Notes: generated from the letters alone by a model not told the origin. A stretch of DNA of 64,000 nt from Halobacteriovorax marinus (GCA_002163155.1 MAAO01000016.1:248001-312000), one strand, 5' to 3'; counted from the stretch's first letter, positions 1 through 64,000 are shown. Numbers and translations: made by a program.

Positions 1-229
1 CTCAATCACAAATGTTGGACTCAATCCAACATTTAAAGATGATTCTGTTAAAACTGTTGAAACTAATATTTTTGATTTCGACGATGATATTTATGGAGAA
101 GTTCTCACTATAAATTTCCATAAGCGCCTGCGAGATGAAAAAAAATTTAATGGTATAAATGAACTTGTTGAACAGATCACTAAAGATGTTGTTCAGGCAA
201 AAATAATTCTTAAAGAAGAGAAGAAATGA
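1..229 (+). CDS. ribF: RibF C-terminal end (bifunctional riboflavin kinase / FAD synthetase), partial
   Basis: This is the 3' end of a gene that begins outside the window, read in the frame starting at base 2. The 75 visible residues match the end of the riboflavin kinase domain of RibF: the segment SITNVGLNPTF, then VETNIFDF, DIYGE and KRLRDEKKF, in the order known for the family. RibF phosphorylates riboflavin to FMN and adenylates FMN to FAD in the cytoplasm; only the kinase end is seen here. The stop overlaps the ATG of the next gene as ATGA, so the two are probably translationally coupled. The call rests on motif order alone. Confidence 0.85.
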   Translation, partial: SITNVGLNPTFKDDSVKTVETNIFDFDDDIYGEVLTINFHKRLRDEKKFNGINELVEQITKDVVQAKIILKEEKK

Positions 230-897
230 AAAGGCTCGGTCTTTTAGGCGCCAATATTTCTCATAGTAAATCAAAGAAAATGTATGAAGAGCTTTTAAAA
301 GAAAAAGTAAATTATACATTGTTTGATTACGAAACTGCCGACGAAATCCCATCTTTAGGAGAATTTTTCTCAAATATTGAAGGTCTTAGTATTACAGCTC
401 CTTATAAGAAACATTTTTTAAATTCTGTTTCCATGGAAGCTAATATTAGTAAACTTGGTGCCATCAATTGTATAAAAAAACGTGGTGATAAATTTTATGC
501 TACAAATACTGATTTCCTTGCGGTTAAAAACCTTATTCAAAAAAGTTTTTTTGATTTCAATATTATCATCTTAGGAGATGGTTCTATGGCGCGAATCACT
601 AAAGTTATTCTTAGTGAATTTGGCTTAGATTATCAGCAATACTCAAGAAAAGTTGATGGTGATATATCAAAACTAGATCTGTCGGGAATTCAAAAAAAAT
701 CAGTAATTATAAATACTTGTGCAAGAGCTTTTATTTTTTCAGGGCAGCTCCCGCTCAAATGTACTTTCTGGGACTACAACTATGCTCATGAAGCTCACGA
801 ACAATATTTCCTAAGTAATGATCAACACTATCTCGATGGCCTTTCTCTACTGAAGCTGCAAGCTAAGTTTGCACTAGATTTTTGGGAAAATAATTAA
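226..897 (+). CDS. aroE: Shikimate dehydrogenase-like protein, compact
   Basis: AroE reduces 3-dehydroshikimate to shikimate with NADPH in aromatic amino-acid synthesis. The 223-residue product keeps the family landmarks in order: an N-terminal LGANISHSKS substrate loop, ITAPYKK with the catalytic lysine (about residue 65), GAIN, ATNTDF with the catalytic aspartate (about residue 103), a glycine-rich turn ILGDGSMAR (about 124-132), and a C-terminal DGLSLLKLQA segment. It is about 45 residues shorter than the usual AroE, mostly in the nucleotide-binding half. The window also holds aroQ, which catalyses the preceding pathway step. The start ATG overlaps the ribF stop. A paralogue with changed substrate or cofactor use is possible. 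Confidence 0.75.
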   Translation: MKRLGLLGANISHSKSKKMYEELLKEKVNYTLFDYETADEIPSLGEFFSNIEGLSITAPYKKHFLNSVSMEANISKLGAINCIKKRGDKFYATNTDFLAVKNLIQKSFFDFNIIILGDGSMARITKVILSEFGLDYQQYSRKVDGDISKLDLSGIQKKSVIINTCARAFIFSGQLPLKCTFWDYNYAHEAHEQYFLSNDQHYLDGLSLLKLQAKFALDFWENN

Positions 898-1002
898 ATA
901 CTTGATCTTACTAGTCTGGAAAAGTCTAACCACTTAAAATTCTTTAAAAAAAATAAATTATTCCGATAATATATATAGAGATATATTTATTTTTGGGGAC
1001 TT

Positions 1003-2679
1003 ATGTTCAGAAAAGAATTTGCAGACGTAATTGGTAAAACAGGAATGATTCCTATTAAGGATTTACGTCCCTTATTACTTGATAAAGATCCATCTAAAGT
1101 ATCAGAGCTAGGCCTATTAGAACTTTCTTTTTTTGATGATGTTAAGTTTGCTAAGCAAGTGGCTGAAAACTATAGTCTTACCTTCATTGATTTAACAAAA
1201 GCTAAAATTCCAGATAAAACGATTAAACTTATCAAGAAATCTGATGTTTTAAAGTATAGGGTTTTACCCATTCAAAAAACAGCAAAGGCCGTAAGTCTTG
1301 CGGTCTTTGATCCTTCTATTGTTGAGTTAAGAACGGATTTACAAACGCTCTTTCAACATCCTGTTGAGTTTATTTTAACCAATGTAACTTCTTGGGCAAA
1401 AATTTATGAGAGAGTTACTGAATCAATTGATGAGCTTTTAGAAACGATTAGAGAAGTTAAATCTACTGATATAAATCCAGATGAAGCAGTAAACGAAGAA
1501 GATATCGGTGACGATGTTATTCGCTTTGTGAATAGAATATTAGCAGATTCTTTTATTAGAAAAGCTTCAGATATTCATGTAGAACCCTATGAGAAAAATT
1601 TTAGAGTAAGGTTTCGTGTAGACGGATCATTAATGGAAGTTGCCAAGCCGCCAAAGGCCCTTATGGCTCCCATAACTTCTAGACTCAAAATTATGGCCCA
1701 AATGGACATTTCGGAAAAGAGAAAGCCTCAAGATGGAAGAATAAAACTTTCAATTGGTGGCCAGCCCATCGATTATCGAGTTTCTAGTTTACCTACTTTA
1801 TTCGGTGAAAAAATAGTTCTCAGACTTTTAGATCAATCGAACTTACAACTAGATATGACTAAGTTAGGTTTTGAAGCACAACAACTTAAGGTTTTTAAAG
1901 AAGGAATTCACCAACCATATGGAATGTGTCTTGTAACGGGACCTACAGGTTCTGGGAAAACTACAACTCTATATTCCGCTTTAGCTGAATTGAATGTTGT
2001 GGGAAATAATATTTCAACAGCAGAAGATCCTGTTGAATTTAACTTGGAAGGGATTAACCAAGTCAACATTAAAAAATCGGTTGGTTTAACCTTTCCGTTC
2101 GCACTAAAAGCATTTCTTCGACAGGATCCAGATATAATCATGGTTGGAGAGATTCGAGATCTTGAAGTTGGTGAGATTGCGGTAGAAGCAGCACTTACGG
2201 GTCACATGGTTCTATCCACTCTACACACTAATGATGCACCTTCCACTGTGACTAGACTTTTAAATATGGGAATAGAACCATTTCTTGTAACTGGATCGTT
2301 AAACGTTATTGTTGCTCAGAGACTTTGTCGAAGAATTTGTACAAGTTGCAAGGAAATAGATACCAAAGTTTCAATAGAAGAAGTAGTGGCCTGTGGTATT
2401 GCGCCAAGTTCAGCTCAGAAAATAAAAATTTATGTCGGTAAAGGTTGCGATATGTGTAACGGTACCGGCTATAAAGGAAGAGTTGCTATTTATGAAGTGA
2501 TGGGTATGTCACCAAAAGTGAAAGAACTTATTTTGAAAAATGCATCTGCTGATGAAATAAAGAAACAAGCAATTAAAGATGGAATGAAAACACTTAGAAT
2601 GTGTGCACTAACCAAAGTGGCTAAGGGTGAAACAACTCTCGAAGAAGCCGTTAATAACTCAAGTGCAGATAAATTTTGA
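1003..2679 (+). CDS. pilB: Type IV pilus extension ATPase PilB
   Basis: This is the GspE/PilB hexameric ATPase that powers pilus extension from the cytoplasmic face. The 558-residue protein has the N-terminal MshEN-like region (about 1-150), then the core with SDIHVEP and a Walker A GPTGSGKTT at about residue 313, an Asp-box-like AEDPVEF, Walker B DIIMVGEIRD and a His box TGHMVLSTLHTND. Near the C terminus are CRRICTSC and CDMCNGTG, the zinc-binding tetracysteine motif that PilB/GspE have and PilT lacks. It is followed by pilT after 11 bases and pilC after that, the usual motor-gene order. The start follows a GGGGAC stretch. Confidence 0.96.
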   Translation: MFRKEFADVIGKTGMIPIKDLRPLLLDKDPSKVSELGLLELSFFDDVKFAKQVAENYSLTFIDLTKAKIPDKTIKLIKKSDVLKYRVLPIQKTAKAVSLAVFDPSIVELRTDLQTLFQHPVEFILTNVTSWAKIYERVTESIDELLETIREVKSTDINPDEAVNEEDIGDDVIRFVNRILADSFIRKASDIHVEPYEKNFRVRFRVDGSLMEVAKPPKALMAPITSRLKIMAQMDISEKRKPQDGRIKLSIGGQPIDYRVSSLPTLFGEKIVLRLLDQSNLQLDMTKLGFEAQQLKVFKEGIHQPYGMCLVTGPTGSGKTTTLYSALAELNVVGNNISTAEDPVEFNLEGINQVNIKKSVGLTFPFALKAFLRQDPDIIMVGEIRDLEVGEIAVEAALTGHMVLSTLHTNDAPSTVTRLLNMGIEPFLVTGSLNVIVAQRLCRRICTSCKEIDTKVSIEEVVACGIAPSSAQKIKIYVGKGCDMCNGTGYKGRVAIYEVMGMSPKVKELILKNASADEIKKQAIKDGMKTLRMCALTKVAKGETTLEEAVNNSSADKF

Positions 2680-2690
2680 TGGAGTAAAAT

Positions 2691-3830
2691 ATGAGTAGTG
2701 ATGAATCTACTAGTCCAGATAAAACCTTTACGAAAACTAAACAAGCTGGCGCCGAAGGTGTAAAGATACAGCAGCTTTTTAAGCTGATGGTAGAAAGTGG
2801 TGCATCTGATTTACATGTTACCGTGGGAACACCTCCTGGCCTACGTGTGAACGGAGAGATTATAAGGGTTAAGATTCCTGCACTTTCTGGAGTAGATACC
2901 AAACGTCTTGTTTATCAAATATTAACTGAAGAGCAGAGAAACGAACTGGAAAAGAATTTAGAATTAGATTTTTCTTTTGGGATTAAAGGTCTCGCAAGAT
3001 TTAGATCAAATGTTTTTTATTCTAAAGGTGGAGTTGCTGCAGTTTTTAGACAAATTCCAAGTTTAATTCCGGACTTTAAGGCGTTACGTCTTCCAAATGT
3101 TCTCCTTGAAATGTCAGATGTTACTAACGGATTAATTCTCGTCACAGGACCTACTGGTTCTGGGAAATCTACAACACTAGCGGCTCTAATTGATAGACTT
3201 AACCAAAATGAATCTGGTCATATCATAACCTTAGAAGATCCAGTTGAGTTCGTGCATCCTCATAAGGGATGTATTGTGAACCAAAGAGAAATTGGATCAG
3301 ATTCTCTTAGTTTTGCTAATGCTATAAAATCACTACTTAGACAGGATCCTGATATTGTTCTTGTTGGAGAGATGAGGGATCAGGAAACTATTGAAGCTGC
3401 ACTCACTATTGCTGAAACTGGCCATTTGGTTTTTGGTACTCTTCACACCAATAGTTGTGTGCAAACAATCAACAGAGTTGTAAATGTTTTTCCGTCTGAT
3501 AAACACGATCAAATTAGAACTCTATTGAGTTTCGTTCTAAGAGGAGTTGTATCACAGCAACTTATTCCTAAGTCCTTTGAACCTGGGAGATGTTTAGGAA
3601 TGGAAGTTCTAGTAACAAATCCTGCGATTCGAAATTTAATTCGCGAAGATAAAGTTCATCAGATTTATTCTCAAATGCAAATTGGGCAGGATAAATCTGG
3701 AATGATGACCATGAATCAAACAATTAAGAAACACGTTGATACAGGACTAATTGATACTGAGACAGCAATGAGTTATTCAACTAACCCAGAAGAACTAGCA
3801 AAACAACTAGGTGTTAAATCTAGAGGATAA
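2691..3830 (+). CDS. pilT: Type IV pilus retraction ATPase PilT
   Basis: PilT is the ATPase that drives pilus retraction and twitching. The 379-residue product has SDLHVTVG (about 39-46), Walker A GPTGSGKST at about 153, LEDPVEFVH, DIVLVGEMRD (Walker B) and TGHLVFGTLHTN (His box). There is no zinc tetracysteine motif, which separates it from PilB. The N-terminal extension of about 30 charged residues before the first helix is slightly long for PilT. It sits between pilB and pilC, with only 5 bases to pilC, so the three are co-transcribed. Confidence 0.94.
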   Translation: MSSDESTSPDKTFTKTKQAGAEGVKIQQLFKLMVESGASDLHVTVGTPPGLRVNGEIIRVKIPALSGVDTKRLVYQILTEEQRNELEKNLELDFSFGIKGLARFRSNVFYSKGGVAAVFRQIPSLIPDFKALRLPNVLLEMSDVTNGLILVTGPTGSGKSTTLAALIDRLNQNESGHIITLEDPVEFVHPHKGCIVNQREIGSDSLSFANAIKSLLRQDPDIVLVGEMRDQETIEAALTIAETGHLVFGTLHTNSCVQTINRVVNVFPSDKHDQIRTLLSFVLRGVVSQQLIPKSFEPGRCLGMEVLVTNPAIRNLIREDKVHQIYSQMQIGQDKSGMMTMNQTIKKHVDTGLIDTETAMSYSTNPEELAKQLGVKSRG

Positions 3831-3835
3831 GAGTA

Positions 3836-5056
3836 ATGGCCAATTGGAAATACGTAGGTCTAAATAAAGATGGTAAGAGAGTGTCGGGTTCTGTTATGGC
3901 AACCTCTGAGAAAGAGGTGCGTAAAATTCTTAGAAATGAAAAGATTCGTGCTCGAAAAATTACACCTCCATCTATTCTTGAATTTGATCTTGGCGATTGG
4001 ATGGTTGAAAAGGGTTTTGCTGCGCCTTTTGGTCCCGAAGAATTAACAAACTTTACAAAGCAGTTAGCTATTATGATTAATGCGGGTGTACCGATATTAC
4101 AAGCGCTTGAAATTATATATAAATCCGAAAAGCACCCAGTACTTAAAAAGGCAGTTAAAAACATCGCTCGCGATGTAGGTGAAGGACAATCAATTGCAGA
4201 GGCTATGGAGAAGCAAAAGGGATTTGATAATCTCTATTGTAATCTAGTTAAGGCCGGAGAAGCCGGTGGTATTTTAGATGATATTTTAAACAAACTATCT
4301 ATTCATATGGATAAGCAGCAAAAGACTAAGGCGCAAATTAAATCTGCTATGATGTACCCTTTTATCGTTACAGCTATTGGTTTTGGAGTTATTTGGGGGA
4401 TGATGGTTTTTGTTGTTCCTCAATTTGTTGGGATGCTTGCAGATACGGGTCAAGATCCTCCGGCAATTACTCAGTTTGTAATTGATGCTTCAGAGTTTCT
4501 GGGGAACCATTCTGTTAAGATGATAGGAATCTTCTTTGTTTTATTTATTTTCCTAAAAAGTTTTATTGGAACACCATCCGGTAAAATTACCTTTGATAAA
4601 GTCATGATGAAAATGCCCATATTTGGATTAATCATTATAAAGGGTAATTTAAGTACTTTTTCGAGAACTTTGGCGACAATGCTTGGAGCCGGGGTCTCGC
4701 TTATTGACGCCTTAGATATTTGTGTAGAGACCATTGATAATGGTGTCATTGCTGAAGATGTACGTGTGATTAGGAGAGAAGTTGTCCAGGGTAAGACTCT
4801 CACAGAGCCTCTGATGCAGATTGATTACTTTCCAGACATGGTTTCTCAAATGATTAAGGTGGGAGAGCAAACGGGTCAAATTGATCAAATGCTTGAAAAG
4901 GTATCAGATGTCTTTGAGGATGAGGTGAATACACTGGTTGGTGGAATGACTAAAATGATAGAGCCAATTATTATTGTCGTTTTAGGATCTCTGATTGCTG
5001 GGATTTTAGTGGCGATGTATCTGCCAATGTTTATGAGTGCCGGTGGAGCCGACTAA
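3836..5056 (+). CDS. pilC: Type IV pilus inner-membrane platform protein PilC
   Basis: PilC/GspF is the inner-membrane platform on which PilB and PilT act. The 406-residue protein shows the family's two-repeat form: FTKQLAIMINAGVPILQALE (about residues 80-100) and FSRTLATMLGAGVSLIDALD (about 280-300), each leading into a cytoplasmic helical domain. Hydrophobic segments lie near residues 178-200, 230-248 and 378-400, the last being the C-terminal anchor. The EAGG element in the first repeat (LVKAGEAGG) and VGEQTG in the second are also typical. It ends the pilBTC unit; the next 249 bases hold the pilA leader. Confidence 0.95.
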   Translation: MANWKYVGLNKDGKRVSGSVMATSEKEVRKILRNEKIRARKITPPSILEFDLGDWMVEKGFAAPFGPEELTNFTKQLAIMINAGVPILQALEIIYKSEKHPVLKKAVKNIARDVGEGQSIAEAMEKQKGFDNLYCNLVKAGEAGGILDDILNKLSIHMDKQQKTKAQIKSAMMYPFIVTAIGFGVIWGMMVFVVPQFVGMLADTGQDPPAITQFVIDASEFLGNHSVKMIGIFFVLFIFLKSFIGTPSGKITFDKVMMKMPIFGLIIIKGNLSTFSRTLATMLGAGVSLIDALDICVETIDNGVIAEDVRVIRREVVQGKTLTEPLMQIDYFPDMVSQMIKVGEQTGQIDQMLEKVSDVFEDEVNTLVGGMTKMIEPIIIVVLGSLIAGILVAMYLPMFMSAGGAD

Positions 5057-5305
5057 GTTGCCGAATTAACAAGGGCAATAAAAAGCGACTTAAAAAAAAT
5101 AAGTCTAAAGTAATTTGACTGTTTTTCGATGATATACTTATGTAAGAGAACTTAAGGAAGTTAATATTTCTTAAGGGGAGATTCTTAATATCTCTCTTTA
5201 TAAGAAGTGTTGATGAAAGCAAGGGATCGATTTTTCTATCTCTCTTAACAAGGTAGAGAAACTTAACCGCCAATCTTAACTTGGCAAATCTATGAGGAGG
5301 CTTTT
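5057..5305 (+). promoter_or_regulatory. pilA upstream region and long leader
   Basis: These 249 bases separate pilC from pilA and contain no ORF I believe. A -10-like TATACT lies at 5133-5138 without a convincing -35. Downstream are several short inverted repeats: CTTAAG at 5151-5156 facing CTTAAG at 5170-5175, a GAGAT/ATCTC pair near 5180, and GCCAA/TTGGC just before the gene. A strong AGGAGG-type ribosome-binding site lies at about 5294-5300. This suggests a structured 5' leader of more than 100 bases on the major pilin mRNA. No known riboswitch consensus was recognised. Confidence 0.45.
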
Positions 5306-5887
5306 ATGAAAAGCTTTAAAAATGAAGACGGCTTTACACTAGTGGAGCTGATGGTTGTGGTTGCGATTATTGGTATTCTTTCAGCAGTTGCGATTCCAAA
5401 TTTTAAGCAGTATCAAGCAAAAACAAAAACTTCTGAAGCAAAATTACAATTGGCTTCAATCTATTCTGCAGAAACAGCATTGCAAGCGGATTTTGATGCC
5501 TATGCAGCTTGTCTCGCGTTTGCAGGTTATATTCCTCCTTCAGGTGGTAACTACTACGCGGTTGGTTTTCAAGCAGCTGATACAGGTGGAACTGCTACAG
5601 TTCTAGCCAACGGTGGAACAGGTTGTGCGGCTGGAGCTGGTAACGGTGGTGGCGCTGCTAAAACGGTGGCCGGTCAATCAGCAGCTGATGGTGATCTTGG
5701 TCACACTGTTGTGAACACACCTCTATTTTCAAATGGTCTTGCTACAGTTACGACGGAAGCTGATGGTCTGGCCTTCATTGCAGGTGCCGTAGGTTATATT
5801 GATTCAGATTCAGCAAAAGCAGGTACAGCAGATGTATGGTTGATTGATGAAAACAAGAACCTTGTTCACGATGTCTTTGGTTACTAG
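5306..5887 (+). CDS. pilA: Major type IVa prepilin PilA
   Basis: This is the structural subunit of the type IVa pilus. The leader MKSFKNEDG ends at Gly9, where the prepilin peptidase cuts before [16 protein letters not shown], the methylated hydrophobic helix with the required Glu5 of the mature chain. Residues 35-60 continue as an amphipathic helix. The globular part is very rich in Gly and Ala (about residues 75-135) with few cysteines (about positions 71 and 112), and is longer than the simplest delta-group pilins. It has its own leader, a strong ribosome-binding site and a terminator directly after it, so it can be expressed apart from the motor genes. Confidence 0.95.
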
Positions 5888-5905
5888 AATTTAATTAAAT
5901 AATTA

Positions 5906-5938
5906 TAAAAAAGGAGGGATTTATTCCCTCTTTTTTTT
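5906..5938. terminator. Terminator after pilA, facing a convergent gene
   Basis: GAGGGA and TCCCTC form a short stem around a five-base loop, extended by an A-run on the left and a T-run on the right. It would stop transcription of pilA on the plus strand and, because A- and T-runs flank it symmetrically, also that of the convergent TPR gene whose stop codon lies in the loop. Confidence 0.8.
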
Positions 5939-6718
5939 ATTTTTGGGTCTAAACTTTACCCATTCTTTTACAGCTAAATATTTACCATTCTTATATAAGT
6001 AGTCTACTTCATCAAAATCTTGCTTCTGACAATTCTTAGCCCCAGCATTTAAACACTTTAAATCAATTTCTGATTTAAGCGCATAAACATTGATGTGAAG
6101 TCTTTCTTTGAGTAATCCATTAGCAGTATTGTTATAGTGATTAAGTAGAACGATAAGCGCTTCTTTGAGTCCTCCTTTTGATGCCTCTATTCTGGCAATT
6201 AGTGAGGGGAGATACTGGGCATGTTGTTTGGCAAGAGGAGACTTAAGGCAGACTTTGTATTTTTCCAACGCATCTTCTATGTTTCCAAGTTCAAAGTAGT
6301 CATTAAAAGCGGCATTGTAATTTAACCAGAAGTCATTTGGATAATATTTAAGTCCTGCTTCGTAAACTTTCTTAGCCCCTACAACATCATCTTTAATAAT
6401 TGAAAGGTAGAGACCGCCATGCTCATAATTTGCATAAAATAAAGGTTCAAGTTTAGATATTGTCATGAAACGGTGGAACATCCACGAATTTTCATTAAAA
6501 ACTCTTTCTTCATCACCCATTAATAGAGTACTCACCCATAGCAGATCGGATACAACTCTCTTTTGACCAATTGAAAAAACCTTAATAAGGGAGTCGTGAA
6601 ACTTATAAGTACTCTCTTCTTTTGAAACTTCAATCTTTGGAAAATCAATTTTTGAATTTACAAAGTTTGATATTGTCAGGAATGTGAGTATTATAAAAAT
6701 AGAAATTAATTTATTCAT
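5921..6718 (-). CDS. Exported TPR-like protein within the pil locus
   Basis: The 265-residue product starts with a short lysine and a hydrophobic stretch (about 4-20) that reads as a signal peptide or membrane anchor. The rest is helical, with TPR-like repeats around residues 100-175 (GAKKVYEAGLKYYPND, then GNIEDALEKYKVCL). Two cysteines (about 216 and 224) lie near a basic C terminus. It is the only gene on the minus strand inside the pil cluster, facing pilA and diverging from the ABC ATPase gene. In Myxococcus the comparable place holds pilG, which works with the PilH/PilI transporter. That it is a PilG counterpart is a guess from position, not from sequence. Confidence 0.7.
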   Translation of the reverse strand: MNKLISIFIILTFLTISNFVNSKIDFPKIEVSKEESTYKFHDSLIKVFSIGQKRVVSDLLWVSTLLMGDEERVFNENSWMFHRFMTISKLEPLFYANYEHGGLYLSIIKDDVVGAKKVYEAGLKYYPNDFWLNYNAAFNDYFELGNIEDALEKYKVCLKSPLAKQHAQYLPSLIARIEASKGGLKEALIVLLNHYNNTANGLLKERLHINVYALKSEIDLKCLNAGAKNCQKQDFDEVDYLYKNGKYLAVKEWVKFRPKNKKKRE

Positions 6719-6744
6719 AAGTATATTCTAAACTTGGTTGATGA

Positions 6745-7647
6745 ATGTTTGAAGTAAAAGATTTAAAAAAAAATTATAAGACAGATTTTTGGACAAAACC
6801 CGTAGAAGTTCTCAAGGGAATCTCCTTTAAAGTTGGAAGAGGAGAGATCGTAGGTTTCTTAGGGGCCAATGGTGCAGGTAAAACGACTACCATTAAAATG
6901 ATGATGGGCTTTACCTCTGTTGAGCAGGGAAGTATTTCCTTCTTTGAACAATCTAAATTTAAAAAGGAAGCACACAGAATAGGCTATCTGCCCGAGCGAC
7001 CTTATTTCTATCCTCATTTAACAGGTATGGAGATGGTTAGGTATATGGGGTCTTTATGTAACTTAAGTCCCGACCAAATTAGTCAGGGAATTGATAAATA
7101 CGCTAAGAGGCTTAGAATTGATCATGCGCTGTCTCGAAAAATTAATGGTTACTCAAAGGGAATGTTACAAAGGCTAGGTGTTCTTTGTACTATTTTACAT
7201 GATCCTGATTTAATTATTTTGGATGAACCTTTGTCTGGACTAGATCCTAGGGGCCGAAAAGATATAAAGGATCTCTTGGTAGAATTGAATAATGAAGGGA
7301 AAACTATATTCTTTTCGAGTCATATTGTTTCTGATGTTGAGGAAGTATGTGAAAAAGTCGTGGTTTTAGACTTTGGAGAAATTGTTTATCAAGGTGATAT
7401 TGATGAACTTATTCAAAGTAAGACAGATGCTATATACTTAGCGATTACGAATTCAAAAAGTAATAAATTACAAGATCTCGCTCGCATTATTTCTGAAAAA
7501 GATGCCATGGTGACCTATTCAATTGATTCTCATAAGAAAAATGAATTCATTAAAATTGCAATTTCTGAAGGAATTGAAATAATGGCCTTACATAAGGATA
7601 CACCCACTTTAGAAGAAATAGTTTATAAAACAGGGGGTGAGATTTGA
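6745..7647 (+). CDS. ABC-2 type transporter ATP-binding protein (PilH-like by position)
   Basis: This is a cytoplasmic ATPase subunit of an ABC-2 exporter. It has Walker A GANGAGKTTT (about residues 40-49), a Q-loop region, signature YSKGMLQRLG (about 138-147), Walker B LIILDEPLSGLD and switch histidine SSHIVSD, followed by the usual C-terminal regulatory region. The stop overlaps the permease start by 4 bases. The pair sits between pilA and pilD as pilH and pilI do in Myxococcus xanthus, where they are needed for pilus assembly. The ABC call is firm; the pilus role is inferred from the neighbours. Confidence 0.9.
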   Translation: MFEVKDLKKNYKTDFWTKPVEVLKGISFKVGRGEIVGFLGANGAGKTTTIKMMMGFTSVEQGSISFFEQSKFKKEAHRIGYLPERPYFYPHLTGMEMVRYMGSLCNLSPDQISQGIDKYAKRLRIDHALSRKINGYSKGMLQRLGVLCTILHDPDLIILDEPLSGLDPRGRKDIKDLLVELNNEGKTIFFSSHIVSDVEEVCEKVVVLDFGEIVYQGDIDELIQSKTDAIYLAITNSKSNKLQDLARIISEKDAMVTYSIDSHKKNEFIKIAISEGIEIMALHKDTPTLEEIVYKTGGEI

Positions 7648-8408
7648 AATCTCTTGTTGTAGCAAAGTATACATTTTCTGAATTTCTTCAAAGTAAAATT
7701 CTATACAATGTTTTCTTTCTTTCCATTGGCTTATTTATTCTTACTTATGTTGCCAGTGAATTTACTTATGGGGTTCCACAAAAAGTTGCACTAGATTTTG
7801 GTGTGGGAGCTACGAGTATTTCAACTGTACTTATCTCAATTTTTTTGGGAGCTAATCTGATACTTAAAGAAATTGAAAATAGAACCCTCTATATGGTTCT
7901 TTCCAGACCTATTGATAGATCTAGTTTTATCTTAGGAAAATTAATTGGATTAATGGGAATAATATTTCTAAATACAATAATATTGGGAAGTATTTCCTGT
8001 GCACTCTATTTCTTCTTAGGGGGCGAGTTAAATTATCTTATTCCATGGGTATTCATTTTTATTTTTATTGAAGCATTAATAGTTTTGCTCGTTGTGATTT
8101 GTTTTTCTCTTGTCACAAATGTTGTTTTAGCTGTTGTGAATACTATCGTTGTATATATTGCTAGTTACGCTATTTATGAAGCGAGTAGTCTTTCCTACGT
8201 CGTGAGTAGAGAAGGTTTAAACTCTTTTTTAAAAGTATTTTCTTTTATTCTTCCAAGTTTATCTAAATTTAATTTAAAAGATTTCGTTCTCTATGAGCAT
8301 AGTTTGAGTTCTGGTTTTATTGGATGGGGACTATTGTATGGAGTATGTTATATTTTATTTCTCTTTTTCGTATGTACAACAATTTTCTCTAACAAGAATT
8401 TAGACTAA
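7644..8408 (+). CDS. ABC-2 type transporter permease (PilI-like by position)
   Basis: The 254-residue protein is mostly hydrophobic with about six membrane segments (near residues 20-40, 52-72, 100-125, 130-155, 160-180 and 225-248). The element LKEIENRTLYMVLSRPIDR after the second segment is typical of ABC-2 permeases of the NosY type and is where the ATPase docks. The start overlaps the stop of the ATPase gene, and the stop overlaps the pilD start by one base (TAATG), so expression is tightly coupled to both neighbours. The substrate is unknown. Confidence 0.85.
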   Translation: MKSLVVAKYTFSEFLQSKILYNVFFLSIGLFILTYVASEFTYGVPQKVALDFGVGATSISTVLISIFLGANLILKEIENRTLYMVLSRPIDRSSFILGKLIGLMGIIFLNTIILGSISCALYFFLGGELNYLIPWVFIFIFIEALIVLLVVICFSLVTNVVLAVVNTIVVYIASYAIYEASSLSYVVSREGLNSFLKVFSFILPSLSKFNLKDFVLYEHSLSSGFIGWGLLYGVCYILFLFFVCTTIFSNKNLD

Positions 8409-9175
8409 TGACTTTAATGACACCTTTTTTTATTTTTGGAATTATGATCGGAAGCTTTTTAAATGCAGTGATCTATAGAATCCCTAATAATATTAATATT
8501 GCTTACCCGAGATCTCATTGCCCAAAGTGCAAGAAATTGATCTATTGGTATGAAAATATTCCTATTCTAAGTTATATTTTTCTCAGAGGAAAATGCTCCA
8601 AATGTCATCAGTCATTTAGTATTCTCTATCCTGCAGTAGAACTGTTCATAGGACTCGTATCTATTTGGCTTATGCCAGATGTATTAACCAACACTACTTT
8701 AATGTTGTATGCATTTTACTTTAGTGTGTTTTGCGCGCTCTTTTGTCATTTTGTCATAGATATTAAGCATCAAATTCTACCGGATTCTATAAATATTTAC
8801 CTGGGTCTTCTATTTCTGGTCTATGCGATATTTTTCAAGCCTCCTATTTTTTATCTAATGGGCGCAGGCTTAGGTTTCTTATTTCCATACCTAGTTACCC
8901 TTGCTTTTTATAAACTAAAGGGACAAGTGGGCCTGGGCGGTGGAGATATAAAGCTTTACACTGTCCTTGGGATAATTCTGGGCCCTGTTGGAGTCATCAA
9001 TAATATCTTTCTAAGTTGTTTCTTTGGAGCCGTGTTTAGTTTATTTATGATGGCCATTGGAAGAATGGACAGAAAGACGAAACTTGCATTTGGACCATTT
9101 ATTATAGTTGTTGCGCTGTTTCAATTGTTCTTTCCGAGCCAATTTAGGATTTTTTCTTCCCTTTGGAGTATTTAA
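8408..9175 (+). CDS. pilD: Type IV prepilin peptidase / N-methyltransferase PilD
   Basis: PilD cleaves the leader of type IV prepilins and methylates the new N terminus; it is an inner-membrane aspartic protease. The 255-residue protein has the N-terminal methylase part with two zinc CxxC pairs (CPKC at about 38-41 and CSKC at about 63-66), then the peptidase core with the two catalytic aspartates in VIDIKHQILPD (about 117) and GLGGGDIKLY (about 182). Six or more hydrophobic segments fit the family. It lies among its substrate and machine genes. It is full length, in contrast to the shorter TadV at 57477. Confidence 0.95.
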   Translation: MTLMTPFFIFGIMIGSFLNAVIYRIPNNINIAYPRSHCPKCKKLIYWYENIPILSYIFLRGKCSKCHQSFSILYPAVELFIGLVSIWLMPDVLTNTTLMLYAFYFSVFCALFCHFVIDIKHQILPDSINIYLGLLFLVYAIFFKPPIFYLMGAGLGFLFPYLVTLAFYKLKGQVGLGGGDIKLYTVLGIILGPVGVINNIFLSCFFGAVFSLFMMAIGRMDRKTKLAFGPFIIVVALFQLFFPSQFRIFSSLWSI

Positions 9176-9259
9176 CTCTTAGCTATTGCAGTAATTCCTT
9201 GAATTCAATAGTTTTAATGCGTTATAATTATTTATAGTAGTAGCTGCCGAGGAAATTTT

Positions 9260-10363
9260 TTGGATCCTAAGAAAATATTGAATGATATCATTTCCCAAAT
9301 AAAAGATGCCCTTAAAATAGGGCCGAAGGGACTTGTGGGTGTCGATATTGGACTCAGTGCAGTAAAGGTCGCTCAAGTTTCTGGAAATGAAGAAAATGGA
9401 TATACCTTATTGGCTTATGGATCGCACCCTCTTCCTGAAGGTGCAATAATCGAAGATGATATTCAAAAAGAAGAAGAGATCATCGACGCAATTAAGCAGG
9501 CTATTGAGAAAGCAGGAATAAAATCTGTTAACACTTGTATAGGTTTATCTGGACCAAATACAGTTGCTCGAAAATTACAGCTTGCCGGTGGATCTGATGA
9601 AGAAGTTGAAGATCAAGTAAGCTGGGAAGTTGAGCAGTACATCCCTTTTAGTATAGAGACTTCTAAGGTTTCTTTTCACATCGTTGGTGAAAACGAAGGT
9701 GGTGGTGTTGATGTGATAGTAGCTGCCGCAAAAGGAGAAGTCGTAGAGACTTATAAGGACCTTTTGATTCAAGCTGAATTAAAGCCAAAAATTGTTGACC
9801 TAGGTGTTCTTTCTCTCGTGAATGTTTTTGAACATCTTTATTTTGAAAAGTTAGAAGATCCAAATCACTCTTGGATAGTCATCGATCTAGGTGCACAAAA
9901 AGCAGAGTTTGTTATTTATAAAAATCACAAAATTATGTTCACTAAAGAAATTGCTATTGGTGGCGTAATGATTACTGAAGAAATTCAGCGTCAAATGGGT
10001 GTTAATTATTACGAAGCAGAAGATCTTAAAAACAATGGCGATGAGAATGGTAACCTTCCGGAAGAGATTCTAGAGATTATCGATGACGTTGTAGAAAGTT
10101 TCTTCGCAGAAATTAAAAAGACGGTAGATTTCTATATAAGTTCTACTTCGGATGAATCATTTGTTGAATGTGTTCTTACAGGTGGAAGTTGTGTCATTCC
10201 AGGACTGATCGAGGGGCTAGAGGCCCTGCTCGGAATTAGCGTTAGTATTATTAATCCTTTTGAAGAGATTGATTACGATAAGAAAAATATAAAAGAAGAA
10301 CAGTTAAATGAGATTGCCTACAGGGGTGTTAGTGTTCTTGGTCTTGCTATGAGGTCTGAATAA
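9260..10363 (+). CDS. pilM: Type IV pilus actin-like protein PilM
   Basis: PilM is a cytoplasmic actin-fold protein that binds the N-terminal tail of PilN and links the motor to the envelope complex. The 367-residue product has GVDIGLSAVKVAQV (about 27-40, phosphate-1 loop), VIDLGAQKAEFVIY (about 212-225, phosphate-2) and LTGGSCVIPGL (about 313-323, adenosine loop). The start is TTG at 9260, chosen because GAGGA at 9249-9253 lies 6 bases upstream and there is no in-frame ATG close by. The gene begins a tight pilMNOP run. Confidence 0.94.
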   Translation: MDPKKILNDIISQIKDALKIGPKGLVGVDIGLSAVKVAQVSGNEENGYTLLAYGSHPLPEGAIIEDDIQKEEEIIDAIKQAIEKAGIKSVNTCIGLSGPNTVARKLQLAGGSDEEVEDQVSWEVEQYIPFSIETSKVSFHIVGENEGGGVDVIVAAAKGEVVETYKDLLIQAELKPKIVDLGVLSLVNVFEHLYFEKLEDPNHSWIVIDLGAQKAEFVIYKNHKIMFTKEIAIGGVMITEEIQRQMGVNYYEAEDLKNNGDENGNLPEEILEIIDDVVESFFAEIKKTVDFYISSTSDESFVECVLTGGSCVIPGLIEGLEALLGISVSIINPFEEIDYDKKNIKEEQLNEIAYRGVSVLGLAMRSE

Positions 10364-10364
10364 T

Positions 10365-10976
10365 ATGATTAAGATCAACCTTCTCGAGCAGAAGAAACCA
10401 TTTAAATTGCCCGTTGTTATGGGGATAGACCTTGGTGATCTAAGTTGGAAGGGATTAATTTTTGTAGGAATGCTAAGTTACGTTCCTGAGTTAGTACTAT
10501 ATCCCCAATGGAAAGAAGATAAAAAAGAAATCAAAGCAGAAATTACAAAGTTACAAATAGCGCATAGAAAACTCAAAAAAGGTTTAAGAGGTAACAAAGA
10601 TATTAAAGATCGTCTTAATGCCTTTAATAAGCAAGTTTCAAAACTTCAAAAAAGAACAGTTCAGGTAGACTTAATTTTACAAGAAAAGAGAAATCCTAGC
10701 TTAATTATGGAGAAGATTGCTCGTAAGCTTCCTAGTGATATTTGGTTTAAATCTTTCTTAATAGCAGAAGATAAAACGATGACTATTAAGGGTGGAGGAG
10801 TCCTCTACAAAAGTATCGGTGACTTTATAGCAAGTGCAAATAATGCAGGTTTCTTTGGACAACCTTTAAGTTTAAAGGAATCTAAAACAGTGGAAGAGGA
10901 CAAGGGATCAGATTATCGTACCCAAGAATTTACAATTGTTGGAAAGATAGACAAGTTTGATCCTTGGTCTCAGTAG
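10365..10976 (+). CDS. pilN: Type IV pilus assembly protein PilN
   Basis: PilN is a bitopic inner-membrane protein of the alignment complex. The first residues MIKINLLEQ are the conserved cytoplasmic motif that fits into PilM. A weakly hydrophobic stretch near residues 25-45 is the membrane segment, followed by a coiled coil (about 55-105) and a periplasmic ferredoxin-like domain. The gene starts one base after the pilM stop and is followed by pilO after 8 bases. The sequence is divergent, but motif, size (203 aa) and position agree. Confidence 0.9.
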   Translation: MIKINLLEQKKPFKLPVVMGIDLGDLSWKGLIFVGMLSYVPELVLYPQWKEDKKEIKAEITKLQIAHRKLKKGLRGNKDIKDRLNAFNKQVSKLQKRTVQVDLILQEKRNPSLIMEKIARKLPSDIWFKSFLIAEDKTMTIKGGGVLYKSIGDFIASANNAGFFGQPLSLKESKTVEEDKGSDYRTQEFTIVGKIDKFDPWSQ

Positions 10977-10984
10977 GAATATAA

Positions 10985-11644
10985 ATGAAAGCAATTGTTT
11001 CAAAAATTCATTTTATCTTCTTCATCTACATCGCTTTTACTGTATTTACTAAGTGGTCAGAAGATCAAGATAGTGTCGAAAACATTAAGGGACAAATTCC
11101 AGTCCTCAAAAACAAAATTAGAAAAGCTAAGAAAGAGAAGAGACAATTACAGTCGTATTTAAAAGATGTCGAAACAGCAAAAGGCAAAATTGAATTAGTT
11201 GCAAAAGAAATTGAAAATTTACAAAAAAAGCTTCCCGATACGGTAGACGACACAAAAAACCTTTCGCTATTAAAAGGTATTGCAGAGTCTTTGAATATTA
11301 AAAATATTTATCTAACTCCACTTGATGAAATAGATAAAGGTTTCTATATTGCCAAGAGATATGGTCTAAAGGCCTCTGGTACTTATCTACAATTCCTTAT
11401 GTTGATGGAAAAAATTGGAAACGAAGGAAGTATTTTAAATGTTAAGAGAATATTTTTAGAAAATCAGCAAGAAAAACAACGTGGTCGTTTCCAAATTATA
11501 AATGGTGATATTATTATTGAAACTTACCGTTATAATAAAAGTTATCGAGAGAGCCGTGGAATTAATGATATCGAAAAAGAATTTAAGAAAAAAAAGTTGG
11601 TTAAAAAGAAGAAGAGACCTAGAAAAAGAAAGAAAAGAAAATAG
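10985..11644 (+). CDS. pilO: Type IV pilus assembly protein PilO
   Basis: PilO pairs with PilN in the periplasm. The 219-residue protein has an N-terminal hydrophobic segment (about 7-23), a long charged coiled coil (about 28-85) and a small alpha/beta domain (about 90-180), which is the PilO plan. The last 25 residues are almost all Lys and Arg, an unusual basic tail that would lie in the periplasm and could touch peptidoglycan or the envelope; this is an inference. It is identified mostly by architecture and by lying between pilN and pilP. Confidence 0.85.
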   Translation: MKAIVSKIHFIFFIYIAFTVFTKWSEDQDSVENIKGQIPVLKNKIRKAKKEKRQLQSYLKDVETAKGKIELVAKEIENLQKKLPDTVDDTKNLSLLKGIAESLNIKNIYLTPLDEIDKGFYIAKRYGLKASGTYLQFLMLMEKIGNEGSILNVKRIFLENQQEKQRGRFQIINGDIIIETYRYNKSYRESRGINDIEKEFKKKKLVKKKKRPRKRKKRK

Positions 11645-11653
11645 GACAATTAT

Positions 11654-12133
11654 TTGAAAAAAATGCTGGCTTTAACATTTATAATGACAAGTTTTGGTCT
11701 TTCGTTCCAATTGGGGGCACAAGCGTCCAATGGGAGTATTGATCTTAATAAGGCGAGTAGAATAAAAAATCCCTTTGAAATGCGAGATCCTTTTAAAAGA
11801 GAATTGAGAAGAAGGCGAAGAAGTAAGAAGGATTATCCAGGGCTAAGAACAGTATTTAGCAATATTCCCTCTATTGATAATGTTCCATTAGATCAAATTA
11901 AAATAACAGGTATTTTAATTGGTAAAGAACGTAGAGCTGTCGCGAAGATGGTTGATTCATCCGGAAAACCAGGAGAGCAGTCCTTTATCTTAAAAGAAGG
12001 GATGAAGTTGGGTGAGAATAATGCAGAGATAAAAGCCATTCTTCCCGGTGGAATCGTATTAGTTGAGAAAATTCGTAATGTATACGATCAAGATGAATAC
12101 CTCGAAACCATCATTCCCGTTTCAAGCGACTAA
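11654..12133 (+). CDS. pilP: Type IV pilus assembly protein PilP
   Basis: PilP bridges the PilNO pair and the PilQ secretin. The 159-residue product starts with TTG at 11654 behind AGGA and has a signal peptide (about 1-25, ending LGAQA). I see no lipobox cysteine, so it may be soluble rather than a lipoprotein as in other PilP. Residues NPFEMRDPFKR form the basic, unstructured N-terminal region. The beta-sandwich domain follows, with IKITGILIGKERRAVAKM and the late IRNVYDQDEYLETII, both typical of PilP. Confidence 0.88.
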   Translation: MKKMLALTFIMTSFGLSFQLGAQASNGSIDLNKASRIKNPFEMRDPFKRELRRRRRSKKDYPGLRTVFSNIPSIDNVPLDQIKITGILIGKERRAVAKMVDSSGKPGEQSFILKEGMKLGENNAEIKAILPGGIVLVEKIRNVYDQDEYLETIIPVSSD

Positions 12134-12160
12134 AAAAACTGTCAACCTTTTTCTAACTTA

Positions 12161-12169
12161 TGCTATAAT
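12161..12169 (+). promoter_or_regulatory. Extended -10 promoter for pilQ
   Basis: TGCTATAAT is an exact extended -10 element (TGnTATAAT) in the 91-base gap between pilP and pilQ. No good -35 is present, which extended -10 promoters can do without. It would give pilQ a start point of its own, about 50 bases upstream of the ATG. Confidence 0.6.
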
Positions 12170-12224
12170 TTAAGTGATTTATAGTTTCCGTGCCGGGAAC
12201 ATTTTACCTTAGGAAGAGGTTGAG

Positions 12225-14054
12225 ATGGAGATAAGAAGTTTTCTTAAAAAACTCTTAATTATATCATTATTTGTTTCATCAAGTGTCTATGCAACAACAT
12301 TAGAACAAATTAATTACAAATTAAAAGATGAAGTCGCTCTAATAGAGCTTACCTTTGATAATAACATTGCAAAGGCGAAGAAGTTTCATGTCACTGAAGA
12401 CAAACAAATCATTATTGATTTAAAAGGTGTTCAGTCTACTGATAGAGTCATTAGGGCCTTCGATACTTCTGAATTTAGTGGAAGTATTGTTTTTGTATCT
12501 GCCTACAGGAAAACATCTAATCCTGAAGATTTAAGAATTGCAATTCAGTTAAGAGATAACGTTCGAAGTATTCTTAAAAGAGAGCCCAATAAAATTATCC
12601 TCGAAGTCGAAAGTCGTTTTGGTGTTTTTTCTCAAAGAACTATTGATGATAACAAAAGTTACGAAGAGAAAATTACAAAGGAAGTTGCTGAAGTAGGGAA
12701 ACTCAGTATTCCTAAATCAGATAGTGTAGAAGATATTTTAGAGAATTTAACACTATCAGGTAGAAAGAAATATATTGGTAAGAAAATTACTTTTAATATT
12801 AAGGATCTTCCTGTCGCGGATATATTAAACATGATTGCTGATGCATCTGGTTTTAACATCATTATTACAGATGAAATAAATACTAAACCACCCCTATCTT
12901 TAAACTTAACAAATATTCCTTGGGATCAGGCATTAGATACAATTCTTGGATTAAATAAGCTAGTTGCTAGAAAGAATGGTGTCATTCTTATGGTTACGAC
13001 TTATGAGAAAGCGGCTGAAGAACAAAAGAAGGAATATGAGGCTAGAAAGCTAAAGGAAAAAGAAGTTCCTCTCGTGACGAAAGTTTTTCCAATTAGTTAT
13101 GCTACAACAAAGGAAATGTTAGATATCCTAAAAGATTACATAACAAAAAGAGGAAAGCTAAATCATGACGTGAGAACGAACTCACTCATCGTTAAAGATA
13201 CAGCTGATACTATTGAAAGAATTCGAAAGATTGTAGAAGTTTTAGATACACAGACTCCTCAAGTTTTAATTGAATCTAAGATTGTAGAAGTTAATGAAAG
13301 TTATAAGAAAGAAATTGGATTACAAAATGGATTAAACTTTGGTTATGATCCTATTGGACAAGTCGGTCCTGCTCAGCCGTCAGTTATTGGCTCTGATATA
13401 ATTTCAGGAACAAATGCTGGACCAGGGTTTTCATTTAGTTCTGCACCTTCAACGGGAGATGGGGCAAGATCATTGTTTGGTCTTACGGTAACAAGATTTA
13501 ATAGGTTATTAAATTTATCGTTCTCTTTACAGCTCTTGGAGTCTGAATCAAAAGGTAAAATTGTTGCAAGTCCAAAAGTAATTACACAAAATAAGAAAAA
13601 AGCCGTCATAGCCACAACTGATACTACAAGTTTTTCAAAATCAGTTAGTCAGGATGCCACATCGTCTGAGATTACTTTTGAAAGTGTTGAAGCATCTTTA
13701 CAACTTGAAGTAACTCCACAGGTAACAAATGAAGGTTCAATTTCCCTCGAAATTAATCTAACAAAAGAACAGTTTGGTACCAGACCTTCAGCAGCAGCTC
13801 CACCAGACAAACAAAAAAGAAGTGTAATCACAAATGTTCTAGTTGATAATGGTTCGACAATCGTAATTGGTGGTGTATATAACTATGAAAAAAGAGAGTC
13901 TCATTCAGGTATTCCTTTCATAAAAGATATACCATTGATAGGCTGGTTGTTTAGAACACCTTATGCACCAGAAGTTATTAAGCAAGAGCTTCTTATTTTC
14001 ATAACACCAAGAATTGTAAACCAGGAAGAAGCTGGAATTGTAGAGAAGTTATAG
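12225..14054 (+). CDS. pilQ: Type IV pilus secretin PilQ
   Basis: PilQ forms the outer-membrane pore through which the pilus passes. The 609-residue protein has a signal peptide (about 1-24), one AMIN domain (about 30-130) that binds peptidoglycan in this family, an STN/N0 domain (about 185-260, with FNIKDLPVADILNMIADASG), an N1 domain (about 285-345, with VRTNSLIVKDT) and the secretin core (about 360-600), ending with VLVDNGSTIVIGGVY and ELLIFITPRIV. Only one AMIN domain is seen where many PilQ have two or more. An SD GAAGAGG lies before the ATG. Confidence 0.96.
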   Translation: MEIRSFLKKLLIISLFVSSSVYATTLEQINYKLKDEVALIELTFDNNIAKAKKFHVTEDKQIIIDLKGVQSTDRVIRAFDTSEFSGSIVFVSAYRKTSNPEDLRIAIQLRDNVRSILKREPNKIILEVESRFGVFSQRTIDDNKSYEEKITKEVAEVGKLSIPKSDSVEDILENLTLSGRKKYIGKKITFNIKDLPVADILNMIADASGFNIIITDEINTKPPLSLNLTNIPWDQALDTILGLNKLVARKNGVILMVTTYEKAAEEQKKEYEARKLKEKEVPLVTKVFPISYATTKEMLDILKDYITKRGKLNHDVRTNSLIVKDTADTIERIRKIVEVLDTQTPQVLIESKIVEVNESYKKEIGLQNGLNFGYDPIGQVGPAQPSVIGSDIISGTNAGPGFSFSSAPSTGDGARSLFGLTVTRFNRLLNLSFSLQLLESESKGKIVASPKVITQNKKKAVIATTDTTSFSKSVSQDATSSEITFESVEASLQLEVTPQVTNEGSISLEINLTKEQFGTRPSAAAPPDKQKRSVITNVLVDNGSTIVIGGVYNYEKRESHSGIPFIKDIPLIGWLFRTPYAPEVIKQELLIFITPRIVNQEEAGIVEKL

Positions 14055-14059
14055 AATTT

Positions 14060-15214
14060 ATGGCACATAGTAATCAGATTCTAGAAAGATATTTAACGAC
14101 ATTGGAGAAAGATCCAAGTTCGAGAGTTTTTGCTCCTCTTGCCGAATACTATCGAAAAAATGGTCTTCTTACACAGGCCATAGATACATTAAACCAAGGA
14201 ATTAAACTCAATCCAAGTTATGTTCTTGGACATTTAGGTCTTGGTTTTTGTTATTTTGACAATGGTGATTACAAGAGATCTTACGATATATTACGGCCTT
14301 TAATTGATTCAAATCGCGACAATATTCGCATGTTAAGGTTATTTTCGGAAATTTGTCTAGAACTTAAGAAAAGTGAAGAAGCTCTAGAGAATTTAAAATA
14401 TCTTCTTTTCATCAACCCAAAAGATAAAGATGCTGCAGAGAAAGTTAAAGCTATTGAAAAAGATAATGAGAAATTTGGTCCCATAAAATTTAATGTTCAA
14501 GATGAATTCTCGAGTTCTCCAGCTTTTGAACAAGAAAAAAACATACTCTTTGATGTAGACTCTATGAAAAGTGAACCTTCACATTTTGAAGGTATTGATG
14601 ATTGGGTTAAGGTGGATTTATCTTCGGAAGATGAAACTGAACAGAGTAAAGAGCAGTTTGACCAATGGTCAATGAACTCAAAATTACCAGAAGAAATTGA
14701 AGAAGAAGTTGTTGAAGAAAAGGAAAGTATCTCTCGCGAATTCAAAGTAGAACTTTCCCCTAATGAATTCGTACAACCTGAAACTCCAGTCATTACTCAT
14801 ACGCTAGTAGATTTGTATTGTAATCAGGGTTATTTAGATAAAGCTCGAGATCTCCTAGAGAAAATTTTAGAGTTAAATCCAAATGATCTAAAAACGAAGT
14901 TAAAACTACAAGAAGTTGAGAAAGTACTTAGTGATGTATTCTTCCAAGAAGAAGTACAAGAGCCTGCCGAAGAAGTTGCGGTAGAGCAGCCGAAAAATCT
15001 TTCTTCAATTTCAACAAACTCTGAAGATAGTGGTAGAGATGATTTAATGAATCTCTTTGATCAAAAGTTTAATGCAGAAAGTAAAATTCATATCGTTGAA
15101 GAGCTCTCTTCTAGCGTACAAAATAAAAAACTAGAGTTAATTGAAAATAGACTCAATGCCTTTCATAAAGCCTTAGAATCAAGGGCGGAACTGATACTTA
15201 ACAAGAACAGATAG
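14060..15214 (+). CDS. TPR protein following pilQ
   Basis: The 384-residue protein has TPR repeats at the N terminus (about 18-125, for example AIDTLNQGIKLNPSY and ALENLKYLLFINPKD) and another at about 245-290 (VDLYCNQGYLDKARDLLEKILELNPND). Between them is an acidic, low-complexity linker (about 140-240). There is no signal peptide, so it is probably cytoplasmic. It starts 5 bases after the pilQ stop and is very likely co-transcribed with it. A role as a pilus scaffold or regulator follows only from position. Confidence 0.8.
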   Translation: MAHSNQILERYLTTLEKDPSSRVFAPLAEYYRKNGLLTQAIDTLNQGIKLNPSYVLGHLGLGFCYFDNGDYKRSYDILRPLIDSNRDNIRMLRLFSEICLELKKSEEALENLKYLLFINPKDKDAAEKVKAIEKDNEKFGPIKFNVQDEFSSSPAFEQEKNILFDVDSMKSEPSHFEGIDDWVKVDLSSEDETEQSKEQFDQWSMNSKLPEEIEEEVVEEKESISREFKVELSPNEFVQPETPVITHTLVDLYCNQGYLDKARDLLEKILELNPNDLKTKLKLQEVEKVLSDVFFQEEVQEPAEEVAVEQPKNLSSISTNSEDSGRDDLMNLFDQKFNAESKIHIVEELSSSVQNKKLELIENRLNAFHKALESRAELILNKNR

Positions 15215-15298
15215 CCCCATTTTTCTTTACAAGCCGAGCCTACATTGGTAGTTTGACGCGATATTTAATTTCATAAATATTAGATAGTTGAGGCTGGA

Positions 15299-15742
15299 AT
15301 GGCGAAGAAATTTTTGGTTATAAATGGACCAAATTTAAATTTACTAGGGACTCGTGAGACGGAAATTTACGGTTCACAAACTCTTAGTGAAATAGAGTCC
15401 AGTACAAATAATTCTTTAAGTACACTTGGCTTTGGAGCTGTTGAAACAGTTTGGTTTCAGTCAAATATCGAAGGTGAGATTGTTGAGAAAATACACACTG
15501 CTCTCAATGAAAATTACGACTGTTTAGTAATAAATCCAGCAGCTTACTCACACACATCTGTAGCAATACTAGATGCTTTAAAAATGTTAAAAATTCCTGT
15601 TATTGAAGTGCATATGAGTAATACTCATTTGAGAGATGCTTACCGTCAAACAAAGTTGACGGCCAAAAGCTCCACTATCATAATGGAGGGGCTTGGAAGT
15701 AAAGCCTACTTATTTGGAATACTTTCACAATTAATAAACTAG
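15299..15742 (+). CDS. aroQ: Type II 3-dehydroquinate dehydratase
   Basis: AroQ converts 3-dehydroquinate to 3-dehydroshikimate as a cytoplasmic dodecamer. The 147-residue product is a textbook match: VINGPNLNLLGTRE (about 7-20), with the catalytic Tyr at YGSQ (about 24), NPAAYSHTSVAILDAL (about 76-91) and EVHMSNTHLRDAYR with the catalytic His (about 98-111). A TTGACG at 15253-15258 with an AT-rich -10 region may be its promoter. It opens an aroQ-efp-accB-accC run seen in many proteobacteria. Confidence 0.96.
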   Translation: MAKKFLVINGPNLNLLGTRETEIYGSQTLSEIESSTNNSLSTLGFGAVETVWFQSNIEGEIVEKIHTALNENYDCLVINPAAYSHTSVAILDALKMLKIPVIEVHMSNTHLRDAYRQTKLTAKSSTIIMEGLGSKAYLFGILSQLIN

Positions 15743-15753
15743 AGGTACAAGAA

Positions 15754-16332
15754 ATGGCACGTGAGCTACAAACAACTGAATTAAAAAAAGGTGTATGGAT
15801 TGAATTGGATAATAAGCCATTTCTAATCATTAAATCTGATTTTACAAATCCTGGAAAGGGTTCTGCATTTACGATATGTAGAATAAGAAATCTTGAAACT
15901 AATGCAGTTATTGAGAGAACTTTCAAATCAGGAGTTGCCACTGGTGTTTTTGAACCAGATTTAGAACAAAAAAATGTTGAGTATATGTATAGTGATCAAG
16001 AGGGGTTCAATTTTATGGATCAAGTTTCTTTTGAAACAATTCATGTAACAACTGAACAAGCAGGAACAGCAGCAGGGTATTTACAAGAAGGTATAAACCT
16101 TGATGTTTTATATTATAAAGGAAACCCAATCGCGATTGATCTTCCTAATTTTGTTGTGCTGAAAGTTGCCGAAACTGATCCAGGGTTAAAGGGTGATACA
16201 GCTCAAGGTGGAACGAAGTTGGCTAAAATGGACACAGGTCTCCAAGTCAAGGTTCCACTTTTTATTAAAGAAGGCGAAATAATCAAGATTGACACCAGAA
16301 CTGGTGACTATATTGAAAGAGCAAAAATCTAG
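15754..16332 (+). CDS. efp: Translation elongation factor P
   Basis: EF-P enters the ribosome E site and relieves stalling at polyproline. The 192-residue protein has the KOW-like domain I with DFTNPGKGSAF, where Lys35 matches the residue that is beta-lysylated in E. coli EF-P, then two OB domains with TEQAGTAAGYLQEG and the terminal IKIDTRTGDYIERAK signature. The gene is 11 bases after aroQ and 8 bases before accB. The PGKG loop suggests lysine modification rather than arginine rhamnosylation; the modifying enzyme is not in this window. Confidence 0.97.
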   Translation: MARELQTTELKKGVWIELDNKPFLIIKSDFTNPGKGSAFTICRIRNLETNAVIERTFKSGVATGVFEPDLEQKNVEYMYSDQEGFNFMDQVSFETIHVTTEQAGTAAGYLQEGINLDVLYYKGNPIAIDLPNFVVLKVAETDPGLKGDTAQGGTKLAKMDTGLQVKVPLFIKEGEIIKIDTRTGDYIERAKI

Positions 16333-16340
16333 GATCGAAA

Positions 16341-16781
16341 ATGAAATTTAAAGAATTAGAAGAGTTTATTGCGATTGCAAAAAAAGCAGGAGCAAGTGAA
16401 TTAAAATATCAAAGTGAAGAAAAGAAGTTTTCAATTTCTTTTCCTGTAGCAGGTGTACCAGTTGCAGCAACAACTGTTGCGGCTCCTGTATTAGCGGCTG
16501 CTCCAGCAGCAGGGACCCCTGTGGCGGCAGCCTCAAACGACGGACTTATCGATGTAACGTGTCCATTTGTTGGAACTTTTTATACTTCAGCTTCGCCGGA
16601 AGCCCCAGTATACGCTAAGCTTGGAGATAAAGTTTCTAAAGGACAGGTTCTGTGTATTGTTGAGGCCATGAAAATTATGAACGAAATTGAATCTGATATT
16701 TCAGGAGAAGTCGTTGAAGTTTGTGTGGAAAATGAAACATACGTAGAATTTGGACAAGTTCTATTTAGAGTTAAACCGTAA
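16341..16781 (+). CDS. accB: Biotin carboxyl carrier protein of acetyl-CoA carboxylase
   Basis: AccB carries the biotin that moves carboxyl groups between AccC and AccAD in the first step of fatty-acid synthesis. The 146-residue product has an N-terminal helical part (about 1-35), an Ala/Pro/Val-rich linker (about 36-70) and a biotinyl domain (about 72-146) with the biotin-accepting lysine in EAMKIMNE. A DVTCPFVGTFY start of the domain and the thumb region are present. It is followed closely by accC. Confidence 0.96.
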   Translation: MKFKELEEFIAIAKKAGASELKYQSEEKKFSISFPVAGVPVAATTVAAPVLAAAPAAGTPVAAASNDGLIDVTCPFVGTFYTSASPEAPVYAKLGDKVSKGQVLCIVEAMKIMNEIESDISGEVVEVCVENETYVEFGQVLFRVKP

Positions 16782-16794
16782 AAACGGATCAGTT

Positions 16795-18138
16795 ATGAAA
16801 TTCAAAAAAATATTAATCGCTAACCGCGGTGAGATAGCCGTAAGAATTGCGAGAACTTGTAGAGAACTGGGAATTGAAACAGTAGCAGTTCACTCGACAG
16901 TTGATGAAAACTCTCTTCACGTAAAATTAGCAGACGAGTCTGTCTGCATAGGTCCAGCAAAGCCTGGTCTAAGTTATTTAAATATCCCAAATATTTTATC
17001 TGCTGCAGAGATCACTGGGGCTGATGCAATTCACCCTGGCTTTGGTTTTCTTTCTGAAAATAAAGAGTTCGCAGAAATGTGTGAAAAGTGGGGGCTTGAA
17101 TTTATTGGTCCTAACGCTGACTGTATTGAAAGAATGGGTGATAAAATACTTTCTAAAGTTATAGCTGAAGATGCGGGCCTACCAGTTTTAAAACCTATCA
17201 AAGTAAATGGAAGGGAAGATAATGAAATCTTGTCTGAAGTAGAAAAAATGGGACTACCTGTATTGATAAAAGCTTCCGCTGGTGGTGGAGGTAGAGGAAT
17301 GCAGAGAATCGATGATATGGCCGATATCTTATCTGCGATTTCTAGATTAAAAATGGAAGCAAAAGCTGGCTTTGGTGACGATACTTTATTTATTGAAAAA
17401 TACATCACAAACCCACGACACGTAGAAGTTCAAATTCTGGCGGACAAAAAAGGTCATGTTATTCATCTAGGTGAAAGAGACTGCACAATACAAAGAAGAT
17501 TCCAGAAAGTTGTAGAAGAGTCTCCTTGTCCAGTATTAAGTGACGAAAGAAGAAAAGAAATTTGTGACTCCGCAGTTAATTTAGCAAAGTTTGTTAAATA
17601 TGACTCTGTAGGAACAGTAGAATACTTATACGATCAAGATGATGATAAATTCTACTTCATGGAAATGAACACTCGTATCCAGGTAGAGCATCCGGTGACA
17701 GAACAAAGAACTGGAGTTGACTTAATTGCTCAACAAATCATTGCTGCGTCTGGTGAATCAATTTCCTTCACTCAGGAGCAAATTGTCTTTAGTGGTCACG
17801 TTGTAGAGTGTCGCATAAACGCAGAAGATCCAAAGACTTTTGTTCCAAGTCCGGGGAAAATTCTTCATTACCACAGACCTGCTGGTCTTGGTGTCCGTGT
17901 AGATGATTTTATTTACTCAGGCTATTCTGTACCTCATTACTATGACTCTATGTTAGCTAAAATTATTGTTAGTGGAGTTGATAGAGACGAGTGTTTAAAC
18001 AGAATGGAAAGAGCACTAAAAGAGACGGTTATTGAAGGAATTAAAACAAATAAAACACTTCATTTAATGATTATTTCCGATAAAGACTTTAGGGGCAATA
18101 ATTACGCTACCGACTTCTTAGTTAAGAAATTGAAGTAA
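16795..18138 (+). CDS. accC: Biotin carboxylase subunit of acetyl-CoA carboxylase
   Basis: AccC carboxylates the biotin on AccB using ATP and bicarbonate. The frame is open from 16750, but the family starts at MKFKKILIANRGEIAVRIAR, so the ATG at 16795 is chosen; this gives 447 residues, close to the 449 of E. coli AccC, and avoids overlap with accB. Visible elements are GFGFLSEN, the ATP-grasp glycine-rich loop SAGGGGRGM (about 163-171), ERDCTIQRR, and MEMNTRIQVEHPVTE with metal- and biotin-site residues. Confidence 0.97.
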   Translation: MKFKKILIANRGEIAVRIARTCRELGIETVAVHSTVDENSLHVKLADESVCIGPAKPGLSYLNIPNILSAAEITGADAIHPGFGFLSENKEFAEMCEKWGLEFIGPNADCIERMGDKILSKVIAEDAGLPVLKPIKVNGREDNEILSEVEKMGLPVLIKASAGGGGRGMQRIDDMADILSAISRLKMEAKAGFGDDTLFIEKYITNPRHVEVQILADKKGHVIHLGERDCTIQRRFQKVVEESPCPVLSDERRKEICDSAVNLAKFVKYDSVGTVEYLYDQDDDKFYFMEMNTRIQVEHPVTEQRTGVDLIAQQIIAASGESISFTQEQIVFSGHVVECRINAEDPKTFVPSPGKILHYHRPAGLGVRVDDFIYSGYSVPHYYDSMLAKIIVSGVDRDECLNRMERALKETVIEGIKTNKTLHLMIISDKDFRGNNYATDFLVKKLK

Positions 18139-18143
18139 AATAA

Positions 18144-18187
18144 GAGTTAAGTGTCTGTATTCATTTAAGAGGCAGATCACTTAACTC
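18144..18187 (+). terminator. Strong hairpin after accC
   Basis: GAGTTAAGTG at 18144-18153 is perfectly complementary to CACTTAACTC at 18178-18187, and TCTG/CAGA extends the stem inside with one bulged T. The stem ends 11 bases before the next ATG and is followed by only four Ts, so it may be a weak terminator or a leader structure controlling the next gene rather than a full stop. Confidence 0.6.
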
Positions 18188-18198
18188 AAGATTTTACT

Positions 18199-19785
18199 AT
18201 GAAAGAATTAACAAGAAAGTTAGAAAATTTAATTGCTGAAAATAAGATTACGCAAGCGTTTAAATCAATCGATTTATTCTTATCATCTAATAATATTTTA
18301 GATTCGGAATTGTTTAAACTCATTGAAAAAGTTTTTGAAAACTTAAAAGAAGTCTATATCTTACAACGAGTTAAGATTCTAGAGATTGCTAAAAATTCAA
18401 ACCTAGAGCCTGTGTACTTTTTAGAAAGAACTTTAACATTAGTGAGTGTTGAAGACCTTTATATAATTTATCCAATCGCAAAAGATATTTTTTTGAAGAA
18501 TGGTAGATTAGAAAGTTTTGATAACCTTTTTAAAAAATATAAAACTCAACTCCTGAAATATAAGTCATTCTCAATACTGCAAAAAGAAGTTGAAGACCTT
18601 CAAACACTCGGCATAGAAGACCTCTTGAGTATTGATGAAGAGCTCGTAATTAATTTTGGATTAGGCGATATAGAATATTTTGAAAATGTTTATTTAAATG
18701 CCCTTGAGAAAAATCGTACTTCTAAAATAAGTCATTTAAACATAGACTTCGAAAATATTGTTTGGAGAAAACAATCCTTCGTCATGAAGGAAAAAATATT
18801 ATCTTCAAGGGGTTCTTTAGATATTGAAAAATTGAAAGAACTATTAAAATCTATATATGAACTCTTAATCGTTAATAATGAATCTAAACAATGTTTAATA
18901 GAGTTGATTGGTTACTCAATCCAAATGAGTAACCAGCCCATGGCCATTGAATCGGAAAAGTATTTGAAAAAAATATTTAACTTCGAAGATAAACGAACTT
19001 CTAATCAAATAAAGAATATCGTAAATATTGAAAGAACTTCATATGGAGATATCGATATGGGTGACGATCTGTTTGCTGATGAAACAGATCAAAAAGATAT
19101 AACAATAAGAAGGCTTGTTAATCAAATAAATATATTGAAAGTAGAAAGTGATATGGAAGGTGCTACACGCTTACTTGAGCAGTTGAGAGATTTAGATAGA
19201 GACCATTCTCTTGTCAGAGAAATTGAAGAGAAGGAGCATAGGAAGCAAGGCTCTAAGTTAAATAAAACTTCTAAAACAATTTCAGAAATTGAAAATGACA
19301 TCTTGCTAGAATTAACTAAGTACACTTCAAAAGAAAAATCTCTGGAGGATGAACAAGTACTCCACTTGGAAAGAGTTGCAAAAAAATCATACGAATTAAT
19401 GGACGATGAAGAAATATTAAGACAGTATCGAGAACTTCTTTACACTTTTAATTCTCTTGGTTTTTATTCTGTTTCCCTATCTCTCATTGATAGAGTAGTA
19501 GACCTTTTAATGGAGGGGCAGCTCGAACAGAGAATAGAGCTAACTTATCTAAGATGTGAAACATTAAGGATGGCTCAAAATTACTACGGTTCCTTGAATG
19601 AAATTGAAATTTGCCTCGACACATTTGCTTTAATGGAAAAAGAGAAAGTCTCTTTTTACTACTTAAAAGGCGAGGTCTTGAGGGAACTTGGAAGAAAACG
19701 CGAGGCCTTAGCCGCGTATGCAAAAGTCTATAGGTTAGATAAGAAATTTCGAATGGTGTCATATAGGTTGAAAGAGATTGAATAG
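18199..19785 (+). CDS. Unrecognised helical repeat protein
   Basis: I do not recognise this 528-residue protein. It is almost entirely helical and charged, without a signal peptide. Two parts stand out: a middle segment (about 305-355) with paired helices of TPR type (MEGATRLLEQLRDLDRDHS), and a C-terminal block (about 400-528) with TPR-like repeats ending in KGEVLRELGRKREALAAYAK. An acidic linker (about 275-300) separates an N-terminal helical domain. It overlaps the start of tamB by 8 bases, so it may be co-expressed with the envelope genes downstream. A scaffold function is plausible but not shown. Confidence 0.75.
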   Translation: MKELTRKLENLIAENKITQAFKSIDLFLSSNNILDSELFKLIEKVFENLKEVYILQRVKILEIAKNSNLEPVYFLERTLTLVSVEDLYIIYPIAKDIFLKNGRLESFDNLFKKYKTQLLKYKSFSILQKEVEDLQTLGIEDLLSIDEELVINFGLGDIEYFENVYLNALEKNRTSKISHLNIDFENIVWRKQSFVMKEKILSSRGSLDIEKLKELLKSIYELLIVNNESKQCLIELIGYSIQMSNQPMAIESEKYLKKIFNFEDKRTSNQIKNIVNIERTSYGDIDMGDDLFADETDQKDITIRRLVNQINILKVESDMEGATRLLEQLRDLDRDHSLVREIEEKEHRKQGSKLNKTSKTISEIENDILLELTKYTSKEKSLEDEQVLHLERVAKKSYELMDDEEILRQYRELLYTFNSLGFYSVSLSLIDRVVDLLMEGQLEQRIELTYLRCETLRMAQNYYGSLNEIEICLDTFALMEKEKVSFYYLKGEVLRELGRKREALAAYAKVYRLDKKFRMVSYRLKEIE

Positions 19786-22700
19786 GTTAAATAAAATTCT
19801 AATCGTTTTTACCATACTTATGGCAATCGTAGTTTTGTCTACGTGGCGTTTTGTTCAGTCTGAATATTTTGGAGAAATGTTAGCTTATCGAATTAATAAA
19901 ACTATCTCTAGACAAACAAGTTTTGATATTAGTTTCTCTCACATTGAAATTGATATGTTTCCACCTGCTACTTATCTAAAAAATGTTAGTATTCGAAATA
20001 GGTTAGCTTCACCGCAGATAGAAATTGAAGCCGGAAGTTTAAGTCTATCTTTTGGATTATCAGATTTTTTTAGTAATAGGTTTTCAGTTCAAAAGGTTGG
20101 GATCGAGGATGCCAACATTCTCATCAAGGGTATTAAGAAAAAAGGTCAGCAGAAAATTGAGTATAATGAGATTTTCCCTAAGTTGAAAAATATCCTTCAA
20201 GTAGCACTTCCAGTAAAAATTGGCGGAGTACATATAAAAAGATCCTATGTGGAGTCAGAATTTATCACGGGTTATTTTGAATATTGTGATGTTATTGTTT
20301 ATAAATCCGTTTTAGAAGCGAATATAAAAGCACATGCATTGAAGGTTGATAAATCATTAATTAAAGATTCTGAATATAGATCATTTGATTACGTAACCCT
20401 AGGTTTTCATTTAAACGAAGAGAAGCTACTCTTGAAGAAGGGCGAGATTTGGAAAGACTCTCAACGGGTAATTGTGGACGGAGCCCTCTTATTTAAAAAG
20501 AATTTAGAATTTAATGGTTCAGTGTACTTAAGAGGATTAATAGAAAAAATAAAATATATAAATACACACAAGTATCTGAAAGATGTTGGACTTAAAGGGG
20601 TGTTTGAATTTAAATCTGAAGTTAAAAGTGATTTAACAAAATCATTTGAGATTGATGGCTCACTTCGTTTAATAGATTTTAGATCAGAATATGCCAACGT
20701 TGATAATGTTTATACTGAATTTACTGTAAATGAAGATAATCTGATTATTGATCAACTGATGGTAGAAGATGGGAAAGGTATAATAGAGCTCGAAGACAAG
20801 ATTGTCGCTTATAACTTTAAAGACAAAAAGATTTCTAATGACTTTGCTAACTTTAAAGTAAGTAGATTCAAAACAAATTCAATTCTATATTCAATAAGAG
20901 ATAAATTATCCATATTAAAAGGGGATGTTACTGGCCAAGTCTCTGTTCAGTGGGACGATGACAATGTTAATTTTGATATCAAGAAGGACTCAAAATTAGA
21001 AAACTTTGTTTTAGATGTGGGAGCGGAGTCTCCAATATTAAAAAATAAAGAAGTTAAAATCGAGAGTGGTTTTGTCCAAGTCTTACCAACTGGAGAAGTT
21101 TATCTTGGTTTCGATCTGCGGGTGGGGGATTACTCCTTTTTGAAGGCAGATGGTTTCATTGGCTCTAAGAAAATTGATATAAAAGTTACTGACTCCGAAA
21201 TAGATCTTGCTGAAGTTGGTCCTATCTCTGGCTTACAGTTATATGGGAAAGGTCCTTTCTTAATGAATATTTCAGGCGGGGGGAAAGATGTTGTTTTTGA
21301 TTTTAAAGTCGACTTTGTCGATGTCGATATTTTAGATTATCAAATTAAAAAACTAAAAGGAGATATCTCTTTAGATTTAAGGGATCTCGTTTTATCAATA
21401 AGTAATACGTTAGGTAGATTTTCTAATACGAAGTATACAAGTGATGGGTATATAAATTTTAAAGATGGTAAAATTAATTTATCCATTGATTTATTACAAA
21501 CTGATTTAGAGGACTCTTTGATTATCTTTAAACCATTAGTGAAAGCTGTAAGTTTTATGGATTCTCCTCATCTCGGATTTACCTATAAAGCGAAAGTGAA
21601 AATTAATGGAGACTTAAACCCTGAAGGAATTAGAGTTTATGGAATAGTTGATGGAAGTGACTTGAAAATATTCAAGGAGAAATCTGAATCTCTATCATTT
21701 AATTTTGAATTTTTAGATAATGTACTTAAGGTAGACAAGTTAAAAATGAGGCACGGTTCTTCTAAGGTGCTAGGAAAGGCCAGTGTAAATACAAAGAGTC
21801 AGTATTTTGAATATGATGCGAAAATAATAGATGGTCAACTTGAAGATCTTGAAACGTACAGGATTTTAAACTTAGGTTTTGCAAGTGAGTTTGCAGGTGA
21901 GTTTTATGGTAATGGTACATTTGATGACTTCTCTACAAGATCACATGTTAAATTTACAAATAGTTTTCTAGGAAATGTGCAAGTTCCTGAGTCATTTATA
22001 ACAATTTATAATAACTCTAAAGAAGTATTCTCAAGTGGAAATTTCCTTGGGGACAGGGTTACTTATAATTTATATTTAAATTTCGATGATAAAACGAAAC
22101 AGAAATCTTATCTGAACTCTTTTCTGGACTTTAGGGATATCAGGGAGCTTATTAGTGTCATCTCTAACCATAACATGGAGTTGCCAAATATCTCTGGTAA
22201 AACGAGGGGAAGCTTTACATCATCTTTTTCAATGTTTAATTTAAGCGATTTATCTTTAAACCTAGTGCTTTCAGAGTTCGAATTTACTAAAGGAAGCAAA
22301 AGTTTGTTCATCGATGGTGAAAAAGCTTTATTCAATATGGTTGATGGGGAAATAAAAGAAGTCGACTTCAGACTCATAAGTGATTCTGATGATTATTTAG
22401 TGCTTAATGGAAAAGGTAGTTTAAAGGATAATATAGTAATAAGTGAAAAATTTAAAATAGATGCTTCATTTCTTGAATTGTTGAGTTCAAAAATATCAAA
22501 GTCAACTGGATTGATAAAAGGTCAAGGAAACTTAAAGGGAAGTGTTAAGAACTTAACATATGATCATAGTTTTTCAGGTGAAGATATATTCTTAAAAATT
22601 ATTGGAGTGCCAAGTTCATTTTCAAGTTTAGGGTTTGATATTCTTCTTGATCAAAATAGTATCTTAGTAAATAAGTTAGATGGATATTTTGGAAAGGGAG

Positions 22701-23809
22701 AGATTAATGGTAGCGGACTTATTAAGCTAGTTCTTCCGTATCCTGTTGTCGATCTATCACTAGAATTTACAAATAGTTATATACCTTTATTTAAAAAGAG
22801 TGGCGTTTTACTTTCAGGAAATGCCCGGGTTGAAGGAAGTGACTTTCCTTATTTATTGAGTGGAAGTATTACTGTATTAAATGGAACAATTAATGATGAG
22901 CTTCAAGACTTAAGTCCTCCCAGTGTGTCTGGAAGAGGCGTTTATCAGAAGTATGTTCCTGAAAGTAAGTTTGATAATAGGTTTGATTATTTTGATTTAG
23001 ATTTATCAATTGGATTTGATAAACCAATCGTCGTGAGAAATCTTCTCGCCGATTTACGTCTGGTCGGAAGTGGTAGAATTAAGGGAAAGGTATATAAACC
23101 AAGCATTAACGGTGTGGTAGAAGTTGTTCCTGGTTTAAGTAAGTTGTTATTTAAGGGAAATGAATTTGTGATTAAAGAGGGAAGTTTGTCATTTAGTGAA
23201 GATAAAGGGTTAATTCCTGAATTAAGATTTAATGGAAATAGTAGTATTAATCAATACAATATAAATTTAGATGTATATGGCCTTGCTAATGATCCTCAGC
23301 TTTCGGTTACTTCGGATCCTTTCTTGAAACAAGAAGATATCTTTAGTCTTCTTACTTTGGGATTTACTTCTGAAATTTCAGAAGAACTTGAAGAGAAAGA
23401 TAGAAGGTCTGCTACTACTTTAGGAATAGGGACTTTATTGTTTGATCAGTTGTTGAAAAATCAGGGATTAAGTTCAAATCTAGGATTAAAACTAAGCGTT
23501 CTTCCTGAGTTTGAAGAAAATGAATCATCTTTGTTGAAAGGGAAATCAGGAGTTTCTGATACAGGTTCAAGTCGCTACAAGAGTGCCACAAAAATTAAAC
23601 TTGAAAAGAAAATTAGTAAGGATGTTGACCTTTCTCTAGCAAGTACTGTTGGTGGAAGTGCGGAGCAAAAACAGGAAATGAATGTTAATTATAATATATT
23701 AAAAAATGTTTCCCTTGAAGGGGTATACGAAATAAACTCAGCGAGTGAGGAACAATCCAAGGATCCAACATCATTTGGAATAGATTTAAAGATACAATGG
23801 ACTTATTAA
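19778..23809 (+). CDS. tamB: TamB-like translocation/assembly (AsmA superfamily) protein
   Basis: TamB is a long beta-taco protein that spans the periplasm from an inner-membrane anchor. The 1343-residue product has one N-terminal membrane segment (about 7-26) and then monotonous beta-strand sequence for over 1200 residues. The C-terminal DUF490-type domain is recognisable by NGVVEVVPGLSKLLFKGNEF, SVTSDPFLKQEDIFSLLTLG and the final strands ending in WTY. The start is a TTG at 19778 inside the previous gene; the nearest in-frame ATG (M14) would cut the membrane segment. It overlaps the Omp85 gene by 13 bases, the expected TamA-TamB partner. Roles in phospholipid transport or autotransporter assembly are known for the family. 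Confidence 0.88.
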   Translation: MNRLNKILIVFTILMAIVVLSTWRFVQSEYFGEMLAYRINKTISRQTSFDISFSHIEIDMFPPATYLKNVSIRNRLASPQIEIEAGSLSLSFGLSDFFSNRFSVQKVGIEDANILIKGIKKKGQQKIEYNEIFPKLKNILQVALPVKIGGVHIKRSYVESEFITGYFEYCDVIVYKSVLEANIKAHALKVDKSLIKDSEYRSFDYVTLGFHLNEEKLLLKKGEIWKDSQRVIVDGALLFKKNLEFNGSVYLRGLIEKIKYINTHKYLKDVGLKGVFEFKSEVKSDLTKSFEIDGSLRLIDFRSEYANVDNVYTEFTVNEDNLIIDQLMVEDGKGIIELEDKIVAYNFKDKKISNDFANFKVSRFKTNSILYSIRDKLSILKGDVTGQVSVQWDDDNVNFDIKKDSKLENFVLDVGAESPILKNKEVKIESGFVQVLPTGEVYLGFDLRVGDYSFLKADGFIGSKKIDIKVTDSEIDLAEVGPISGLQLYGKGPFLMNISGGGKDVVFDFKVDFVDVDILDYQIKKLKGDISLDLRDLVLSISNTLGRFSNTKYTSDGYINFKDGKINLSIDLLQTDLEDSLIIFKPLVKAVSFMDSPHLGFTYKAKVKINGDLNPEGIRVYGIVDGSDLKIFKEKSESLSFNFEFLDNVLKVDKLKMRHGSSKVLGKASVNTKSQYFEYDAKIIDGQLEDLETYRILNLGFASEFAGEFYGNGTFDDFSTRSHVKFTNSFLGNVQVPESFITIYNNSKEVFSSGNFLGDRVTYNLYLNFDDKTKQKSYLNSFLDFRDIRELISVISNHNMELPNISGKTRGSFTSSFSMFNLSDLSLNLVLSEFEFTKGSKSLFIDGEKALFNMVDGEIKEVDFRLISDSDDYLVLNGKGSLKDNIVISEKFKIDASFLELLSSKISKSTGLIKGQGNLKGSVKNLTYDHSFSGEDIFLKIIGVPSSFSSLGFDILLDQNSILVNKLDGYFGKGEINGSGLIKLVLPYPVVDLSLEFTNSYIPLFKKSGVLLSGNARVEGSDFPYLLSGSITVLNGTINDELQDLSPPSVSGRGVYQKYVPESKFDNRFDYFDLDLSIGFDKPIVVRNLLADLRLVGSGRIKGKVYKPSINGVVEVVPGLSKLLFKGNEFVIKEGSLSFSEDKGLIPELRFNGNSSINQYNINLDVYGLANDPQLSVTSDPFLKQEDIFSLLTLGFTSEISEELEEKDRRSATTLGIGTLLFDQLLKNQGLSSNLGLKLSVLPEFEENESSLLKGKSGVSDTGSSRYKSATKIKLEKKISKDVDLSLASTVGGSAEQKQEMNVNYNILKNVSLEGVYEINSASEEQSKDPTSFGIDLKIQWTY

Positions 23810-26670
23810 AAACTATATTATTATTTTCTATGCTTCTTTCGTCCTTTATTATTAAGGGAGAAAGCTCTCAGCTTCAATCGTTTGAAGTTGTTTGTTTAGG
23901 TAGCGATCAGAAGTGTGTTGATTTCAAAGGCGATGTTCAGAAAAAAATTGAAGAAGGCTTGTTTAAAGACTCTTTGAAAGATTATTTTAATCTTCTGTTG
24001 TTTGATAATTCAATTTCAAGATTCTCATATAGTATCGATAAAAAGTCGGTATTACATCTTAATATAAGTTTTTATAAGAAAATTTCTCTTTTTCAGATCT
24101 TACACAATACTAATATCGATACAAGAGCTCTTGAGAGAATTGTTGATTTGAGTGATGGATCATTTTTTCGGGAATCATCTTTGGAGAAGGCCAAAGAGGA
24201 AGTTATTAAATATTTTGTTGAGAGGGGATACTCTAATGCTACTTTAAAGGTAAAAATATCTGAAGTTAACTCGAGAGTGAATATCGAATTTACAGTTTCA
24301 ACTGGTAATTTTATTAAGGTTAAGCAGGTTAAAATAATATCTGAGAGTGATACAAAGTCTGTAGAATTAATTAAGAGAAGATTTCATAAGTTTCAGAATA
24401 AAGTATGGAATAAGATAGATGTAAAATTTGAAATAGAAAGACTCTCTGCTGATTTATTCTCAGAGGGATATTTTTCTTCAAACGTAAAAATATTAACTCC
24501 TAGGTTTATGAAGAATGATTTTATTTTATTGAGAATTCAAGTTGACCTTGGCAATAAACACAGCTTTAGTTTTCATGGAGCAAAAGTTTTTAATCATCAA
24601 GAACTTCTAAGTAAACTAAAAGAAGAAATTAAAATAAACCTTGGCTACTTTAAAGAAGTGGATTTGGTTAATCTTGTCATCAAGATGTATGAAAACATAG
24701 GTATCTTTAATACCAAGGTGAGTACATATAAGAACTTAGGAACAGATGGAACGGGCCAAGCATTCATTAATTACTATTTTTCAATAAATGAAGGGAATAA
24801 GGTCGTAGTGAATTCTCTCTCTTTTGCGGGAAATTTAGATTTTAGTATTGAGAAAATTAAGAACATCTACTTTAACAATGCTTCAGTTCTTATCGAAAGA
24901 GGTTTTTTAGATTTAAACTATGTGAACTCATTTACGGAAATTGTAAAAAAGAAGTATTTAGAACTTGGGTATGTTCAAGTTGATATTTCATCTCCAAGGG
25001 TTACATTTAATGAGAAGAGAAGCCGTGTAGATATTGAATATAGAATTAAGGAAAGGCAGCAAGTAAATATTAAGGAGATTGCCTTCATTGGTGTTCCATC
25101 TCATTACATAAAACAAATTGAGAGTATTTTAGTTAATAAGAAAGATAATCCACTGAACGTTTTGGAGGTCGATAAAGATCTAGAAAAAACTATTAAGTTT
25201 TTAAAAGATAAAGGTTATTACTTTGCTGTCTCGACAAAGCTAAAGGCTGGAGAAATATTAAAATATGATCCTAGCTTTACCTCAGCAACTATAGCTGTTG
25301 AAGTTAGGCTGGGAGACAAGGTAACTTATAATAATTCGCTCGTATCAGGTTACTCTAAAACTAAGAAAATAGTTATTGATAGAGAAATTAACTTTAAAAG
25401 AGGTGAGTTGTTAACACCTGAGAAAGTTCAAAAGCTTAAAAATAGATTGTCTTCTTTAGGAATCTTTTCAAGTATAATTATTCGCCCACTACTTGATAAA
25501 GATACAAATAATTACAATCTATTAGTTCAGGTTCAGGAGAAAGACTTTGGTACTGCCTTTTTCGCTCCCGGTTATCGAACTGACTTAGGTTACAAATTCT
25601 CTATTGGAACAAACTACAATAATATAAATGGTATGAATCGTATTGGATCCTTAAGGGCTCAGGTAAATAAGAGAACAAGTTATAGCTCCTTTGACTCTAG
25701 AAGGCAGCAGGAGCAGAAGGACATGCTAGAGTTTTCTTTTCGAGGAAACCTAACTGAGCCATATTTTGTTCCAAAGATTTTTGGACGACGGATGGAGGGA
25801 GATTTAGGTTTTTCTGTTGAAAGAAAGAGGTATTACGAATTTGATGCTGATCGTTTCAGAATCGCTCCGAGCTTATCAAAGAGTTTTACAGATTATTTTT
25901 CAGGATCTTTAAAGTATCAATTTGAAAGAATTAATCAGTATGATGCAACCAGCGCCATCAATAACGATGATTTTAATATTGGTGCTATCACACCAGGAAT
26001 TTCATTTGATTTTAGAGATGATGAAGTTTCTCCCAGGAAAGGTTCTTTCTATAGTTTGTCAGTAGAGTTTGCCAATCCCTTTTTTGGCTCAATGAACAAT
26101 GAGACTATAAAGGTTAATTATTATAAATTAGTTTCCAGGAATAGATTTTATTATCCTTATAAAGATCTTGTTTTTGCATTAAATGTAGCTTGGGGTGTTC
26201 AAAAGAACTTTTCAAATAAAGCGAAGCTAGATGCCGACGGTTCACCAATTACAGACTCAAATGGAGATGTCGTCACAGACGGCTATATTCCTTCAATTAA
26301 GGTCTTTAGATTAAATGGAGTGGATATCGTTCGAGGTTTTGCTGAGGATGAAATAAACATCCTTTCTACCGGTGAGGATATTGGAGATGTAATCATTAGG
26401 GATAGTGCTTATTTTACTAACTTTAAGCTTGAGGCGCGGTACTCTGTGAGTGATACCTTTGTTCTTGGGCCATTCTTTGATGCGGGTAGAGTGTTTGTAA
26501 ATAGCTTTAAGGTATTGGATTTACGTACATCCGTCGGTCTTACTTTGAAATATGTTACCCCTGTTGGGACTTTGGATTTTGATTATGGAGTCAAGTTGAG
26601 ACGAAAAACACATAATGGAGTAAACAGAGAGAGTTACGGCCGTTTTCATCTTTCGATTGGATTTTTCTAG
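23797..26670 (+). CDS. tamA: Omp85-family outer-membrane protein, TamA/BamA-like
   Basis: This is an outer-membrane beta-barrel assembly protein. The 957-residue product has a signal peptide (about 1-23), an N-terminal run of POTRA domains (about 90-560, for example DGSFFRESSLEKAKEEVIKYFVERGYSNA and FKRGELLTPEKVQKLKNRLSSLGIFS) and a C-terminal 16-strand barrel (about 590-957) ending in FHLSIGFF with a terminal Phe. The L6 motif VRGF is at about 844. It is longer than E. coli TamA (577 aa) and BamA (810 aa) because of the extended POTRA region. Coupling to tamB supports TamA; the number of POTRA units is closer to BamA, so the name is tentative. Confidence 0.88.
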   Translation: MDLLKTILLFSMLLSSFIIKGESSQLQSFEVVCLGSDQKCVDFKGDVQKKIEEGLFKDSLKDYFNLLLFDNSISRFSYSIDKKSVLHLNISFYKKISLFQILHNTNIDTRALERIVDLSDGSFFRESSLEKAKEEVIKYFVERGYSNATLKVKISEVNSRVNIEFTVSTGNFIKVKQVKIISESDTKSVELIKRRFHKFQNKVWNKIDVKFEIERLSADLFSEGYFSSNVKILTPRFMKNDFILLRIQVDLGNKHSFSFHGAKVFNHQELLSKLKEEIKINLGYFKEVDLVNLVIKMYENIGIFNTKVSTYKNLGTDGTGQAFINYYFSINEGNKVVVNSLSFAGNLDFSIEKIKNIYFNNASVLIERGFLDLNYVNSFTEIVKKKYLELGYVQVDISSPRVTFNEKRSRVDIEYRIKERQQVNIKEIAFIGVPSHYIKQIESILVNKKDNPLNVLEVDKDLEKTIKFLKDKGYYFAVSTKLKAGEILKYDPSFTSATIAVEVRLGDKVTYNNSLVSGYSKTKKIVIDREINFKRGELLTPEKVQKLKNRLSSLGIFSSIIIRPLLDKDTNNYNLLVQVQEKDFGTAFFAPGYRTDLGYKFSIGTNYNNINGMNRIGSLRAQVNKRTSYSSFDSRRQQEQKDMLEFSFRGNLTEPYFVPKIFGRRMEGDLGFSVERKRYYEFDADRFRIAPSLSKSFTDYFSGSLKYQFERINQYDATSAINNDDFNIGAITPGISFDFRDDEVSPRKGSFYSLSVEFANPFFGSMNNETIKVNYYKLVSRNRFYYPYKDLVFALNVAWGVQKNFSNKAKLDADGSPITDSNGDVVTDGYIPSIKVFRLNGVDIVRGFAEDEINILSTGEDIGDVIIRDSAYFTNFKLEARYSVSDTFVLGPFFDAGRVFVNSFKVLDLRTSVGLTLKYVTPVGTLDFDYGVKLRRKTHNGVNRESYGRFHLSIGFF

Positions 26671-26748
26671 CTCTACGAGAGGTTTAAATAGCATTTATTT
26701 TTAATTTTAAATATTTTCATAATAATTATGCTGAAAGAGTTTTTGGTC

Positions 26749-26778
26749 TTGACTAGTGGCCCAATAAACCAGTATAAG
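26749..26778 (+). promoter_or_regulatory. Sigma-70-type promoter for rplM-rpsI
   Basis: TTGACT (26749-26754) and TATAAG (26773-26778) are separated by 18 bases, both one mismatch from consensus. The start of transcription would be near 26785, leaving a leader of about 65 bases with a short ACTC/GAGT hairpin that might serve ribosomal-protein control. Confidence 0.65.
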
Positions 26779-26852
26779 GTCTAACACTCGTATTTTGAGT
26801 ATTAAAAAATTAACATATTGCAGTAAATATATTTTTACTTGGAAGGTAGTTT

Positions 26853-27293
26853 ATGTACACGCAGAAGTCTTTTGTATTGAAGCCAGCTGACACAGACAAA
26901 AAGTGGCATCTTATTGATGCTAATGATAAAGTTGTTGGAAGACTTGCGACTGAAATAGCAAATATCCTGAGAGGGAAGAACAGTCCTAAGTATACTCCGC
27001 ACACTGATTCAGGTGACTTTGTAGTCGTAATCAATGCTGAGAAAGTTAAATTTACAGGTTCAAAGTGGGATAAGAAGCTTTATATCTGGCACACTAATCA
27101 TATTGGTGGATTAAAATCAAGAACGGCTAAAGAGCAGTTAGAGAGAAAACCTGAGCAGATTCTTATGAGTGCTGTAAAGGGAATGCTTCCTAAGAATTCT
27201 TTAGGTAGAAAACAACTAACTAAGCTAAAGGTTTTCGCTGGTGAGGCACATTCTCACGAAGCTCAACAACCTGCTGCTTACGCAATTAAATAA
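26853..27293 (+). CDS. rplM: Ribosomal protein L13 (uL13)
   Basis: L13 is an early-assembling large-subunit protein. The 146-residue product has the family sequence WHLIDANDKVVGRLATEIA, GDFVVVINAEKVKFTG and KGMLPKNSLGR, which leaves no doubt. It is followed by rpsI after 15 bases, the universal pair. An SD GGAAGG lies in front of the ATG. Confidence 0.98.
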   Translation: MYTQKSFVLKPADTDKKWHLIDANDKVVGRLATEIANILRGKNSPKYTPHTDSGDFVVVINAEKVKFTGSKWDKKLYIWHTNHIGGLKSRTAKEQLERKPEQILMSAVKGMLPKNSLGRKQLTKLKVFAGEAHSHEAQQPAAYAIK

Positions 27294-27308
27294 TTGAGAG
27301 GAATTGCA

Positions 27309-27713
27309 ATGGCTACTAAAGGTAAAACTTACGATGCTCATGCTGTAGGAAGAAGAAAGACCTCTGTTGCTAGAGTTTACGTAGCGGAAGGATCTGGAAA
27401 GATAACAGTAAATAAGAGAGAGTTTAAAGAGTACTTTGATAAAGGGACTAACAGATATGTTGTTAATCAACCTTTAGCACTAGTTAAACTTGCTGATAAA
27501 TATGATATAAACATCAACGTTCAAGGTGGTGGAACAACTGGTCAAGCAGGTGCTGTTAGATTAGGTATTGCTAGAGCAATTTTAAAATTAGACCCAGCCC
27601 TTAGAGCTGAGCTGAAAGCTGCAGGTTTTCTTACTCGTGACTCTAGAAAAGTTGAGCGTAAGAAATACGGTCTTAAAGGCGCAAGAGCCAAGTACCAATT
27701 CTCAAAACGTTAA
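27309..27713 (+). CDS. rpsI: Ribosomal protein S9 (uS9)
   Basis: S9 is a small-subunit protein whose C-terminal tail reaches the P-site tRNA. The frame is open from 27294, but GAGAGGA at 27296-27302 marks the ATG at 27309, giving 134 residues. [31 protein letters not shown]-like and the terminal [11 protein letters not shown] with the conserved last Lys-Arg are all present. A terminator follows at 27736. Confidence 0.98.
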
Positions 27714-27735
27714 TATTTGTTTTAAGATATATAAT

Positions 27736-27762
27736 AAAGGCCCACTTCTGTGGGCCTTTTTA
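27736..27762 (+). terminator. Intrinsic terminator after rpsI
   Basis: GGCCCAC and GTGGGCC form a perfect 7-base-pair stem with a TTCT loop, preceded by AAA and followed by a run of five Ts. It ends the rplM-rpsI unit. Confidence 0.93.
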
Positions 27763-27776
27763 TTTTAAACTCTACT

Positions 27777-30389
27777 ATGTCTAATCAAAATATTGTTATT
27801 AAGGGCGCTCGTACTCATAATCTAAAAAATTTAGATTTGAAGATAAGGCTCAATTCTATAACTTGTATATGTGGACCTTCTGGCTCCGGTAAATCTTCAT
27901 TGGCTTTTCATACAATACTGACAGAATCTAAGCGAAGATTTATGAATTCGTTTCCAAGTGATGTTAAATTTTTTTGGGATATTCCTCAGTCTGCTGATGT
28001 TGATGAGATTACTCCTGTGCTTCCTGTTTGGGGTTTGGCTCAATCAAATCCTGTTGTGGGTTCAAGGCCCTGCGCCGTTGACCTGATGGGGGTGAATGAA
28101 AGGCTTTCCAAAATTCTATATTCTCTTGGGAAAAACTATTGTCCAGTCCATAAGGAGCCATTAGAGGTTAAGCTATCTCTAGATGAAATGTTAGAATTTA
28201 TAAATAAACAAAAAATAGATTCAAAAGACGTTGTTCACCTCTTTTTAGACCGAGATGACTATTCATCTATTTATGGAGATACCTTTTTTCCATCTAGGTC
28301 CTATGAGGAGGGAGTCTGTGATTTTGATGATAGTCATAGGTACTGGGAACTTCTAAAGTTTAGGTACTCTAAGATAGGTAAGTTGGAAAATAGGCTTAAA
28401 GAGCTCCGACTAAATAGTACTTCTGGTTCTTTGCTTATTTATATTCCAGCCGTTGATAGTAAGTGTGTAATTAGAATATCAAAAGAAAGGAAATGCTCAA
28501 AATGTGAAAAAGTCGAAAAAATAAAAATTTCTTCACCTTTAGTCTTTTCTCCTTTTTCTCCTTTAGGTGCTTGTGACAATTGTTCTGGGCATGGATTAAA
28601 TTTGGAATATGATAGGGAGAAAATTGTTAAGAATGATCGGTTATCTTTAAAAGAGGGGGCTGTAAACTTTCTTACGTATTCTCATTTTAAGCATATTTTT
28701 CCAGACATGATTAGAGAGGCTAAAAAAGCTGGGTTTGATACAAATGTTCCCTTTCATAAATTAAGTAAAAAGGTTTGGACCTTTTTGGAAAATGGTTCAG
28801 GTAGTTATTGTGGTTTACTTGTAATGTACGATTATTTAGAAACCAAGAAATATAAAAAGAATATAAGAATTTTAATTCGTTCTTTAAAGTCTGAAGTAAT
28901 TTGCGAAAGTTGCGACAGTACACGTTTGAGTAGGGATTTACTGTCTTTTAGAATTCCACAACTTAAGAGGTTTGATTTAGAAACTATTTTGAAATTTAAC
29001 TTCAATCAGCTTTTTGAGTTTGTTATTGAGTTAGAGAAAGTAAAAGATAAAATTGTAAATTGGAAAGATGTTTCAAGAATGATTAGTGCTCTTAAAGGTA
29101 TTTTAAAAGTGTCTCTTGATTTAGGATTGGGGCATTTATCATTGTTATCTAAGGTTAAAGCTTTATCTATAAATAATTATCAAAAAATAATACTAGTAAA
29201 GTATCTTTCTTTTGAAGGATCTGGTTCACTTTTTATTTTAGATGAATCTAGTTTAGGCCTAGATTTGAGTGAACAAAAAGTACTACTAAAGTACTTAAGA
29301 AAATTGAAATCAAGCTTCAATACAATTGTCTTGGTTGATCATAGTGATTTCTTGCAACGAAATAGTGATGAAATTATATTGATGGGTCCAGGTGCTGGAC
29401 CTGATGGTGGAAAAATAACTTATCAAGGTAAATATAAATCACAATCTTTATCTAAACCGAAAAAGAGGATAGAGAAGAATCTTGAAGAATTTTCTATTGC
29501 TAAAATAACTACGCAAAATTTTAGTCTAGAAAATATAAATGTTGCAATTAATGGACTTAATATTGTCCGTGGAAAAAGTTACTCTAGTAAGAAAGAAATA
29601 TATATAGAGGGTTTAGCTAATATTGTTTCAGAAGTCTTAGGGCTCGATAAAATTTCAAAAAGTGAAGTAGATTTTAAAAGACCCAAGAAGTTACCCAACT
29701 TTTCTAAAGTTCTAGTGCTTAATTCAAAGTTTAATAAGTTCAGTTCTCGGTCCTCTGTGGGAACAATGATTGGACTCACTCCTTATATTAGAAAGTATTA
29801 TGCCAACTTGCCCGTATCAAAAAATCTAGGCTTAAAAGATGGACATTTTTCTTCTAACTCGGAATTAGGGAAGTGTATCAGTTGTGAAGGCAAGGGCTTA
29901 GTCTCTGTTGATATGCAGTTCTTAGAAGATATTCAGTTTGTTTGTGATGATTGTAAGGGGATGAAGCTAAAACCTTTTATAGCAACAATAACAGATGGGA
30001 ATTTTTCAATTTACGAAACGCTTAGCAAGCCAATGAGTGAAGTTATTCCTAATTTATCGACAAGCTCTTATGGAAGAGGACTAACTCCAAAAGGAAAACG
30101 AATATGGGAGTATCTTAAACTTTTAAATTTAGATTACTTAAGTTTGGATCGCTCTCTTAGTTCACTCTCTGGTGGTGAAAAGCAGCGACTTAAACTACTT
30201 TCAGAGCTTCAAAAAAATATCGAAAATTCATTAATAATCTTTGAAGACTTGTCGTTTGGCCTCTCTCACCGTGAAATATATAAGATTGGAGAATTCCTCG
30301 ACTCATTGATTAAGAAGGGGAATACAATCGTTTTAGTGGACGAAAATGAGCACTTCTCAAGTTATGCGGACAGAATAATTAATGTGTAA
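27777..30389 (+). CDS. UvrA-like ABC ATPase with one degenerate ATP site
   Basis: UvrA scans DNA for damage in nucleotide excision repair. This 870-residue relative keeps the UvrA plan: KGARTHNLKNLDL, Walker A GPSGSGKSS (about 32-40), two zinc modules (CSKC with CDNC around 235-275, CISC with CDDC around 700-725), MGPGAGPDGG, and LSGGEKQR (about 798-805). The second Walker A is absent (RGKSYSSKKE where GxSGSGKST belongs), the second Walker B reads IIFEDLS, and the first signature (ALSINNYQKI) is lost. It is shorter than UvrA (about 940 aa). The ATG at 27777 is preferred over a GTG at 27750 that lies inside the terminator; neither has a good SD. It is likely a paralogue, not the housekeeping uvrA. 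Confidence 0.85.
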   Translation: MSNQNIVIKGARTHNLKNLDLKIRLNSITCICGPSGSGKSSLAFHTILTESKRRFMNSFPSDVKFFWDIPQSADVDEITPVLPVWGLAQSNPVVGSRPCAVDLMGVNERLSKILYSLGKNYCPVHKEPLEVKLSLDEMLEFINKQKIDSKDVVHLFLDRDDYSSIYGDTFFPSRSYEEGVCDFDDSHRYWELLKFRYSKIGKLENRLKELRLNSTSGSLLIYIPAVDSKCVIRISKERKCSKCEKVEKIKISSPLVFSPFSPLGACDNCSGHGLNLEYDREKIVKNDRLSLKEGAVNFLTYSHFKHIFPDMIREAKKAGFDTNVPFHKLSKKVWTFLENGSGSYCGLLVMYDYLETKKYKKNIRILIRSLKSEVICESCDSTRLSRDLLSFRIPQLKRFDLETILKFNFNQLFEFVIELEKVKDKIVNWKDVSRMISALKGILKVSLDLGLGHLSLLSKVKALSINNYQKIILVKYLSFEGSGSLFILDESSLGLDLSEQKVLLKYLRKLKSSFNTIVLVDHSDFLQRNSDEIILMGPGAGPDGGKITYQGKYKSQSLSKPKKRIEKNLEEFSIAKITTQNFSLENINVAINGLNIVRGKSYSSKKEIYIEGLANIVSEVLGLDKISKSEVDFKRPKKLPNFSKVLVLNSKFNKFSSRSSVGTMIGLTPYIRKYYANLPVSKNLGLKDGHFSSNSELGKCISCEGKGLVSVDMQFLEDIQFVCDDCKGMKLKPFIATITDGNFSIYETLSKPMSEVIPNLSTSSYGRGLTPKGKRIWEYLKLLNLDYLSLDRSLSSLSGGEKQRLKLLSELQKNIENSLIIFEDLSFGLSHREIYKIGEFLDSLIKKGNTIVLVDENEHFSSYADRIINV

Positions 30390-30433
30390 TGTGTTTTCAG
30401 TTGGTTAGGCTTGTTAGTACATGACGAATTGTG

Positions 30434-30460
30434 TAAAGAATTTGCAGAAATAGCCGATAA
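30434..30460 (+). promoter_or_regulatory. Sigma-28 (FliA)-type promoter candidate
   Basis: TAAA at 30434-30437 and GCCGATAA at 30453-30460 are separated by exactly 15 bases, an exact match to the E. coli FliA consensus TAAA-N15-GCCGATAA. It lies in the intergenic gap, on the right strand and 32 bases before the start of the secreted-protein gene. If used, it ties the protease operon to the flagellar regulon. The two flagellin genes in this window do not show the same exact match, which is a caution. Confidence 0.6.
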
Positions 30461-30492
30461 TAAAGGTAGGGTTTTAATTAGAGGCTGTACCT

Positions 30493-31230
30493 ATGATCAA
30501 ATTTCTAGCTTTTTTATTCATTATTTCGATTCATTCGATAGTCAGTGCAGCCACGTTTATTCCCTTGTCTCTAGATAAACAATTGGAAGATGCTTCAGGT
30601 GTTTTAAAGGGAAAGTTTGTTGGTCTCTCTTATAGAAAAATGGGTGAAAACAAAATTATCACAGAAGCCACTTTTCAAATTATAGAAAGTTCGGGAATAA
30701 AACAAAGAGATATAATTAATAAAAATAATTTCAAAGTTATTTATCCCGGTGGAAAATGGCAAAATTTAGACTATAGAGTATCTGGTACTCCAACTTTTAA
30801 GCCAAATGAAGTTACTTTATTAGTTGTAAAGAAATCTCCCATTGGCTTTATAGTGAAAGGTCTAGCTATGGGAAAATATCTTATACAAGAAAGTAGAGAA
30901 GAGACCTTCTATAAATCATCAGTCTTTCCTAATCATCCAGCTCTTGGGAAAATTTCTATAAAGCAATTTAATGATAGTCTGGTAAGAAGCTTTGGCTCTC
31001 CCTTAGTGAAAGTTAAAACAGATAAATTTGTCTATGTTCCAAATAAAGATAATAGAGTTGTTTCCGGGAGAGCTCCTGCTAGTATCAGAAATAACCGTAC
31101 GATAGCGAGTGAAACTCTAGATGATAATGAAGAAAAATCATCTTCAAGTACATTTTGGCTTGTGATTCTTTTTGCAGCACTTGGTGGTTATTCAGCACTT
31201 TCCATTAAAAAGAAACATCATAGGAAATAG
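30493..31230 (+). CDS. Exported protein with C-terminal membrane anchor, unknown function
   Basis: The 245-residue protein has a signal peptide (about 1-20, ending VSAATF) and a beta-rich domain (about 25-175). A Ser-rich stretch (about 210-216) is then followed by a hydrophobic segment (about 217-235) and a basic tail KKKHHRK, which is the layout of a C-terminally anchored or sorted surface protein. No catalytic motif is recognised. It is separated by 5 bases from the metalloprotease gene and shares the sigma-28-like promoter, so it may act with that protease, for example as an inhibitor, substrate or presenter; this is a guess. Confidence 0.72.
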   Translation: MIKFLAFLFIISIHSIVSAATFIPLSLDKQLEDASGVLKGKFVGLSYRKMGENKIITEATFQIIESSGIKQRDIINKNNFKVIYPGGKWQNLDYRVSGTPTFKPNEVTLLVVKKSPIGFIVKGLAMGKYLIQESREETFYKSSVFPNHPALGKISIKQFNDSLVRSFGSPLVKVKTDKFVYVPNKDNRVVSGRAPASIRNNRTIASETLDDNEEKSSSSTFWLVILFAALGGYSALSIKKKHHRK

Positions 31231-31235
31231 TAAGA

Positions 31236-33032
31236 ATGCTTAAGCCCTTTTCATTCATTCTTCTTCTCTTGATATCTTTATCAGCGCAAGCATTTGTCAT
31301 AAATAGAGTCTCAAATGGTAGTTATATAAAGTGGCAATCGGGTAAAGTTATTAATTTAAATTTATCAACATCAAACTTGGATGGCTTAAGTAGCGCTAAT
31401 GTTCAAAGTATTGTTGCTAACTCTGTAAGTCAGTGGACTTCAAAAATACCAAATCAGGTTAAATTGTTCACAACAAATGATGGTGAGTTTTCTTCTCGAA
31501 ATGATATTTATTTTCAAAATAATAGTGTGTTTTTTTCAGATCCTACGATCGTGGCATCAACGACTATGTTGTCAGATATTAATACAGGTCAATTATATGA
31601 AGCAGATATTATTTTAAATGATTCACAACATACATTCAGTACTTCCACAATAAGTAAGAAATATCTTGGAAATATTATTACTCACGAAGTAGGGCACTTA
31701 CTGGGTCTTGGGCATAGTCAAATTTTAGATGCTTCAATGTTTTATGAGTTACGTAAAGGACAAAGTCTACTACATGACGACGATAATAGTGGTGTAAGAC
31801 ATTTGTATGGAACGTCGGGTTTAGGAACTATAAGTGGAACTGTAGCTGGCAGTGCGGGCCTTATATCGATATTTGGAGCACATGTTATAGCATTTAGTTT
31901 GCAGAAAGGAGAAGAGGTTGCTTCGTCTGTTTCAGATTCAAATGGATCATTTGTTATTAATAATCTACCTTTGAATGAGACTTACTTTCTCTACGTGGAA
32001 CCTTTGAATAATTTATCATCGCTTCCATCTTATTATAGCGTTCGAAAGAAAAATTTCTGTGACTCGAATAACTCATACAAGGGAGCATTCTTTCAGAGAT
32101 GCTTTGGTAGTGATAGAGGTCATCCCTATGGAATAAAACTTTCCTCTTCTACTGTAAATATTAATGTGGGTTATGTTTCAATAAAGTGTGGCTTAGATGT
32201 TTCAGGTGATTACAATCTTTCAAAAGGTAGTTCGAATAGTATAAACCTTGTCTCTCAGGATATTTCAAATCACTATATCGGTAGCTCAAGTGTCGGTTTT
32301 TTTAATTCCAAAAATATTGCAGGTACAGTTGTATTTGATGACGCTCAAGATGAATATAGTCTAAACCTCTCTCAACATAATCTGTCTTCTATATATCCAG
32401 GAAAAGATCTCTATCTTGAAGTCCAAATTCATACTCAACCATTTTTCTCTCCATTAAGAGTAAAGGCTTCTCTAGATAATGCAGATTATATGACGCCCAT
32501 TTTGTATCCCTCAACTCCTTCTATTCCAATCGATGCGAATGGGAATTATGACCTAGATATAAAAATTAGAATCCCAATGAATTTGGATCAAAGCAAGAAT
32601 GTTTTCTCTTTAAAACTATTTCCTGAAAGTTTAGATAATCTGTCTTACAGTCCATACGTGCAAGATATCTTTACTGTGGGGAAAATTCACTATAATGAGG
32701 GAAGGCATTTCTATTTCATGACGACTAGGCTCATAGAGAAAGTGGGAATTGATTATTACCAGGTTAGTGAAAAAAATTATGGATCTCTGTCCGATAATCA
32801 AAACTGTATGGATGCTAGTGGAACTTATAAGGTTGTAGCTAATACGGTTACTACGGAAAGTTTTTTAAAGAAGTCCTCTAAGAAGAAAGATGATGCTCTT
32901 CCGCTAGCATGTGGGTCAATTACGACGACACGTGGTGGTCCTACAGGTGGTGGACCCGGTGCGTCGCTCGTTTTGACAGGTTTTTTCATGATTTTGGCCT
33001 TAAGATTCAAATCATCTCAGATTCTCGAATAA
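31236..33032 (+). CDS. Secreted matrixin-like zinc metalloprotease with C-terminal sorting-type tail
   Basis: This is a probable secreted or surface endopeptidase. The 598-residue product has a signal peptide (about 1-19, ending LSAQA), a catalytic domain (about 30-190) with the zinc motif HEVGHLLGLGH (His, His, His) at about 150-160 and a Met-turn ASMFYEL about 8 residues later, as in M10 matrixins, then a carboxypeptidase-regulatory-like beta domain (about 195-255) and a long beta-rich part with paired cysteines. The last 40 residues hold a Gly-rich run RGGPTGGGPG, a hydrophobic segment and RFK, like GlyGly-CTERM or MYXO-CTERM tails. In a predatory bacterium such an enzyme could act on prey, which is inference. 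Confidence 0.85.
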   Translation: MLKPFSFILLLLISLSAQAFVINRVSNGSYIKWQSGKVINLNLSTSNLDGLSSANVQSIVANSVSQWTSKIPNQVKLFTTNDGEFSSRNDIYFQNNSVFFSDPTIVASTTMLSDINTGQLYEADIILNDSQHTFSTSTISKKYLGNIITHEVGHLLGLGHSQILDASMFYELRKGQSLLHDDDNSGVRHLYGTSGLGTISGTVAGSAGLISIFGAHVIAFSLQKGEEVASSVSDSNGSFVINNLPLNETYFLYVEPLNNLSSLPSYYSVRKKNFCDSNNSYKGAFFQRCFGSDRGHPYGIKLSSSTVNINVGYVSIKCGLDVSGDYNLSKGSSNSINLVSQDISNHYIGSSSVGFFNSKNIAGTVVFDDAQDEYSLNLSQHNLSSIYPGKDLYLEVQIHTQPFFSPLRVKASLDNADYMTPILYPSTPSIPIDANGNYDLDIKIRIPMNLDQSKNVFSLKLFPESLDNLSYSPYVQDIFTVGKIHYNEGRHFYFMTTRLIEKVGIDYYQVSEKNYGSLSDNQNCMDASGTYKVVANTVTTESFLKKSSKKKDDALPLACGSITTTRGGPTGGGPGASLVLTGFFMILALRFKSSQILE

Positions 33033-33106
33033 AGGACTTGGTTTCCTGTCTGGTTAGTATCATAATATTATAGTGTTAATGGCTGATTTCATTAGGAAAT
33101 TACATC

Positions 33107-33580
33107 ATGAGAAAATGGATTTTTTCAGTATTTATTTTAGTTCTATCATTTACCTCTTACTCACAAGATTTAATGGGCGAGAGAATTCGAAGAATTTCGA
33201 GTTCTAAAAAGTCTGTCTATTTTGATGGTGGGATATTTCATAATGGTGGCCCCAAAAGAAAGTCTAAACTAAAGGCTGTTCGTCATTCTTTTGCCCCTAA
33301 GAGAGGGTATGAGCGAATTGTTTTTGACTTTACAACAAGTAAAATTCCGAGAGTGTATGGAAATATTTCTTCAGGAGAGAGGAAGTTGTATGTGGATTTC
33401 TTCGACACGGAATTAACAAGTTCTATAAATTCATTTGGCAAAAGTAAATTTGTAAATGAAATTAAATTTTTTCCCATTAGCAAAGACTCACTATCTATTG
33501 AGTTATCTTTTACCAAGTCAGCTAGTATAGATATTTTCTATCTTAGTGCACCTGGTAGATTAGTAATTGATGTAAAATAA
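33107..33580 (+). CDS. Exported AMIN-like domain protein
   Basis: The 157-residue product has a signal peptide (about 1-19, ending TSYSQ) and a single beta-rich domain (about 60-157). The pattern YERIVFDFTTSKIPRVYG followed by KLYVDFFDT and ending APGRLVIDVK is that of AMIN domains, which localise envelope proteins to peptidoglycan, as in the N-terminal part of PilQ. It stands alone, without an amidase or secretin domain. It lies 74 bases after the protease gene and 13 bases before lon. Confidence 0.7.
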   Translation: MRKWIFSVFILVLSFTSYSQDLMGERIRRISSSKKSVYFDGGIFHNGGPKRKSKLKAVRHSFAPKRGYERIVFDFTTSKIPRVYGNISSGERKLYVDFFDTELTSSINSFGKSKFVNEIKFFPISKDSLSIELSFTKSASIDIFYLSAPGRLVIDVK

Positions 33581-33593
33581 TTAAGGAGATTCG

Positions 33594-36092
33594 ATGTCAG
33601 ATCTTGAAAATGAGTATCAGGTTGAGATACGGCCCAGTGATGTGGACGATACTAACTTTCCTGAATCAGTAGTGATTATTCCAATTATGAATAGTCCTAT
33701 TTTTCCAGGAATGATTGCGCCAATAATTTTAACTGAAGATAAGTTTACACCTGAACTTGATGAACAACTTTTGAAAACAGGTTATATAGCTCTAAACTTA
33801 GTTAAATCAGAATTAAAAGATGAGAACGGTAAATTTGTTCCAGAAGAAGATTTAGACTTAGACGCTAGAGAAATTTCTTCGAATGATATTTATAAAGTAG
33901 GTGTTCTTTGTAAAGTCGTTAAGAAGTTAAAGTTGCCAGATGGATCTGTGAATATTTTAGTTCATGGAGTTAAAAGATATAGGGCCTCGGGAATCTCTCA
34001 AGAAGCCCCTTTGATACTTACAAAAATTGATGTTTTTGATGATATTCTAGAGTCGGATGAAGAACTAGATGCATACACTAGATCAGTAATTAATCAGGTT
34101 AAAAAACTGAGTGAAATCAATCCTTACTTTAATGAGGAAATGAAACTAGCCATGTTGAACCCACCATCTCCAGGTGCATTGGCAGACCTTGTTGCATTTG
34201 CAATATCTTTAGATATTTCTGAGGCACAAGATTTCTTAGAAACTCTTGTTGTGAAAAAGAGATTTGCAAAACTTCTCGTATACCTAAAAAGAGAGAAAGA
34301 TGTTGCAGACATTCAAAAGAAAATTTCTGATGAAGTTAACGACAAAGTAAATAAGTATCAGAGAGAATATTTTCTAAGAGAACAGCTAAAAGTTATTCGT
34401 AACGAACTTGGTATGGATGAAGATGAGAAATCTCGTGACCTCAAGAAAATGCGACAACAGGTCGAGGAAGCAGGACTTCCTGAAGAGACCTTGAAATCTT
34501 TAGTAGAAGAGTTAGATCGTTTAGAAGTAATTCCTGATAGCTCGCCTGAGTATAATGTTACAAGAACATATATTAATTGGATGTTAGATCTTCCTTGGAC
34601 GAAGTCTACTGATGATAAAATTGATATGCCTACGGCAGCTAAAATTCTTGAAAAAGATCACTATGGATTAGAAAAAGCTAAAGAGAGAATCTTAGAGTTT
34701 CTAGCAGTAAGGAAATTAAAGCCAGGATATGATGGAACGATTCTTTGTTTATCTGGACCTCCAGGTGTTGGAAAAACTTCATTAGGAAAAAGTGTTGCCG
34801 AAGCTCTTGGCCGAAAGTTTTATCGTTTTAGTCTTGGTGGAATGAGAGATGAAGCGGAAATCAAAGGACATAGAAGAACATATGTTGGAGCTATGCCGGG
34901 TAAAATTATTCAGGCCTTAAAAAGAGTTGAAGTTAACAACCCTGTTATTATGCTTGATGAGATTGATAAATTAGGTCAATCTTTTCAGGGAGATCCTGCA
35001 TCTGCTCTTTTAGAGGTGTTAGACCCTGAACAAAATTCAACTTTCATAGATAATTACTTAGACGTTCCTTTTGATCTATCTAAGGTTTTATTTATTGCAA
35101 CAGCGAACTACTTAGGTGATATCCCAGAACCTCTACTTGATAGAATGGAAGTTATCGAACTAAGTGGTTATTCTATTGAAGAAAAAGTTTCAATTGCTAC
35201 TAAGTGGGTAATTCCTAAGCAACTTAAGAAGCATGGCTTAAATCGTTCAGATTTTTCTCTAACAAGTTCTGTAATCAAAAAACTTATATCTGACTACGCT
35301 AGAGAGCCTGGCGTAAGAGTGATGGAACAATACGTTGCTAAACTTTGTAGAAAAGCTGCTCTATTAAAGGTTTCTTCTAAGAGAAAAGTAAAAAAGTTTT
35401 CTCCTTCAGTTACAGATTTAGAAAAATTAGTTGGAAGTGCCAGATACTCAAGTGATATGGCGCAAAAATCTGTTAAACCAGGTGTCGTTACTGGACTTGC
35501 GTGGACAGCTTATGGTGGTGAGATTCTCTTTATTGAAACTCTTCCTCTTGCAGGTAAGGGAGGATTTAAACTAACGGGTCAGTTAGGTGATGTCATGCAT
35601 GAATCAGCCAACTTAGCCTATAGTTATGTGAAGAAGCTATTACAACAAGAAATAGATGCTGAACTTAGAAAAAAACCTAAGAAGAAAAAGGCAAAAAGTG
35701 AAGATGATAAAACTCCTGTAGAGGTGCCAGAAGACTTCTTATCAGAACATGAGGTTCATCTACATTTACCAGCCGGAGCCACTCCAAAAGACGGTCCTAG
35801 TGCCGGTATAACAATGGCATTAGCTCTCTATAGTCTTGCTTCTGGTAAGAAGGTTAGACCACAACTGGCAATGACTGGTGAGTTGAGTTTAACTGGAAAA
35901 GTTTTACCAGTTGGTGGAATAAAAGAGAAAGTACTGGGAGCTAAAAGGGCCGGTATAAAAGAAATTATAATTCCAAAAGAGTGTGAGAAGGACTTAATTG
36001 AAGTACCTGATAGGCACAGAAAGGGATTGAAGTTTTATCCTGTGGAACATTTTGATGAAGTTTTAAAAATAGCCTTTAAGGGTAAGAAATAA
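33594..36092 (+). CDS. lon: ATP-dependent protease Lon
   Basis: Lon degrades misfolded and regulatory proteins in the cytoplasm. The 832-residue protein has the N-terminal substrate domain (about 22-230), a coiled coil with YQREYFLREQLKVIRNELG (about 253-271), the AAA+ domain with Walker A GPPGVGKTS (about 388-396) and VIMLDEIDK, and the protease domain with catalytic Ser in KDGPSAG (about 736) and Lys in VGGIKEK (about 779). A short Lys-rich insert (KKPKKKKAKSEDD, about 692-704) in the protease domain is unusual. An SD AAGGAG precedes the ATG. A terminator follows directly. Confidence 0.98.
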   Translation: MSDLENEYQVEIRPSDVDDTNFPESVVIIPIMNSPIFPGMIAPIILTEDKFTPELDEQLLKTGYIALNLVKSELKDENGKFVPEEDLDLDAREISSNDIYKVGVLCKVVKKLKLPDGSVNILVHGVKRYRASGISQEAPLILTKIDVFDDILESDEELDAYTRSVINQVKKLSEINPYFNEEMKLAMLNPPSPGALADLVAFAISLDISEAQDFLETLVVKKRFAKLLVYLKREKDVADIQKKISDEVNDKVNKYQREYFLREQLKVIRNELGMDEDEKSRDLKKMRQQVEEAGLPEETLKSLVEELDRLEVIPDSSPEYNVTRTYINWMLDLPWTKSTDDKIDMPTAAKILEKDHYGLEKAKERILEFLAVRKLKPGYDGTILCLSGPPGVGKTSLGKSVAEALGRKFYRFSLGGMRDEAEIKGHRRTYVGAMPGKIIQALKRVEVNNPVIMLDEIDKLGQSFQGDPASALLEVLDPEQNSTFIDNYLDVPFDLSKVLFIATANYLGDIPEPLLDRMEVIELSGYSIEEKVSIATKWVIPKQLKKHGLNRSDFSLTSSVIKKLISDYAREPGVRVMEQYVAKLCRKAALLKVSSKRKVKKFSPSVTDLEKLVGSARYSSDMAQKSVKPGVVTGLAWTAYGGEILFIETLPLAGKGGFKLTGQLGDVMHESANLAYSYVKKLLQQEIDAELRKKPKKKKAKSEDDKTPVEVPEDFLSEHEVHLHLPAGATPKDGPSAGITMALALYSLASGKKVRPQLAMTGELSLTGKVLPVGGIKEKVLGAKRAGIKEIIIPKECEKDLIEVPDRHRKGLKFYPVEHFDEVLKIAFKGKK

Positions 36093-36121
36093 AAAAAGGG
36101 AGCTATTAGCTCCCTTTTTTT
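36091..36121. terminator. Terminator after lon, shared with rpoZ side
   Basis: GGGAGCT and AGCTCCC form a perfect 7-base-pair stem around ATT, with seven As before and seven Ts after. Because of this symmetry it can end both the lon unit from the left and the convergent rpoZ unit from the right. Confidence 0.94.
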
Positions 36122-36142
36122 ATATTTAATTATTAAATAAAT

Positions 36143-36355
36143 CTAGAATTCATCAGAATCGTATTCACTGATAGGAGCATGCTTAACTTTACTAGCAGAA
36201 ATTTCTCTTAAAGCTGTTACAACTTCTTTGTTTTTACTTCTAACAAGAGATTCAGAACCATCTCTTAGTTGCTTTACTCTTTTTATGGTCAGGTGAACAA
36301 GCTCGTATCTATTTTCAACTTTTTCCAAGCAGTCTTCAATTGTAATTCTGGCCAT
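36143..36355 (-). CDS. rpoZ: RNA polymerase omega subunit
   Basis: Omega helps assemble and stabilise beta-prime in RNA polymerase and forms part of a ppGpp site in proteobacteria. The 70-residue product [20 protein letters not shown] with the following KRVKQLRDG and [11 protein letters not shown] matches the family over its full length. It is usually next to gmk or spoT; here its neighbours are lon (convergent) and an acyl-CoA synthetase gene upstream. An SD CGGAG lies before the ATG. Confidence 0.95.
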
Positions 36356-36389
36356 TTGTATCTCCGTTAAATAAAAATTTGAATATTCT

Positions 36390-36418
36390 TAAGTATGATA
36401 TTTTTAGTATATTGTCAA
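36390..36418 (-). promoter_or_regulatory. Candidate promoter for rpoZ
   Basis: On the minus strand an exact -35 TTGACA lies at 36418-36413. The best -10 at 17 bases spacing is TACTTA, which is poor, although the stretch is AT-rich. The -35 overlaps the end region of the upstream gene's intergenic gap. It gives rpoZ a possible promoter independent of the acyl-CoA synthetase gene. Confidence 0.35.
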
Positions 36419-36426
36419 AATGTCTT

Positions 36427-38244
36427 TTAGTTATACATTGCATCAATGTCTTTATCAAACCTTTTAAGTAATTCCTTTTTCTTTAGTTTTAAAGAAGCTG
36501 TGATCATCCCTGATTCAGGAGTGAACTCAATTGGAGCTATATAGAATTTCTTTATTGTTTCAAACTTAGCTAACCTCGAGTTAACTTCCTCAATCTCAGT
36601 GGAAATCATGTCTCTAACGTGCTGATTATTAGCAATTTCTTCTATTGTACAGTTTGTTTTAAGTCCAAGTTGATCAAGGTAAGGAAGGAAGGATTCCTTT
36701 TCAATCCCTACTATTGCTGTGAGAAACTTCCGCTTGTCACCAATTACCATGAAGTGGGCAACGTTTAATCGTCCCTTCATCAAATTTTCTATTTTTTGTG
36801 GTGCGACATTTTTTCCACCAGATGTAATAATAATATCTTTCTTACGATCTGTAATTTTCAGGTAGCCTTCGGATGTTAATTCCCCAATGTCTCCAGTTTT
36901 AAACCAGCCATCTTCAAAGGCATTCTTTGTCTCCACATCATTCTTGTAGTACTCACTAAATAATGCCGTTGATTTTATAAGTATCTCTCCATCACTAGCA
37001 AAGCGAAATTGCGTATCTCCTAAGGGGAAGCCGACGGTGCCTGGGATTTGTTTCATAATAGGGTTAAGGCAGCAGGGAGCAATTGTTTCTGTGAGTCCAT
37101 ACCCTTCAAGAATTGTTAGGTTGGCATTTCTTAAAAATTTAATGATATCAACTGAAAGAGGGGCTCCACCTGAAACAAAGAAACGAATTTTCCCACCAAA
37201 TCTCTCATAAATTTTTGAGTAGACTGTTTTAAATGCTAATGCTCTCGCCATAATTATTGTCGTAGGAGGTGATTGGTCACTATCTAAATAACTAAAATAT
37301 TCATTGGATACTTTTTCGGCCCAAACGAAAGCTTTTTGTTTAATCATTCCTTCGCTTTGAATGTTGGATTTGACCTTCGAATATATTTTTTCAAAGATTC
37401 TTGGTACAGAGATCATGATTGTGGGTCGGCTAAGGCCTATATTATCCACCAGCCTTTCAATACTTTCTGCATAAATTGTTTCAAGTCCTAGGGCCAAATG
37501 TAACATGGAGTCACTTCTACCGAGAACATGTGATAAAGGTAGAAAAGTTAGGGACCTATCTGATCCATCTATATTAGTACTTAAGGTCAGTTTGACGTTA
37601 TCTAACATGGCCCAAAAGGCGCTATGTCTAATAGTTGCTCCCTTTGGGGCTCCTGTTGTTCCAGATGTGTAGATTATTGAAGCAAGGGATTCGTCTTGTA
37701 CGCAATTAATAAGCTCTTCAACCCTTTCTGGTTTCTTATCAAGGATACTTTTTCCTTGAAGTAGGCAGTGGGAGTGAGAGATCACTTTGAAGTTCTTTCG
37801 AGCATCTTCCAGTAGGGATTCATCTATGTCAGTTAAGGCGATAATAGTTTTTAAATTTGGAAGTTTCTCTTTAATTTCAAGTATCTTTTTAAATTGAATT
37901 TCACTATCTAAGACAAGCATATTTGATTCAGAATGATTTAGAATAAATAGAATTTCACTTGAGATGTAGGTGGGATAAATTGGAACAACGACGGCATTTA
38001 GCGATAAAGAAGCGAGGTCATAAAAGTGCCATATATGACTAGTGTCTGCCAGGATAGAAATTTTCTCTTCACTCGCTAGACCTTCATTTTCTAAACTTAG
38101 AATAATATGTGAAATTGTCTCGTAGTATTCTTTCGTTGTTATAGTTTTTATTTTATTTTGTTCAATCCATCCAATAGATTTAGAGTTCGGAGCTTTTTTA
38201 AATTTCTCTAATAGGAGAGAAGGAATGTTCTTCTTGATAATCAT
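36427..38244 (-). CDS. Long-chain acyl-CoA synthetase (AMP-forming)
   Basis: These enzymes activate fatty acids to acyl-CoA through an acyl-AMP intermediate at the inner membrane. The 605-residue protein has the P-loop IIYTSGTTGAPKGATI (about 188-203), GYGLTETIAPCC (about 378-389), GWFKTGDIGELTSEGYLKITDRKKDIIITSGGK split as motif A7-A8 (about 447-479), and APQKIE leading into the small C-terminal domain. Length and the extra helical region between A3 and A5 fit the eukaryote-like FadD15/long-chain group rather than short FadD. Carboxylate range cannot be told from sequence. Confidence 0.92.
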   Translation of the reverse strand: MIIKKNIPSLLLEKFKKAPNSKSIGWIEQNKIKTITTKEYYETISHIILSLENEGLASEEKISILADTSHIWHFYDLASLSLNAVVVPIYPTYISSEILFILNHSESNMLVLDSEIQFKKILEIKEKLPNLKTIIALTDIDESLLEDARKNFKVISHSHCLLQGKSILDKKPERVEELINCVQDESLASIIYTSGTTGAPKGATIRHSAFWAMLDNVKLTLSTNIDGSDRSLTFLPLSHVLGRSDSMLHLALGLETIYAESIERLVDNIGLSRPTIMISVPRIFEKIYSKVKSNIQSEGMIKQKAFVWAEKVSNEYFSYLDSDQSPPTTIIMARALAFKTVYSKIYERFGGKIRFFVSGGAPLSVDIIKFLRNANLTILEGYGLTETIAPCCLNPIMKQIPGTVGFPLGDTQFRFASDGEILIKSTALFSEYYKNDVETKNAFEDGWFKTGDIGELTSEGYLKITDRKKDIIITSGGKNVAPQKIENLMKGRLNVAHFMVIGDKRKFLTAIVGIEKESFLPYLDQLGLKTNCTIEEIANNQHVRDMISTEIEEVNSRLAKFETIKKFYIAPIEFTPESGMITASLKLKKKELLKRFDKDIDAMYN

Positions 38245-38352
38245 TTTTTTATTATTCCCAGTATTAAGTACTTTGTTTTTGAATACTTACATAATTAATT
38301 TGTGCATATAATTTTAATCTATCTAGAGCTGAAATGGAACTAGAGGGGAAAA

Positions 38353-38613
38353 ATGCAAAAAGTTATCGTTATATCGGGTTGTCAGAAAAGTAGGGTAAAC
38401 AGGTTTTGTTGCGAATATGACTTTCACTTTATTGGATACCTGTGTGGAAAGAAAGTTACAAAAATAAAGATAACATCAAGAAGCGATCAGAAAATTATGA
38501 AAGGAGATGAGTATCTCTTATTCTTAGAAGTGCTATCGCTGAAAAGGGGAGTATTATTGGCAAGCTTAATTAAGTTTAAGAACCTTAAAAACATTTGTTA
38601 CCTCAATAAATGA
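38353..38613 (+). CDS. Small hypothetical protein, cysteine-containing
   Basis: I do not recognise this 86-residue product. It is basic, with five cysteines scattered over the length (about residues 10, 19, 20, 31 and 82) and a short hydrophobic stretch near 59-72 (LEVLSLKRGVLLASL). The start follows a good AGAGGGG site with 5-7 bases spacing, and a -10-like TATAAT lies at 38307-38312, so it is probably real. It is followed after 41 bases by the HisKA-like small gene. Confidence 0.55.
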   Translation: MQKVIVISGCQKSRVNRFCCEYDFHFIGYLCGKKVTKIKITSRSDQKIMKGDEYLLFLEVLSLKRGVLLASLIKFKNLKNICYLNK

Positions 38614-38654
38614 TATGGTAGAGTTTTAGCTTATTACCAAATGGAGCTAATAGA

Positions 38655-38894
38655 ATGGTTGAATCAATGGATGATCTTGCGTTAACTGAAAGAAAGTTTC
38701 TACATGATATTAGTAATCAACTTGTTGTTGCTCAAGGCATGGGAAATATTGCACTTAAAAAGTTTAAGGAATCTGAAGCTGATGCACCAGTTGACCAAAA
38801 AGCAATTGAACGTTTAGAGAAGTCTGTAAAGGCGATTGATAAAATGATAGTTCTAGTGAAAGAGCGAAGGCATGTTCTTCACTCTCTAGTTTAG
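38655..38894 (+). CDS. Small protein resembling a histidine-kinase H-box helix pair
   Basis: The 79-residue product is two long helices. The segment ERKFLHDISNQLVVAQGMGN (about 12-31) resembles the H-box of histidine kinases, where the His of FxHDxxN is phosphorylated; the second helix (about 45-75) would complete the four-helix dimer. No ATPase domain follows, so by itself it could only be a phosphotransfer module or a dimerising decoy. The family could not be confirmed. It is convergent with the next gene, with 9 bases between the stops. Confidence 0.6.
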   Translation: MVESMDDLALTERKFLHDISNQLVVAQGMGNIALKKFKESEADAPVDQKAIERLEKSVKAIDKMIVLVKERRHVLHSLV

Positions 38895-38903
38895 AATTTA
38901 GAT

Positions 38904-39305
38904 CTATTTGACTTTCACATTGACCTTGTCGCCAATCATGAAATTTCCAATATCGTAAACTTTAGAATCTTTGCCAACGTTAATCGTTTGTAAAGAGGCT
39001 ATTGCAGTTTCTTTTTCAGAATGTAATACCTTTAATTCACCAATTTTAAATTTATAGTTATAACGTTGCTTTCTTTCGTAAGGGTCAAGCCTTGAGATTG
39101 TTCTATAAACATCTAGAGTTGTCCCTTCTGAGACGCCTTGCTTACTTCCTATATTGACATAGAAGTTCTTATTAATGGACTCGTTTTCAATTCCCATAGG
39201 TAAGTCTTGTACGATACTAAAAATTATGAAGTCACGTGCGAAGCCCATGCTTGCAGTAAACATGAAAATTAATACTGTAATAATTTGCAGGTTAATCCTC
39301 TTCAT
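38904..39305 (-). CDS. Exported small beta-domain protein, FlgT-C-like
   Basis: The 133-residue product has a signal peptide (about 1-23, ending MGFA). The mature part is a beta domain with NFYVNIGSKQGVSEGTTLDVYR (about 46-67) and KIGELKVLHSEKETAIASL (about 86-104). This pattern, a statement that the value is an exported constant and then a conserved glycine-rich turn, is found in the C-terminal domain of FlgT-type and related envelope proteins. The likeness is by eye only. It follows no operon partner closely. Confidence 0.6.
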   Translation of the reverse strand: MKRINLQIITVLIFMFTASMGFARDFIIFSIVQDLPMGIENESINKNFYVNIGSKQGVSEGTTLDVYRTISRLDPYERKQRYNYKFKIGELKVLHSEKETAIASLQTINVGKDSKVYDIGNFMIGDKVNVKVK

Positions 39306-39462
39306 TTCAATTCCTAAGTTGCAGGTCAGCCGAAATAAATCTCGGTCTTAGCTACTATTCGTATTTAATTGAATGAAACTAAAGGTTGCTCTCAAAAACA
39401 TCAGTATTAATGCAATAGTAGGAGTTTTTTGCCTATGAGAAGGAGTGAACAGGTGGAAGATT

Positions 39463-39486
39463 GCCTCCTATAAAAGAGTAGGAGGC
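39463..39486 (-). terminator. Hairpin after the peptide-binding lipoprotein gene
   Basis: GCCTCCTA and TAGGAGGC form a perfect 8-base-pair stem with an 8-base loop, 10 bases beyond the stop codon of the minus-strand gene. The following minus-strand bases are only weakly T-rich, so termination may be incomplete or factor-aided. Confidence 0.6.
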
Positions 39487-39495
39487 AAAATCAAA

Positions 39496-41220
39496 TTATT
39501 GGTTATTCAAGTTTAAGTATTTAAAATTATTATATATGAGATCAGAGTGTCTATAGTTCTTTAACCTTTCATGGTAGAGAATATAGTTTCGTGAGTAATA
39601 CTGCATAATCCAAGGTAACTCATCAACTATGATTTGTTCCATTCTCTTCATGAGATCAACTTTCTGTGGACCATTTGGTAGAACTTTCATTTTATCAAAA
39701 AGTTTGTCGAATATCTTGTTTTCATAAAAGGTTGAATTTGGCCCAGGAGCATGGTTTCTTGAAATAAGAAGTTGTAGTACATTTTCTGCATCTGGGTAAT
39801 CAAGCGCCCAGCCATCTTGCCAGAATTGAAGCTTTCCTTGTCTCGCTTTTTCCAGGAATGCTGGGAATGTATTTAGGGCAATCTGTACTTTGATTCCAAT
39901 TTTGGCTAATTCAGATTTTATAAAATCTGCTTGCTGTCTATTGGTTGCACTTACACCTCTTACATCATAAGTGAGTGCTGGTAAGCCTTTGCCTTCTGGG
40001 TAGCCTGCTTTCTTCAAGTATTTTTTAGCCTCTTCTTTGTCATGAGTATAGGGTAATTTTGAAGATGGGTCGTATCCGGGAATACCTGGTGGAAATATAG
40101 AGTTGGATTTTTGACCAATATTATTCGTAAATACTTGTATGTATCTCTCTACGTCAATTGCGTGAGCTATTGCTTTACGTAAATTTAAATTTTTACCAAG
40201 TAGGGGGTCCTGCATATTAAAAGATAACCACCAGTAGGTTAGAGTAGGGAATATTTGGAGACGTATTTTTTCTTTTTGAAGTTCTTCGGTAAGGTTACCA
40301 TTGGGATCAACTGCTGAACTGTAGTTATCTTTTGGAATGACTAGATAATCAATTTTCTTAGCCTTAAAGTTTAACCATCTTGTTTGTGCTTCTTTATAAA
40401 CATTGTATTCAATTTTATCAATGAATGGAATAACCTTGCCAGCATCAGCTAATAGGTTTCTACTGTTTGCTATGCGATCACCCTGCCCAGGGTAAAAAGA
40501 TTTTCTATAGTTTTCATTCCTTATGAGTTTTAGTTTATTAATAGATTCCCATTTATCTAATTTATAAGGACCAGTTCCTATAATTTTTTCATTTAAATTG
40601 TTTTCATACATTTCTATGGCTTCAATAGGAATAGGCGAGGTAAAACTCATGGCTAAAGTGTAAATCATTTGTGGATAAGGTTCATTTAATTCAATGACCA
40701 ATGTGTGATCATCAGTTGTGTAGAGACCAGAAATTTCATTGTTTTTAAAGTTATCGAATGATCTTTTTGCTTTTTGTCTAAATTCATTTAGTCCTTTGAT
40801 CTTTTGATCAAATAACCACCATCCATTACTATTAGTTGGGAGATAGGCAAGTCTCTTAATTTGATTTACAAAATCCCTTGCTAAGACAAATCTTTTCTTA
40901 CCTTTAAATGCGGGGTCATCATGGTATTGGATACCTTTTCGAATTTTTATCGTGTATTTCTTTCCCTCATTTTCTATTAAAGGCATTCCTTCCGCCAACA
41001 ATGGTTGAAGTGTGTAAGGTCTTTTTAGATAGTGGTATTCATAAAGTTGTTCATACCCTTGGTAGACAATAGAAGCGGAAATAGTGTCATAACTATTTGC
41101 TGGATCTAATGTTGAAATTTCTCCAGATAATGAAACATTTAATGCACTCGAATAATCCTTCTTAGTACAAGAAATGAAAGTGATTACACTGCAGATAAAA
41201 AATATGTTTATTAACTTCAT
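39496..41220 (-). CDS. Oligopeptide/dipeptide ABC transporter substrate-binding lipoprotein
   Basis: This is a family 5 extracellular solute-binding protein (OppA/DppA type), anchored in the membrane by a lipid. The frame is open from 41250, but AAAGGAAAC directly before the ATG at 41220 and the short lipoprotein signal ending FISC fix the start, giving 574 residues with Cys at about 18. SLSGEISTLDPANSYDT, IIGTGPYKLDKWE and the late WALDYPDAENVLQLL are typical of the family. No permease or ATPase genes lie nearby, so the transporter partners are elsewhere or the protein works alone, for example in sensing. Confidence 0.9.
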   Translation of the reverse strand: MKLINIFFICSVITFISCTKKDYSSALNVSLSGEISTLDPANSYDTISASIVYQGYEQLYEYHYLKRPYTLQPLLAEGMPLIENEGKKYTIKIRKGIQYHDDPAFKGKKRFVLARDFVNQIKRLAYLPTNSNGWWLFDQKIKGLNEFRQKAKRSFDNFKNNEISGLYTTDDHTLVIELNEPYPQMIYTLAMSFTSPIPIEAIEMYENNLNEKIIGTGPYKLDKWESINKLKLIRNENYRKSFYPGQGDRIANSRNLLADAGKVIPFIDKIEYNVYKEAQTRWLNFKAKKIDYLVIPKDNYSSAVDPNGNLTEELQKEKIRLQIFPTLTYWWLSFNMQDPLLGKNLNLRKAIAHAIDVERYIQVFTNNIGQKSNSIFPPGIPGYDPSSKLPYTHDKEEAKKYLKKAGYPEGKGLPALTYDVRGVSATNRQQADFIKSELAKIGIKVQIALNTFPAFLEKARQGKLQFWQDGWALDYPDAENVLQLLISRNHAPGPNSTFYENKIFDKLFDKMKVLPNGPQKVDLMKRMEQIIVDELPWIMQYYSRNYILYHERLKNYRHSDLIYNNFKYLNLNNQ

Positions 41221-41270
41221 AAGTTTCCTTTGTTTTAATAAAGCTATCATAATTTTATTTGTTAGTGAAT

Positions 41271-41771
41271 TTATTGAGAATTGTTTAATACTTTTGAAAA
41301 GATTCTTTGAATGTCATCAAATTGATGACCCTTACTTTGAGCGTAACGAAAAACTTTTTGCTTCATTTTCTGCTGGGCTTCGTAAGCTAAGAGATTATAT
41401 GACTCTTTATCGAGTGACTTTTTCACAATAATCTTTCCAAGCTGATGATCACTAGTAATTGAATATTCAGAGAAGACTTCATGGATTAAACTCAATTCCA
41501 CTTCGACAAACTCTTGCTTCAGCTTCATTTGAATAAATTCAGGATGTAGCCCTTTATGCATATATGCCTGAATGCGTGCAATCGAGTAATTTTCTTCTCT
41601 TAAGTAGCCGAGATCAATAATTTTATCAATAGTCGCACTAATGTGAATAGATTCATAACCTCTGTCTTTTAATTTCTTTGTAATTTTATAATTTGAGTAA
41701 TCCTGCTTCGCTAGAAGTCGAATTGCGTATAGATAGGCTGATTTTTCTGAGGATTCTTCATTTATTTTCAT
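41271..41771 (-). CDS. recX: Recombination regulator RecX
   Basis: RecX binds within the RecA filament and limits its activity. The 166-residue product is made of three-helix repeats typical of the family, with YLYAIRLLAKQDYSNYKITKKL (split helices, about 13-35), IDLGYLREENYSIARI (about 51-66) and GLHPEFIQMKLKQ (about 73-85). It lies directly downstream of recA, separated by a hairpin, which is the common arrangement. It is short and divergent, so the name relies partly on position. Confidence 0.88.
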   Translation of the reverse strand: MKINEESSEKSAYLYAIRLLAKQDYSNYKITKKLKDRGYESIHISATIDKIIDLGYLREENYSIARIQAYMHKGLHPEFIQMKLKQEFVEVELSLIHEVFSEYSITSDHQLGKIIVKKSLDKESYNLLAYEAQQKMKQKVFRYAQSKGHQFDDIQRIFSKVLNNSQ

Positions 41772-41780
41772 AAATTAAAA

Positions 41781-41810
41781 CCAAGGGCCAGAAATTCATC
41801 TGGGCCTTGG
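41781..41810 (-). terminator. Attenuating hairpin between recA and recX
   Basis: On the minus strand CCAAGGCCCAGA and TCTGGCCCTTGG pair with one internal mismatch around a 6-base loop, followed by TTTTAATTT running into the recX ATG. In E. coli a terminator in the same place lets only a small part of recA transcripts enter recX; the same logic fits here. Confidence 0.8.
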
Positions 41811-41824
41811 CCTTTGATAAAGAG

Positions 41825-42952
41825 TTATTGAATTGTTTTCTTTGATTTCTTTGTTTTCTTTGCAGGAGCTGCAGCTGCTTCAGCTACGACTTCTTCAATA
41901 ATTTCACCAGTCTCTTCATTAACTTGTGGCTCATCACTCTCGATTAAACCATTCTTTGCTAAGACTTTGTTTTTAATTTCTTCGAAGATCTCTGGGTTTT
42001 CTTTAAGAAACTTCTTAGAGTTTTCTCTTCCCTGTCCAATTTTAGCATTACTGTATGAAAACCAAGAACCGGCTTTTTCAACAACAGCATGTTCAACAGC
42101 TAGATCTAGTACGTCTCCAGTCTTAGAAATACCTTCGCCGTACATGATATCGAATTCAATTTGTCTAAATGGAGGAGCAACTTTGTTTTTTACAACTTTA
42201 ACTCTTGTTCTGTTACCAGTAACTTCGTCACCATTTTTAATGGCTCCAATTCTTCTAATATCCAAACGTACAGAAGCGTAGAATTTAAGAGCATTTCCAC
42301 CAGTCGTTGTTTCGGGATTACCGAACATAACACCAATCTTCATTCTCAGTTGGTTTATAAAAATTACAGTTGTATTTGAACGAGCAATTGATCCAGTAAG
42401 CTTTCTTAATGCCTGAGACATTAGTCTTGCTTGTAGACCCATGTGTGAATCACCCATGTCTCCTTCAAGTTCAGCTCTTGGAGTCAGAGCAGCCACGGAG
42501 TCGATAATCAGGAGGTCAACCGAACCAGATCTAACAAGCATGTCAGTTATTTCTAACGCTTGTTCTCCACTGTCAGGCTGAGATATAAGTGTGTTTGGAA
42601 TATCGACTCCAAGTTTCTCTGCATAATATGTATCAAGGGCATGTTCAGCATCAATAAATGCAACTGTTCCACCAGCTTTCTGACATTCAGCGGCCATATG
42701 AAGTGTAAGTGTTGTTTTACCTGAAGATTCTGGACCGTAAATCTCAATGATTCTTCCTTGTGGAATACCACCAACTCCAAGCGCAAGGTCTAAACCAAGA
42801 CAACCTGTAGATATTGAAGGAACCTTTTCTAGTTTCTTGTCAGCATCAAGCTTCATAATGGCGCCTTTACCAAATTGTTTTTCAATTGTGGCAAGTGCTA
42901 GGTCTAGTGCTTTTGTTTTGTTTGCATCTGTCATTGTTGATTTTGAAGCCAT
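41825..42952 (-). CDS. recA: Recombinase RecA
   Basis: RecA forms filaments on single-stranded DNA for homologous recombination and SOS control. The 375-residue product has Walker [10 protein letters not shown] (about 73-81), [19 protein letters not shown] and loop L1/L2 with [27 protein letters not shown], all near-identical to the family. The C terminus is long, acidic and then Ala/Lys-rich (about 335-375), fitting the usual regulatory tail. An SD TAGGAG precedes the ATG. Upstream are a promoter candidate, an inverted repeat and iterated 9-mers. Confidence 0.99.
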
Positions 42953-42984
42953 GCTTTCTACTCCTACATAATAAATTTAAGTGT

Positions 42985-43005
42985 GTGATAATTTTACGCT
43001 ATCAC
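42985..43005 (-). repeat. Inverted repeat in the recA leader
   Basis: GTGATA and TATCAC are separated by 9 bases, 33 bases before the recA start. It has the form of an operator for a dimeric regulator but matches neither the E. coli LexA box (CTGT-N8-ACAG) nor the TTAC-N3-GTAA site reported for Bdellovibrio LexA. Confidence 0.45.
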
Positions 43006-43074
43006 TATAAATGCCGTTAAGCACGATCAAACTTGTGCAAAAAGGTTAACTTTGAGTGATTTCAAGGGCTCGAA

Positions 43075-43104
43075 ATTAAAGGCCTTGAGACTTAAAAAGG
43101 TCAA
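43075..43104 (-). promoter_or_regulatory. Candidate recA promoter
   Basis: On the minus strand TTGACC (43104-43099) and TTTAAT (43080-43075), each one base from consensus, are spaced by 18 bases. This would start transcription near 43068 and leave a leader of about 115 bases before recA. It lies between the 9-mer repeats and the inverted repeat at 42985. Confidence 0.5.
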
Positions 43105-43143
43105 CTTTTTACTAAAGTACTGATCTGTTCTTTACTTATTATT

Positions 43144-43193
43144 TGCGTAAGTAGTGCGTAAGTCAAGGGGAAAAATGCGTAAGTTGCGTAAGT
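43144..43193. repeat. Four copies of the 9-mer TGCGTAAGT upstream of recA
   Basis: Copies lie at 43144-43152, 43155-43163, 43176-43184 and 43185-43193, all exact and in the same direction. Start-to-start distances are 11, 21 and 9 bases. They sit between the pgpA stop codon and the recA promoter candidate, about 40-90 bases upstream of its -35. They look like an array of protein-binding sites. Confidence 0.85.
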
Positions 43194-43682
43194 TTATATG
43201 ACGCCGAGTGATATAAGAGCTAGGTAAGAGAGACCTGCATAGATTCCACTAACGATATCGTCTAAAATAGTTCCAGCACCATGTTTAACATCTTTGTCGA
43301 AATAGGTTGCTGGCCAAAACTTTATGATGTCAAAGAAGCGGAATAGAGCAAAGATGACGACATAGTGGATAATTGATTGGTCTTGAAGGAATAGCCATGT
43401 TGTAGCGATACCAAGTGATTCATCGATTACGATCCAAGAAGGGTCGTGAAGATCATATTTTCTCTGAGTATAATCAGCAATGAAGCAAGCGCCGGCAGTG
43501 GCTATTACTAAAAATGGTATAAAGAGAAAGAATGGTGCGCCGCTAAGCCCTAGTGCGTAAAGAAAGGGCATCGTAACAAGAGTTCCGAATGTTCCAGGGG
43601 CCCAAGGGAAAAAGCCTGACCCACATACGGAAAGAAAGAAAATATCTAGATTTTTGACACTGAGCTGATTTTTATTCGACAT
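43194..43682 (-). CDS. pgpA: Phosphatidylglycerophosphatase A
   Basis: PgpA removes the phosphate of phosphatidylglycerophosphate to make phosphatidylglycerol in the inner membrane. The 162-residue product has GSGFFPWAPGTFGTL (about 17-31), VIDESLGIATTW (about 83-94) and FRFFDIIKFWPA with GAGTILDDIVSGIYAG (about 115-150), which are the three family motifs with their acidic residues, plus about four membrane segments. It is transcribed towards recA; the stop abuts the last of four 9-mer repeats. Confidence 0.93.
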   Translation of the reverse strand: MSNKNQLSVKNLDIFFLSVCGSGFFPWAPGTFGTLVTMPFLYALGLSGAPFFLFIPFLVIATAGACFIADYTQRKYDLHDPSWIVIDESLGIATTWLFLQDQSIIHYVVIFALFRFFDIIKFWPATYFDKDVKHGAGTILDDIVSGIYAGLSYLALISLGVI

Positions 43683-43727
43683 GTAGTTATGGTATTTTAT
43701 TTTGTTCTTTAAGGAAATAGATTTAAT

Positions 43728-44954
43728 ATGGTTAGACCTGATTATTTAGCAAATTATATGTTCGACTGGGAAATTCTTGATGTCGTTGTAAGTGGAAGAT
43801 CTGCACTGGACTCTAAGTTCTTTGTGGGGCCTATAGGTGACACTTCTCAAGTGAATCAATTTCTCAGGGGATATGGATTAGATCCTGGAGATCCAATTAG
43901 CCGCGCAGAGCTTTTTGGGAACTTTCAAGAAACATTACAGTTTATTAAGAGGTACTTTCTAAAAGAAGGTAATGAAGAGGGTCTTGATTTAAAGATACCG
44001 AACTCTTTATATATGATTACAGATATTGGAGAACTTTTCTTGATGGCCACTGGTCAAAGAGAAGGAATAACCAAAGAAGATGAAATGTGGGCAGAAATTA
44101 TCTTAAAAATAATGCACACAATCCTTCATGTTGATAAGGATCTTAGATCTAACTATTTTTCTGTCATTCAAACTCAAATATTTGATAAATTTTATAAATA
44201 TGTTACTAGAGAAAATGAAGAGCTATTCCTCTCCAATGGAGAAGAAAAAATTAAGTTACTGGACTTTGAAACTAAGTCTAAGAAGACTAGAGAAAGTGTA
44301 ATAATTAAACTTCTTCACAAAGCTGAAAATGTCGCTGAGGAATTATTTGATAGAGTAGGAGTAAGATTTATTACTGAGACAAAATTCGATGCTCTAAGAG
44401 TTGTGAATTTTCTTGTTAAGGAAAATATCATTATTCCTCACAATGTTAAACCAAGTCGCTCAGTAAATACCCTCGTTGATTTAACAGTCTTAAAAGAAAA
44501 ATATCAGAATGTTATTAAAATGAGTCTTCGTAATGATTTGGCAGAAGACAGGTTTGTAAATGCTGTTGAGAGAGAAATAAGTGAGTGTATGGTTGGTGCT
44601 GGTGGAGATAGAAATAAACACACATCAAACAAATACAAGGCTATTCAGTTTACGTGTCGACAACTTATTAAATATAAGAATCCATTCTTGCAGGAATTTA
44701 ATGACGTTAGAAAAGTCGCTAAAGCTGATGGAGATAATGAATTAGCAAAGAAAATTCTTAATTTAGATGTTTCACTTATTGCTCGAGATATTAGATTCTT
44801 TTATCCCTTTGAAGTTCAAGTTGTGGATATAAAGTCTCATAAAGATAATACTGAAGGAGAGGCTTCTCATTTGGATTATAAAAAGGCCCAAGCTAAATCA
44901 GCCATGAATCGAGTTTTTGGCAACTTGATGAAATATAAGAATATTGAAGCTTAG
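43728..44954 (+). CDS. Possible RelA/SpoT-fold protein of unknown function
   Basis: I do not recognise the full 408-residue protein. Residues 1-190 are helical. The second half has an order of elements like the (p)ppGpp synthetase fold: ELFDRVGVRFITET (about 205-218, compare D-x-x-G-x-R-I), NKYKAIQFTCRQLI (about 302-315, compare GYQSIH), FFYPFEVQVVDIKSH (about 360-374, compare EVQIRT) and EGEASHLDYKK (about 379-389). It could be a synthetase, an inactive relative or something else. The first gene base is only 45 bases from divergent pgpA. Confidence 0.6.
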   Translation: MVRPDYLANYMFDWEILDVVVSGRSALDSKFFVGPIGDTSQVNQFLRGYGLDPGDPISRAELFGNFQETLQFIKRYFLKEGNEEGLDLKIPNSLYMITDIGELFLMATGQREGITKEDEMWAEIILKIMHTILHVDKDLRSNYFSVIQTQIFDKFYKYVTRENEELFLSNGEEKIKLLDFETKSKKTRESVIIKLLHKAENVAEELFDRVGVRFITETKFDALRVVNFLVKENIIIPHNVKPSRSVNTLVDLTVLKEKYQNVIKMSLRNDLAEDRFVNAVEREISECMVGAGGDRNKHTSNKYKAIQFTCRQLIKYKNPFLQEFNDVRKVAKADGDNELAKKILNLDVSLIARDIRFFYPFEVQVVDIKSHKDNTEGEASHLDYKKAQAKSAMNRVFGNLMKYKNIEA

Positions 44955-45838
44955 GTTCTGTTTATAAAAGAAATCATCCTTTCATTTATTAATACTGGGA
45001 AATCTATCTGTGGAACATGGCTTCCATCTTTTAAAATATATATTTCAGAGTTCGGTAAATACTTTTGTAATATTTTTTGTAAATAATTTGGAATAACCTT
45101 ATCAGAATCACCACCCATTATAAGAGAAGGAGTATGTATATTCTCTAAGTGAGTGATAATATCGTGCTCTTTCATGTGATCCAACAGGTGAAAAAAAAGG
45201 TCTTTTGGAAGTTCACTGATTTTCTTCATGTAAAGTTGAACAAAACTATCATCAACTTGTTTCTTGTTGAATCCACCATCTAAAACCATCTTTCTTAAAA
45301 TTGGATTTTTAAATGAATGGCTCCATACAAAGTCATAAATTTTTGGATTAGACTTTGCAAAACTCATAATAAAGGGAGCGGCAATATCTACAAAATTTGA
45401 ATCAAACATTATGTCTTGGGGAGGAAGAACAGTTCCTGAAATTAGAATCATTTTTGATAATTCATTTGGATAGAGTTTGGCATACTCGAGGGTCACATTG
45501 ACTCCCATACTGTGCCCAATGAAAACGGGCTTGTGAATGTTTAACATCTCACATAGTCCATTAATATCTTTAGCAATATTCTTAAAAGTACACTCTTCAA
45601 TTCTATCTTGTCCTGAAGAACTATAATGAGAGCGATAATCATGTATTAATACTTTAAAACCAAGTTTATCAAAATATTCTTCTTGAGGAGAAAAGTGTGC
45701 TCGATTACAGACAAGTCCGTAATTGAAAACTATAACTTTATCGTTTTCTTTTAATTCTCCATTCTTAAAATTCGTAATATAAAATATACGAGTGCCGTCA
45801 AATGAATAGTAGTATGCTGGAAATTCATTTTTCATCAT
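44951..45838 (-). CDS. Alpha/beta hydrolase
   Basis: This is a serine hydrolase-fold protein of about 295 residues. The nucleophile elbow GHSMGVNV (about 109-116), an acid in MGGDSDKVIP (about 240-249) and a His in DGSHVPQIDFP (about 269-279) make up the triad. An HG-type oxyanion region is seen in VFNYGLVCNRAHF. The frame is open from 45874, but the ATG at 45838 overlaps the end of the FHA-like gene by 14 bases and is preferred. The C terminus overlaps the end of the opposite-strand gene by 4 bases. The substrate is unknown; lipase, esterase or lactonase are possible. Confidence 0.85.
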   Translation of the reverse strand: MMKNEFPAYYYSFDGTRIFYITNFKNGELKENDKVIVFNYGLVCNRAHFSPQEEYFDKLGFKVLIHDYRSHYSSSGQDRIEECTFKNIAKDINGLCEMLNIHKPVFIGHSMGVNVTLEYAKLYPNELSKMILISGTVLPPQDIMFDSNFVDIAAPFIMSFAKSNPKIYDFVWSHSFKNPILRKMVLDGGFNKKQVDDSFVQLYMKKISELPKDLFFHLLDHMKEHDIITHLENIHTPSLIMGGDSDKVIPNYLQKILQKYLPNSEIYILKDGSHVPQIDFPVLINERMISFINRT

Positions 45839-46250
45839 ATTTAATCTTTTCAAGGTGAATAAATTCTTTTTCAATTAGAGATAATATCTCTTCTAATTCT
45901 GGTGATTCTTCAATTCTTTTTTTATAAAGGTTATCAATATCAGTAATAGGGTCGATATGATTATAGGAAAACTCTAGTACCGTAAAAGTAATGTTTGAGA
46001 AGTTGACAACATCCCCTTTGGCGATGACTTTCTTTCCCGAAATTTTCTTACCGTTAACTTTATAAAAGTATCCAGCTCTTAAATTCTCAATATAGAGTTT
46101 GTCTTTAGACAAGCTCATCTCGAGATTTTCACTCTTGGGATCTATTAAGGTACAACTATTTGAATGACCTATAGTTAGAATATTTCCTTTATAGGTGTGG
46201 GAACCTAAAATATATGGAGTCGAAGAATCTGTTATTTCAAAGCAAATCAT
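45825..46250 (-). CDS. FHA-like domain protein
   Basis: FHA domains bind phosphothreonine peptides. The 141-residue product covers one such domain: ILTIGHSNSCTLIDP (about 24-38), MSLSKDKLYIENLRAGYFYKVNGKK (split, about 45-70) and VIAKGDVVNFSNITFTVLEF (about 74-93). The conserved Gly-Arg is Gly-His, and the Ser-x-x-His core is Ser-Lys-Asp, so phosphopeptide binding may be lost or changed. A helical tail (about 100-141) follows. It is coupled to the downstream hydrolase by an overlap. Confidence 0.75.
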   Translation of the reverse strand: MICFEITDSSTPYILGSHTYKGNILTIGHSNSCTLIDPKSENLEMSLSKDKLYIENLRAGYFYKVNGKKISGKKVIAKGDVVNFSNITFTVLEFSYNHIDPITDIDNLYKKRIEESPELEEILSLIEKEFIHLEKIKYDEK

Positions 46251-46278
46251 ATAGATATTTTAACAAATATTTGGGAAG

Positions 46279-48420
46279 CTATACAGTAGAAAAAATTTTA
46301 GCATCTTTTGCCAATTTCTTTACGAGATTGGATATTTTTGCATTGCCTTGCTCAATAAGGTTCGAAACATCTTCCTGAGCTAGTTCGAGCTCTTTTGAGT
46401 TAAGAATAATATTAGCAATTCGCTTGGTGTTGATACTCCCTGATTGATCTTTGCCGAATAGGTCTCCCGCTCCACGAATTTTTAGGTCTTCTTCAGCAAT
46501 ATGAAAGCCATCATTATGATTTTCAATGACTTTGAGGCGGTTCATACTTTCCCCAGAAAGGTTTTTTTCAGTGATTAGGAAGCAGAAACCAGGCTTCTCC
46601 CCTCTGCCTACACGTCCCCTAAGTTGGTGAAGCGAGCTTAAGCCAAATCTTTCGGGATTCATTATGGCGACAACTGTGGCATTTATCACATTAATTCCAA
46701 CCTCAATGACGCTTGTAGCGACTAGGATGTTAATTTTATTAGCATTAAACTTAGCAAATATATCTGATTTTTCCTCTGTTTTCATTTGGCCGTGCATGCC
46801 CGCAATTATCTTATTTGGAAAAAAATGTTCAAATCTTTTTCTGACATCATTTAGATTGAGAATGTCTTGGTTTGGACTCTCTGTTATGGCCGGAACTACA
46901 ATATAAACCTGTTCATCCATATTAATACGCGTGTTTACAAAGTTTAAAAATTTTCCAAAATTAGTAGGGTCTACAATTCTTGTCTTTGATCCTTTTCTTC
47001 CTTTGGGCATGCTATTTATTGTGGATATATTTAGATCTCCATATTGAGTAAGGCTCAAACTTCTAGGAATTGGTGTGGCTGTCATTATTAAACAGTGGCA
47101 ACCTACACCTTTTGCAACAAGCTTTAGCCTTTGTTCCACTCCAAATTTGTGTTGCTCATCAATTATCGCGAGAGCAAGATTTTTAAATTGAACTGAGTCT
47201 TGGAAAAGAGAATGAGTACCTATTATGAATTTAATTTTTCCACTAGCAAGGCCATGTAGAATTTCTTTTTTTTCCTTTGTAGTTGTTGAGCCTAGTAAAA
47301 GGGCAATTGAAATGTCCAACTCTTTACAATATGTTTTAATTTCATTGAAATGCTGATAAGCCAACGACTCTGTAGGACACATTAGTGCTGTTTGAAAACC
47401 ATTTAAGCAAGTTATGGCCCCTGTACTAATGGCCACTGATGTTTTTCCACAACCAACATCTCCCTGAACTAGTCTCATCATAGGGTGATGTGATTTTAAA
47501 TCTTCTAGTATTTCGTCATTAACTTTTGTTTGATCTTCAGTAAGTTGATAGGGGAAAAGTTTTAAAACCCTTTCTCTTAGCTCTAAAGGGGAGTTTATGA
47601 TTACACCATCTTTATCTCGAATCATTTTCTTTCTTAAATGAACTTTTATTTGTTCTTCAAAAAGTTCCTGATAAATTAGTCGGTCCCTTGCTCTCTCATA
47701 TAATTCTATATTCCAACTCTCTAAAAACTCTCTCTTTCCATGAATTGCTAGAAAAGACTCTCTAAGCCCTATATATTGTCTCTTTTCTAAGACTTCTTTT
47801 GGAATTACATCTTCAATATTTTCCCAAAGACTCATTGGAATTTTATCTATAATTTTTTTTATATTGGAAGTATTAACTCCATTTACGGTGGGGTACTGAA
47901 TTTTTAAATTGGGAAGGAGACTAAGCACCTCTTCCTGTTTAGGGAGATCTAATTCATTAATTTCATGAAATTCTGGATTAACTATTTGTAATTTTTCTTG
48001 GTAAATTTGAACGTTACCAGTAAATTTAATAAAGCTAGCTTTTTGAAACTTTTCAGCCACTGAGCTATAAGCATTAAACCACTTTATTTCTAATATTTTA
48101 GAAGAAAATATATCTTGAACAATGACGGAAAGGTTTAATAGCTGTGCATGACCTTTTCCTCTACCCTTAAAGCTAGGTAGGGAACGTGTGGATAGTACTT
48201 TTCCTACTCCAGAAAAGAAACAATCTTCATAGGCTTCGGTAAAATTCTTTATGACAGGTATTGGAAATACTCTTAAGGGAATGAGCCAAAGCAATGATTC
48301 TAAAGTAGTGTAACCTGCTCCTATTAGTGCTTTGGCGCTCTTTGTAGGATCTTTTGGATAAAGATCCTCTATCTTTGAAGACCAATGAATATTAGATATA
48401 TTCGAAGGACTCGACTTCAT
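46279..48420 (-). CDS. recG: ATP-dependent DNA helicase RecG
   Basis: RecG reverses stalled replication forks and unwinds Holliday junctions and D/R-loops. The 713-residue product has an N-terminal wedge OB domain (about 60-170), helicase motif I GDVGCGKTSVA (about 315-325), motif II DEQHKFG (about 420-426), motif III MTATPIPRS and motif VI LHQLRGRVGRG (about 622-632), with the TRG motif region after it. It overlaps the end of greA by 29 bases. It is full length. Confidence 0.96.
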   Translation of the reverse strand: MKSSPSNISNIHWSSKIEDLYPKDPTKSAKALIGAGYTTLESLLWLIPLRVFPIPVIKNFTEAYEDCFFSGVGKVLSTRSLPSFKGRGKGHAQLLNLSVIVQDIFSSKILEIKWFNAYSSVAEKFQKASFIKFTGNVQIYQEKLQIVNPEFHEINELDLPKQEEVLSLLPNLKIQYPTVNGVNTSNIKKIIDKIPMSLWENIEDVIPKEVLEKRQYIGLRESFLAIHGKREFLESWNIELYERARDRLIYQELFEEQIKVHLRKKMIRDKDGVIINSPLELRERVLKLFPYQLTEDQTKVNDEILEDLKSHHPMMRLVQGDVGCGKTSVAISTGAITCLNGFQTALMCPTESLAYQHFNEIKTYCKELDISIALLLGSTTTKEKKEILHGLASGKIKFIIGTHSLFQDSVQFKNLALAIIDEQHKFGVEQRLKLVAKGVGCHCLIMTATPIPRSLSLTQYGDLNISTINSMPKGRKGSKTRIVDPTNFGKFLNFVNTRINMDEQVYIVVPAITESPNQDILNLNDVRKRFEHFFPNKIIAGMHGQMKTEEKSDIFAKFNANKINILVATSVIEVGINVINATVVAIMNPERFGLSSLHQLRGRVGRGEKPGFCFLITEKNLSGESMNRLKVIENHNDGFHIAEEDLKIRGAGDLFGKDQSGSINTKRIANIILNSKELELAQEDVSNLIEQGNAKISNLVKKLAKDAKIFSTV

Positions 48421-48868
48421 ATTCTATATCGCCTTTTGGAGCTCTTACGATAACAGTGTCACCTTCTTCTCTTCCGATGATGGCTTTTCCAAGTGGACTC
48501 TTGTAAGAAATTTTCCCAAGCTTTGAATTTGATTCTGTTTCTCCAACTATTTTGTAAGTTACTGTGTCATCTTTTTCGACATCAAGAAGTGTAACCGTTG
48601 CTCCAAAGACAACCTTTTCTGAATTAATAGTCGCAGGATCAATAACAACGGCATTAGCAATAACACCCTGAAGTTGCATGATTCTTCCTTCTTGGACAGA
48701 CTGCTTTTCTTTAGCTGAGTGGTATTCAGCATTTTCTTTTAAGTCTCCAAGATCTCGGGCCGTTGAAATAATAACTTTCAGCTCTTCTCTTTCGACCTTT
48801 ATTAAATGATCTAGCTCTGCTTGAACCTTTTCGTATCCTTCTTTGGTTATTGGCATTTCATTATTCAT
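48392..48868 (-). CDS. greA: Transcription elongation factor GreA
   Basis: GreA inserts a coiled coil into the secondary channel of RNA polymerase and stimulates cleavage of backtracked RNA. The 158-residue product has PITKEGYEKVQAELDHL (about 5-21), ARDLGDLKENAEYHSAKE (about 43-60, with the acidic tip D and E) and a C-terminal FKBP-like domain ending YEVESFEYI. It starts 11 bases after the preceding small gene and is coupled to recG. Acidic tip Asp-Leu-Lys-Glu is intact, so it should be active. Confidence 0.97.
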   Translation of the reverse strand: MNNEMPITKEGYEKVQAELDHLIKVEREELKVIISTARDLGDLKENAEYHSAKEKQSVQEGRIMQLQGVIANAVVIDPATINSEKVVFGATVTLLDVEKDDTVTYKIVGETESNSKLGKISYKSPLGKAIIGREEGDTVIVRAPKGDIEYEVESFEYI

Positions 48869-48879
48869 AATATCTATCC

Positions 48880-49182
48880 TTAACTTTTAAATAGTGAATT
48901 CGCAGCATCTAGTAGATTATCTTTGCCATTTCCACCATTGCCTCCTCCGCCTTTTAGTACGAAGTAGTCACAAAAATTTGATTTTTCTTTTTCTAATATG
49001 CGATCCGCATTACTTTCTCGACATTCATTATAAGTCGATGTGTCATAGAATCCACACATCTTACAACAATGTAGACCTGCATAGCAATACGGGCATTCGT
49101 CACTTCTAAGTATCTTACTATTGGCTTCAAGATCAAGGGTCTTACCACACGCATGGCAGCAAAGTTCTTCCTTAATATTCAT
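48880..49182 (-). CDS. Small cysteine-rich zinc-ribbon-like protein
   Basis: The 100-residue product has three Cys pairs near the N terminus: CCHAC (about 8-12), CPYC (about 30-33) and CCKMC (about 39-43), followed by another Cys in NECRES, and then NFCDYF. This fits one or two zinc ribbons. The rest ends in a Gly/Asn-rich stretch (about 78-88) and a short helix. The frame is open from 49194, but GGAGC before the ATG at 49182 sets the start; this ATG overlaps the upstream stop (TAATG). No family name is known to me. It lies before greA and recG in the same direction. Confidence 0.7.
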   Translation of the reverse strand: MNIKEELCCHACGKTLDLEANSKILRSDECPYCYAGLHCCKMCGFYDTSTYNECRESNADRILEKEKSNFCDYFVLKGGGGNGGNGKDNLLDAANSLFKS

Positions 49183-49688
49183 TAAAAGCTCCAATCTTTT
49201 TGAAAGTAAACAGTCTTATAGCTTGAATTTTTCTTTGTGTTAATTCTAGATTGATTAAAATCGATCCTGGGCAGGTTTCTCTTATTATATTCTAGAATCG
49301 AATTGTTCAAATTCTTTTCATTTGCAGCTTCAATAGTTCGAGACATGAGAAAATTAACTAAAATAGCTGTAGCTCCACCTATTAACAGTGCTTGTTTATT
49401 ACTACCAGTTGAATTAACAAAGAAACTGCTAATAATCATAGTAGTTCCTACTGTTCCGAGAGCTGCTGAGTACCACTTTACTTTAGTACCGCCTTGGTAC
49501 TTACTTAGTAACTGAGAAGCTTTCTTGTCTTTCTCGAGATAGAACCTTAGGCCCTCTCCTTTTTGAGTTGAGTTTGAATCAACCAGCACATCTTGGTGGT
49601 TGATTACTGCAGTTCTTGAACAAGTCTCTTGAGCAAGTAGAGGTTGTGTATAAAAGCTAAAAATAATGGCTAAAGCGAAATTCTTAAT
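49182..49688 (-). CDS. Exported membrane-associated protein with an apparent ATT start
   Basis: From the first standard start codon (49589) the product would be 135 residues without a signal peptide. Reading upstream, the frame stays open to 49688 and encodes a clear signal peptide, KNFALAIIFSFYTQPLLA, then QETCSR. No ATG, GTG or TTG exists between the upstream stop and this peptide. ATT at 49688-49686 lies 7 bases after AAGGA, so initiation at AUU is the best reading and gives 168 residues. Two hydrophobic stretches (about 78-120 of the long form) follow the signal. A base error is the alternative. No homologue is recognised. Confidence 0.6.
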   Translation of the reverse strand: MKNFALAIIFSFYTQPLLAQETCSRTAVINHQDVLVDSNSTQKGEGLRFYLEKDKKASQLLSKYQGGTKVKWYSAALGTVGTTMIISSFFVNSTGSNKQALLIGGATAILVNFLMSRTIEAANEKNLNNSILEYNKRNLPRIDFNQSRINTKKNSSYKTVYFQKDWSF

Positions 49689-49807
49689 TCTTTTGTCCTT
49701 GTAGTAGTACTTTAGAATAATATCTTAATTTGAGCGTTTTTTAAACCGTGAACAGCTGGATGCTTTTGCCTAATATTTGTGTACCGTGTAATGGTTTATC
49801 ATAAGTT

Positions 49808-51526
49808 ATGGATTTAATTAAAACAGGTATAGAAATTACTAAGACAATTCGTAATGTCTCAAGATTGAGAGAAATTGTCGCAATATTCGCAAGACATGGA
49901 TTCCAAGATTTTTTCTCAGGTGCCATCACTCAAATTATTCCGAATTTTGTTTTACCTAAAAGTAAAAGAAGTATTAAAGAGGAACTTGAAGAAAATGGTC
50001 AAAAAGACTGGGGCGAAATTTTAGGTCTTAGGCTTAGAAAGTGTTTCGAGGAATTGGGTCCGGCTTTTATAAAGTTTGGTCAACTATTATCCTCTAGGGA
50101 AGATATTTTTGATGAGTCATTCATCACTCAAATGAAACTACTTAGGGATCAGGTAAAACCAGTATCTTTTGACCAGGCTTCGAGAATTATAAATGAGAGT
50201 CTAGGTGAGCCCTGGAGTAATATTTTTTCAGAAATAGACCCTCATCCAATTGGAACAGCTTCAATAGGAGTTGTTTTCAAGGGAAAGCTCCATAATGGAA
50301 CTAAAGTTGTTATAAAAGTACGAAGACCAAATATTGAAAAAGAAATGGTTACAGATTTTTCTATTATGAGTTTTGTGGCCACTCAAGTTGAGAAAGTAAG
50401 TGCAGAAATTAGATACTTAGGTATCTCAAGAATTGTTCATGATTTTTCTATCTCCCTGCAAAATGAACTTAATTTTAATATAGAGGCGTTGAATAGTGAA
50501 AAATTAGCCAAAAATCTAAAGGCTCACGGAGCAGATAATCTTTTCTATATACCTAAAATGTATAAAGAGTTTAGCTCAGAAAAAATGATTGTCATGGAGC
50601 AGCTCATTGGAACGCCTTTCAGTGAAGCTGAAGAGATAGAAGATAGTGTGGCTAAGATAACTCCTTTGCTGCAAGAAGGTCTAAAGATATTCATAAAAAC
50701 TTTTCTAAGTGATGGCTTTTTTCATGCTGACTTACATGGTGGAAATTTCTTCTACTTAGAGAACGGTAAGATTGGACTAATTGATTTCGGTTTAATGGGT
50801 CATCTAAGTAAAAAGGGGCGAGAGAACTTTATTGCGATCATTTATTCTCTTTTAACTTTTAACTATGAAAACCTCGTATATGAATTTTTAGATGTTGCAG
50901 AGTATGAAAAGGTACCTGATGTAGATATTTTAATATCAGATATTAGAGATGTTCTGTCTCCATTTGTTGGTCTGACAGTTCAGCAAACAAACTTTACCGA
51001 AGTTCTACGTTCAGTAATTTCAACTTTAAGAAAACATCAGATTTATCTCCCCAGAGAGTGGTTTATTGTCTTTAGAGCATTGATAACGCTTGATGGAGTT
51101 GGGAAAAATCTAAATATGGATATTGATCTCTTTTCTTTAATGGAAGAGGATATCTATAATATTGTTAAAGATAGTTTTAAAAAAGAAGACCTAATTGAGG
51201 AAGCAGTATGGCTGGGAAGAGATTTTCTTTCTGGTTCAAAAGTTATTCCAAGGCATATGAAGTGGTTCTTAAAAGATTGGGCGAGAAAAGGTTACGCTTT
51301 TGAAATAATTCATAAAGGTCATGAAAAACAATTTGATCAGGTAACAACTGCCATCATGTTTCTCAGTCATTCCCTACTAGCATCTGTATTTTTTGGATCA
51401 GGTGTCTTTTTAATAGGGGATACTCTTGTTAAAACAGTATTTGATATTCCGACGGTAACCTATGTTCTATGGTTTCTAGCATTTGGATTAATGTTGAAAG
51501 GTTTTGCATTAGCGAGGAAAATTTAA
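49808..51526 (+). CDS. UbiB/ABC1/AarF family protein kinase-like ATPase
   Basis: UbiB-family proteins are atypical kinases that act as ATPases in ubiquinone synthesis or lipid handling. The 572-residue product has the family's KxGQ element in FIKFGQLLSSREDIF (about 91-105), a loop GTASIGVVFKGKL in place of the usual Ala-rich P-loop, VVIKVRRP with the ATP lysine (about 171-178), the catalytic DGFFHADLHGGNFF (about 302-315) and LIDFGLMG (about 322-329). Two hydrophobic segments end the protein (about 515-540 and 548-568). The link to ubiquinone is not supported by neighbours. Confidence 0.92.
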   Translation: MDLIKTGIEITKTIRNVSRLREIVAIFARHGFQDFFSGAITQIIPNFVLPKSKRSIKEELEENGQKDWGEILGLRLRKCFEELGPAFIKFGQLLSSREDIFDESFITQMKLLRDQVKPVSFDQASRIINESLGEPWSNIFSEIDPHPIGTASIGVVFKGKLHNGTKVVIKVRRPNIEKEMVTDFSIMSFVATQVEKVSAEIRYLGISRIVHDFSISLQNELNFNIEALNSEKLAKNLKAHGADNLFYIPKMYKEFSSEKMIVMEQLIGTPFSEAEEIEDSVAKITPLLQEGLKIFIKTFLSDGFFHADLHGGNFFYLENGKIGLIDFGLMGHLSKKGRENFIAIIYSLLTFNYENLVYEFLDVAEYEKVPDVDILISDIRDVLSPFVGLTVQQTNFTEVLRSVISTLRKHQIYLPREWFIVFRALITLDGVGKNLNMDIDLFSLMEEDIYNIVKDSFKKEDLIEEAVWLGRDFLSGSKVIPRHMKWFLKDWARKGYAFEIIHKGHEKQFDQVTTAIMFLSHSLLASVFFGSGVFLIGDTLVKTVFDIPTVTYVLWFLAFGLMLKGFALARKI

Positions 51527-51542
51527 CTTCTCGCTAAAGTTT

Positions 51543-52571
51543 CTAGATAGAATCTAAGCCATTGATAAAAAATGAAGGCATGAACTCTTGAAACTCAGTA
51601 ATAGGGGTTGGACCCAAAAGTCCTGTTAAAAAATCTTGGATATTAAGCTTAAAGTCATTCTCATTATGAGAAATATTTATATCATCACCATCAATTGATA
51701 TAATCTGTAATTGATTTTTAGATAAATTTTCTAAGAAGGAATTAAGTAGAGGAACATTTCCTATTTTCAAAAATGCACCATAAAGAAGTTCTTTTTTGTG
51801 AAAAAGAGAATTGTATTTTTCTGGTAACCAAAGCTTAAAATCACTAAAACTTTCGATAACATCATTTTCAGTTTCTTTAGTGGCCACTAATTCGTGAATA
51901 ATACCCTCAAGGTCATTCCCCTTTCCCATAACTACGTAAGATACAATCTTATTGTCTTCTTCTTTATAGAATAGCTTTGCCGAAGAGATTTCTCTTATCC
52001 CGGACCATAGGGACTCATCCCTCTTGAGCGTTAGTCGCGATTGGTTAGCGTAGAGAGTTTTAATTTGTTCGAATTTTTTCTCATCAATCTGTTTAAAGGA
52101 AGTTTCGCACCAATCAATGGGAAGACTTTCTTTTAAAAGTTGCTTCTTTCCTGTTTGTATAACACCGCCTGCTTCATAAAAGCCGTAACGATTGTAAAGA
52201 GCGCTTAGATCTGACCAAAGTAGCATTAAGCCACATTTATCTTTATATCTATCAAGAATGTCCGTAAAGAACTTCGAGAAATTTCCTTGTCCTTGATAAT
52301 TTTCAGAAATAGCAATACCACCAAGAAGAACAACTTCTAGTGATGTGTCTTTATATGTAAGAGTTCTCTTCTTAACTCCTATGTGTCCAACAACTTTATC
52401 CTTATCAATAAGTATGTGGCAGTGATCATGATTAATAGGTGCCATTAAAGGATAGAAGTCTGTTAGGAAGTTTTGGTGTTTAGGATAATTGAAAGACTTT
52501 TCTAATAAAGAGAGTGTCTCATTAAAGAAGTTTGGTGCTTTAGCTAATGTAGTTTGTATAAGTTTTGACAT
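51543..52571 (-). CDS. GNAT-family N-acetyltransferase
   Basis: The 342-residue protein has a GNAT core in its first half: HILIDKDKVVGHIGVK (about 53-68), VVLLGGIAISENYQGQGNFSKFF (split; the acetyl-CoA binding Q-G-Q-G at about 96-100) and LLWSDLSALYNRYGFYEAG (about 127-145). The second half (about 150-342) is a separate alpha/beta domain, as in Eis-like two-domain acetyltransferases. The substrate cannot be told. It is divergent from the flagellin region and convergent with the UbiB-type gene. Confidence 0.8.
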   Translation of the reverse strand: MSKLIQTTLAKAPNFFNETLSLLEKSFNYPKHQNFLTDFYPLMAPINHDHCHILIDKDKVVGHIGVKKRTLTYKDTSLEVVLLGGIAISENYQGQGNFSKFFTDILDRYKDKCGLMLLWSDLSALYNRYGFYEAGGVIQTGKKQLLKESLPIDWCETSFKQIDEKKFEQIKTLYANQSRLTLKRDESLWSGIREISSAKLFYKEEDNKIVSYVVMGKGNDLEGIIHELVATKETENDVIESFSDFKLWLPEKYNSLFHKKELLYGAFLKIGNVPLLNSFLENLSKNQLQIISIDGDDINISHNENDFKLNIQDFLTGLLGPTPITEFQEFMPSFFINGLDSI

Positions 52572-52660
52572 TGCCTAATATTTTAACAGTCTAGAGAAAA
52601 AAAAATGAATATATTTTTGACATTTCTTCGAATAACCAATCAGAATACTCTGAGATGGTA

Positions 52661-52674
52661 CAGGTAAGCACCTG
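52661..52674 (+). promoter_or_regulatory. Small hairpin in the flagellin 1 leader
   Basis: CAGGT and ACCTG form a perfect stem around AAGC, 172 bases before the flagellin start. The gap 52572-52845 contains no other feature I can support: the frame is open for 54 residues before the flagellin ATG, but it has no flagellin-like sequence. No exact sigma-28 or sigma-54 element was found here. Confidence 0.4.
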
Positions 52675-52845
52675 AGTTTAAAGGTGATTGGAAAGGTTTG
52701 CCTAGTCTTAGAAGTGTATAAAAAGTTTTCACTTTTTTCTAAAGAAAGAAATGAGAACGTCGAAGAGAGTAGTGAAGGATGTGTCATGGATGACATATCG
52801 ATCAGTAAAAAAGATTTTACTGAATTCCACATCAAGGAGGATGAA

Positions 52846-53691
52846 ATGGGACTTCGCATAAATACGAACGTAGCTTCGTTAAACGCTCAGAGAAATTTGA
52901 GTAACACACGTCTAAATTTGAACAGGTCGCTAGAGAAACTATCATCTGGTCAAAGAATCAACAGAGCAGGCGACGATGCCGCTGGTCTCGCAATTTCAGA
53001 AAATCTTAAAGCACAAATTAGAGGTCTAGGCCAAGCAGAACGAAATGCTGAAGATGGTATTTCACTAGTTCAAATTGCTGAAGGTGCCTTAGGCGAAGTT
53101 TCAAACATTCTAATTCGTCTTAGAGAACTATCTGTCCAAGCAGCTTCTGATACTATTGGAGCTACTGAAAGAAAATTTCTAAATGTTGAATTTGAGCAAT
53201 TAACTTCTGAAGTTGATCGTATTGCCAACTCAACAGAATTTAACCGAGTTCCATTATTAAATGGTACTGGTGCTGTATTTGATATCCAAATCGGAACGAG
53301 AAATGACCCTATTAGTGATAGATTAACATTCGATGCTTCAAGCGCTGATGTTAACGTCGCAGCTCTTGGGCTAAACCTTGCTTCAGTTGCTGATAAGATT
53401 TCTGCACAGAACTCACTATCATCAATTGACCAGGCTATTGTTTCAGTTTCAGGTATTAGAGCAGACTTTGGTGCTCTTCAAAATAGATTACAATCAACAA
53501 TTAACAACATTGCAGTAAGTATTGAGAACCTTTCCGCAGCGAACTCTCGAGTTAGAGATACAGATATCGCCGCAGAAACTGCTGAACTAACTAAGCAGAA
53601 CATTCTCATGACAGCTGGTACATCGGTTTTAGCGCAAGCGAACTCAAGTACAAAGAATGCACTAAGCCTAATTCAAGCAGCAGCCCAGTAA
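52846..53691 (+). CDS. Flagellin (first copy)
   Basis: Flagellin is the subunit of the flagellar filament. The ATG at 52846 is chosen because AAGGAGG lies 5 bases upstream and because MGLRINTNVASLNAQRNL is the usual start. The 281-residue product has only D0/D1 domains: N-terminal SSGQRINRAGDDAAGLAISE (about 40-59) and C-terminal ENLSAANSRVRDTDIAAETA (split helix, about 235-255) with a tail ending LIQAAAQ. The surface-exposed D2/D3 part is missing, as in Bdellovibrio-type flagellins. It is highly similar to the second copy 268 bases downstream. Confidence 0.96.
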   Translation: MGLRINTNVASLNAQRNLSNTRLNLNRSLEKLSSGQRINRAGDDAAGLAISENLKAQIRGLGQAERNAEDGISLVQIAEGALGEVSNILIRLRELSVQAASDTIGATERKFLNVEFEQLTSEVDRIANSTEFNRVPLLNGTGAVFDIQIGTRNDPISDRLTFDASSADVNVAALGLNLASVADKISAQNSLSSIDQAIVSVSGIRADFGALQNRLQSTINNIAVSIENLSAANSRVRDTDIAAETAELTKQNILMTAGTSVLAQANSSTKNALSLIQAAAQ

Positions 53692-53707
53692 ACCTAGGCA
53701 GCTAAGA

Positions 53708-53742
53708 AACTTGAATTAACTTTGAATTACAACTTTGTATTA
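53708..53742 (+). repeat. Three near-identical 11-mers after flagellin 1
   Basis: AACTTGAATTA (53708-53718), ACTTTGAATTA (53719-53729) and ACTTTGTATTA (53732-53742) follow one another in the 267-base gap between the flagellins. They could be a binding-site array or a slipped repeat. There is no clear terminator for the first flagellin in this gap. Confidence 0.6.
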
Positions 53743-53751
53743 GGAGGACCT

Positions 53752-53772
53752 ATGTCAGGACCAAGCGGATAA
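53752..53772 (+). other. Very short ORF with a strong ribosome-binding site (6 codons)
   Basis: TAGGAGGACCT leads into ATG and five more codons before TAA (product MSGPSG). The Shine-Dalgarno is one of the best in the window, yet the peptide is only 6 residues. It may be a leader peptide of the second flagellin or a chance match. Confidence 0.4.
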
Positions 53773-53920
53773 GAGTTTTAAAGTAATTGATTTCCTGCAA
53801 GATTCAATTGCTATTACATAAGAATACAAAAGAACAATTTATAAAGAACAAGTAATTGCAGAAGAACAAATGAAAAGAAAACTAACTATTAATAATTATC
53901 TCGGACATGAAGTCCGTAGT

Positions 53921-53956
53921 ATGCCACAGGAGGTTGCAGTGTTTGAAGGAGATTAA
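53921..53956 (+). other. Very short ORF directly before flagellin 2 (11 codons)
   Basis: ATG at 53921 gives MPQEVAVFEGD then TAA, two bases before the flagellin 2 ATG. AGGAGG at 53928-53933 lies 5 bases before an in-frame GTG at 53939 within it, and the flagellin's own SD GAAGGAG lies over the last codons. A CGGAC/GTCCG hairpin precedes it. This arrangement could couple or modulate flagellin translation. Confidence 0.35.
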
Positions 53957-53958
53957 TC

Positions 53959-54792
53959 ATGGGAATGAGAATTAACACTAACGTGTCATCACTAGCGGCA
54001 CAGAGAACGTTAAGTAAAACATCAATGAATTTAAATAGTAACTTGAGAAAATTATCCTCAGGTGAAAGAATAACGCGAGCTGCGGATGACGCTGCAGGAC
54101 TCGCTATAAGTGAAAACTTAAGAGCTCAGATTAGAGGAATGAGGCAGGCAAAGAGAAATGCCAACGATGCCATCTCCCTAATTCAGACAGCAGAAGGTGG
54201 ATTGAATGAAATTTCTAACATCGTCATCAGACTTAGAGAACTCTCAATGCAAGCAGCAACAGATACGCTTGGATCAGAAGAGAGAGGGTTCTCAGATATT
54301 GAATTTCAAAGTCTCAAAGAAGAGATTGATAGGATTGCAAGATCTAGTGAATTCAATGGGGTTAAGTTACTTGATGGAACAGGTGGGAGAATGGAATTCC
54401 AGGTTGGGATTCACAACGATCCGCTCAACGACAGACTCACATATGATGGGACTGGATCGGATGCTACGATCACTACGCTTGGACTGTCTGCGGAATCTGT
54501 TGGCTCGAAAGAAGGAGCACAAATTTCACTTAAGAAACTTGATAATGCACTTGTGCAGATCAACGGTGTTAGGTCCACAATGGGTGCCTTACAAAATAGA
54601 CTTTCTTCAACGGTCAACAATTTGGGGATTAGTGAAGAGAATTTAAGTGCGGCTAAGTCACGCATTAGAGATGTTGACATCGCAAGCGAAACTGCTGAGA
54701 TGGCTAAAAACAACATTCTAATGCAATCGGGTGCATCGGTACTCGCGCAAGCGAACCAGTTCCCGAACATAGCATTAAAATTACTTGGTTAA
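53959..54792 (+). CDS. Flagellin (second copy)
   Basis: The 277-residue product begins MGMRINTNVSSLAAQRTL and has the same D0/D1-only architecture as the first copy, with LSSGERITRAADDAAGLAIS (about 37-56) and ENLSAAKSRIRDVDIASETA (about 232-251). The C-terminal tail is different (NQFPNIALKLLG in place of the first copy's tail), so the two flagellins may occupy different filament positions. It is preceded by GAAGGAGA and followed by a terminator. Two copies in tandem are common in filaments with several flagellins. Confidence 0.96.
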   Translation: MGMRINTNVSSLAAQRTLSKTSMNLNSNLRKLSSGERITRAADDAAGLAISENLRAQIRGMRQAKRNANDAISLIQTAEGGLNEISNIVIRLRELSMQAATDTLGSEERGFSDIEFQSLKEEIDRIARSSEFNGVKLLDGTGGRMEFQVGIHNDPLNDRLTYDGTGSDATITTLGLSAESVGSKEGAQISLKKLDNALVQINGVRSTMGALQNRLSSTVNNLGISEENLSAAKSRIRDVDIASETAEMAKNNILMQSGASVLAQANQFPNIALKLLG

Positions 54793-54807
54793 AAAATTGT
54801 TCTTATT

Positions 54808-54839
54808 GCCCCTGCTTCGAATGAAGCAAGGGCATTTTT
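54808..54839 (+). terminator. Terminator after flagellin 2
   Basis: GCCCCTGCTTC and GAAGCAAGGGC form an 11-base-pair stem with one mismatch around GAAT, followed by ATTTTT. It ends the flagellin transcription unit. Confidence 0.9.
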
Positions 54840-54882
54840 GCGTATTATTTTCTAATACTTCAAAAAATGTTATAATCTTCCT

Positions 54883-55881
54883 ATGGAAAATGTAACAACC
54901 TTAGTACCTAAAAGAGAAAAAACAATTCTTATCTTTGGACTTTCTTCTTTTGTAGGATCAAATCTCGCTGAATTTTTTAAAAAAGATTATAGAGTTGTAG
55001 GTAGCTACAATAAGAATCCTGTCTTCATTCCGGGAGTGTTAGCTCTTCCATGTGATGTTCTTAATAAAGAAGAAGTACAGCTTATCCTTTACGCTTTCAA
55101 ACCAGACATAACGATATATGCTATAGGATTGTCCTCTCTCATGGCCTGTGCAAGAGAAGAAGAGCGAGCGGACGCTTTGAATGCAAGTGGACTGTTCAAT
55201 GTTGTAGAGTATTGTCAGCGTTATAAGTCACAGGTTTGTTACATCTCATCAGGATTTGTATTTGGTGGAGAAGATAAAAGTTACATTGAAATGGATATTC
55301 CTGATCCCAATACAGCCTACGGAAAGACTCAGGCTTCTGCTGAATTTTACATACAGAAAACTTCTCTAAATTACTTAGTCTTCAGAGTTTGCAAGCTATA
55401 TGGAAGAGGATTTTTAGAACATAGATTAAACTTTTTTGAAGCCATTCAAAAAGATTTTATGCAAAGAAAGAACGTGAACTTTGATGATTTAGTTAAAACT
55501 GGATACCTTGATATTTATTATCTCGCTATGATTTTAAAAATTACGTTCGAAAAAAATGTTAAAAATCGTCTCTTTCAGATTAGCTCTACTGATTTAGCTA
55601 CACCTTACGAATTCTCAAAATACTATTGCGAAACCTTTAATGAGAGTCCCTCGTTAGTGCAGAAAGGGAGATGGAAGTATCCTATACTTGCTTCTGCTGC
55701 AACTGTTCCTTCTGGTGAAAATATTCTTTTTAAATTAGATGTTTCAAATATTGAAGGCTTTCTAAATATAAAACTACCCAGCGTAAAAGAGTCGATTGAG
55801 TTTACTTTTAATAGGTTTAAAGGAGTAAGTAAATCTGGCAGAAGTAGTGCTAATAAAGGTGAGGGTGTAACTTTTATTTAA
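54883..55881 (+). CDS. NAD(P)-dependent epimerase/reductase of the RmlD-like SDR type
   Basis: The 332-residue product has an N-terminal Rossmann motif ILIFGLSSFVGSNLAEFF (about 15-32, G-x-x-x-x-x-G) and a short-chain dehydrogenase core with SSGFVFGG (about 122-129) and the YGKTQASAE active-site Tyr-x-x-x-Lys (about 145-153). This resembles dTDP-4-dehydrorhamnose reductase, which makes dTDP-rhamnose. No rmlA, B or C lies nearby. Its place after the flagellin genes suggests a sugar donor for flagellin or surface glycosylation, an inference only. About 18 residues precede the Rossmann strand. Confidence 0.8.
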   Translation: MENVTTLVPKREKTILIFGLSSFVGSNLAEFFKKDYRVVGSYNKNPVFIPGVLALPCDVLNKEEVQLILYAFKPDITIYAIGLSSLMACAREEERADALNASGLFNVVEYCQRYKSQVCYISSGFVFGGEDKSYIEMDIPDPNTAYGKTQASAEFYIQKTSLNYLVFRVCKLYGRGFLEHRLNFFEAIQKDFMQRKNVNFDDLVKTGYLDIYYLAMILKITFEKNVKNRLFQISSTDLATPYEFSKYYCETFNESPSLVQKGRWKYPILASAATVPSGENILFKLDVSNIEGFLNIKLPSVKESIEFTFNRFKGVSKSGRSSANKGEGVTFI

Positions 55882-55886
55882 TAAAA

Positions 55887-55905
55887 CGGCTAGATTATCT
55901 AGCCG
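55887..55905. terminator. Perfect hairpin shared by two convergent genes
   Basis: CGGCTAGA and TCTAGCCG pair perfectly around a 3-base loop. The loop TTA is the stop codon of the minus-strand gene. T-rich bases lie on the minus-strand side (TTTTATT) and weakly on the plus side, so it can end both genes. Confidence 0.75.
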
Positions 55906-56428
55906 AATTTCTAATAAACTCTGAAAGGTAATGTCTTACTAGGGCCTCAACTTCAACAATCTCACCATTGAAACGCCAGCTAATATTATTAAATGGACCT
56001 AGATGTGCTCTTACTTCATGAACACCTTGAGAACCAGTTGAATCAGTAGATCTTAAACGTGCAGTAAAGACTTCTTTACCATTTGCCAAGAAACCAATTG
56101 TGATTAAATCTGCAGCTTTTCTTGCGACAACCAGACGAAGGCTATTTCTAAAAAGCATAAAGTCATTAATTGTATTTGAAATTTTAAAAACCTTAATGGC
56201 TGAACCAGATTGATTTGAACCACGAAATTGGTTAAATTTTGAAACAAAAATCTCAAATTTTTCACGGAGCTGATCCATAAAATCAATTGATGATTCTTCA
56301 AGCATGTGAAGTGGGTTTAAGTGGTCATTAAAGTTAACGACACCTGACTCTTCCATGTTGATTTCTTCGAGGGCTAAGCTCTCGATCCATTTTGTTGTAA
56401 TTTCTTGTTGCTCGTTTATTTGATCCAT
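55895..56428 (-). CDS. Hypothetical cytoplasmic protein
   Basis: I do not recognise this 177-residue product. It has no signal peptide or membrane segment. Residues 1-45 are acidic; the rest alternates between helices (about 46-70) and a beta region (about 95-150, with FRNSLRLVVARKAADLITIGFLANGKEVFTA split over strands) and ends in a helix (VEVEALVRHYLSEFI). It is convergent with the reductase gene and is transcribed away from the 6S RNA gene. Coding by length and codon use looks sound. Confidence 0.75.
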   Translation of the reverse strand: MDQINEQQEITTKWIESLALEEINMEESGVVNFNDHLNPLHMLEESSIDFMDQLREKFEIFVSKFNQFRGSNQSGSAIKVFKISNTINDFMLFRNSLRLVVARKAADLITIGFLANGKEVFTARLRSTDSTGSQGVHEVRAHLGPFNNISWRFNGEIVEVEALVRHYLSEFIRNSAR

Positions 56429-56520
56429 ATATTAATAATCTAGAATTGAGCGCAAGCTGTCAATTTTAAACTGTCGAATGGTTGATTTAGAGGGGGATTA
56501 AGGGCGTTAGGTAGCAAGTA

Positions 56521-56708
56521 GGGCCTTGAGCTAGCAGCGTGGAGTCTTCCGCCCGCCATTAGACAGGTGGATGCAGTAATTAATCACTTTAGGCTTCTCG
56601 CTTACAAAATCAAAAGACTCTGTGCAAGCTTGCTCACCGTAATCAGGGACCGCCTCCTTGAAAGAAATTGTAGGGCGAAAAAACTATTACTGCCAACTAC
56701 AAGACCCT
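56521..56708 (-). ncRNA. ssrS: 6S RNA
   Basis: 6S RNA binds the active site of sigma-70 RNA polymerase by mimicking an open promoter and represses transcription in slow growth. On the minus strand a perfect -10 TATAAT (56720-56715) precedes a start near 56708. The 188-base RNA closes with a 17-base-pair stem: GGGTCTTG (56707-56700) with CAAGGCCC (56528-56521), then AGTTGGCAG (56698-56690) with CTGCTAGCT (56537-56529), with one bulged base and G-U pairs. Inside are GCGGTCCCTGA, GGTGAGCA and GCGAGAAGCCTAAA, in the order of E. coli 6S RNA (compare CCGAGAAGCCTTAAA). Length 188 fits the 184 of E. coli. Confidence 0.92.
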
Positions 56709-56714
56709 ATAGCC

Positions 56715-56720
56715 ATTATA
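56715..56720 (-). promoter_or_regulatory. -10 element of the 6S RNA gene
   Basis: TATAAT on the minus strand lies 7 bases before the proposed first base. No good -35 is found at 16-18 bases spacing, so the promoter may depend on upstream AT-rich sequence. The rest of the gap 56429-56520 holds nothing I can support. Confidence 0.65.
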
Positions 56721-56832
56721 CAGGTCTTTAATAGGTTTTAAATAATAAATAATGTACCTCTGTAATTTTAATAGGTTCTAGCTTTTCAATAGGAAAAAGG
56801 TGTTTTTTACGCTTTGAGTTGATGTTTGAGTG

Positions 56833-56838
56833 TATACT
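56833..56838 (+). promoter_or_regulatory. Candidate -10 for the Flp pilin gene
   Basis: TATACT lies 108 bases before the Flp pilin ATG, with TTGAGT only 13 bases upstream, which is too short a spacing for a standard -35. The -35 is therefore unclear. Transcription from here would include the hairpin at 56883-56904. Confidence 0.35.
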
Positions 56839-56882
56839 ATAGGGGAACTTGAGCAGTTTGGTATGTTATTAATTTAATAGAG

Positions 56883-56904
56883 ACTTAAGAAGTTTTTCTT
56901 AAGT
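56883..56904 (+). repeat. Inverted repeat in the Flp pilin leader
   Basis: ACTTAAGAA and TTCTTAAGT form a perfect 9-base-pair stem around GTTT, 42 bases before the pilin start. A related CTTAAG-type repeat lies in the pilA leader (5151-5175). This could be a transcript-stabilising hairpin or a protein site. Confidence 0.6.
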
Positions 56905-56946
56905 TACGGACAGGACGACCGACAAGCTTATTCAAAGGAGTAAGTT

Positions 56947-57132
56947 ATGAAAAAAACTTTGCTGGCCTATTTTAAAGATGAGAGCGGACAAACTTCGACA
57001 GAGTATATCCTTCTTGTTGCAGTTGTGGCCCTAATTGTATTCAAATTTAAAAATGTGGCAACTGAGAGACTCGGTAAACTCACTGATGGAGTTTTCAATA
57101 AAGCCGATACTTTCGTAGATGAAATGGAATAA
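56947..57132 (+). CDS. Flp/Fap-type (class IVb) pilin
   Basis: This is the main subunit of the Tad pilus. The 61-residue precursor has the leader MKKTLLAYFKDESG and then QTSTEYILLVAVVALIVF, with the conserved Glu at position 5 of the mature chain and a Tyr beside it, as in Flp pilins. The mature pilin is about 47 residues. An SD AAAGGAG precedes the ATG. A probable terminator hairpin follows, so the pilin can be made in excess over the assembly genes. Confidence 0.93.
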   Translation: MKKTLLAYFKDESGQTSTEYILLVAVVALIVFKFKNVATERLGKLTDGVFNKADTFVDEME

Positions 57133-57134
57133 GC

Positions 57135-57187
57135 GACCCATCTAAGTTTAAACTTTTATGAATAAGCTTTAGTGGGTCTATTTTCTA
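57135..57187 (+). terminator. Terminator-like hairpin after the Flp pilin gene
   Basis: GACCCA (57135-57140) and TGGGTC (57173-57178) form a stem with a long, partly paired loop, followed by TATTTTCT. The stem is short and the loop long, so it probably lets some transcription pass to the Tad genes, giving more pilin than machine. Confidence 0.5.
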
Positions 57188-57264
57188 AATAGATTCATAT
57201 TTCTCTTGCTAGGAAGATAATTCCTAAGTGTCTAGTTATATATAATTTCTGATAATTTATATGT

Positions 57265-57477
57265 ATGAGAAAACAAAGAAGAGCCGGTCAGGCACTCATT
57301 GAATATCTCATTCTCTTTGCATTCATGTCTCTTATCGCTGTAAACATGGTGAAGGGTATGGGGGGAATGATGACAGCTTCTGTTAGAAGTATTGGTTATC
57401 AACTAACTCAGCAGCTCACAATTGGAGTATGCGATAGAGAGTGTTGGTACGCTGATTATGTGAACAGGACATATTGA
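57265..57477 (+). CDS. Second small prepilin-like protein
   Basis: The 70-residue precursor has a basic leader MRKQRRAG and then QALIEYLILFAFMSLIAVNM, with the same G-Q-x3-E motif as the Flp pilin, so TadV can process it. The mature part has a short C-terminal domain with two cysteines (about 56 and 60), unlike the Flp pilin. It could be a minor pilin. Its stop overlaps the start of the peptidase gene (TGATG). Confidence 0.8.
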   Translation: MRKQRRAGQALIEYLILFAFMSLIAVNMVKGMGGMMTASVRSIGYQLTQQLTIGVCDRECWYADYVNRTY

Positions 57478-57983
57478 TGCCAGTGTCAGTATATTTATTT
57501 CTAGTCGTTCAGCTCGTCTTCGTTGCCTATAATGATATTACTAATAAAAAAATTTCAAATTTGTGGCCACTAATAAATATCGGCTTCTTTATATTGAGTA
57601 CTTTTCTTTTTTCTGATTACTATTCCTTTCAACTTAACACTTTTGTATTTCCAATAACATTTTTCTTGGTAGGTCTTCTTCTCTTTATTTTAAAAATTAT
57701 GGGAGCAGGTGATTCGAAGTATCTTTTATCTTTCTATTTATTAATACCTGTCTCTTTGCACGAGACGGCATTTGTTTTTCTAGCATACTCGACAGTTATT
57801 GTCGGACTCTCATTGCTTTTAACTAATATAATGAAAAGATTTGATATAATAAAAATAGCAATATTAACGAGAAATATTCGTTTAATTAAAACGATATTCG
57901 GACAGAGGTTTTCATACGCCCCTGTTATACTAGTATCTTGGTTGTGGTTTGGATGGGAAATAAGAACAAAAATACTATATTAA
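57477..57983 (+). CDS. tadV: Tad prepilin peptidase TadV/CpaA
   Basis: TadV cuts Flp-type prepilins at the membrane. The 168-residue protein is the short A24 peptidase core without the zinc methylase part of PilD. The two catalytic aspartates lie in VAYNDITNKKISN (about 21) and KIMGAGDSKY (about 80). About five hydrophobic segments are present. The ATG at 57477 overlaps the preceding stop; a TTG at 57474 is an alternative with the same product plus one residue. It has its own C-terminal helix (about 150-168). Confidence 0.92.
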   Translation: MPVSVYLFLVVQLVFVAYNDITNKKISNLWPLINIGFFILSTFLFSDYYSFQLNTFVFPITFFLVGLLLFILKIMGAGDSKYLLSFYLLIPVSLHETAFVFLAYSTVIVGLSLLLTNIMKRFDIIKIAILTRNIRLIKTIFGQRFSYAPVILVSWLWFGWEIRTKILY

Positions 57984-58267
57984 ATAACTACGGACAAAGT
58001 GCTGTGGAGTATATTTTACTTTTATCAGTAATCAGCGTTATAACATTTTCAGTTATAAACTCTAAAAAGTTTAAAGACTTTATCGGAAAAGATTCTGGTT
58101 TCTTTGCGGCGATTAGATCTCAAATTGAATTTTCATATCGACATGGATTTGCTGGTAAATCTGAAAATGACCAATCAGATAATAACTATAGTAGTTTTCA
58201 CGAAACGTACTATAATTATGAAGAGAATCAATCGAGATTTTTTTCAGGAGCAGACCCATATCCTTAA
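57953..58267 (+). CDS. Prepilin/TadE-like small protein
   Basis: The frame is open from 57938, but the ATG at 57953, inside the end of tadV, is the first that leaves a normal leader: MGNKNKNTILNNYG before QSAVEYILLLSVISVITFSV. The G-Q-x3-E motif and hydrophobic helix make it a TadV substrate. The mature part (about 90 residues) is polar and rich in Asn, Ser and Tyr towards the end, unlike Flp pilins. A minor pilin or a pseudopilin is likely. The next gene's apparent start overlaps its end by 10 bases. Confidence 0.75.
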   Translation: MGNKNKNTILNNYGQSAVEYILLLSVISVITFSVINSKKFKDFIGKDSGFFAAIRSQIEFSYRHGFAGKSENDQSDNNYSSFHETYYNYEENQSRFFSGADPYP

Positions 58268-58782
58268 TAACTAAGAAAGAAGACGGTCAATCAACAATAG
58301 AATTCTTGATGACTTTTGTCTTCTCATTCGGATTTATAATTTTATTCTATAAAATTGCTATGGATGCAACGAGTGGCTTTTATATACACTACGCTAACTT
58401 CATGGCCTCTAGAGCTTACTTAACAGTAGATACAAATAGTTCTACTCCAAATGGAGGCGACAATGCAGCTTTGACCCAAGCAAAGATTGTATTTAATAGT
58501 TATAAGCCTGGTGTGATGATCACAGGCTTTAATGGAGTTCTAACTGGGAATGATCCTCAATCAGTATCTAAGAAATTGTATGTAGGAACTAGAGTAGATT
58601 ATTCATTGCCCTTTTCATTTAGTGAAATGATTGGTGGGAGAGAACCTGTGAAGTACGTTTCTGAATCTTTTCTTGGTCGAGAACCAACAAGGGCTGAGTG
58701 TTTAGCTCGAGTTTGCAGTGCCATGCAGGACTTGGGAGTTTCTTGTCAAACGCATGTTACTTTCTTTGATAATGGCTGCTAA
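58258..58782 (+). CDS. TadE-like pseudopilin with an apparent ATA start
   Basis: The first standard start codons (TTG 58306, ATG 58309) would cut off the prepilin leader and have no ribosome-binding site. Upstream in the same frame lies ITKKEDGQSTIEFLMTF, a clear class IVb cleavage motif, and the only codons that could start it are non-standard. ATA at 58258 lies 7 bases after AGGAG (58246-58250), giving 174 residues. The mature part has cysteines near the C terminus (about 147, 151, 161 and 173). An AUA start or a base error are the two readings. Neighbours are all Tad genes. Confidence 0.65.
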   Translation: MSLITKKEDGQSTIEFLMTFVFSFGFIILFYKIAMDATSGFYIHYANFMASRAYLTVDTNSSTPNGGDNAALTQAKIVFNSYKPGVMITGFNGVLTGNDPQSVSKKLYVGTRVDYSLPFSFSEMIGGREPVKYVSESFLGREPTRAECLARVCSAMQDLGVSCQTHVTFFDNGC

Positions 58783-59302
58783 CAAAAAAATAAATTCAAT
58801 TGTTGAAAATGAAAATGGTCAGGCAATCTTTGAGTTTGTCGTATTTCTTCCCTTTATTATTTTTCTTTTTACTGTCTTAGTGAATCTTTCCAATTCTATC
58901 AATGGATCTATTAATCAACAGAAGGCACTGAGAGGATATTTTTATCGTATATTGGAGCATGATTCGAAAGCACCAAATAGGATTGATATTGATTACCTTT
59001 CTAGTCAAGGGAGAAATATCATTGCTCCTGTGAGTCTTGGATGGGCAAAAAAGCGTGTTGGAGATGCTCAATCATTTGGTACATGTTACAAATTTCTTTC
59101 TCTCTTTGGTAGCTCTGATGAAGAGTGTGAAGAAAGCCTTAGTGGTGAAAACTCTTCCAACTTTGTAAAAGTCTTCACTTTCTATGGTGTTTGTGGAAGT
59201 ACCTATCTTAAATCGAGTGGGGGTTTCTATGAAGAAAGTCATTTTCTCAAGATGGGAAATTTTGCCTCTTCTCTTGGATCCGATCATTGCGTTCAGCAAT
59301 AG
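58772..59302 (+). CDS. TadE/TadF-type pseudopilin
   Basis: TadE and TadF are pseudopilins needed for Flp pilus assembly. The frame is open from 58718, but the ATG at 58772, overlapping the previous stop, gives MAANKKINSIVENENG before QAIFEFVVFLPFIIFLFTV, the correct leader length and G-Q-x3-E motif. The mature part of about 160 residues includes four cysteines (about 103, 113, 147 and 174) and is probably folded in the periplasm. It is followed by a gap of 88 bases before cpaB. Confidence 0.82.
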   Translation: MAANKKINSIVENENGQAIFEFVVFLPFIIFLFTVLVNLSNSINGSINQQKALRGYFYRILEHDSKAPNRIDIDYLSSQGRNIIAPVSLGWAKKRVGDAQSFGTCYKFLSLFGSSDEECEESLSGENSSNFVKVFTFYGVCGSTYLKSSGGFYEESHFLKMGNFASSLGSDHCVQQ

Positions 59303-59390
59303 TTTTATTTAACTGACACTTCTTTCCCTATTTCCAACCATTCGTAATTATTTGCTAAAATTAATTGTAGTCATTAAATAAGGTAAAATT

Positions 59391-60206
59391 ATGAACACTA
59401 GAGCACTTACACTTGCCATGATTATTGCATCCTTTGCAATGTTTATGGTCTATACGTACATTGAAGATGAAAAGACAAAAATTATCAAAAAGTATGGTAA
59501 AGAAAAGTCTGTTGTCATTGCTAAGGTCGATATTAAAGAACTTGAATTGATTGATGATTCAAAAGTTACAGTAACTTCTATGCCATCAAACTTCGTACAT
59601 GAAAAAGCTTTTAAAACAATTAAAGAAATTCAAAACACAGTTGCTACAGTACCCATTCTTAAAGGTGAACAAATCACTAAGCCTAGAGTCAGTTGGCCTG
59701 ATGAAAGAAGTGGTCTTTCACGGCAGGTAAGTATTGGTAAACGAGCGATCTCTATTGATATTACTGAAAGAGCTTCCGTTGGTAAGCTAATTAAGCCGGG
59801 GGATAGAGTTGATATACTTGCGGGAATTGATTATGCCGGTGGTAGAAAAGATCTACAAAAAATGAAAACAATTCTTCAAGATGTGCTTATTCTTTCAACA
59901 GGAAAAAGTATCACCGGAAATCTTCCTATTATTGGAGTTAAGACACCTCGGATTATAAAGAAAATGAAGCTAAACACATATAGTGATTATGGAACTGTTA
60001 CTCTTGAACTTGATCCTTATGAAGTTCAGAAGTTAGTATTTATTCTGAGTTATAATGCTGGTAGTAGACCGTACTTATCGCTAAGAAATAATACCGATAA
60101 AAAACCAGTTCGAATTAAATCAACGAAACTTTTTGATATTTTAGGAGAGGATGCTTCTGAAGCAAAATTATTCTTTTCCGAGAAATATAAGAGACAAGGA
60201 AATTAA
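59391..60206 (+). CDS. cpaB: Flp pilus assembly protein CpaB/RcpC
   Basis: CpaB is a periplasmic or membrane-anchored partner of the CpaC secretin. The 271-residue protein has an N-terminal membrane segment (about 7-22), then a SAF domain (about 40-105) with VVIAKVDIKELELI and VPILKGEQITKPRV, and the C-terminal beta domain with RAISIDITERASVGKLIKPGDRVDILA (split, about 118-145). The last codon overlaps the first of cpaC by one base, as in typical Tad operons. A promoter is not obvious. Confidence 0.93.
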   Translation: MNTRALTLAMIIASFAMFMVYTYIEDEKTKIIKKYGKEKSVVIAKVDIKELELIDDSKVTVTSMPSNFVHEKAFKTIKEIQNTVATVPILKGEQITKPRVSWPDERSGLSRQVSIGKRAISIDITERASVGKLIKPGDRVDILAGIDYAGGRKDLQKMKTILQDVLILSTGKSITGNLPIIGVKTPRIIKKMKLNTYSDYGTVTLELDPYEVQKLVFILSYNAGSRPYLSLRNNTDKKPVRIKSTKLFDILGEDASEAKLFFSEKYKRQGN

Positions 60207-61687
60207 TGCAAAAGATTGTTCTTTTCTTAATGTTTTTTATATCTAGTATGACTTTTGCTCAGCAGGGAAAGAATGTTCCTGAGAAGAAGGTTGAAGTTGT
60301 TCTAGGTATTGATAAAATTCAAAAATTTGATTTTGCTCCGTCTACTAAAGTTCAGATTGGTAACGAATCTATTCTTTCTCATGTAATTATTCCTCAAAAA
60401 AGAGAGATCACCTTTAAAGGACTGAAGCCTGGGCAAACATCTGTCATTATTAGAAATACTGTTGGAGATGTTAAGGCAAAATACTTAGTTACGATTACTG
60501 CTACCGATCAATCAAAAGTCGTTCAAGAATTGAAGGAGTTTTTGGGAAAAGTAGAAGGACTCGAGATTGGAATAAAGGGAAATAAAGTTTACGTGGGTGG
60601 TGAGATCGTTGTTCCCTCGGACATAGGTTTGGTTGTAACAGTTCTCGGAGGATATCCAGATGTTGTTCAACTAGTTGAACTCTCTCCTCAGACTCAAAGA
60701 GTTATTGCAAAAAATATGCAAAAAGAGATTCAAAAAAGTAATATGCCAGATGTTACAGTTAGAATTGCAAACGGCTTATTTATGCTTGAAGGAGTGGTTG
60801 GATCCGACGCTGATAAAACTCGCGCAGAACAAATATCCGCGATCTACGTTCCAAATATGATTCAAAGTTTAGCTGTAAGAACTGACGCTGTTCAAACTGC
60901 AAAGAAAAATATTATCCAAAACTTTATAAGTGTAAATGCTAAGAAGAAGCCGCAACCTATCCCTAAGCTGATTAAAATATCAACTCAGTTCGTAGAGCTG
61001 ACAAAAGACTATAACAAAATATTTGGATTTAAATGGGAACCTGTTCTTGGTGGTAATGGCGGATCGTTTTCATTTGGGAAAGGTAATGATGGAGGATTGA
61101 CGACTACATCAAGCGGTACACTCTCTGGAACAATCTCAAACTTGTTCCCACGATTAGCTTCAGCTAAAAGTGCAGGTTATGCTCGGGTGATTCAATCTGG
61201 AGTTATAATTACTAAAGATAAAGTTACAAGCAAGCTTGTTAAGAAAAGTGAAAAACCTTTTGCTATCGGGTCTGGTGAGTTTGTCCGTTCAGAAAAGGCT
61301 TCATCGGGATTTGACCTTTCTATCACACCAACAATTCTACCCCAAGAAAAAATTGACTTAAATATTGGATTAACTGTTAGTGCTAATATTGGAGATCCTC
61401 CAGAGACTACTTCTAATACTATTCAAACAGCTTTGGTCGTTAAGAGTAAGGAAAGTGCTGTTGTTGGTGGAATTGTTGTCAATAAGTCTTCTACAGACTT
61501 TGATAGAAACCCTCCCGGCGGTGTTGATAATGTCGAAGACGGAAATAAATTATTCTCATTTGTAAAATCTAAAGCATATTTAACAAATAAATCTCAGTTC
61601 GTAGTTTTTGTAACACCTGAGATTATAGAGTCTGCCTCATCAGGGACAGAAGATCTTAAACGAAAGTTTAGAAGTAGAAGACGATAA
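60206..61687 (+). CDS. cpaC: Flp pilus secretin CpaC/RcpA
   Basis: CpaC is the outer-membrane pore of the Tad pilus. The 493-residue product has a signal peptide (about 1-18, ending TFAQ), a pilus N-terminal domain (about 25-90), a BON-like domain (about 105-205) and the secretin core (about 250-480) with KISTQFVELTKDYNKIFGF, the late SAVVGGIVV and KSQFVVFVTPEIIES. It is clearly a different subfamily from pilQ: no AMIN domain and a short N-terminal part. The stop overlaps the ATG of the next gene. Confidence 0.94.
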   Translation: MQKIVLFLMFFISSMTFAQQGKNVPEKKVEVVLGIDKIQKFDFAPSTKVQIGNESILSHVIIPQKREITFKGLKPGQTSVIIRNTVGDVKAKYLVTITATDQSKVVQELKEFLGKVEGLEIGIKGNKVYVGGEIVVPSDIGLVVTVLGGYPDVVQLVELSPQTQRVIAKNMQKEIQKSNMPDVTVRIANGLFMLEGVVGSDADKTRAEQISAIYVPNMIQSLAVRTDAVQTAKKNIIQNFISVNAKKKPQPIPKLIKISTQFVELTKDYNKIFGFKWEPVLGGNGGSFSFGKGNDGGLTTTSSGTLSGTISNLFPRLASAKSAGYARVIQSGVIITKDKVTSKLVKKSEKPFAIGSGEFVRSEKASSGFDLSITPTILPQEKIDLNIGLTVSANIGDPPETTSNTIQTALVVKSKESAVVGGIVVNKSSTDFDRNPPGGVDNVEDGNKLFSFVKSKAYLTNKSQFVVFVTPEIIESASSGTEDLKRKFRSRRR

Positions 61688-63915
61688 TGGCAGGATATAT
61701 AATAACAATTATTGGTGGAAAGGGTGGACAAGGTAAGTCTCAGGTCGCTGCGAACTTGGCTTTTGCCTATGCTGCAGAGTCTAGAGGTAAGGTTCTTCTC
61801 TTGGACTTTGATAAGAAAGCTAGTGGAGATCAGAACTTTATTACTGGTCTTAAATCTAGAAAAACGGTCAAAGACCTTTCTGAATTTGCTGGAGCAATTG
61901 ATCCTAGATCAATTATGCAATTTGTAACACCACATCCATCTGGTGTGAATTATATCGGCATGCCTACTGATCCTACGGCGAGTGAAGGGATAAATGCGGA
62001 AGGATTAGGTAAGACTTTAAAAAGTATTACAAATATTTTCCCTTTAACTATCATTGATGCCGGTTGTGAATTGAATGATTTGGCCATTAAGGCCTTAGAG
62101 TTCTCTACTTTAATCTTTATGGTAGTAACACCAGATATCCTAGCATTGAACCAAACAAAGAGATTGTACTCAGATCTTGTAACGATGATGTTTCCAAAAG
62201 ACATGTTGCAAGTAATATTAAATCAACACCAGAAAGGACATCCAGTTACTCCTGAGGTTGTAGGTAAAAGTTTGGGTAAAGCTGTCTTTGCAACTGTTCC
62301 TAAAGATGATCAAACATGTGTAATGGCTTTAAATCAAAAGAAGCCAGCGCTAGTTATTGCTAAGAAAAGTAATTTTGCAAAAGGTATAACTGAGTGTGCT
62401 AGAAAAATAATTCAAAAAAATATTTTAAAATCATTGGCCAAGCTAAATACACCTAAAGATGTAGGTGTTAAAAGTGATGCTGATGGAGCTGATGAAAAGA
62501 AAAGTAAAAATGCATGGACAGATTTAAAATCTAGAATTCATAAAGCATTAGTTGATGAAATGGATTTAAAGAACTCTGATGATAATGATCCAAAAGCTGC
62601 CATCATCATGCGCGAACAAACAAAGAAAATGGTTGTAGAGCTTCTGAGTAAAGAAGATACCAAAAGTATTTTTTCAACTAGAGAAGATATGAATCGAATT
62701 GTTAAAGAGATTTTGGATGAAGCTCTAGGTCTTGGACCTCTTGAAGATCTACTTGCAGATAAAGATTGTAGTGAAATAATGGTTGTAAGCCCTGATAAAA
62801 TCTTCTACGAAAAAAATGGTAAGGTTATTAAGTCAGATGTTACTTTTACAAATGATAGACAGGTTCTAAATGTAATTGAAAGAATTGTTGCACCAATCGG
62901 TAGAAGAATTGATGAGAAAACTCCCTACGTGGATGCTCGTCTACATGATGGATCTAGGGTTCATGCCATAATTCCGCCTTCTGCAATTGATGGGTGTTGC
63001 ATTACCATTAGAAAATTTCCAGAAGAAGTTTTAACTTACAAGCATTATATAAACTGGAATACGATGACTCAGAATATGGCTGACTTTCTTCGTATCGCAG
63101 TAGAAGGGCATCGTAATATTGTAGTTAGTGGTGGTACAGGTTCAGGGAAAACTTCATTAATTAATATTCTCGGTAGTTTTATTCCTTCTAATGAAAGAAT
63201 TATTACCTGTGAAGATTCTGCGGAACTTAACTTTCCTCAGGATCACGTTGTAAGATTAGAAACACGACCGCCCTCTTTAGAGGGGGATGGTGAAATTGAT
63301 ATTCGTTGTCTTGTAAAGCAGACTCTAAGAATGAGGCCCGATCGAATTGTTGTAGGTGAGTGTCGTGGAGGTGAAACTCTAGATATGCTTCAAGCAATGG
63401 GAACAGGTCACGATGGTTCTATGACTACGGTTCACTCGAACAATCCTAGAGAGTGTATTGGTAGACTTGAAACTCTTGTTCAGTACGCTGGTGCTGGAAT
63501 TAGTGCTAAGGCAATTAGGGAGATGATTGCGAACTCAGTTCATTTAATTATTCAGCAGAAACGTTTAGATGACGGCTCTAGAAAGATGACTCATATTTCT
63601 GAAATTGCCGGAATCCAAGGAGAGATCATTACTCTTCAAGATATTTTTCTCTTTAATCAAAGAGATATTGATAAGAACGGAAAGATAGTAGGAGAATTTC
63701 AAGCAACTGGGTTTATTCCTAAGTTTATCGAAATTCTTGAAAAAAGAGGATACAACGTACCTAGAGGGTTATTTAGTAACAGCACTCCTGAAGATACTGG
63801 CGGACAAAGTGGTTCCGGAGGTGCTCCGCCCGCTCCGAGTGGAAATAGCAAACCGAAAGGAAAGCCAACTAGACCTCCTGGAAATCGACCAGCAAAGAAG
63901 AGGCCTACTAAATGA
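61687..63915 (+). CDS. Fused CpaE (TadZ-like) and CpaF (TadA) Tad ATPases
   Basis: CpaE/TadZ places the Tad machine and CpaF/TadA powers it. Both domains are in one 742-residue protein. Residues 1-250 are a ParA/MinD-type ATPase with the deviant Walker A IIGGKGGQGKSQ (Lys12 and Lys17) and LTIIDAGC. Residues about 290-690 are CpaF: SEIMVV, then Walker A GGTGSGKTS (about 482-490), CEDSAELNF, RIVVGECRGGE and GHDGSMTTVHSN. A Pro/Gly/Lys-rich tail of about 40 residues ends it. The frame is continuous and no stop or restart is seen at the junction (about 250-285), so it is a real fusion, not two overlapping genes. Confidence 0.9.
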   Translation: MAGYIITIIGGKGGQGKSQVAANLAFAYAAESRGKVLLLDFDKKASGDQNFITGLKSRKTVKDLSEFAGAIDPRSIMQFVTPHPSGVNYIGMPTDPTASEGINAEGLGKTLKSITNIFPLTIIDAGCELNDLAIKALEFSTLIFMVVTPDILALNQTKRLYSDLVTMMFPKDMLQVILNQHQKGHPVTPEVVGKSLGKAVFATVPKDDQTCVMALNQKKPALVIAKKSNFAKGITECARKIIQKNILKSLAKLNTPKDVGVKSDADGADEKKSKNAWTDLKSRIHKALVDEMDLKNSDDNDPKAAIIMREQTKKMVVELLSKEDTKSIFSTREDMNRIVKEILDEALGLGPLEDLLADKDCSEIMVVSPDKIFYEKNGKVIKSDVTFTNDRQVLNVIERIVAPIGRRIDEKTPYVDARLHDGSRVHAIIPPSAIDGCCITIRKFPEEVLTYKHYINWNTMTQNMADFLRIAVEGHRNIVVSGGTGSGKTSLINILGSFIPSNERIITCEDSAELNFPQDHVVRLETRPPSLEGDGEIDIRCLVKQTLRMRPDRIVVGECRGGETLDMLQAMGTGHDGSMTTVHSNNPRECIGRLETLVQYAGAGISAKAIREMIANSVHLIIQQKRLDDGSRKMTHISEIAGIQGEIITLQDIFLFNQRDIDKNGKIVGEFQATGFIPKFIEILEKRGYNVPRGLFSNSTPEDTGGQSGSGGAPPAPSGNSKPKGKPTRPPGNRPAKKRPTK

Positions 63916-64000
63916 GCTTTTTTATAGCATTGATTGGTAAAACGGGAGTGATTTCTGTCATTGGAATTTCCCTATTTTTACTTTGTTATAAATATTCCCA
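63912..64000 (+). CDS. Start of a probable TadB/CpaG inner-membrane protein, partial
   Basis: The ATG overlaps the stop of the fused ATPase gene (ATGA). The 29 residues in the window include a hydrophobic segment, GVISVIGISLFLLC, near the N terminus. TadB and TadC (GspF-like) normally follow CpaF in Tad loci, so TadB is the likely identity, but the segment is too short to show it. Confidence 0.55.
   Translation, partial: MSFFIALIGKTGVISVIGISLFLLCYKYS

Follow-up and report, generated by a model that had tools for sequence, protein, structure and literature searches.

A probable FliA-type promoter precedes a candidate matrixin–TIMP gene pair in Halobacteriovorax marinus

Is a secreted protease of this organism made under the control of a flagellar type of promoter, and what is the exported protein encoded between the two? 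The question is raised by positions 30434-33032 of the 64,000-nt stretch of DNA analysed here (the window, C5:248001-312000 of the genome), for which a preliminary description had proposed that protease production was tied to motility.

The promoter element and the genes it precedes

The sequence TAAA-N15-GCCGATAA was located at 30434-30460 on the + strand, 32 nt upstream of the ATG of ORF1 (30493), with the −35 element TAAAG at 30434-30438 and the −10 element GCCGATAA at 30453-30460, both also compared across 45 orthologous upstream regions. It lies in the 103-nt gap between this ATG and the end, at 30389, of a UvrA-like gene (27750-30389, + strand), which flanks the two-gene unit upstream and stands outside it; a similar gene end was found 5′ of ORF1 in several relatives. 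A −35 TAAA/TNAAG and a −10 NCCGATAA, correctly spaced and upstream of a gene, characterize a σ28 promoter and were found together at this site, and no σ70-like promoter scored in the same 103-nt gap. Transcription would start at about 30467, followed by a probable ribosome binding site, AGAGG (30480-30484, + strand), 8 nt 5′ of the ATG.

The preliminary description had reported an exact FliA consensus, intergenic and in the right direction, expected by chance at under 1%, in front of genes for a secreted protein and a matrixin-like protease. Our analysis agreed with these statements. The exact match was the only one in the window, where dinucleotide shuffles gave an expectation of 0.01 and 1 of 100 shuffles contained a match, making the chance estimate about right; strand and position were as described; and the downstream genes encode an exported 245-aa protein (ORF1) and an M10 metalloprotease. 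Across the whole genome (4.55 Mb, 16 contigs), we found four exact matches compared to one in the reversed control, three of them upstream of genes and one (L003) within a coding sequence. The unit possibly includes a third gene, encoding an AMIN-domain exported protein of 157 aa (33107-33580, + strand), which directly follows ORF1 in the genomes of the family (Bacteriovoracaceae-type Bdellovibrionota) that lack the protease.

ORF1 and its partner protease

The second gene (31236-33032, + strand) encodes a 598-aa M10 (matrixin) metalloprotease, in which ORF calling, Pfam, NCBIfam and comparison with relatives delineated a signal peptide, a catalytic domain, a CarboxypepD_reg-like domain, a long tail and a signal-like C-terminal end. 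Its assignment to M10 followed from a match to Pfam PF00413 over residues 32-192 (49 bits against a gathering cut-off of 24) and from the HExxHxxGxxH signature, present as the zinc-binding motif HEVGHLLGLGH at 31683-31715 (+ strand) and evident in the sequence, the Pfam match and the relatives alike. Unlike the vertebrate MMP type of M10, which carries a propeptide with a cysteine switch, the protease showed no such propeptide: its catalytic match began at residue 32, which leaves no space for one behind the signal peptide. Its structure model reached a pLDDT of 41 and was not used; a search of the genome contigs with the protease as query gave no match.

The C-terminal end of the protease (32907-33029) contains ACGSI, GGPTGGG, a hydrophobic stretch and basic residues, an arrangement conserved in type among relatives and resembling MYXO-CTERM/GlyGly-CTERM sorting signals. 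The Cys motif, hydrophobic stretch and basic end resemble those of MYXO-CTERM (PMC11980579). Over its catalytic part, the protease also matched NCBIfam NF041905, which represents the myxosortase-dependent metalloproteases MXAN_2677/MXAN_2678, although weakly (38 bits) and far under the curated cut-off of 250 bits.

ORF1 (30493-31230, + strand), which the earlier reading had registered as a ‘secreted protein’ while missing its predicted TIMP-like nature, consists of a signal peptide (residues 1-19), a predicted TIMP/NTR-fold domain (about 20-170), a disordered linker and a C-terminal membrane helix (218-240), as judged from the ORF call, the structure model and conservation. ORF1 gave no Pfam, NCBIfam or PDB sequence match, and 23 orthologues searched at E-values up to 10 gave no TIMP or NTR Pfam match, PF00965 included. 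The TIMP/NTR fold was predicted from an AlphaFold2 model built on four aligned sequences, with a mean pLDDT of 72 and about 75-94 in the core. The model comprised strands over residues 36-142, a helix at 156-167, the disordered linker at ~178-217 and the C-terminal helix at 218-240. In Foldseek, the best ten matches of this model were all TIMP-1 or agrin NtA at weak E-values of 0.007 to 0.02, with other OB proteins lower in the list. VIA-align placed the TIMP-3 N-domain from the TACE complex (Z 10.3, 117 residues, rmsd 3.1) and agrin NtA at the top, followed by TIMP-1 in MMP complexes (Z 9.2-9.6) and then by other NTR domains; a Z under 8 can reflect a common arrangement, while the TIMP/NTR matches of ORF1 exceeded 8 and fell in one superfamily. 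A TIMP-like OB fold is thus the best match of the model, from an alignment that is shallow.

The putative TIMP-like domain spans 30550-31002 (+ strand), as suggested by the VIA-align register, a weak hhalign result and N-terminal conservation. VIA-align paired ORF1 residue 22 with TIMP residue 3, and hhalign gave the same register against a profile of three human TIMP N-domain sequences, at a weak score that is not significant by itself (E 0.019, probability 2.5%). A signal-peptidase cut after A19 would produce the mature start A20-T21-F22-I23-P24, in register with C1-T2-C3-V4-P5 of TIMP. The commonest mature start among the orthologues was T/A, T, F, x, P, and those in other families began with T or S, then T/S and F. 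In TIMPs, the amino and carbonyl groups of residue 1 bind the catalytic zinc of the protease and residue 2 enters the S1′ pocket. The mature domain was free of cysteine in all 45 orthologues; lacking Cys1 and the TIMP disulfides, ORF1 therefore falls outside the TIMP family as that family is defined, and the claim is that it works like a TIMP. In animals, matrixins and the TIMPs that inhibit them form a textbook pair. We regard ORF1 as probably a TIMP-like inhibitor of the protease encoded next to it.

The two genes are paired across the family. Most family genomes carry one ORF1 orthologue, the named ones being metagenome genomes called Bacteriovoracaceae and Halobacteriovoraceae, and ORF1 was directly followed by the metalloprotease at 40 of 45 family loci and by the AMIN-domain gene at the other five. 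Searching 60 family genomes with a protease profile identified a full-length copy in 43, every one of which had a TIMP-like gene directly upstream: ORF1 in 42 and, in G018, a divergent 175-aa protein of the same layout. Five of the 60 genomes had ORF1 alone and twelve had neither gene (nominal Fisher p 4e-9, uncorrected for shared descent). The retention of ORF1 without the protease in five genomes implies that it may have another role.

Across the phylum, ORF1 relatives were detected in 163 of 369 genomes. Outside the family, a gene with HExGHxxGxxH lay close downstream of the ORF1 orthologue in 11 of 20 neighbourhoods (in one case ~1.3 kb further than in the others), and none of these 20 neighbourhoods contained a FliA element with one mismatch or fewer. 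The pair is therefore older or wider than its FliA wiring, which looks like a family-specific gain or retention.

The main rival to inhibition, drawn by analogy with the Mtz-Tim pair of Listeria, accepts the TIMP-like fold and makes ORF1 a substrate or released effector, whose linker the protease would cut to shed the domain. In Listeria, the paired metzincin cleaves and frees a membrane-anchored TIMP-like lipoprotein (PMC8235301). The linker of ORF1 would suit such cleavage, being disordered and holding a strongly conserved R-x-P-A-S between the domain and the membrane helix; its most conserved part is RAPAS (31069-31083, + strand; orthologue alignment and motif count), with R193 invariant and A196 nearly so. 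Against this reading, the anchor of ORF1 is C-terminal, which leaves the mature N-terminus free as in TIMPs, and that N-terminus is conserved as T/A-T/S-F-x-P. We consider cleavage and release of this type unlikely.

A slightly less probable alternative is that ORF1 is a generic OB barrel acting as chaperone, anchor or export partner of the protease and not as its inhibitor. The weak Foldseek E-values, the presence of other OB proteins further down the same list, the lack of a sequence match of ORF1 to TIMP and the five genomes that keep ORF1 without the protease are all in line with it. TIMP/NTR entries, however, held the top ranks in both Foldseek and VIA-align, at Z 8-10 over 110-117 residues, and the partner protease belongs to the very family that TIMPs inhibit. 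Inhibition of the protease by ORF1 stays our preferred reading.

FliA, its candidate targets and the conservation of the element

FliA is encoded in this genome (contig C15), scoring 267 bits against a cut-off of 189.6 and aligning best with solved WhiG and E. coli FliA; a FliA above the curated cut-off was detected in 48 of the 50 family genomes searched. The pattern TNAAG-N15/16-CCGATA occurred in the genome at 25 sites with spacer 15 and 25 with spacer 16, compared to 5 and 5 in reversed controls. At 37 of the 50 sites, an open frame followed immediately and the element was not inside a long coding sequence. Such an element precedes motA (L061; Pfam MotA_ExbB) by 38 nt; an exact one lies upstream of a flagellin at a contig end (L069), and two further flagellins have it with one mismatch. 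In the window, TTAAG-N15-CCGACA (56899-56924, + strand), found by pattern scan and also with one mismatch, lies 23 nt before flp1 (56947-57132) of the TAD pilus operon, as expected from Bdellovibrio: the TAD operon of B. bacteriovorus is FliA-dependent (PMC5430801). Other genes among the 37 sites encode lipoproteins, secreted proteins, a FecR protein and an RHS-repeat protein. Genes for exported proteins were enriched in such elements: in a 0.86-Mb sample of the genome, 16 of 271 genes encoding a hydrophobic N-terminus had one with at most one mismatch within 150 nt upstream, compared to 8 of 456 other genes (nominal Fisher p 0.004).

Two individual sites and a protein motif were also noted. 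A FliA-type element lies 43 nt before a gene for an exported RHS-repeat protein (DUF6531, RHS_repeat; L113, G000:C5:312823, ~0.8 kb past the end of the window), possibly a surface or prey-directed polymorphic protein, and an exact FliA site at 1501-1560 of locus L001 lies a short distance 5′ of a gene whose product is a very acidic, receiver-like repeat protein; this gene diverges from one that is L,D-transpeptidase-like. The motif R-x-[I/V/P]-A-S, present in ORF1 at residues 193-197 and 202-206 (31069-31110) and also at L063, L075, L107, L117, L125, L127 and L129, occurred in 8 of 37 proteins with FliA-type promoters, some of the eight paralogue-like, compared to 11 of 817 sampled genes (nominal p 3e-7); genome-wide it was not enriched over permuted motifs, its enrichment being confined to the FliA-promoter genes. 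It tends to fall between the membrane anchor and the rest of the protein and may therefore be a processing or sorting site.

Not all motility genes carried the element. Five of the seven full flagellins had no clear FliA site, among them both flagellins in the window (adjacent genes at 52844-53691 and 53959-54792, with no recognizable σ28 element within 250 nt upstream), and among eight chemoreceptors examined only one had it, with one mismatch. The proposal of a tie to motility was supported: the element is common to motA and a flagellin, FliA is encoded and the site is conserved. The missing flagellin sites speak against a simple form of it and suggest that protease production may be connected with the attack phase and not with flagella themselves. 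The preliminary description had also suggested looking for the element before known flagellar genes, which was done with a positive outcome for motA and one flagellin (exact) and for two flagellins and flp1 (one mismatch), and had named a different σ28 consensus in this organism as a ground for rejection. On this last point, the element is shared in type with motA and flagellin, and the local consensus derived from the 45 orthologous upstream regions, T[A/C/T]AAG-N15/16-CCGATAAG, is not the exact E. coli string.

The missing flagellin and chemoreceptor sites could also mean that the element, although a real promoter, is recognized by a different sigma factor, or that FliA control here has little to do with motility. 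Two family genomes in which FliA was not over the cut-off (G029 and G039; L083 and L084) keep partly matching elements before ORF1, with TCAAG and an altered −10 (CCGAAG and CCGTTA), although they are only two drafts with uneven pattern counts. This reading appeared improbable given the exact elements at motA and one flagellin and those with one mismatch at two flagellins and flp1. In addition, the element is identical with the attack-phase consensus of B. bacteriovorus, TTAAG-N16-CCGATA (PMC3627812), and promoters of this kind are activated by FliA in E. coli (PMC5430801).

We examined the footprint of the element by seeking TNAAG-N15/16-CCGATA, with 10 fixed bases, in the 150 nt upstream of the match start in 45 ORF1 orthologues. 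It was exact in 18 of the 45, with one mismatch in 16, two in 9 and three in 2, placing 34 of 45 at one mismatch or fewer, whereas shuffles of the same upstream sequences gave 0.06% exact and about 0.9% with one mismatch. In the −35 element, T1 was present in 45, A3 in 40, A4 in 45 and G5 in 44 of the regions; in the −10 element C, C, G and A were nearly fixed, and a G after CCGATAA was common. The 45 genomes are related and their counts non-independent, but the spacers are unrelated between genera, indicating that recent copying does not simply account for the sites. No other evidence for a working site is as strong as this conservation, which points to functional constraint on the element. 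A second CCGATAAAAT box, perhaps a tandem promoter, was seen just 5′ of the −35 element upstream of the ORF1 orthologues at L100, L103 and L104.

A fortuitous origin of the 30434-30460 site in AT-rich DNA, in which case transcription of the genes would begin further upstream, was ruled out: about one exact match per genome-sized shuffle would not be unusual, yet the element persists upstream of 34 of 45 orthologues while the spacers have diverged, which refutes such an origin and leaves it a negligible probability. Taken together, these data identify 30434-30460 as very probably a FliA-type promoter, which would depend on the FliA encoded in this genome.

Proposed role and comparison with known systems

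In the combined explanation, which we hold to be somewhat better than an even bet, a FliA promoter serves the attack phase by co-expressing a matrixin with its TIMP-like inhibitor. The σ28 promoter at 30434-30460 would drive a unit of two exported, membrane-anchored proteins, with TIMP-fold ORF1 made just before its partner. The matrixin would be active once folded, because it lacks a propeptide with a cysteine switch, and ORF1 would most likely restrain it, as animal TIMPs do. The ORF1 N-terminus made by signal peptidase (A/T-T/S-F-x-P) would enter the active-site cleft, its alpha-amino and carbonyl groups binding the zinc and the side chain of position 2 filling the S1′ pocket. Placement of the inhibitor gene first and a propeptide-free protease fit a safety catch. 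Under FliA control, production of the pair would fall in the attack phase, when the cell is motile, and surface proteolysis would thereby be ready at prey contact, with the protease presumably acting at the cell surface or on prey. More tentatively, and with slightly less than even confidence, we propose that Bdellovibrionota possess an old, vertically kept matrixin–TIMP system, analogous or even homologous to animal MMP–TIMP, where control of a surface matrixin falls, in the bacteria, to a membrane-anchored TIMP without cysteines, and that one predatory family put the pair under FliA, to be co-made in the attack phase.

The kind of promoter is already known. According to the accessible part of Karunker et al. 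2013 (PMC3627812), TTAAG-N16-CCGATA occurs in 92 of 140 attack-phase promoters of B. bacteriovorus and is attributed to FliA, whose attack-phase regulon includes non-flagellar targets such as proteases and surface proteins; that part of the account does not name the two-gene unit described here. When assayed in E. coli, B. bacteriovorus FliA also drives the promoters of the TAD operon and of flagellin; its gene could not be deleted (PMC5430801). The present locus shares with that regulon (PMC3627812) the −35/−10 element, targets beyond flagella and the presence of a FliA gene; it differs in belonging to another family, in a spacer one base shorter and in that its regulation is predicted from sequence. 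The attack-phase FliA regulon is thereby extended to a second family; the pair itself would, if the proposed explanation is true, provide a candidate prey-contact protease together with its inhibitor.

With animal MMP–TIMP, the pair has in common a matrixin catalytic domain with HExxHxxGxxH, a partner with a predicted TIMP N-domain fold and, in mature ORF1, agreement at position 2 (Thr/Ser) and position 5 (Pro). It is unlike them in that ORF1 has no cysteines, no TIMP C-domain and no sequence-level similarity, in that the protease has neither propeptide nor hemopexin domain, and in its operon organization.

The operon is a candidate matrixin–TIMP pair, a pairing reported once in bacteria, in Listeria, where it is of phage origin. 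In Mtz-Tim of L. monocytogenes, the TIMP-like partner is cut by the metzincin rather than shown to inhibit it, and the authors state that, as far as they could find, bacterial proteins of TIMP-like structure had not been recorded before (PMC8235301); our search of the open-access literature found no further one. In both systems, a gene for an exported metzincin lies next to one for a membrane-anchored protein that is predicted to fold like a TIMP (PMC8235301). Listeria, a Gram-positive, has the protease first, an N-terminal lipoprotein anchor and phage-type CI/Cro control (PMC8235301), whereas here, in a Gram-negative predator lineage, the TIMP-like gene comes first, the anchor is a C-terminal membrane helix, the promoter is of the FliA type and the unit is vertically conserved. 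A pair of chromosomal genes that a predator lineage has retained in fixed order, with a conserved free N-terminus, would, if the inhibitory role is true, offer a clean bacterial model of TIMP-type inhibition.
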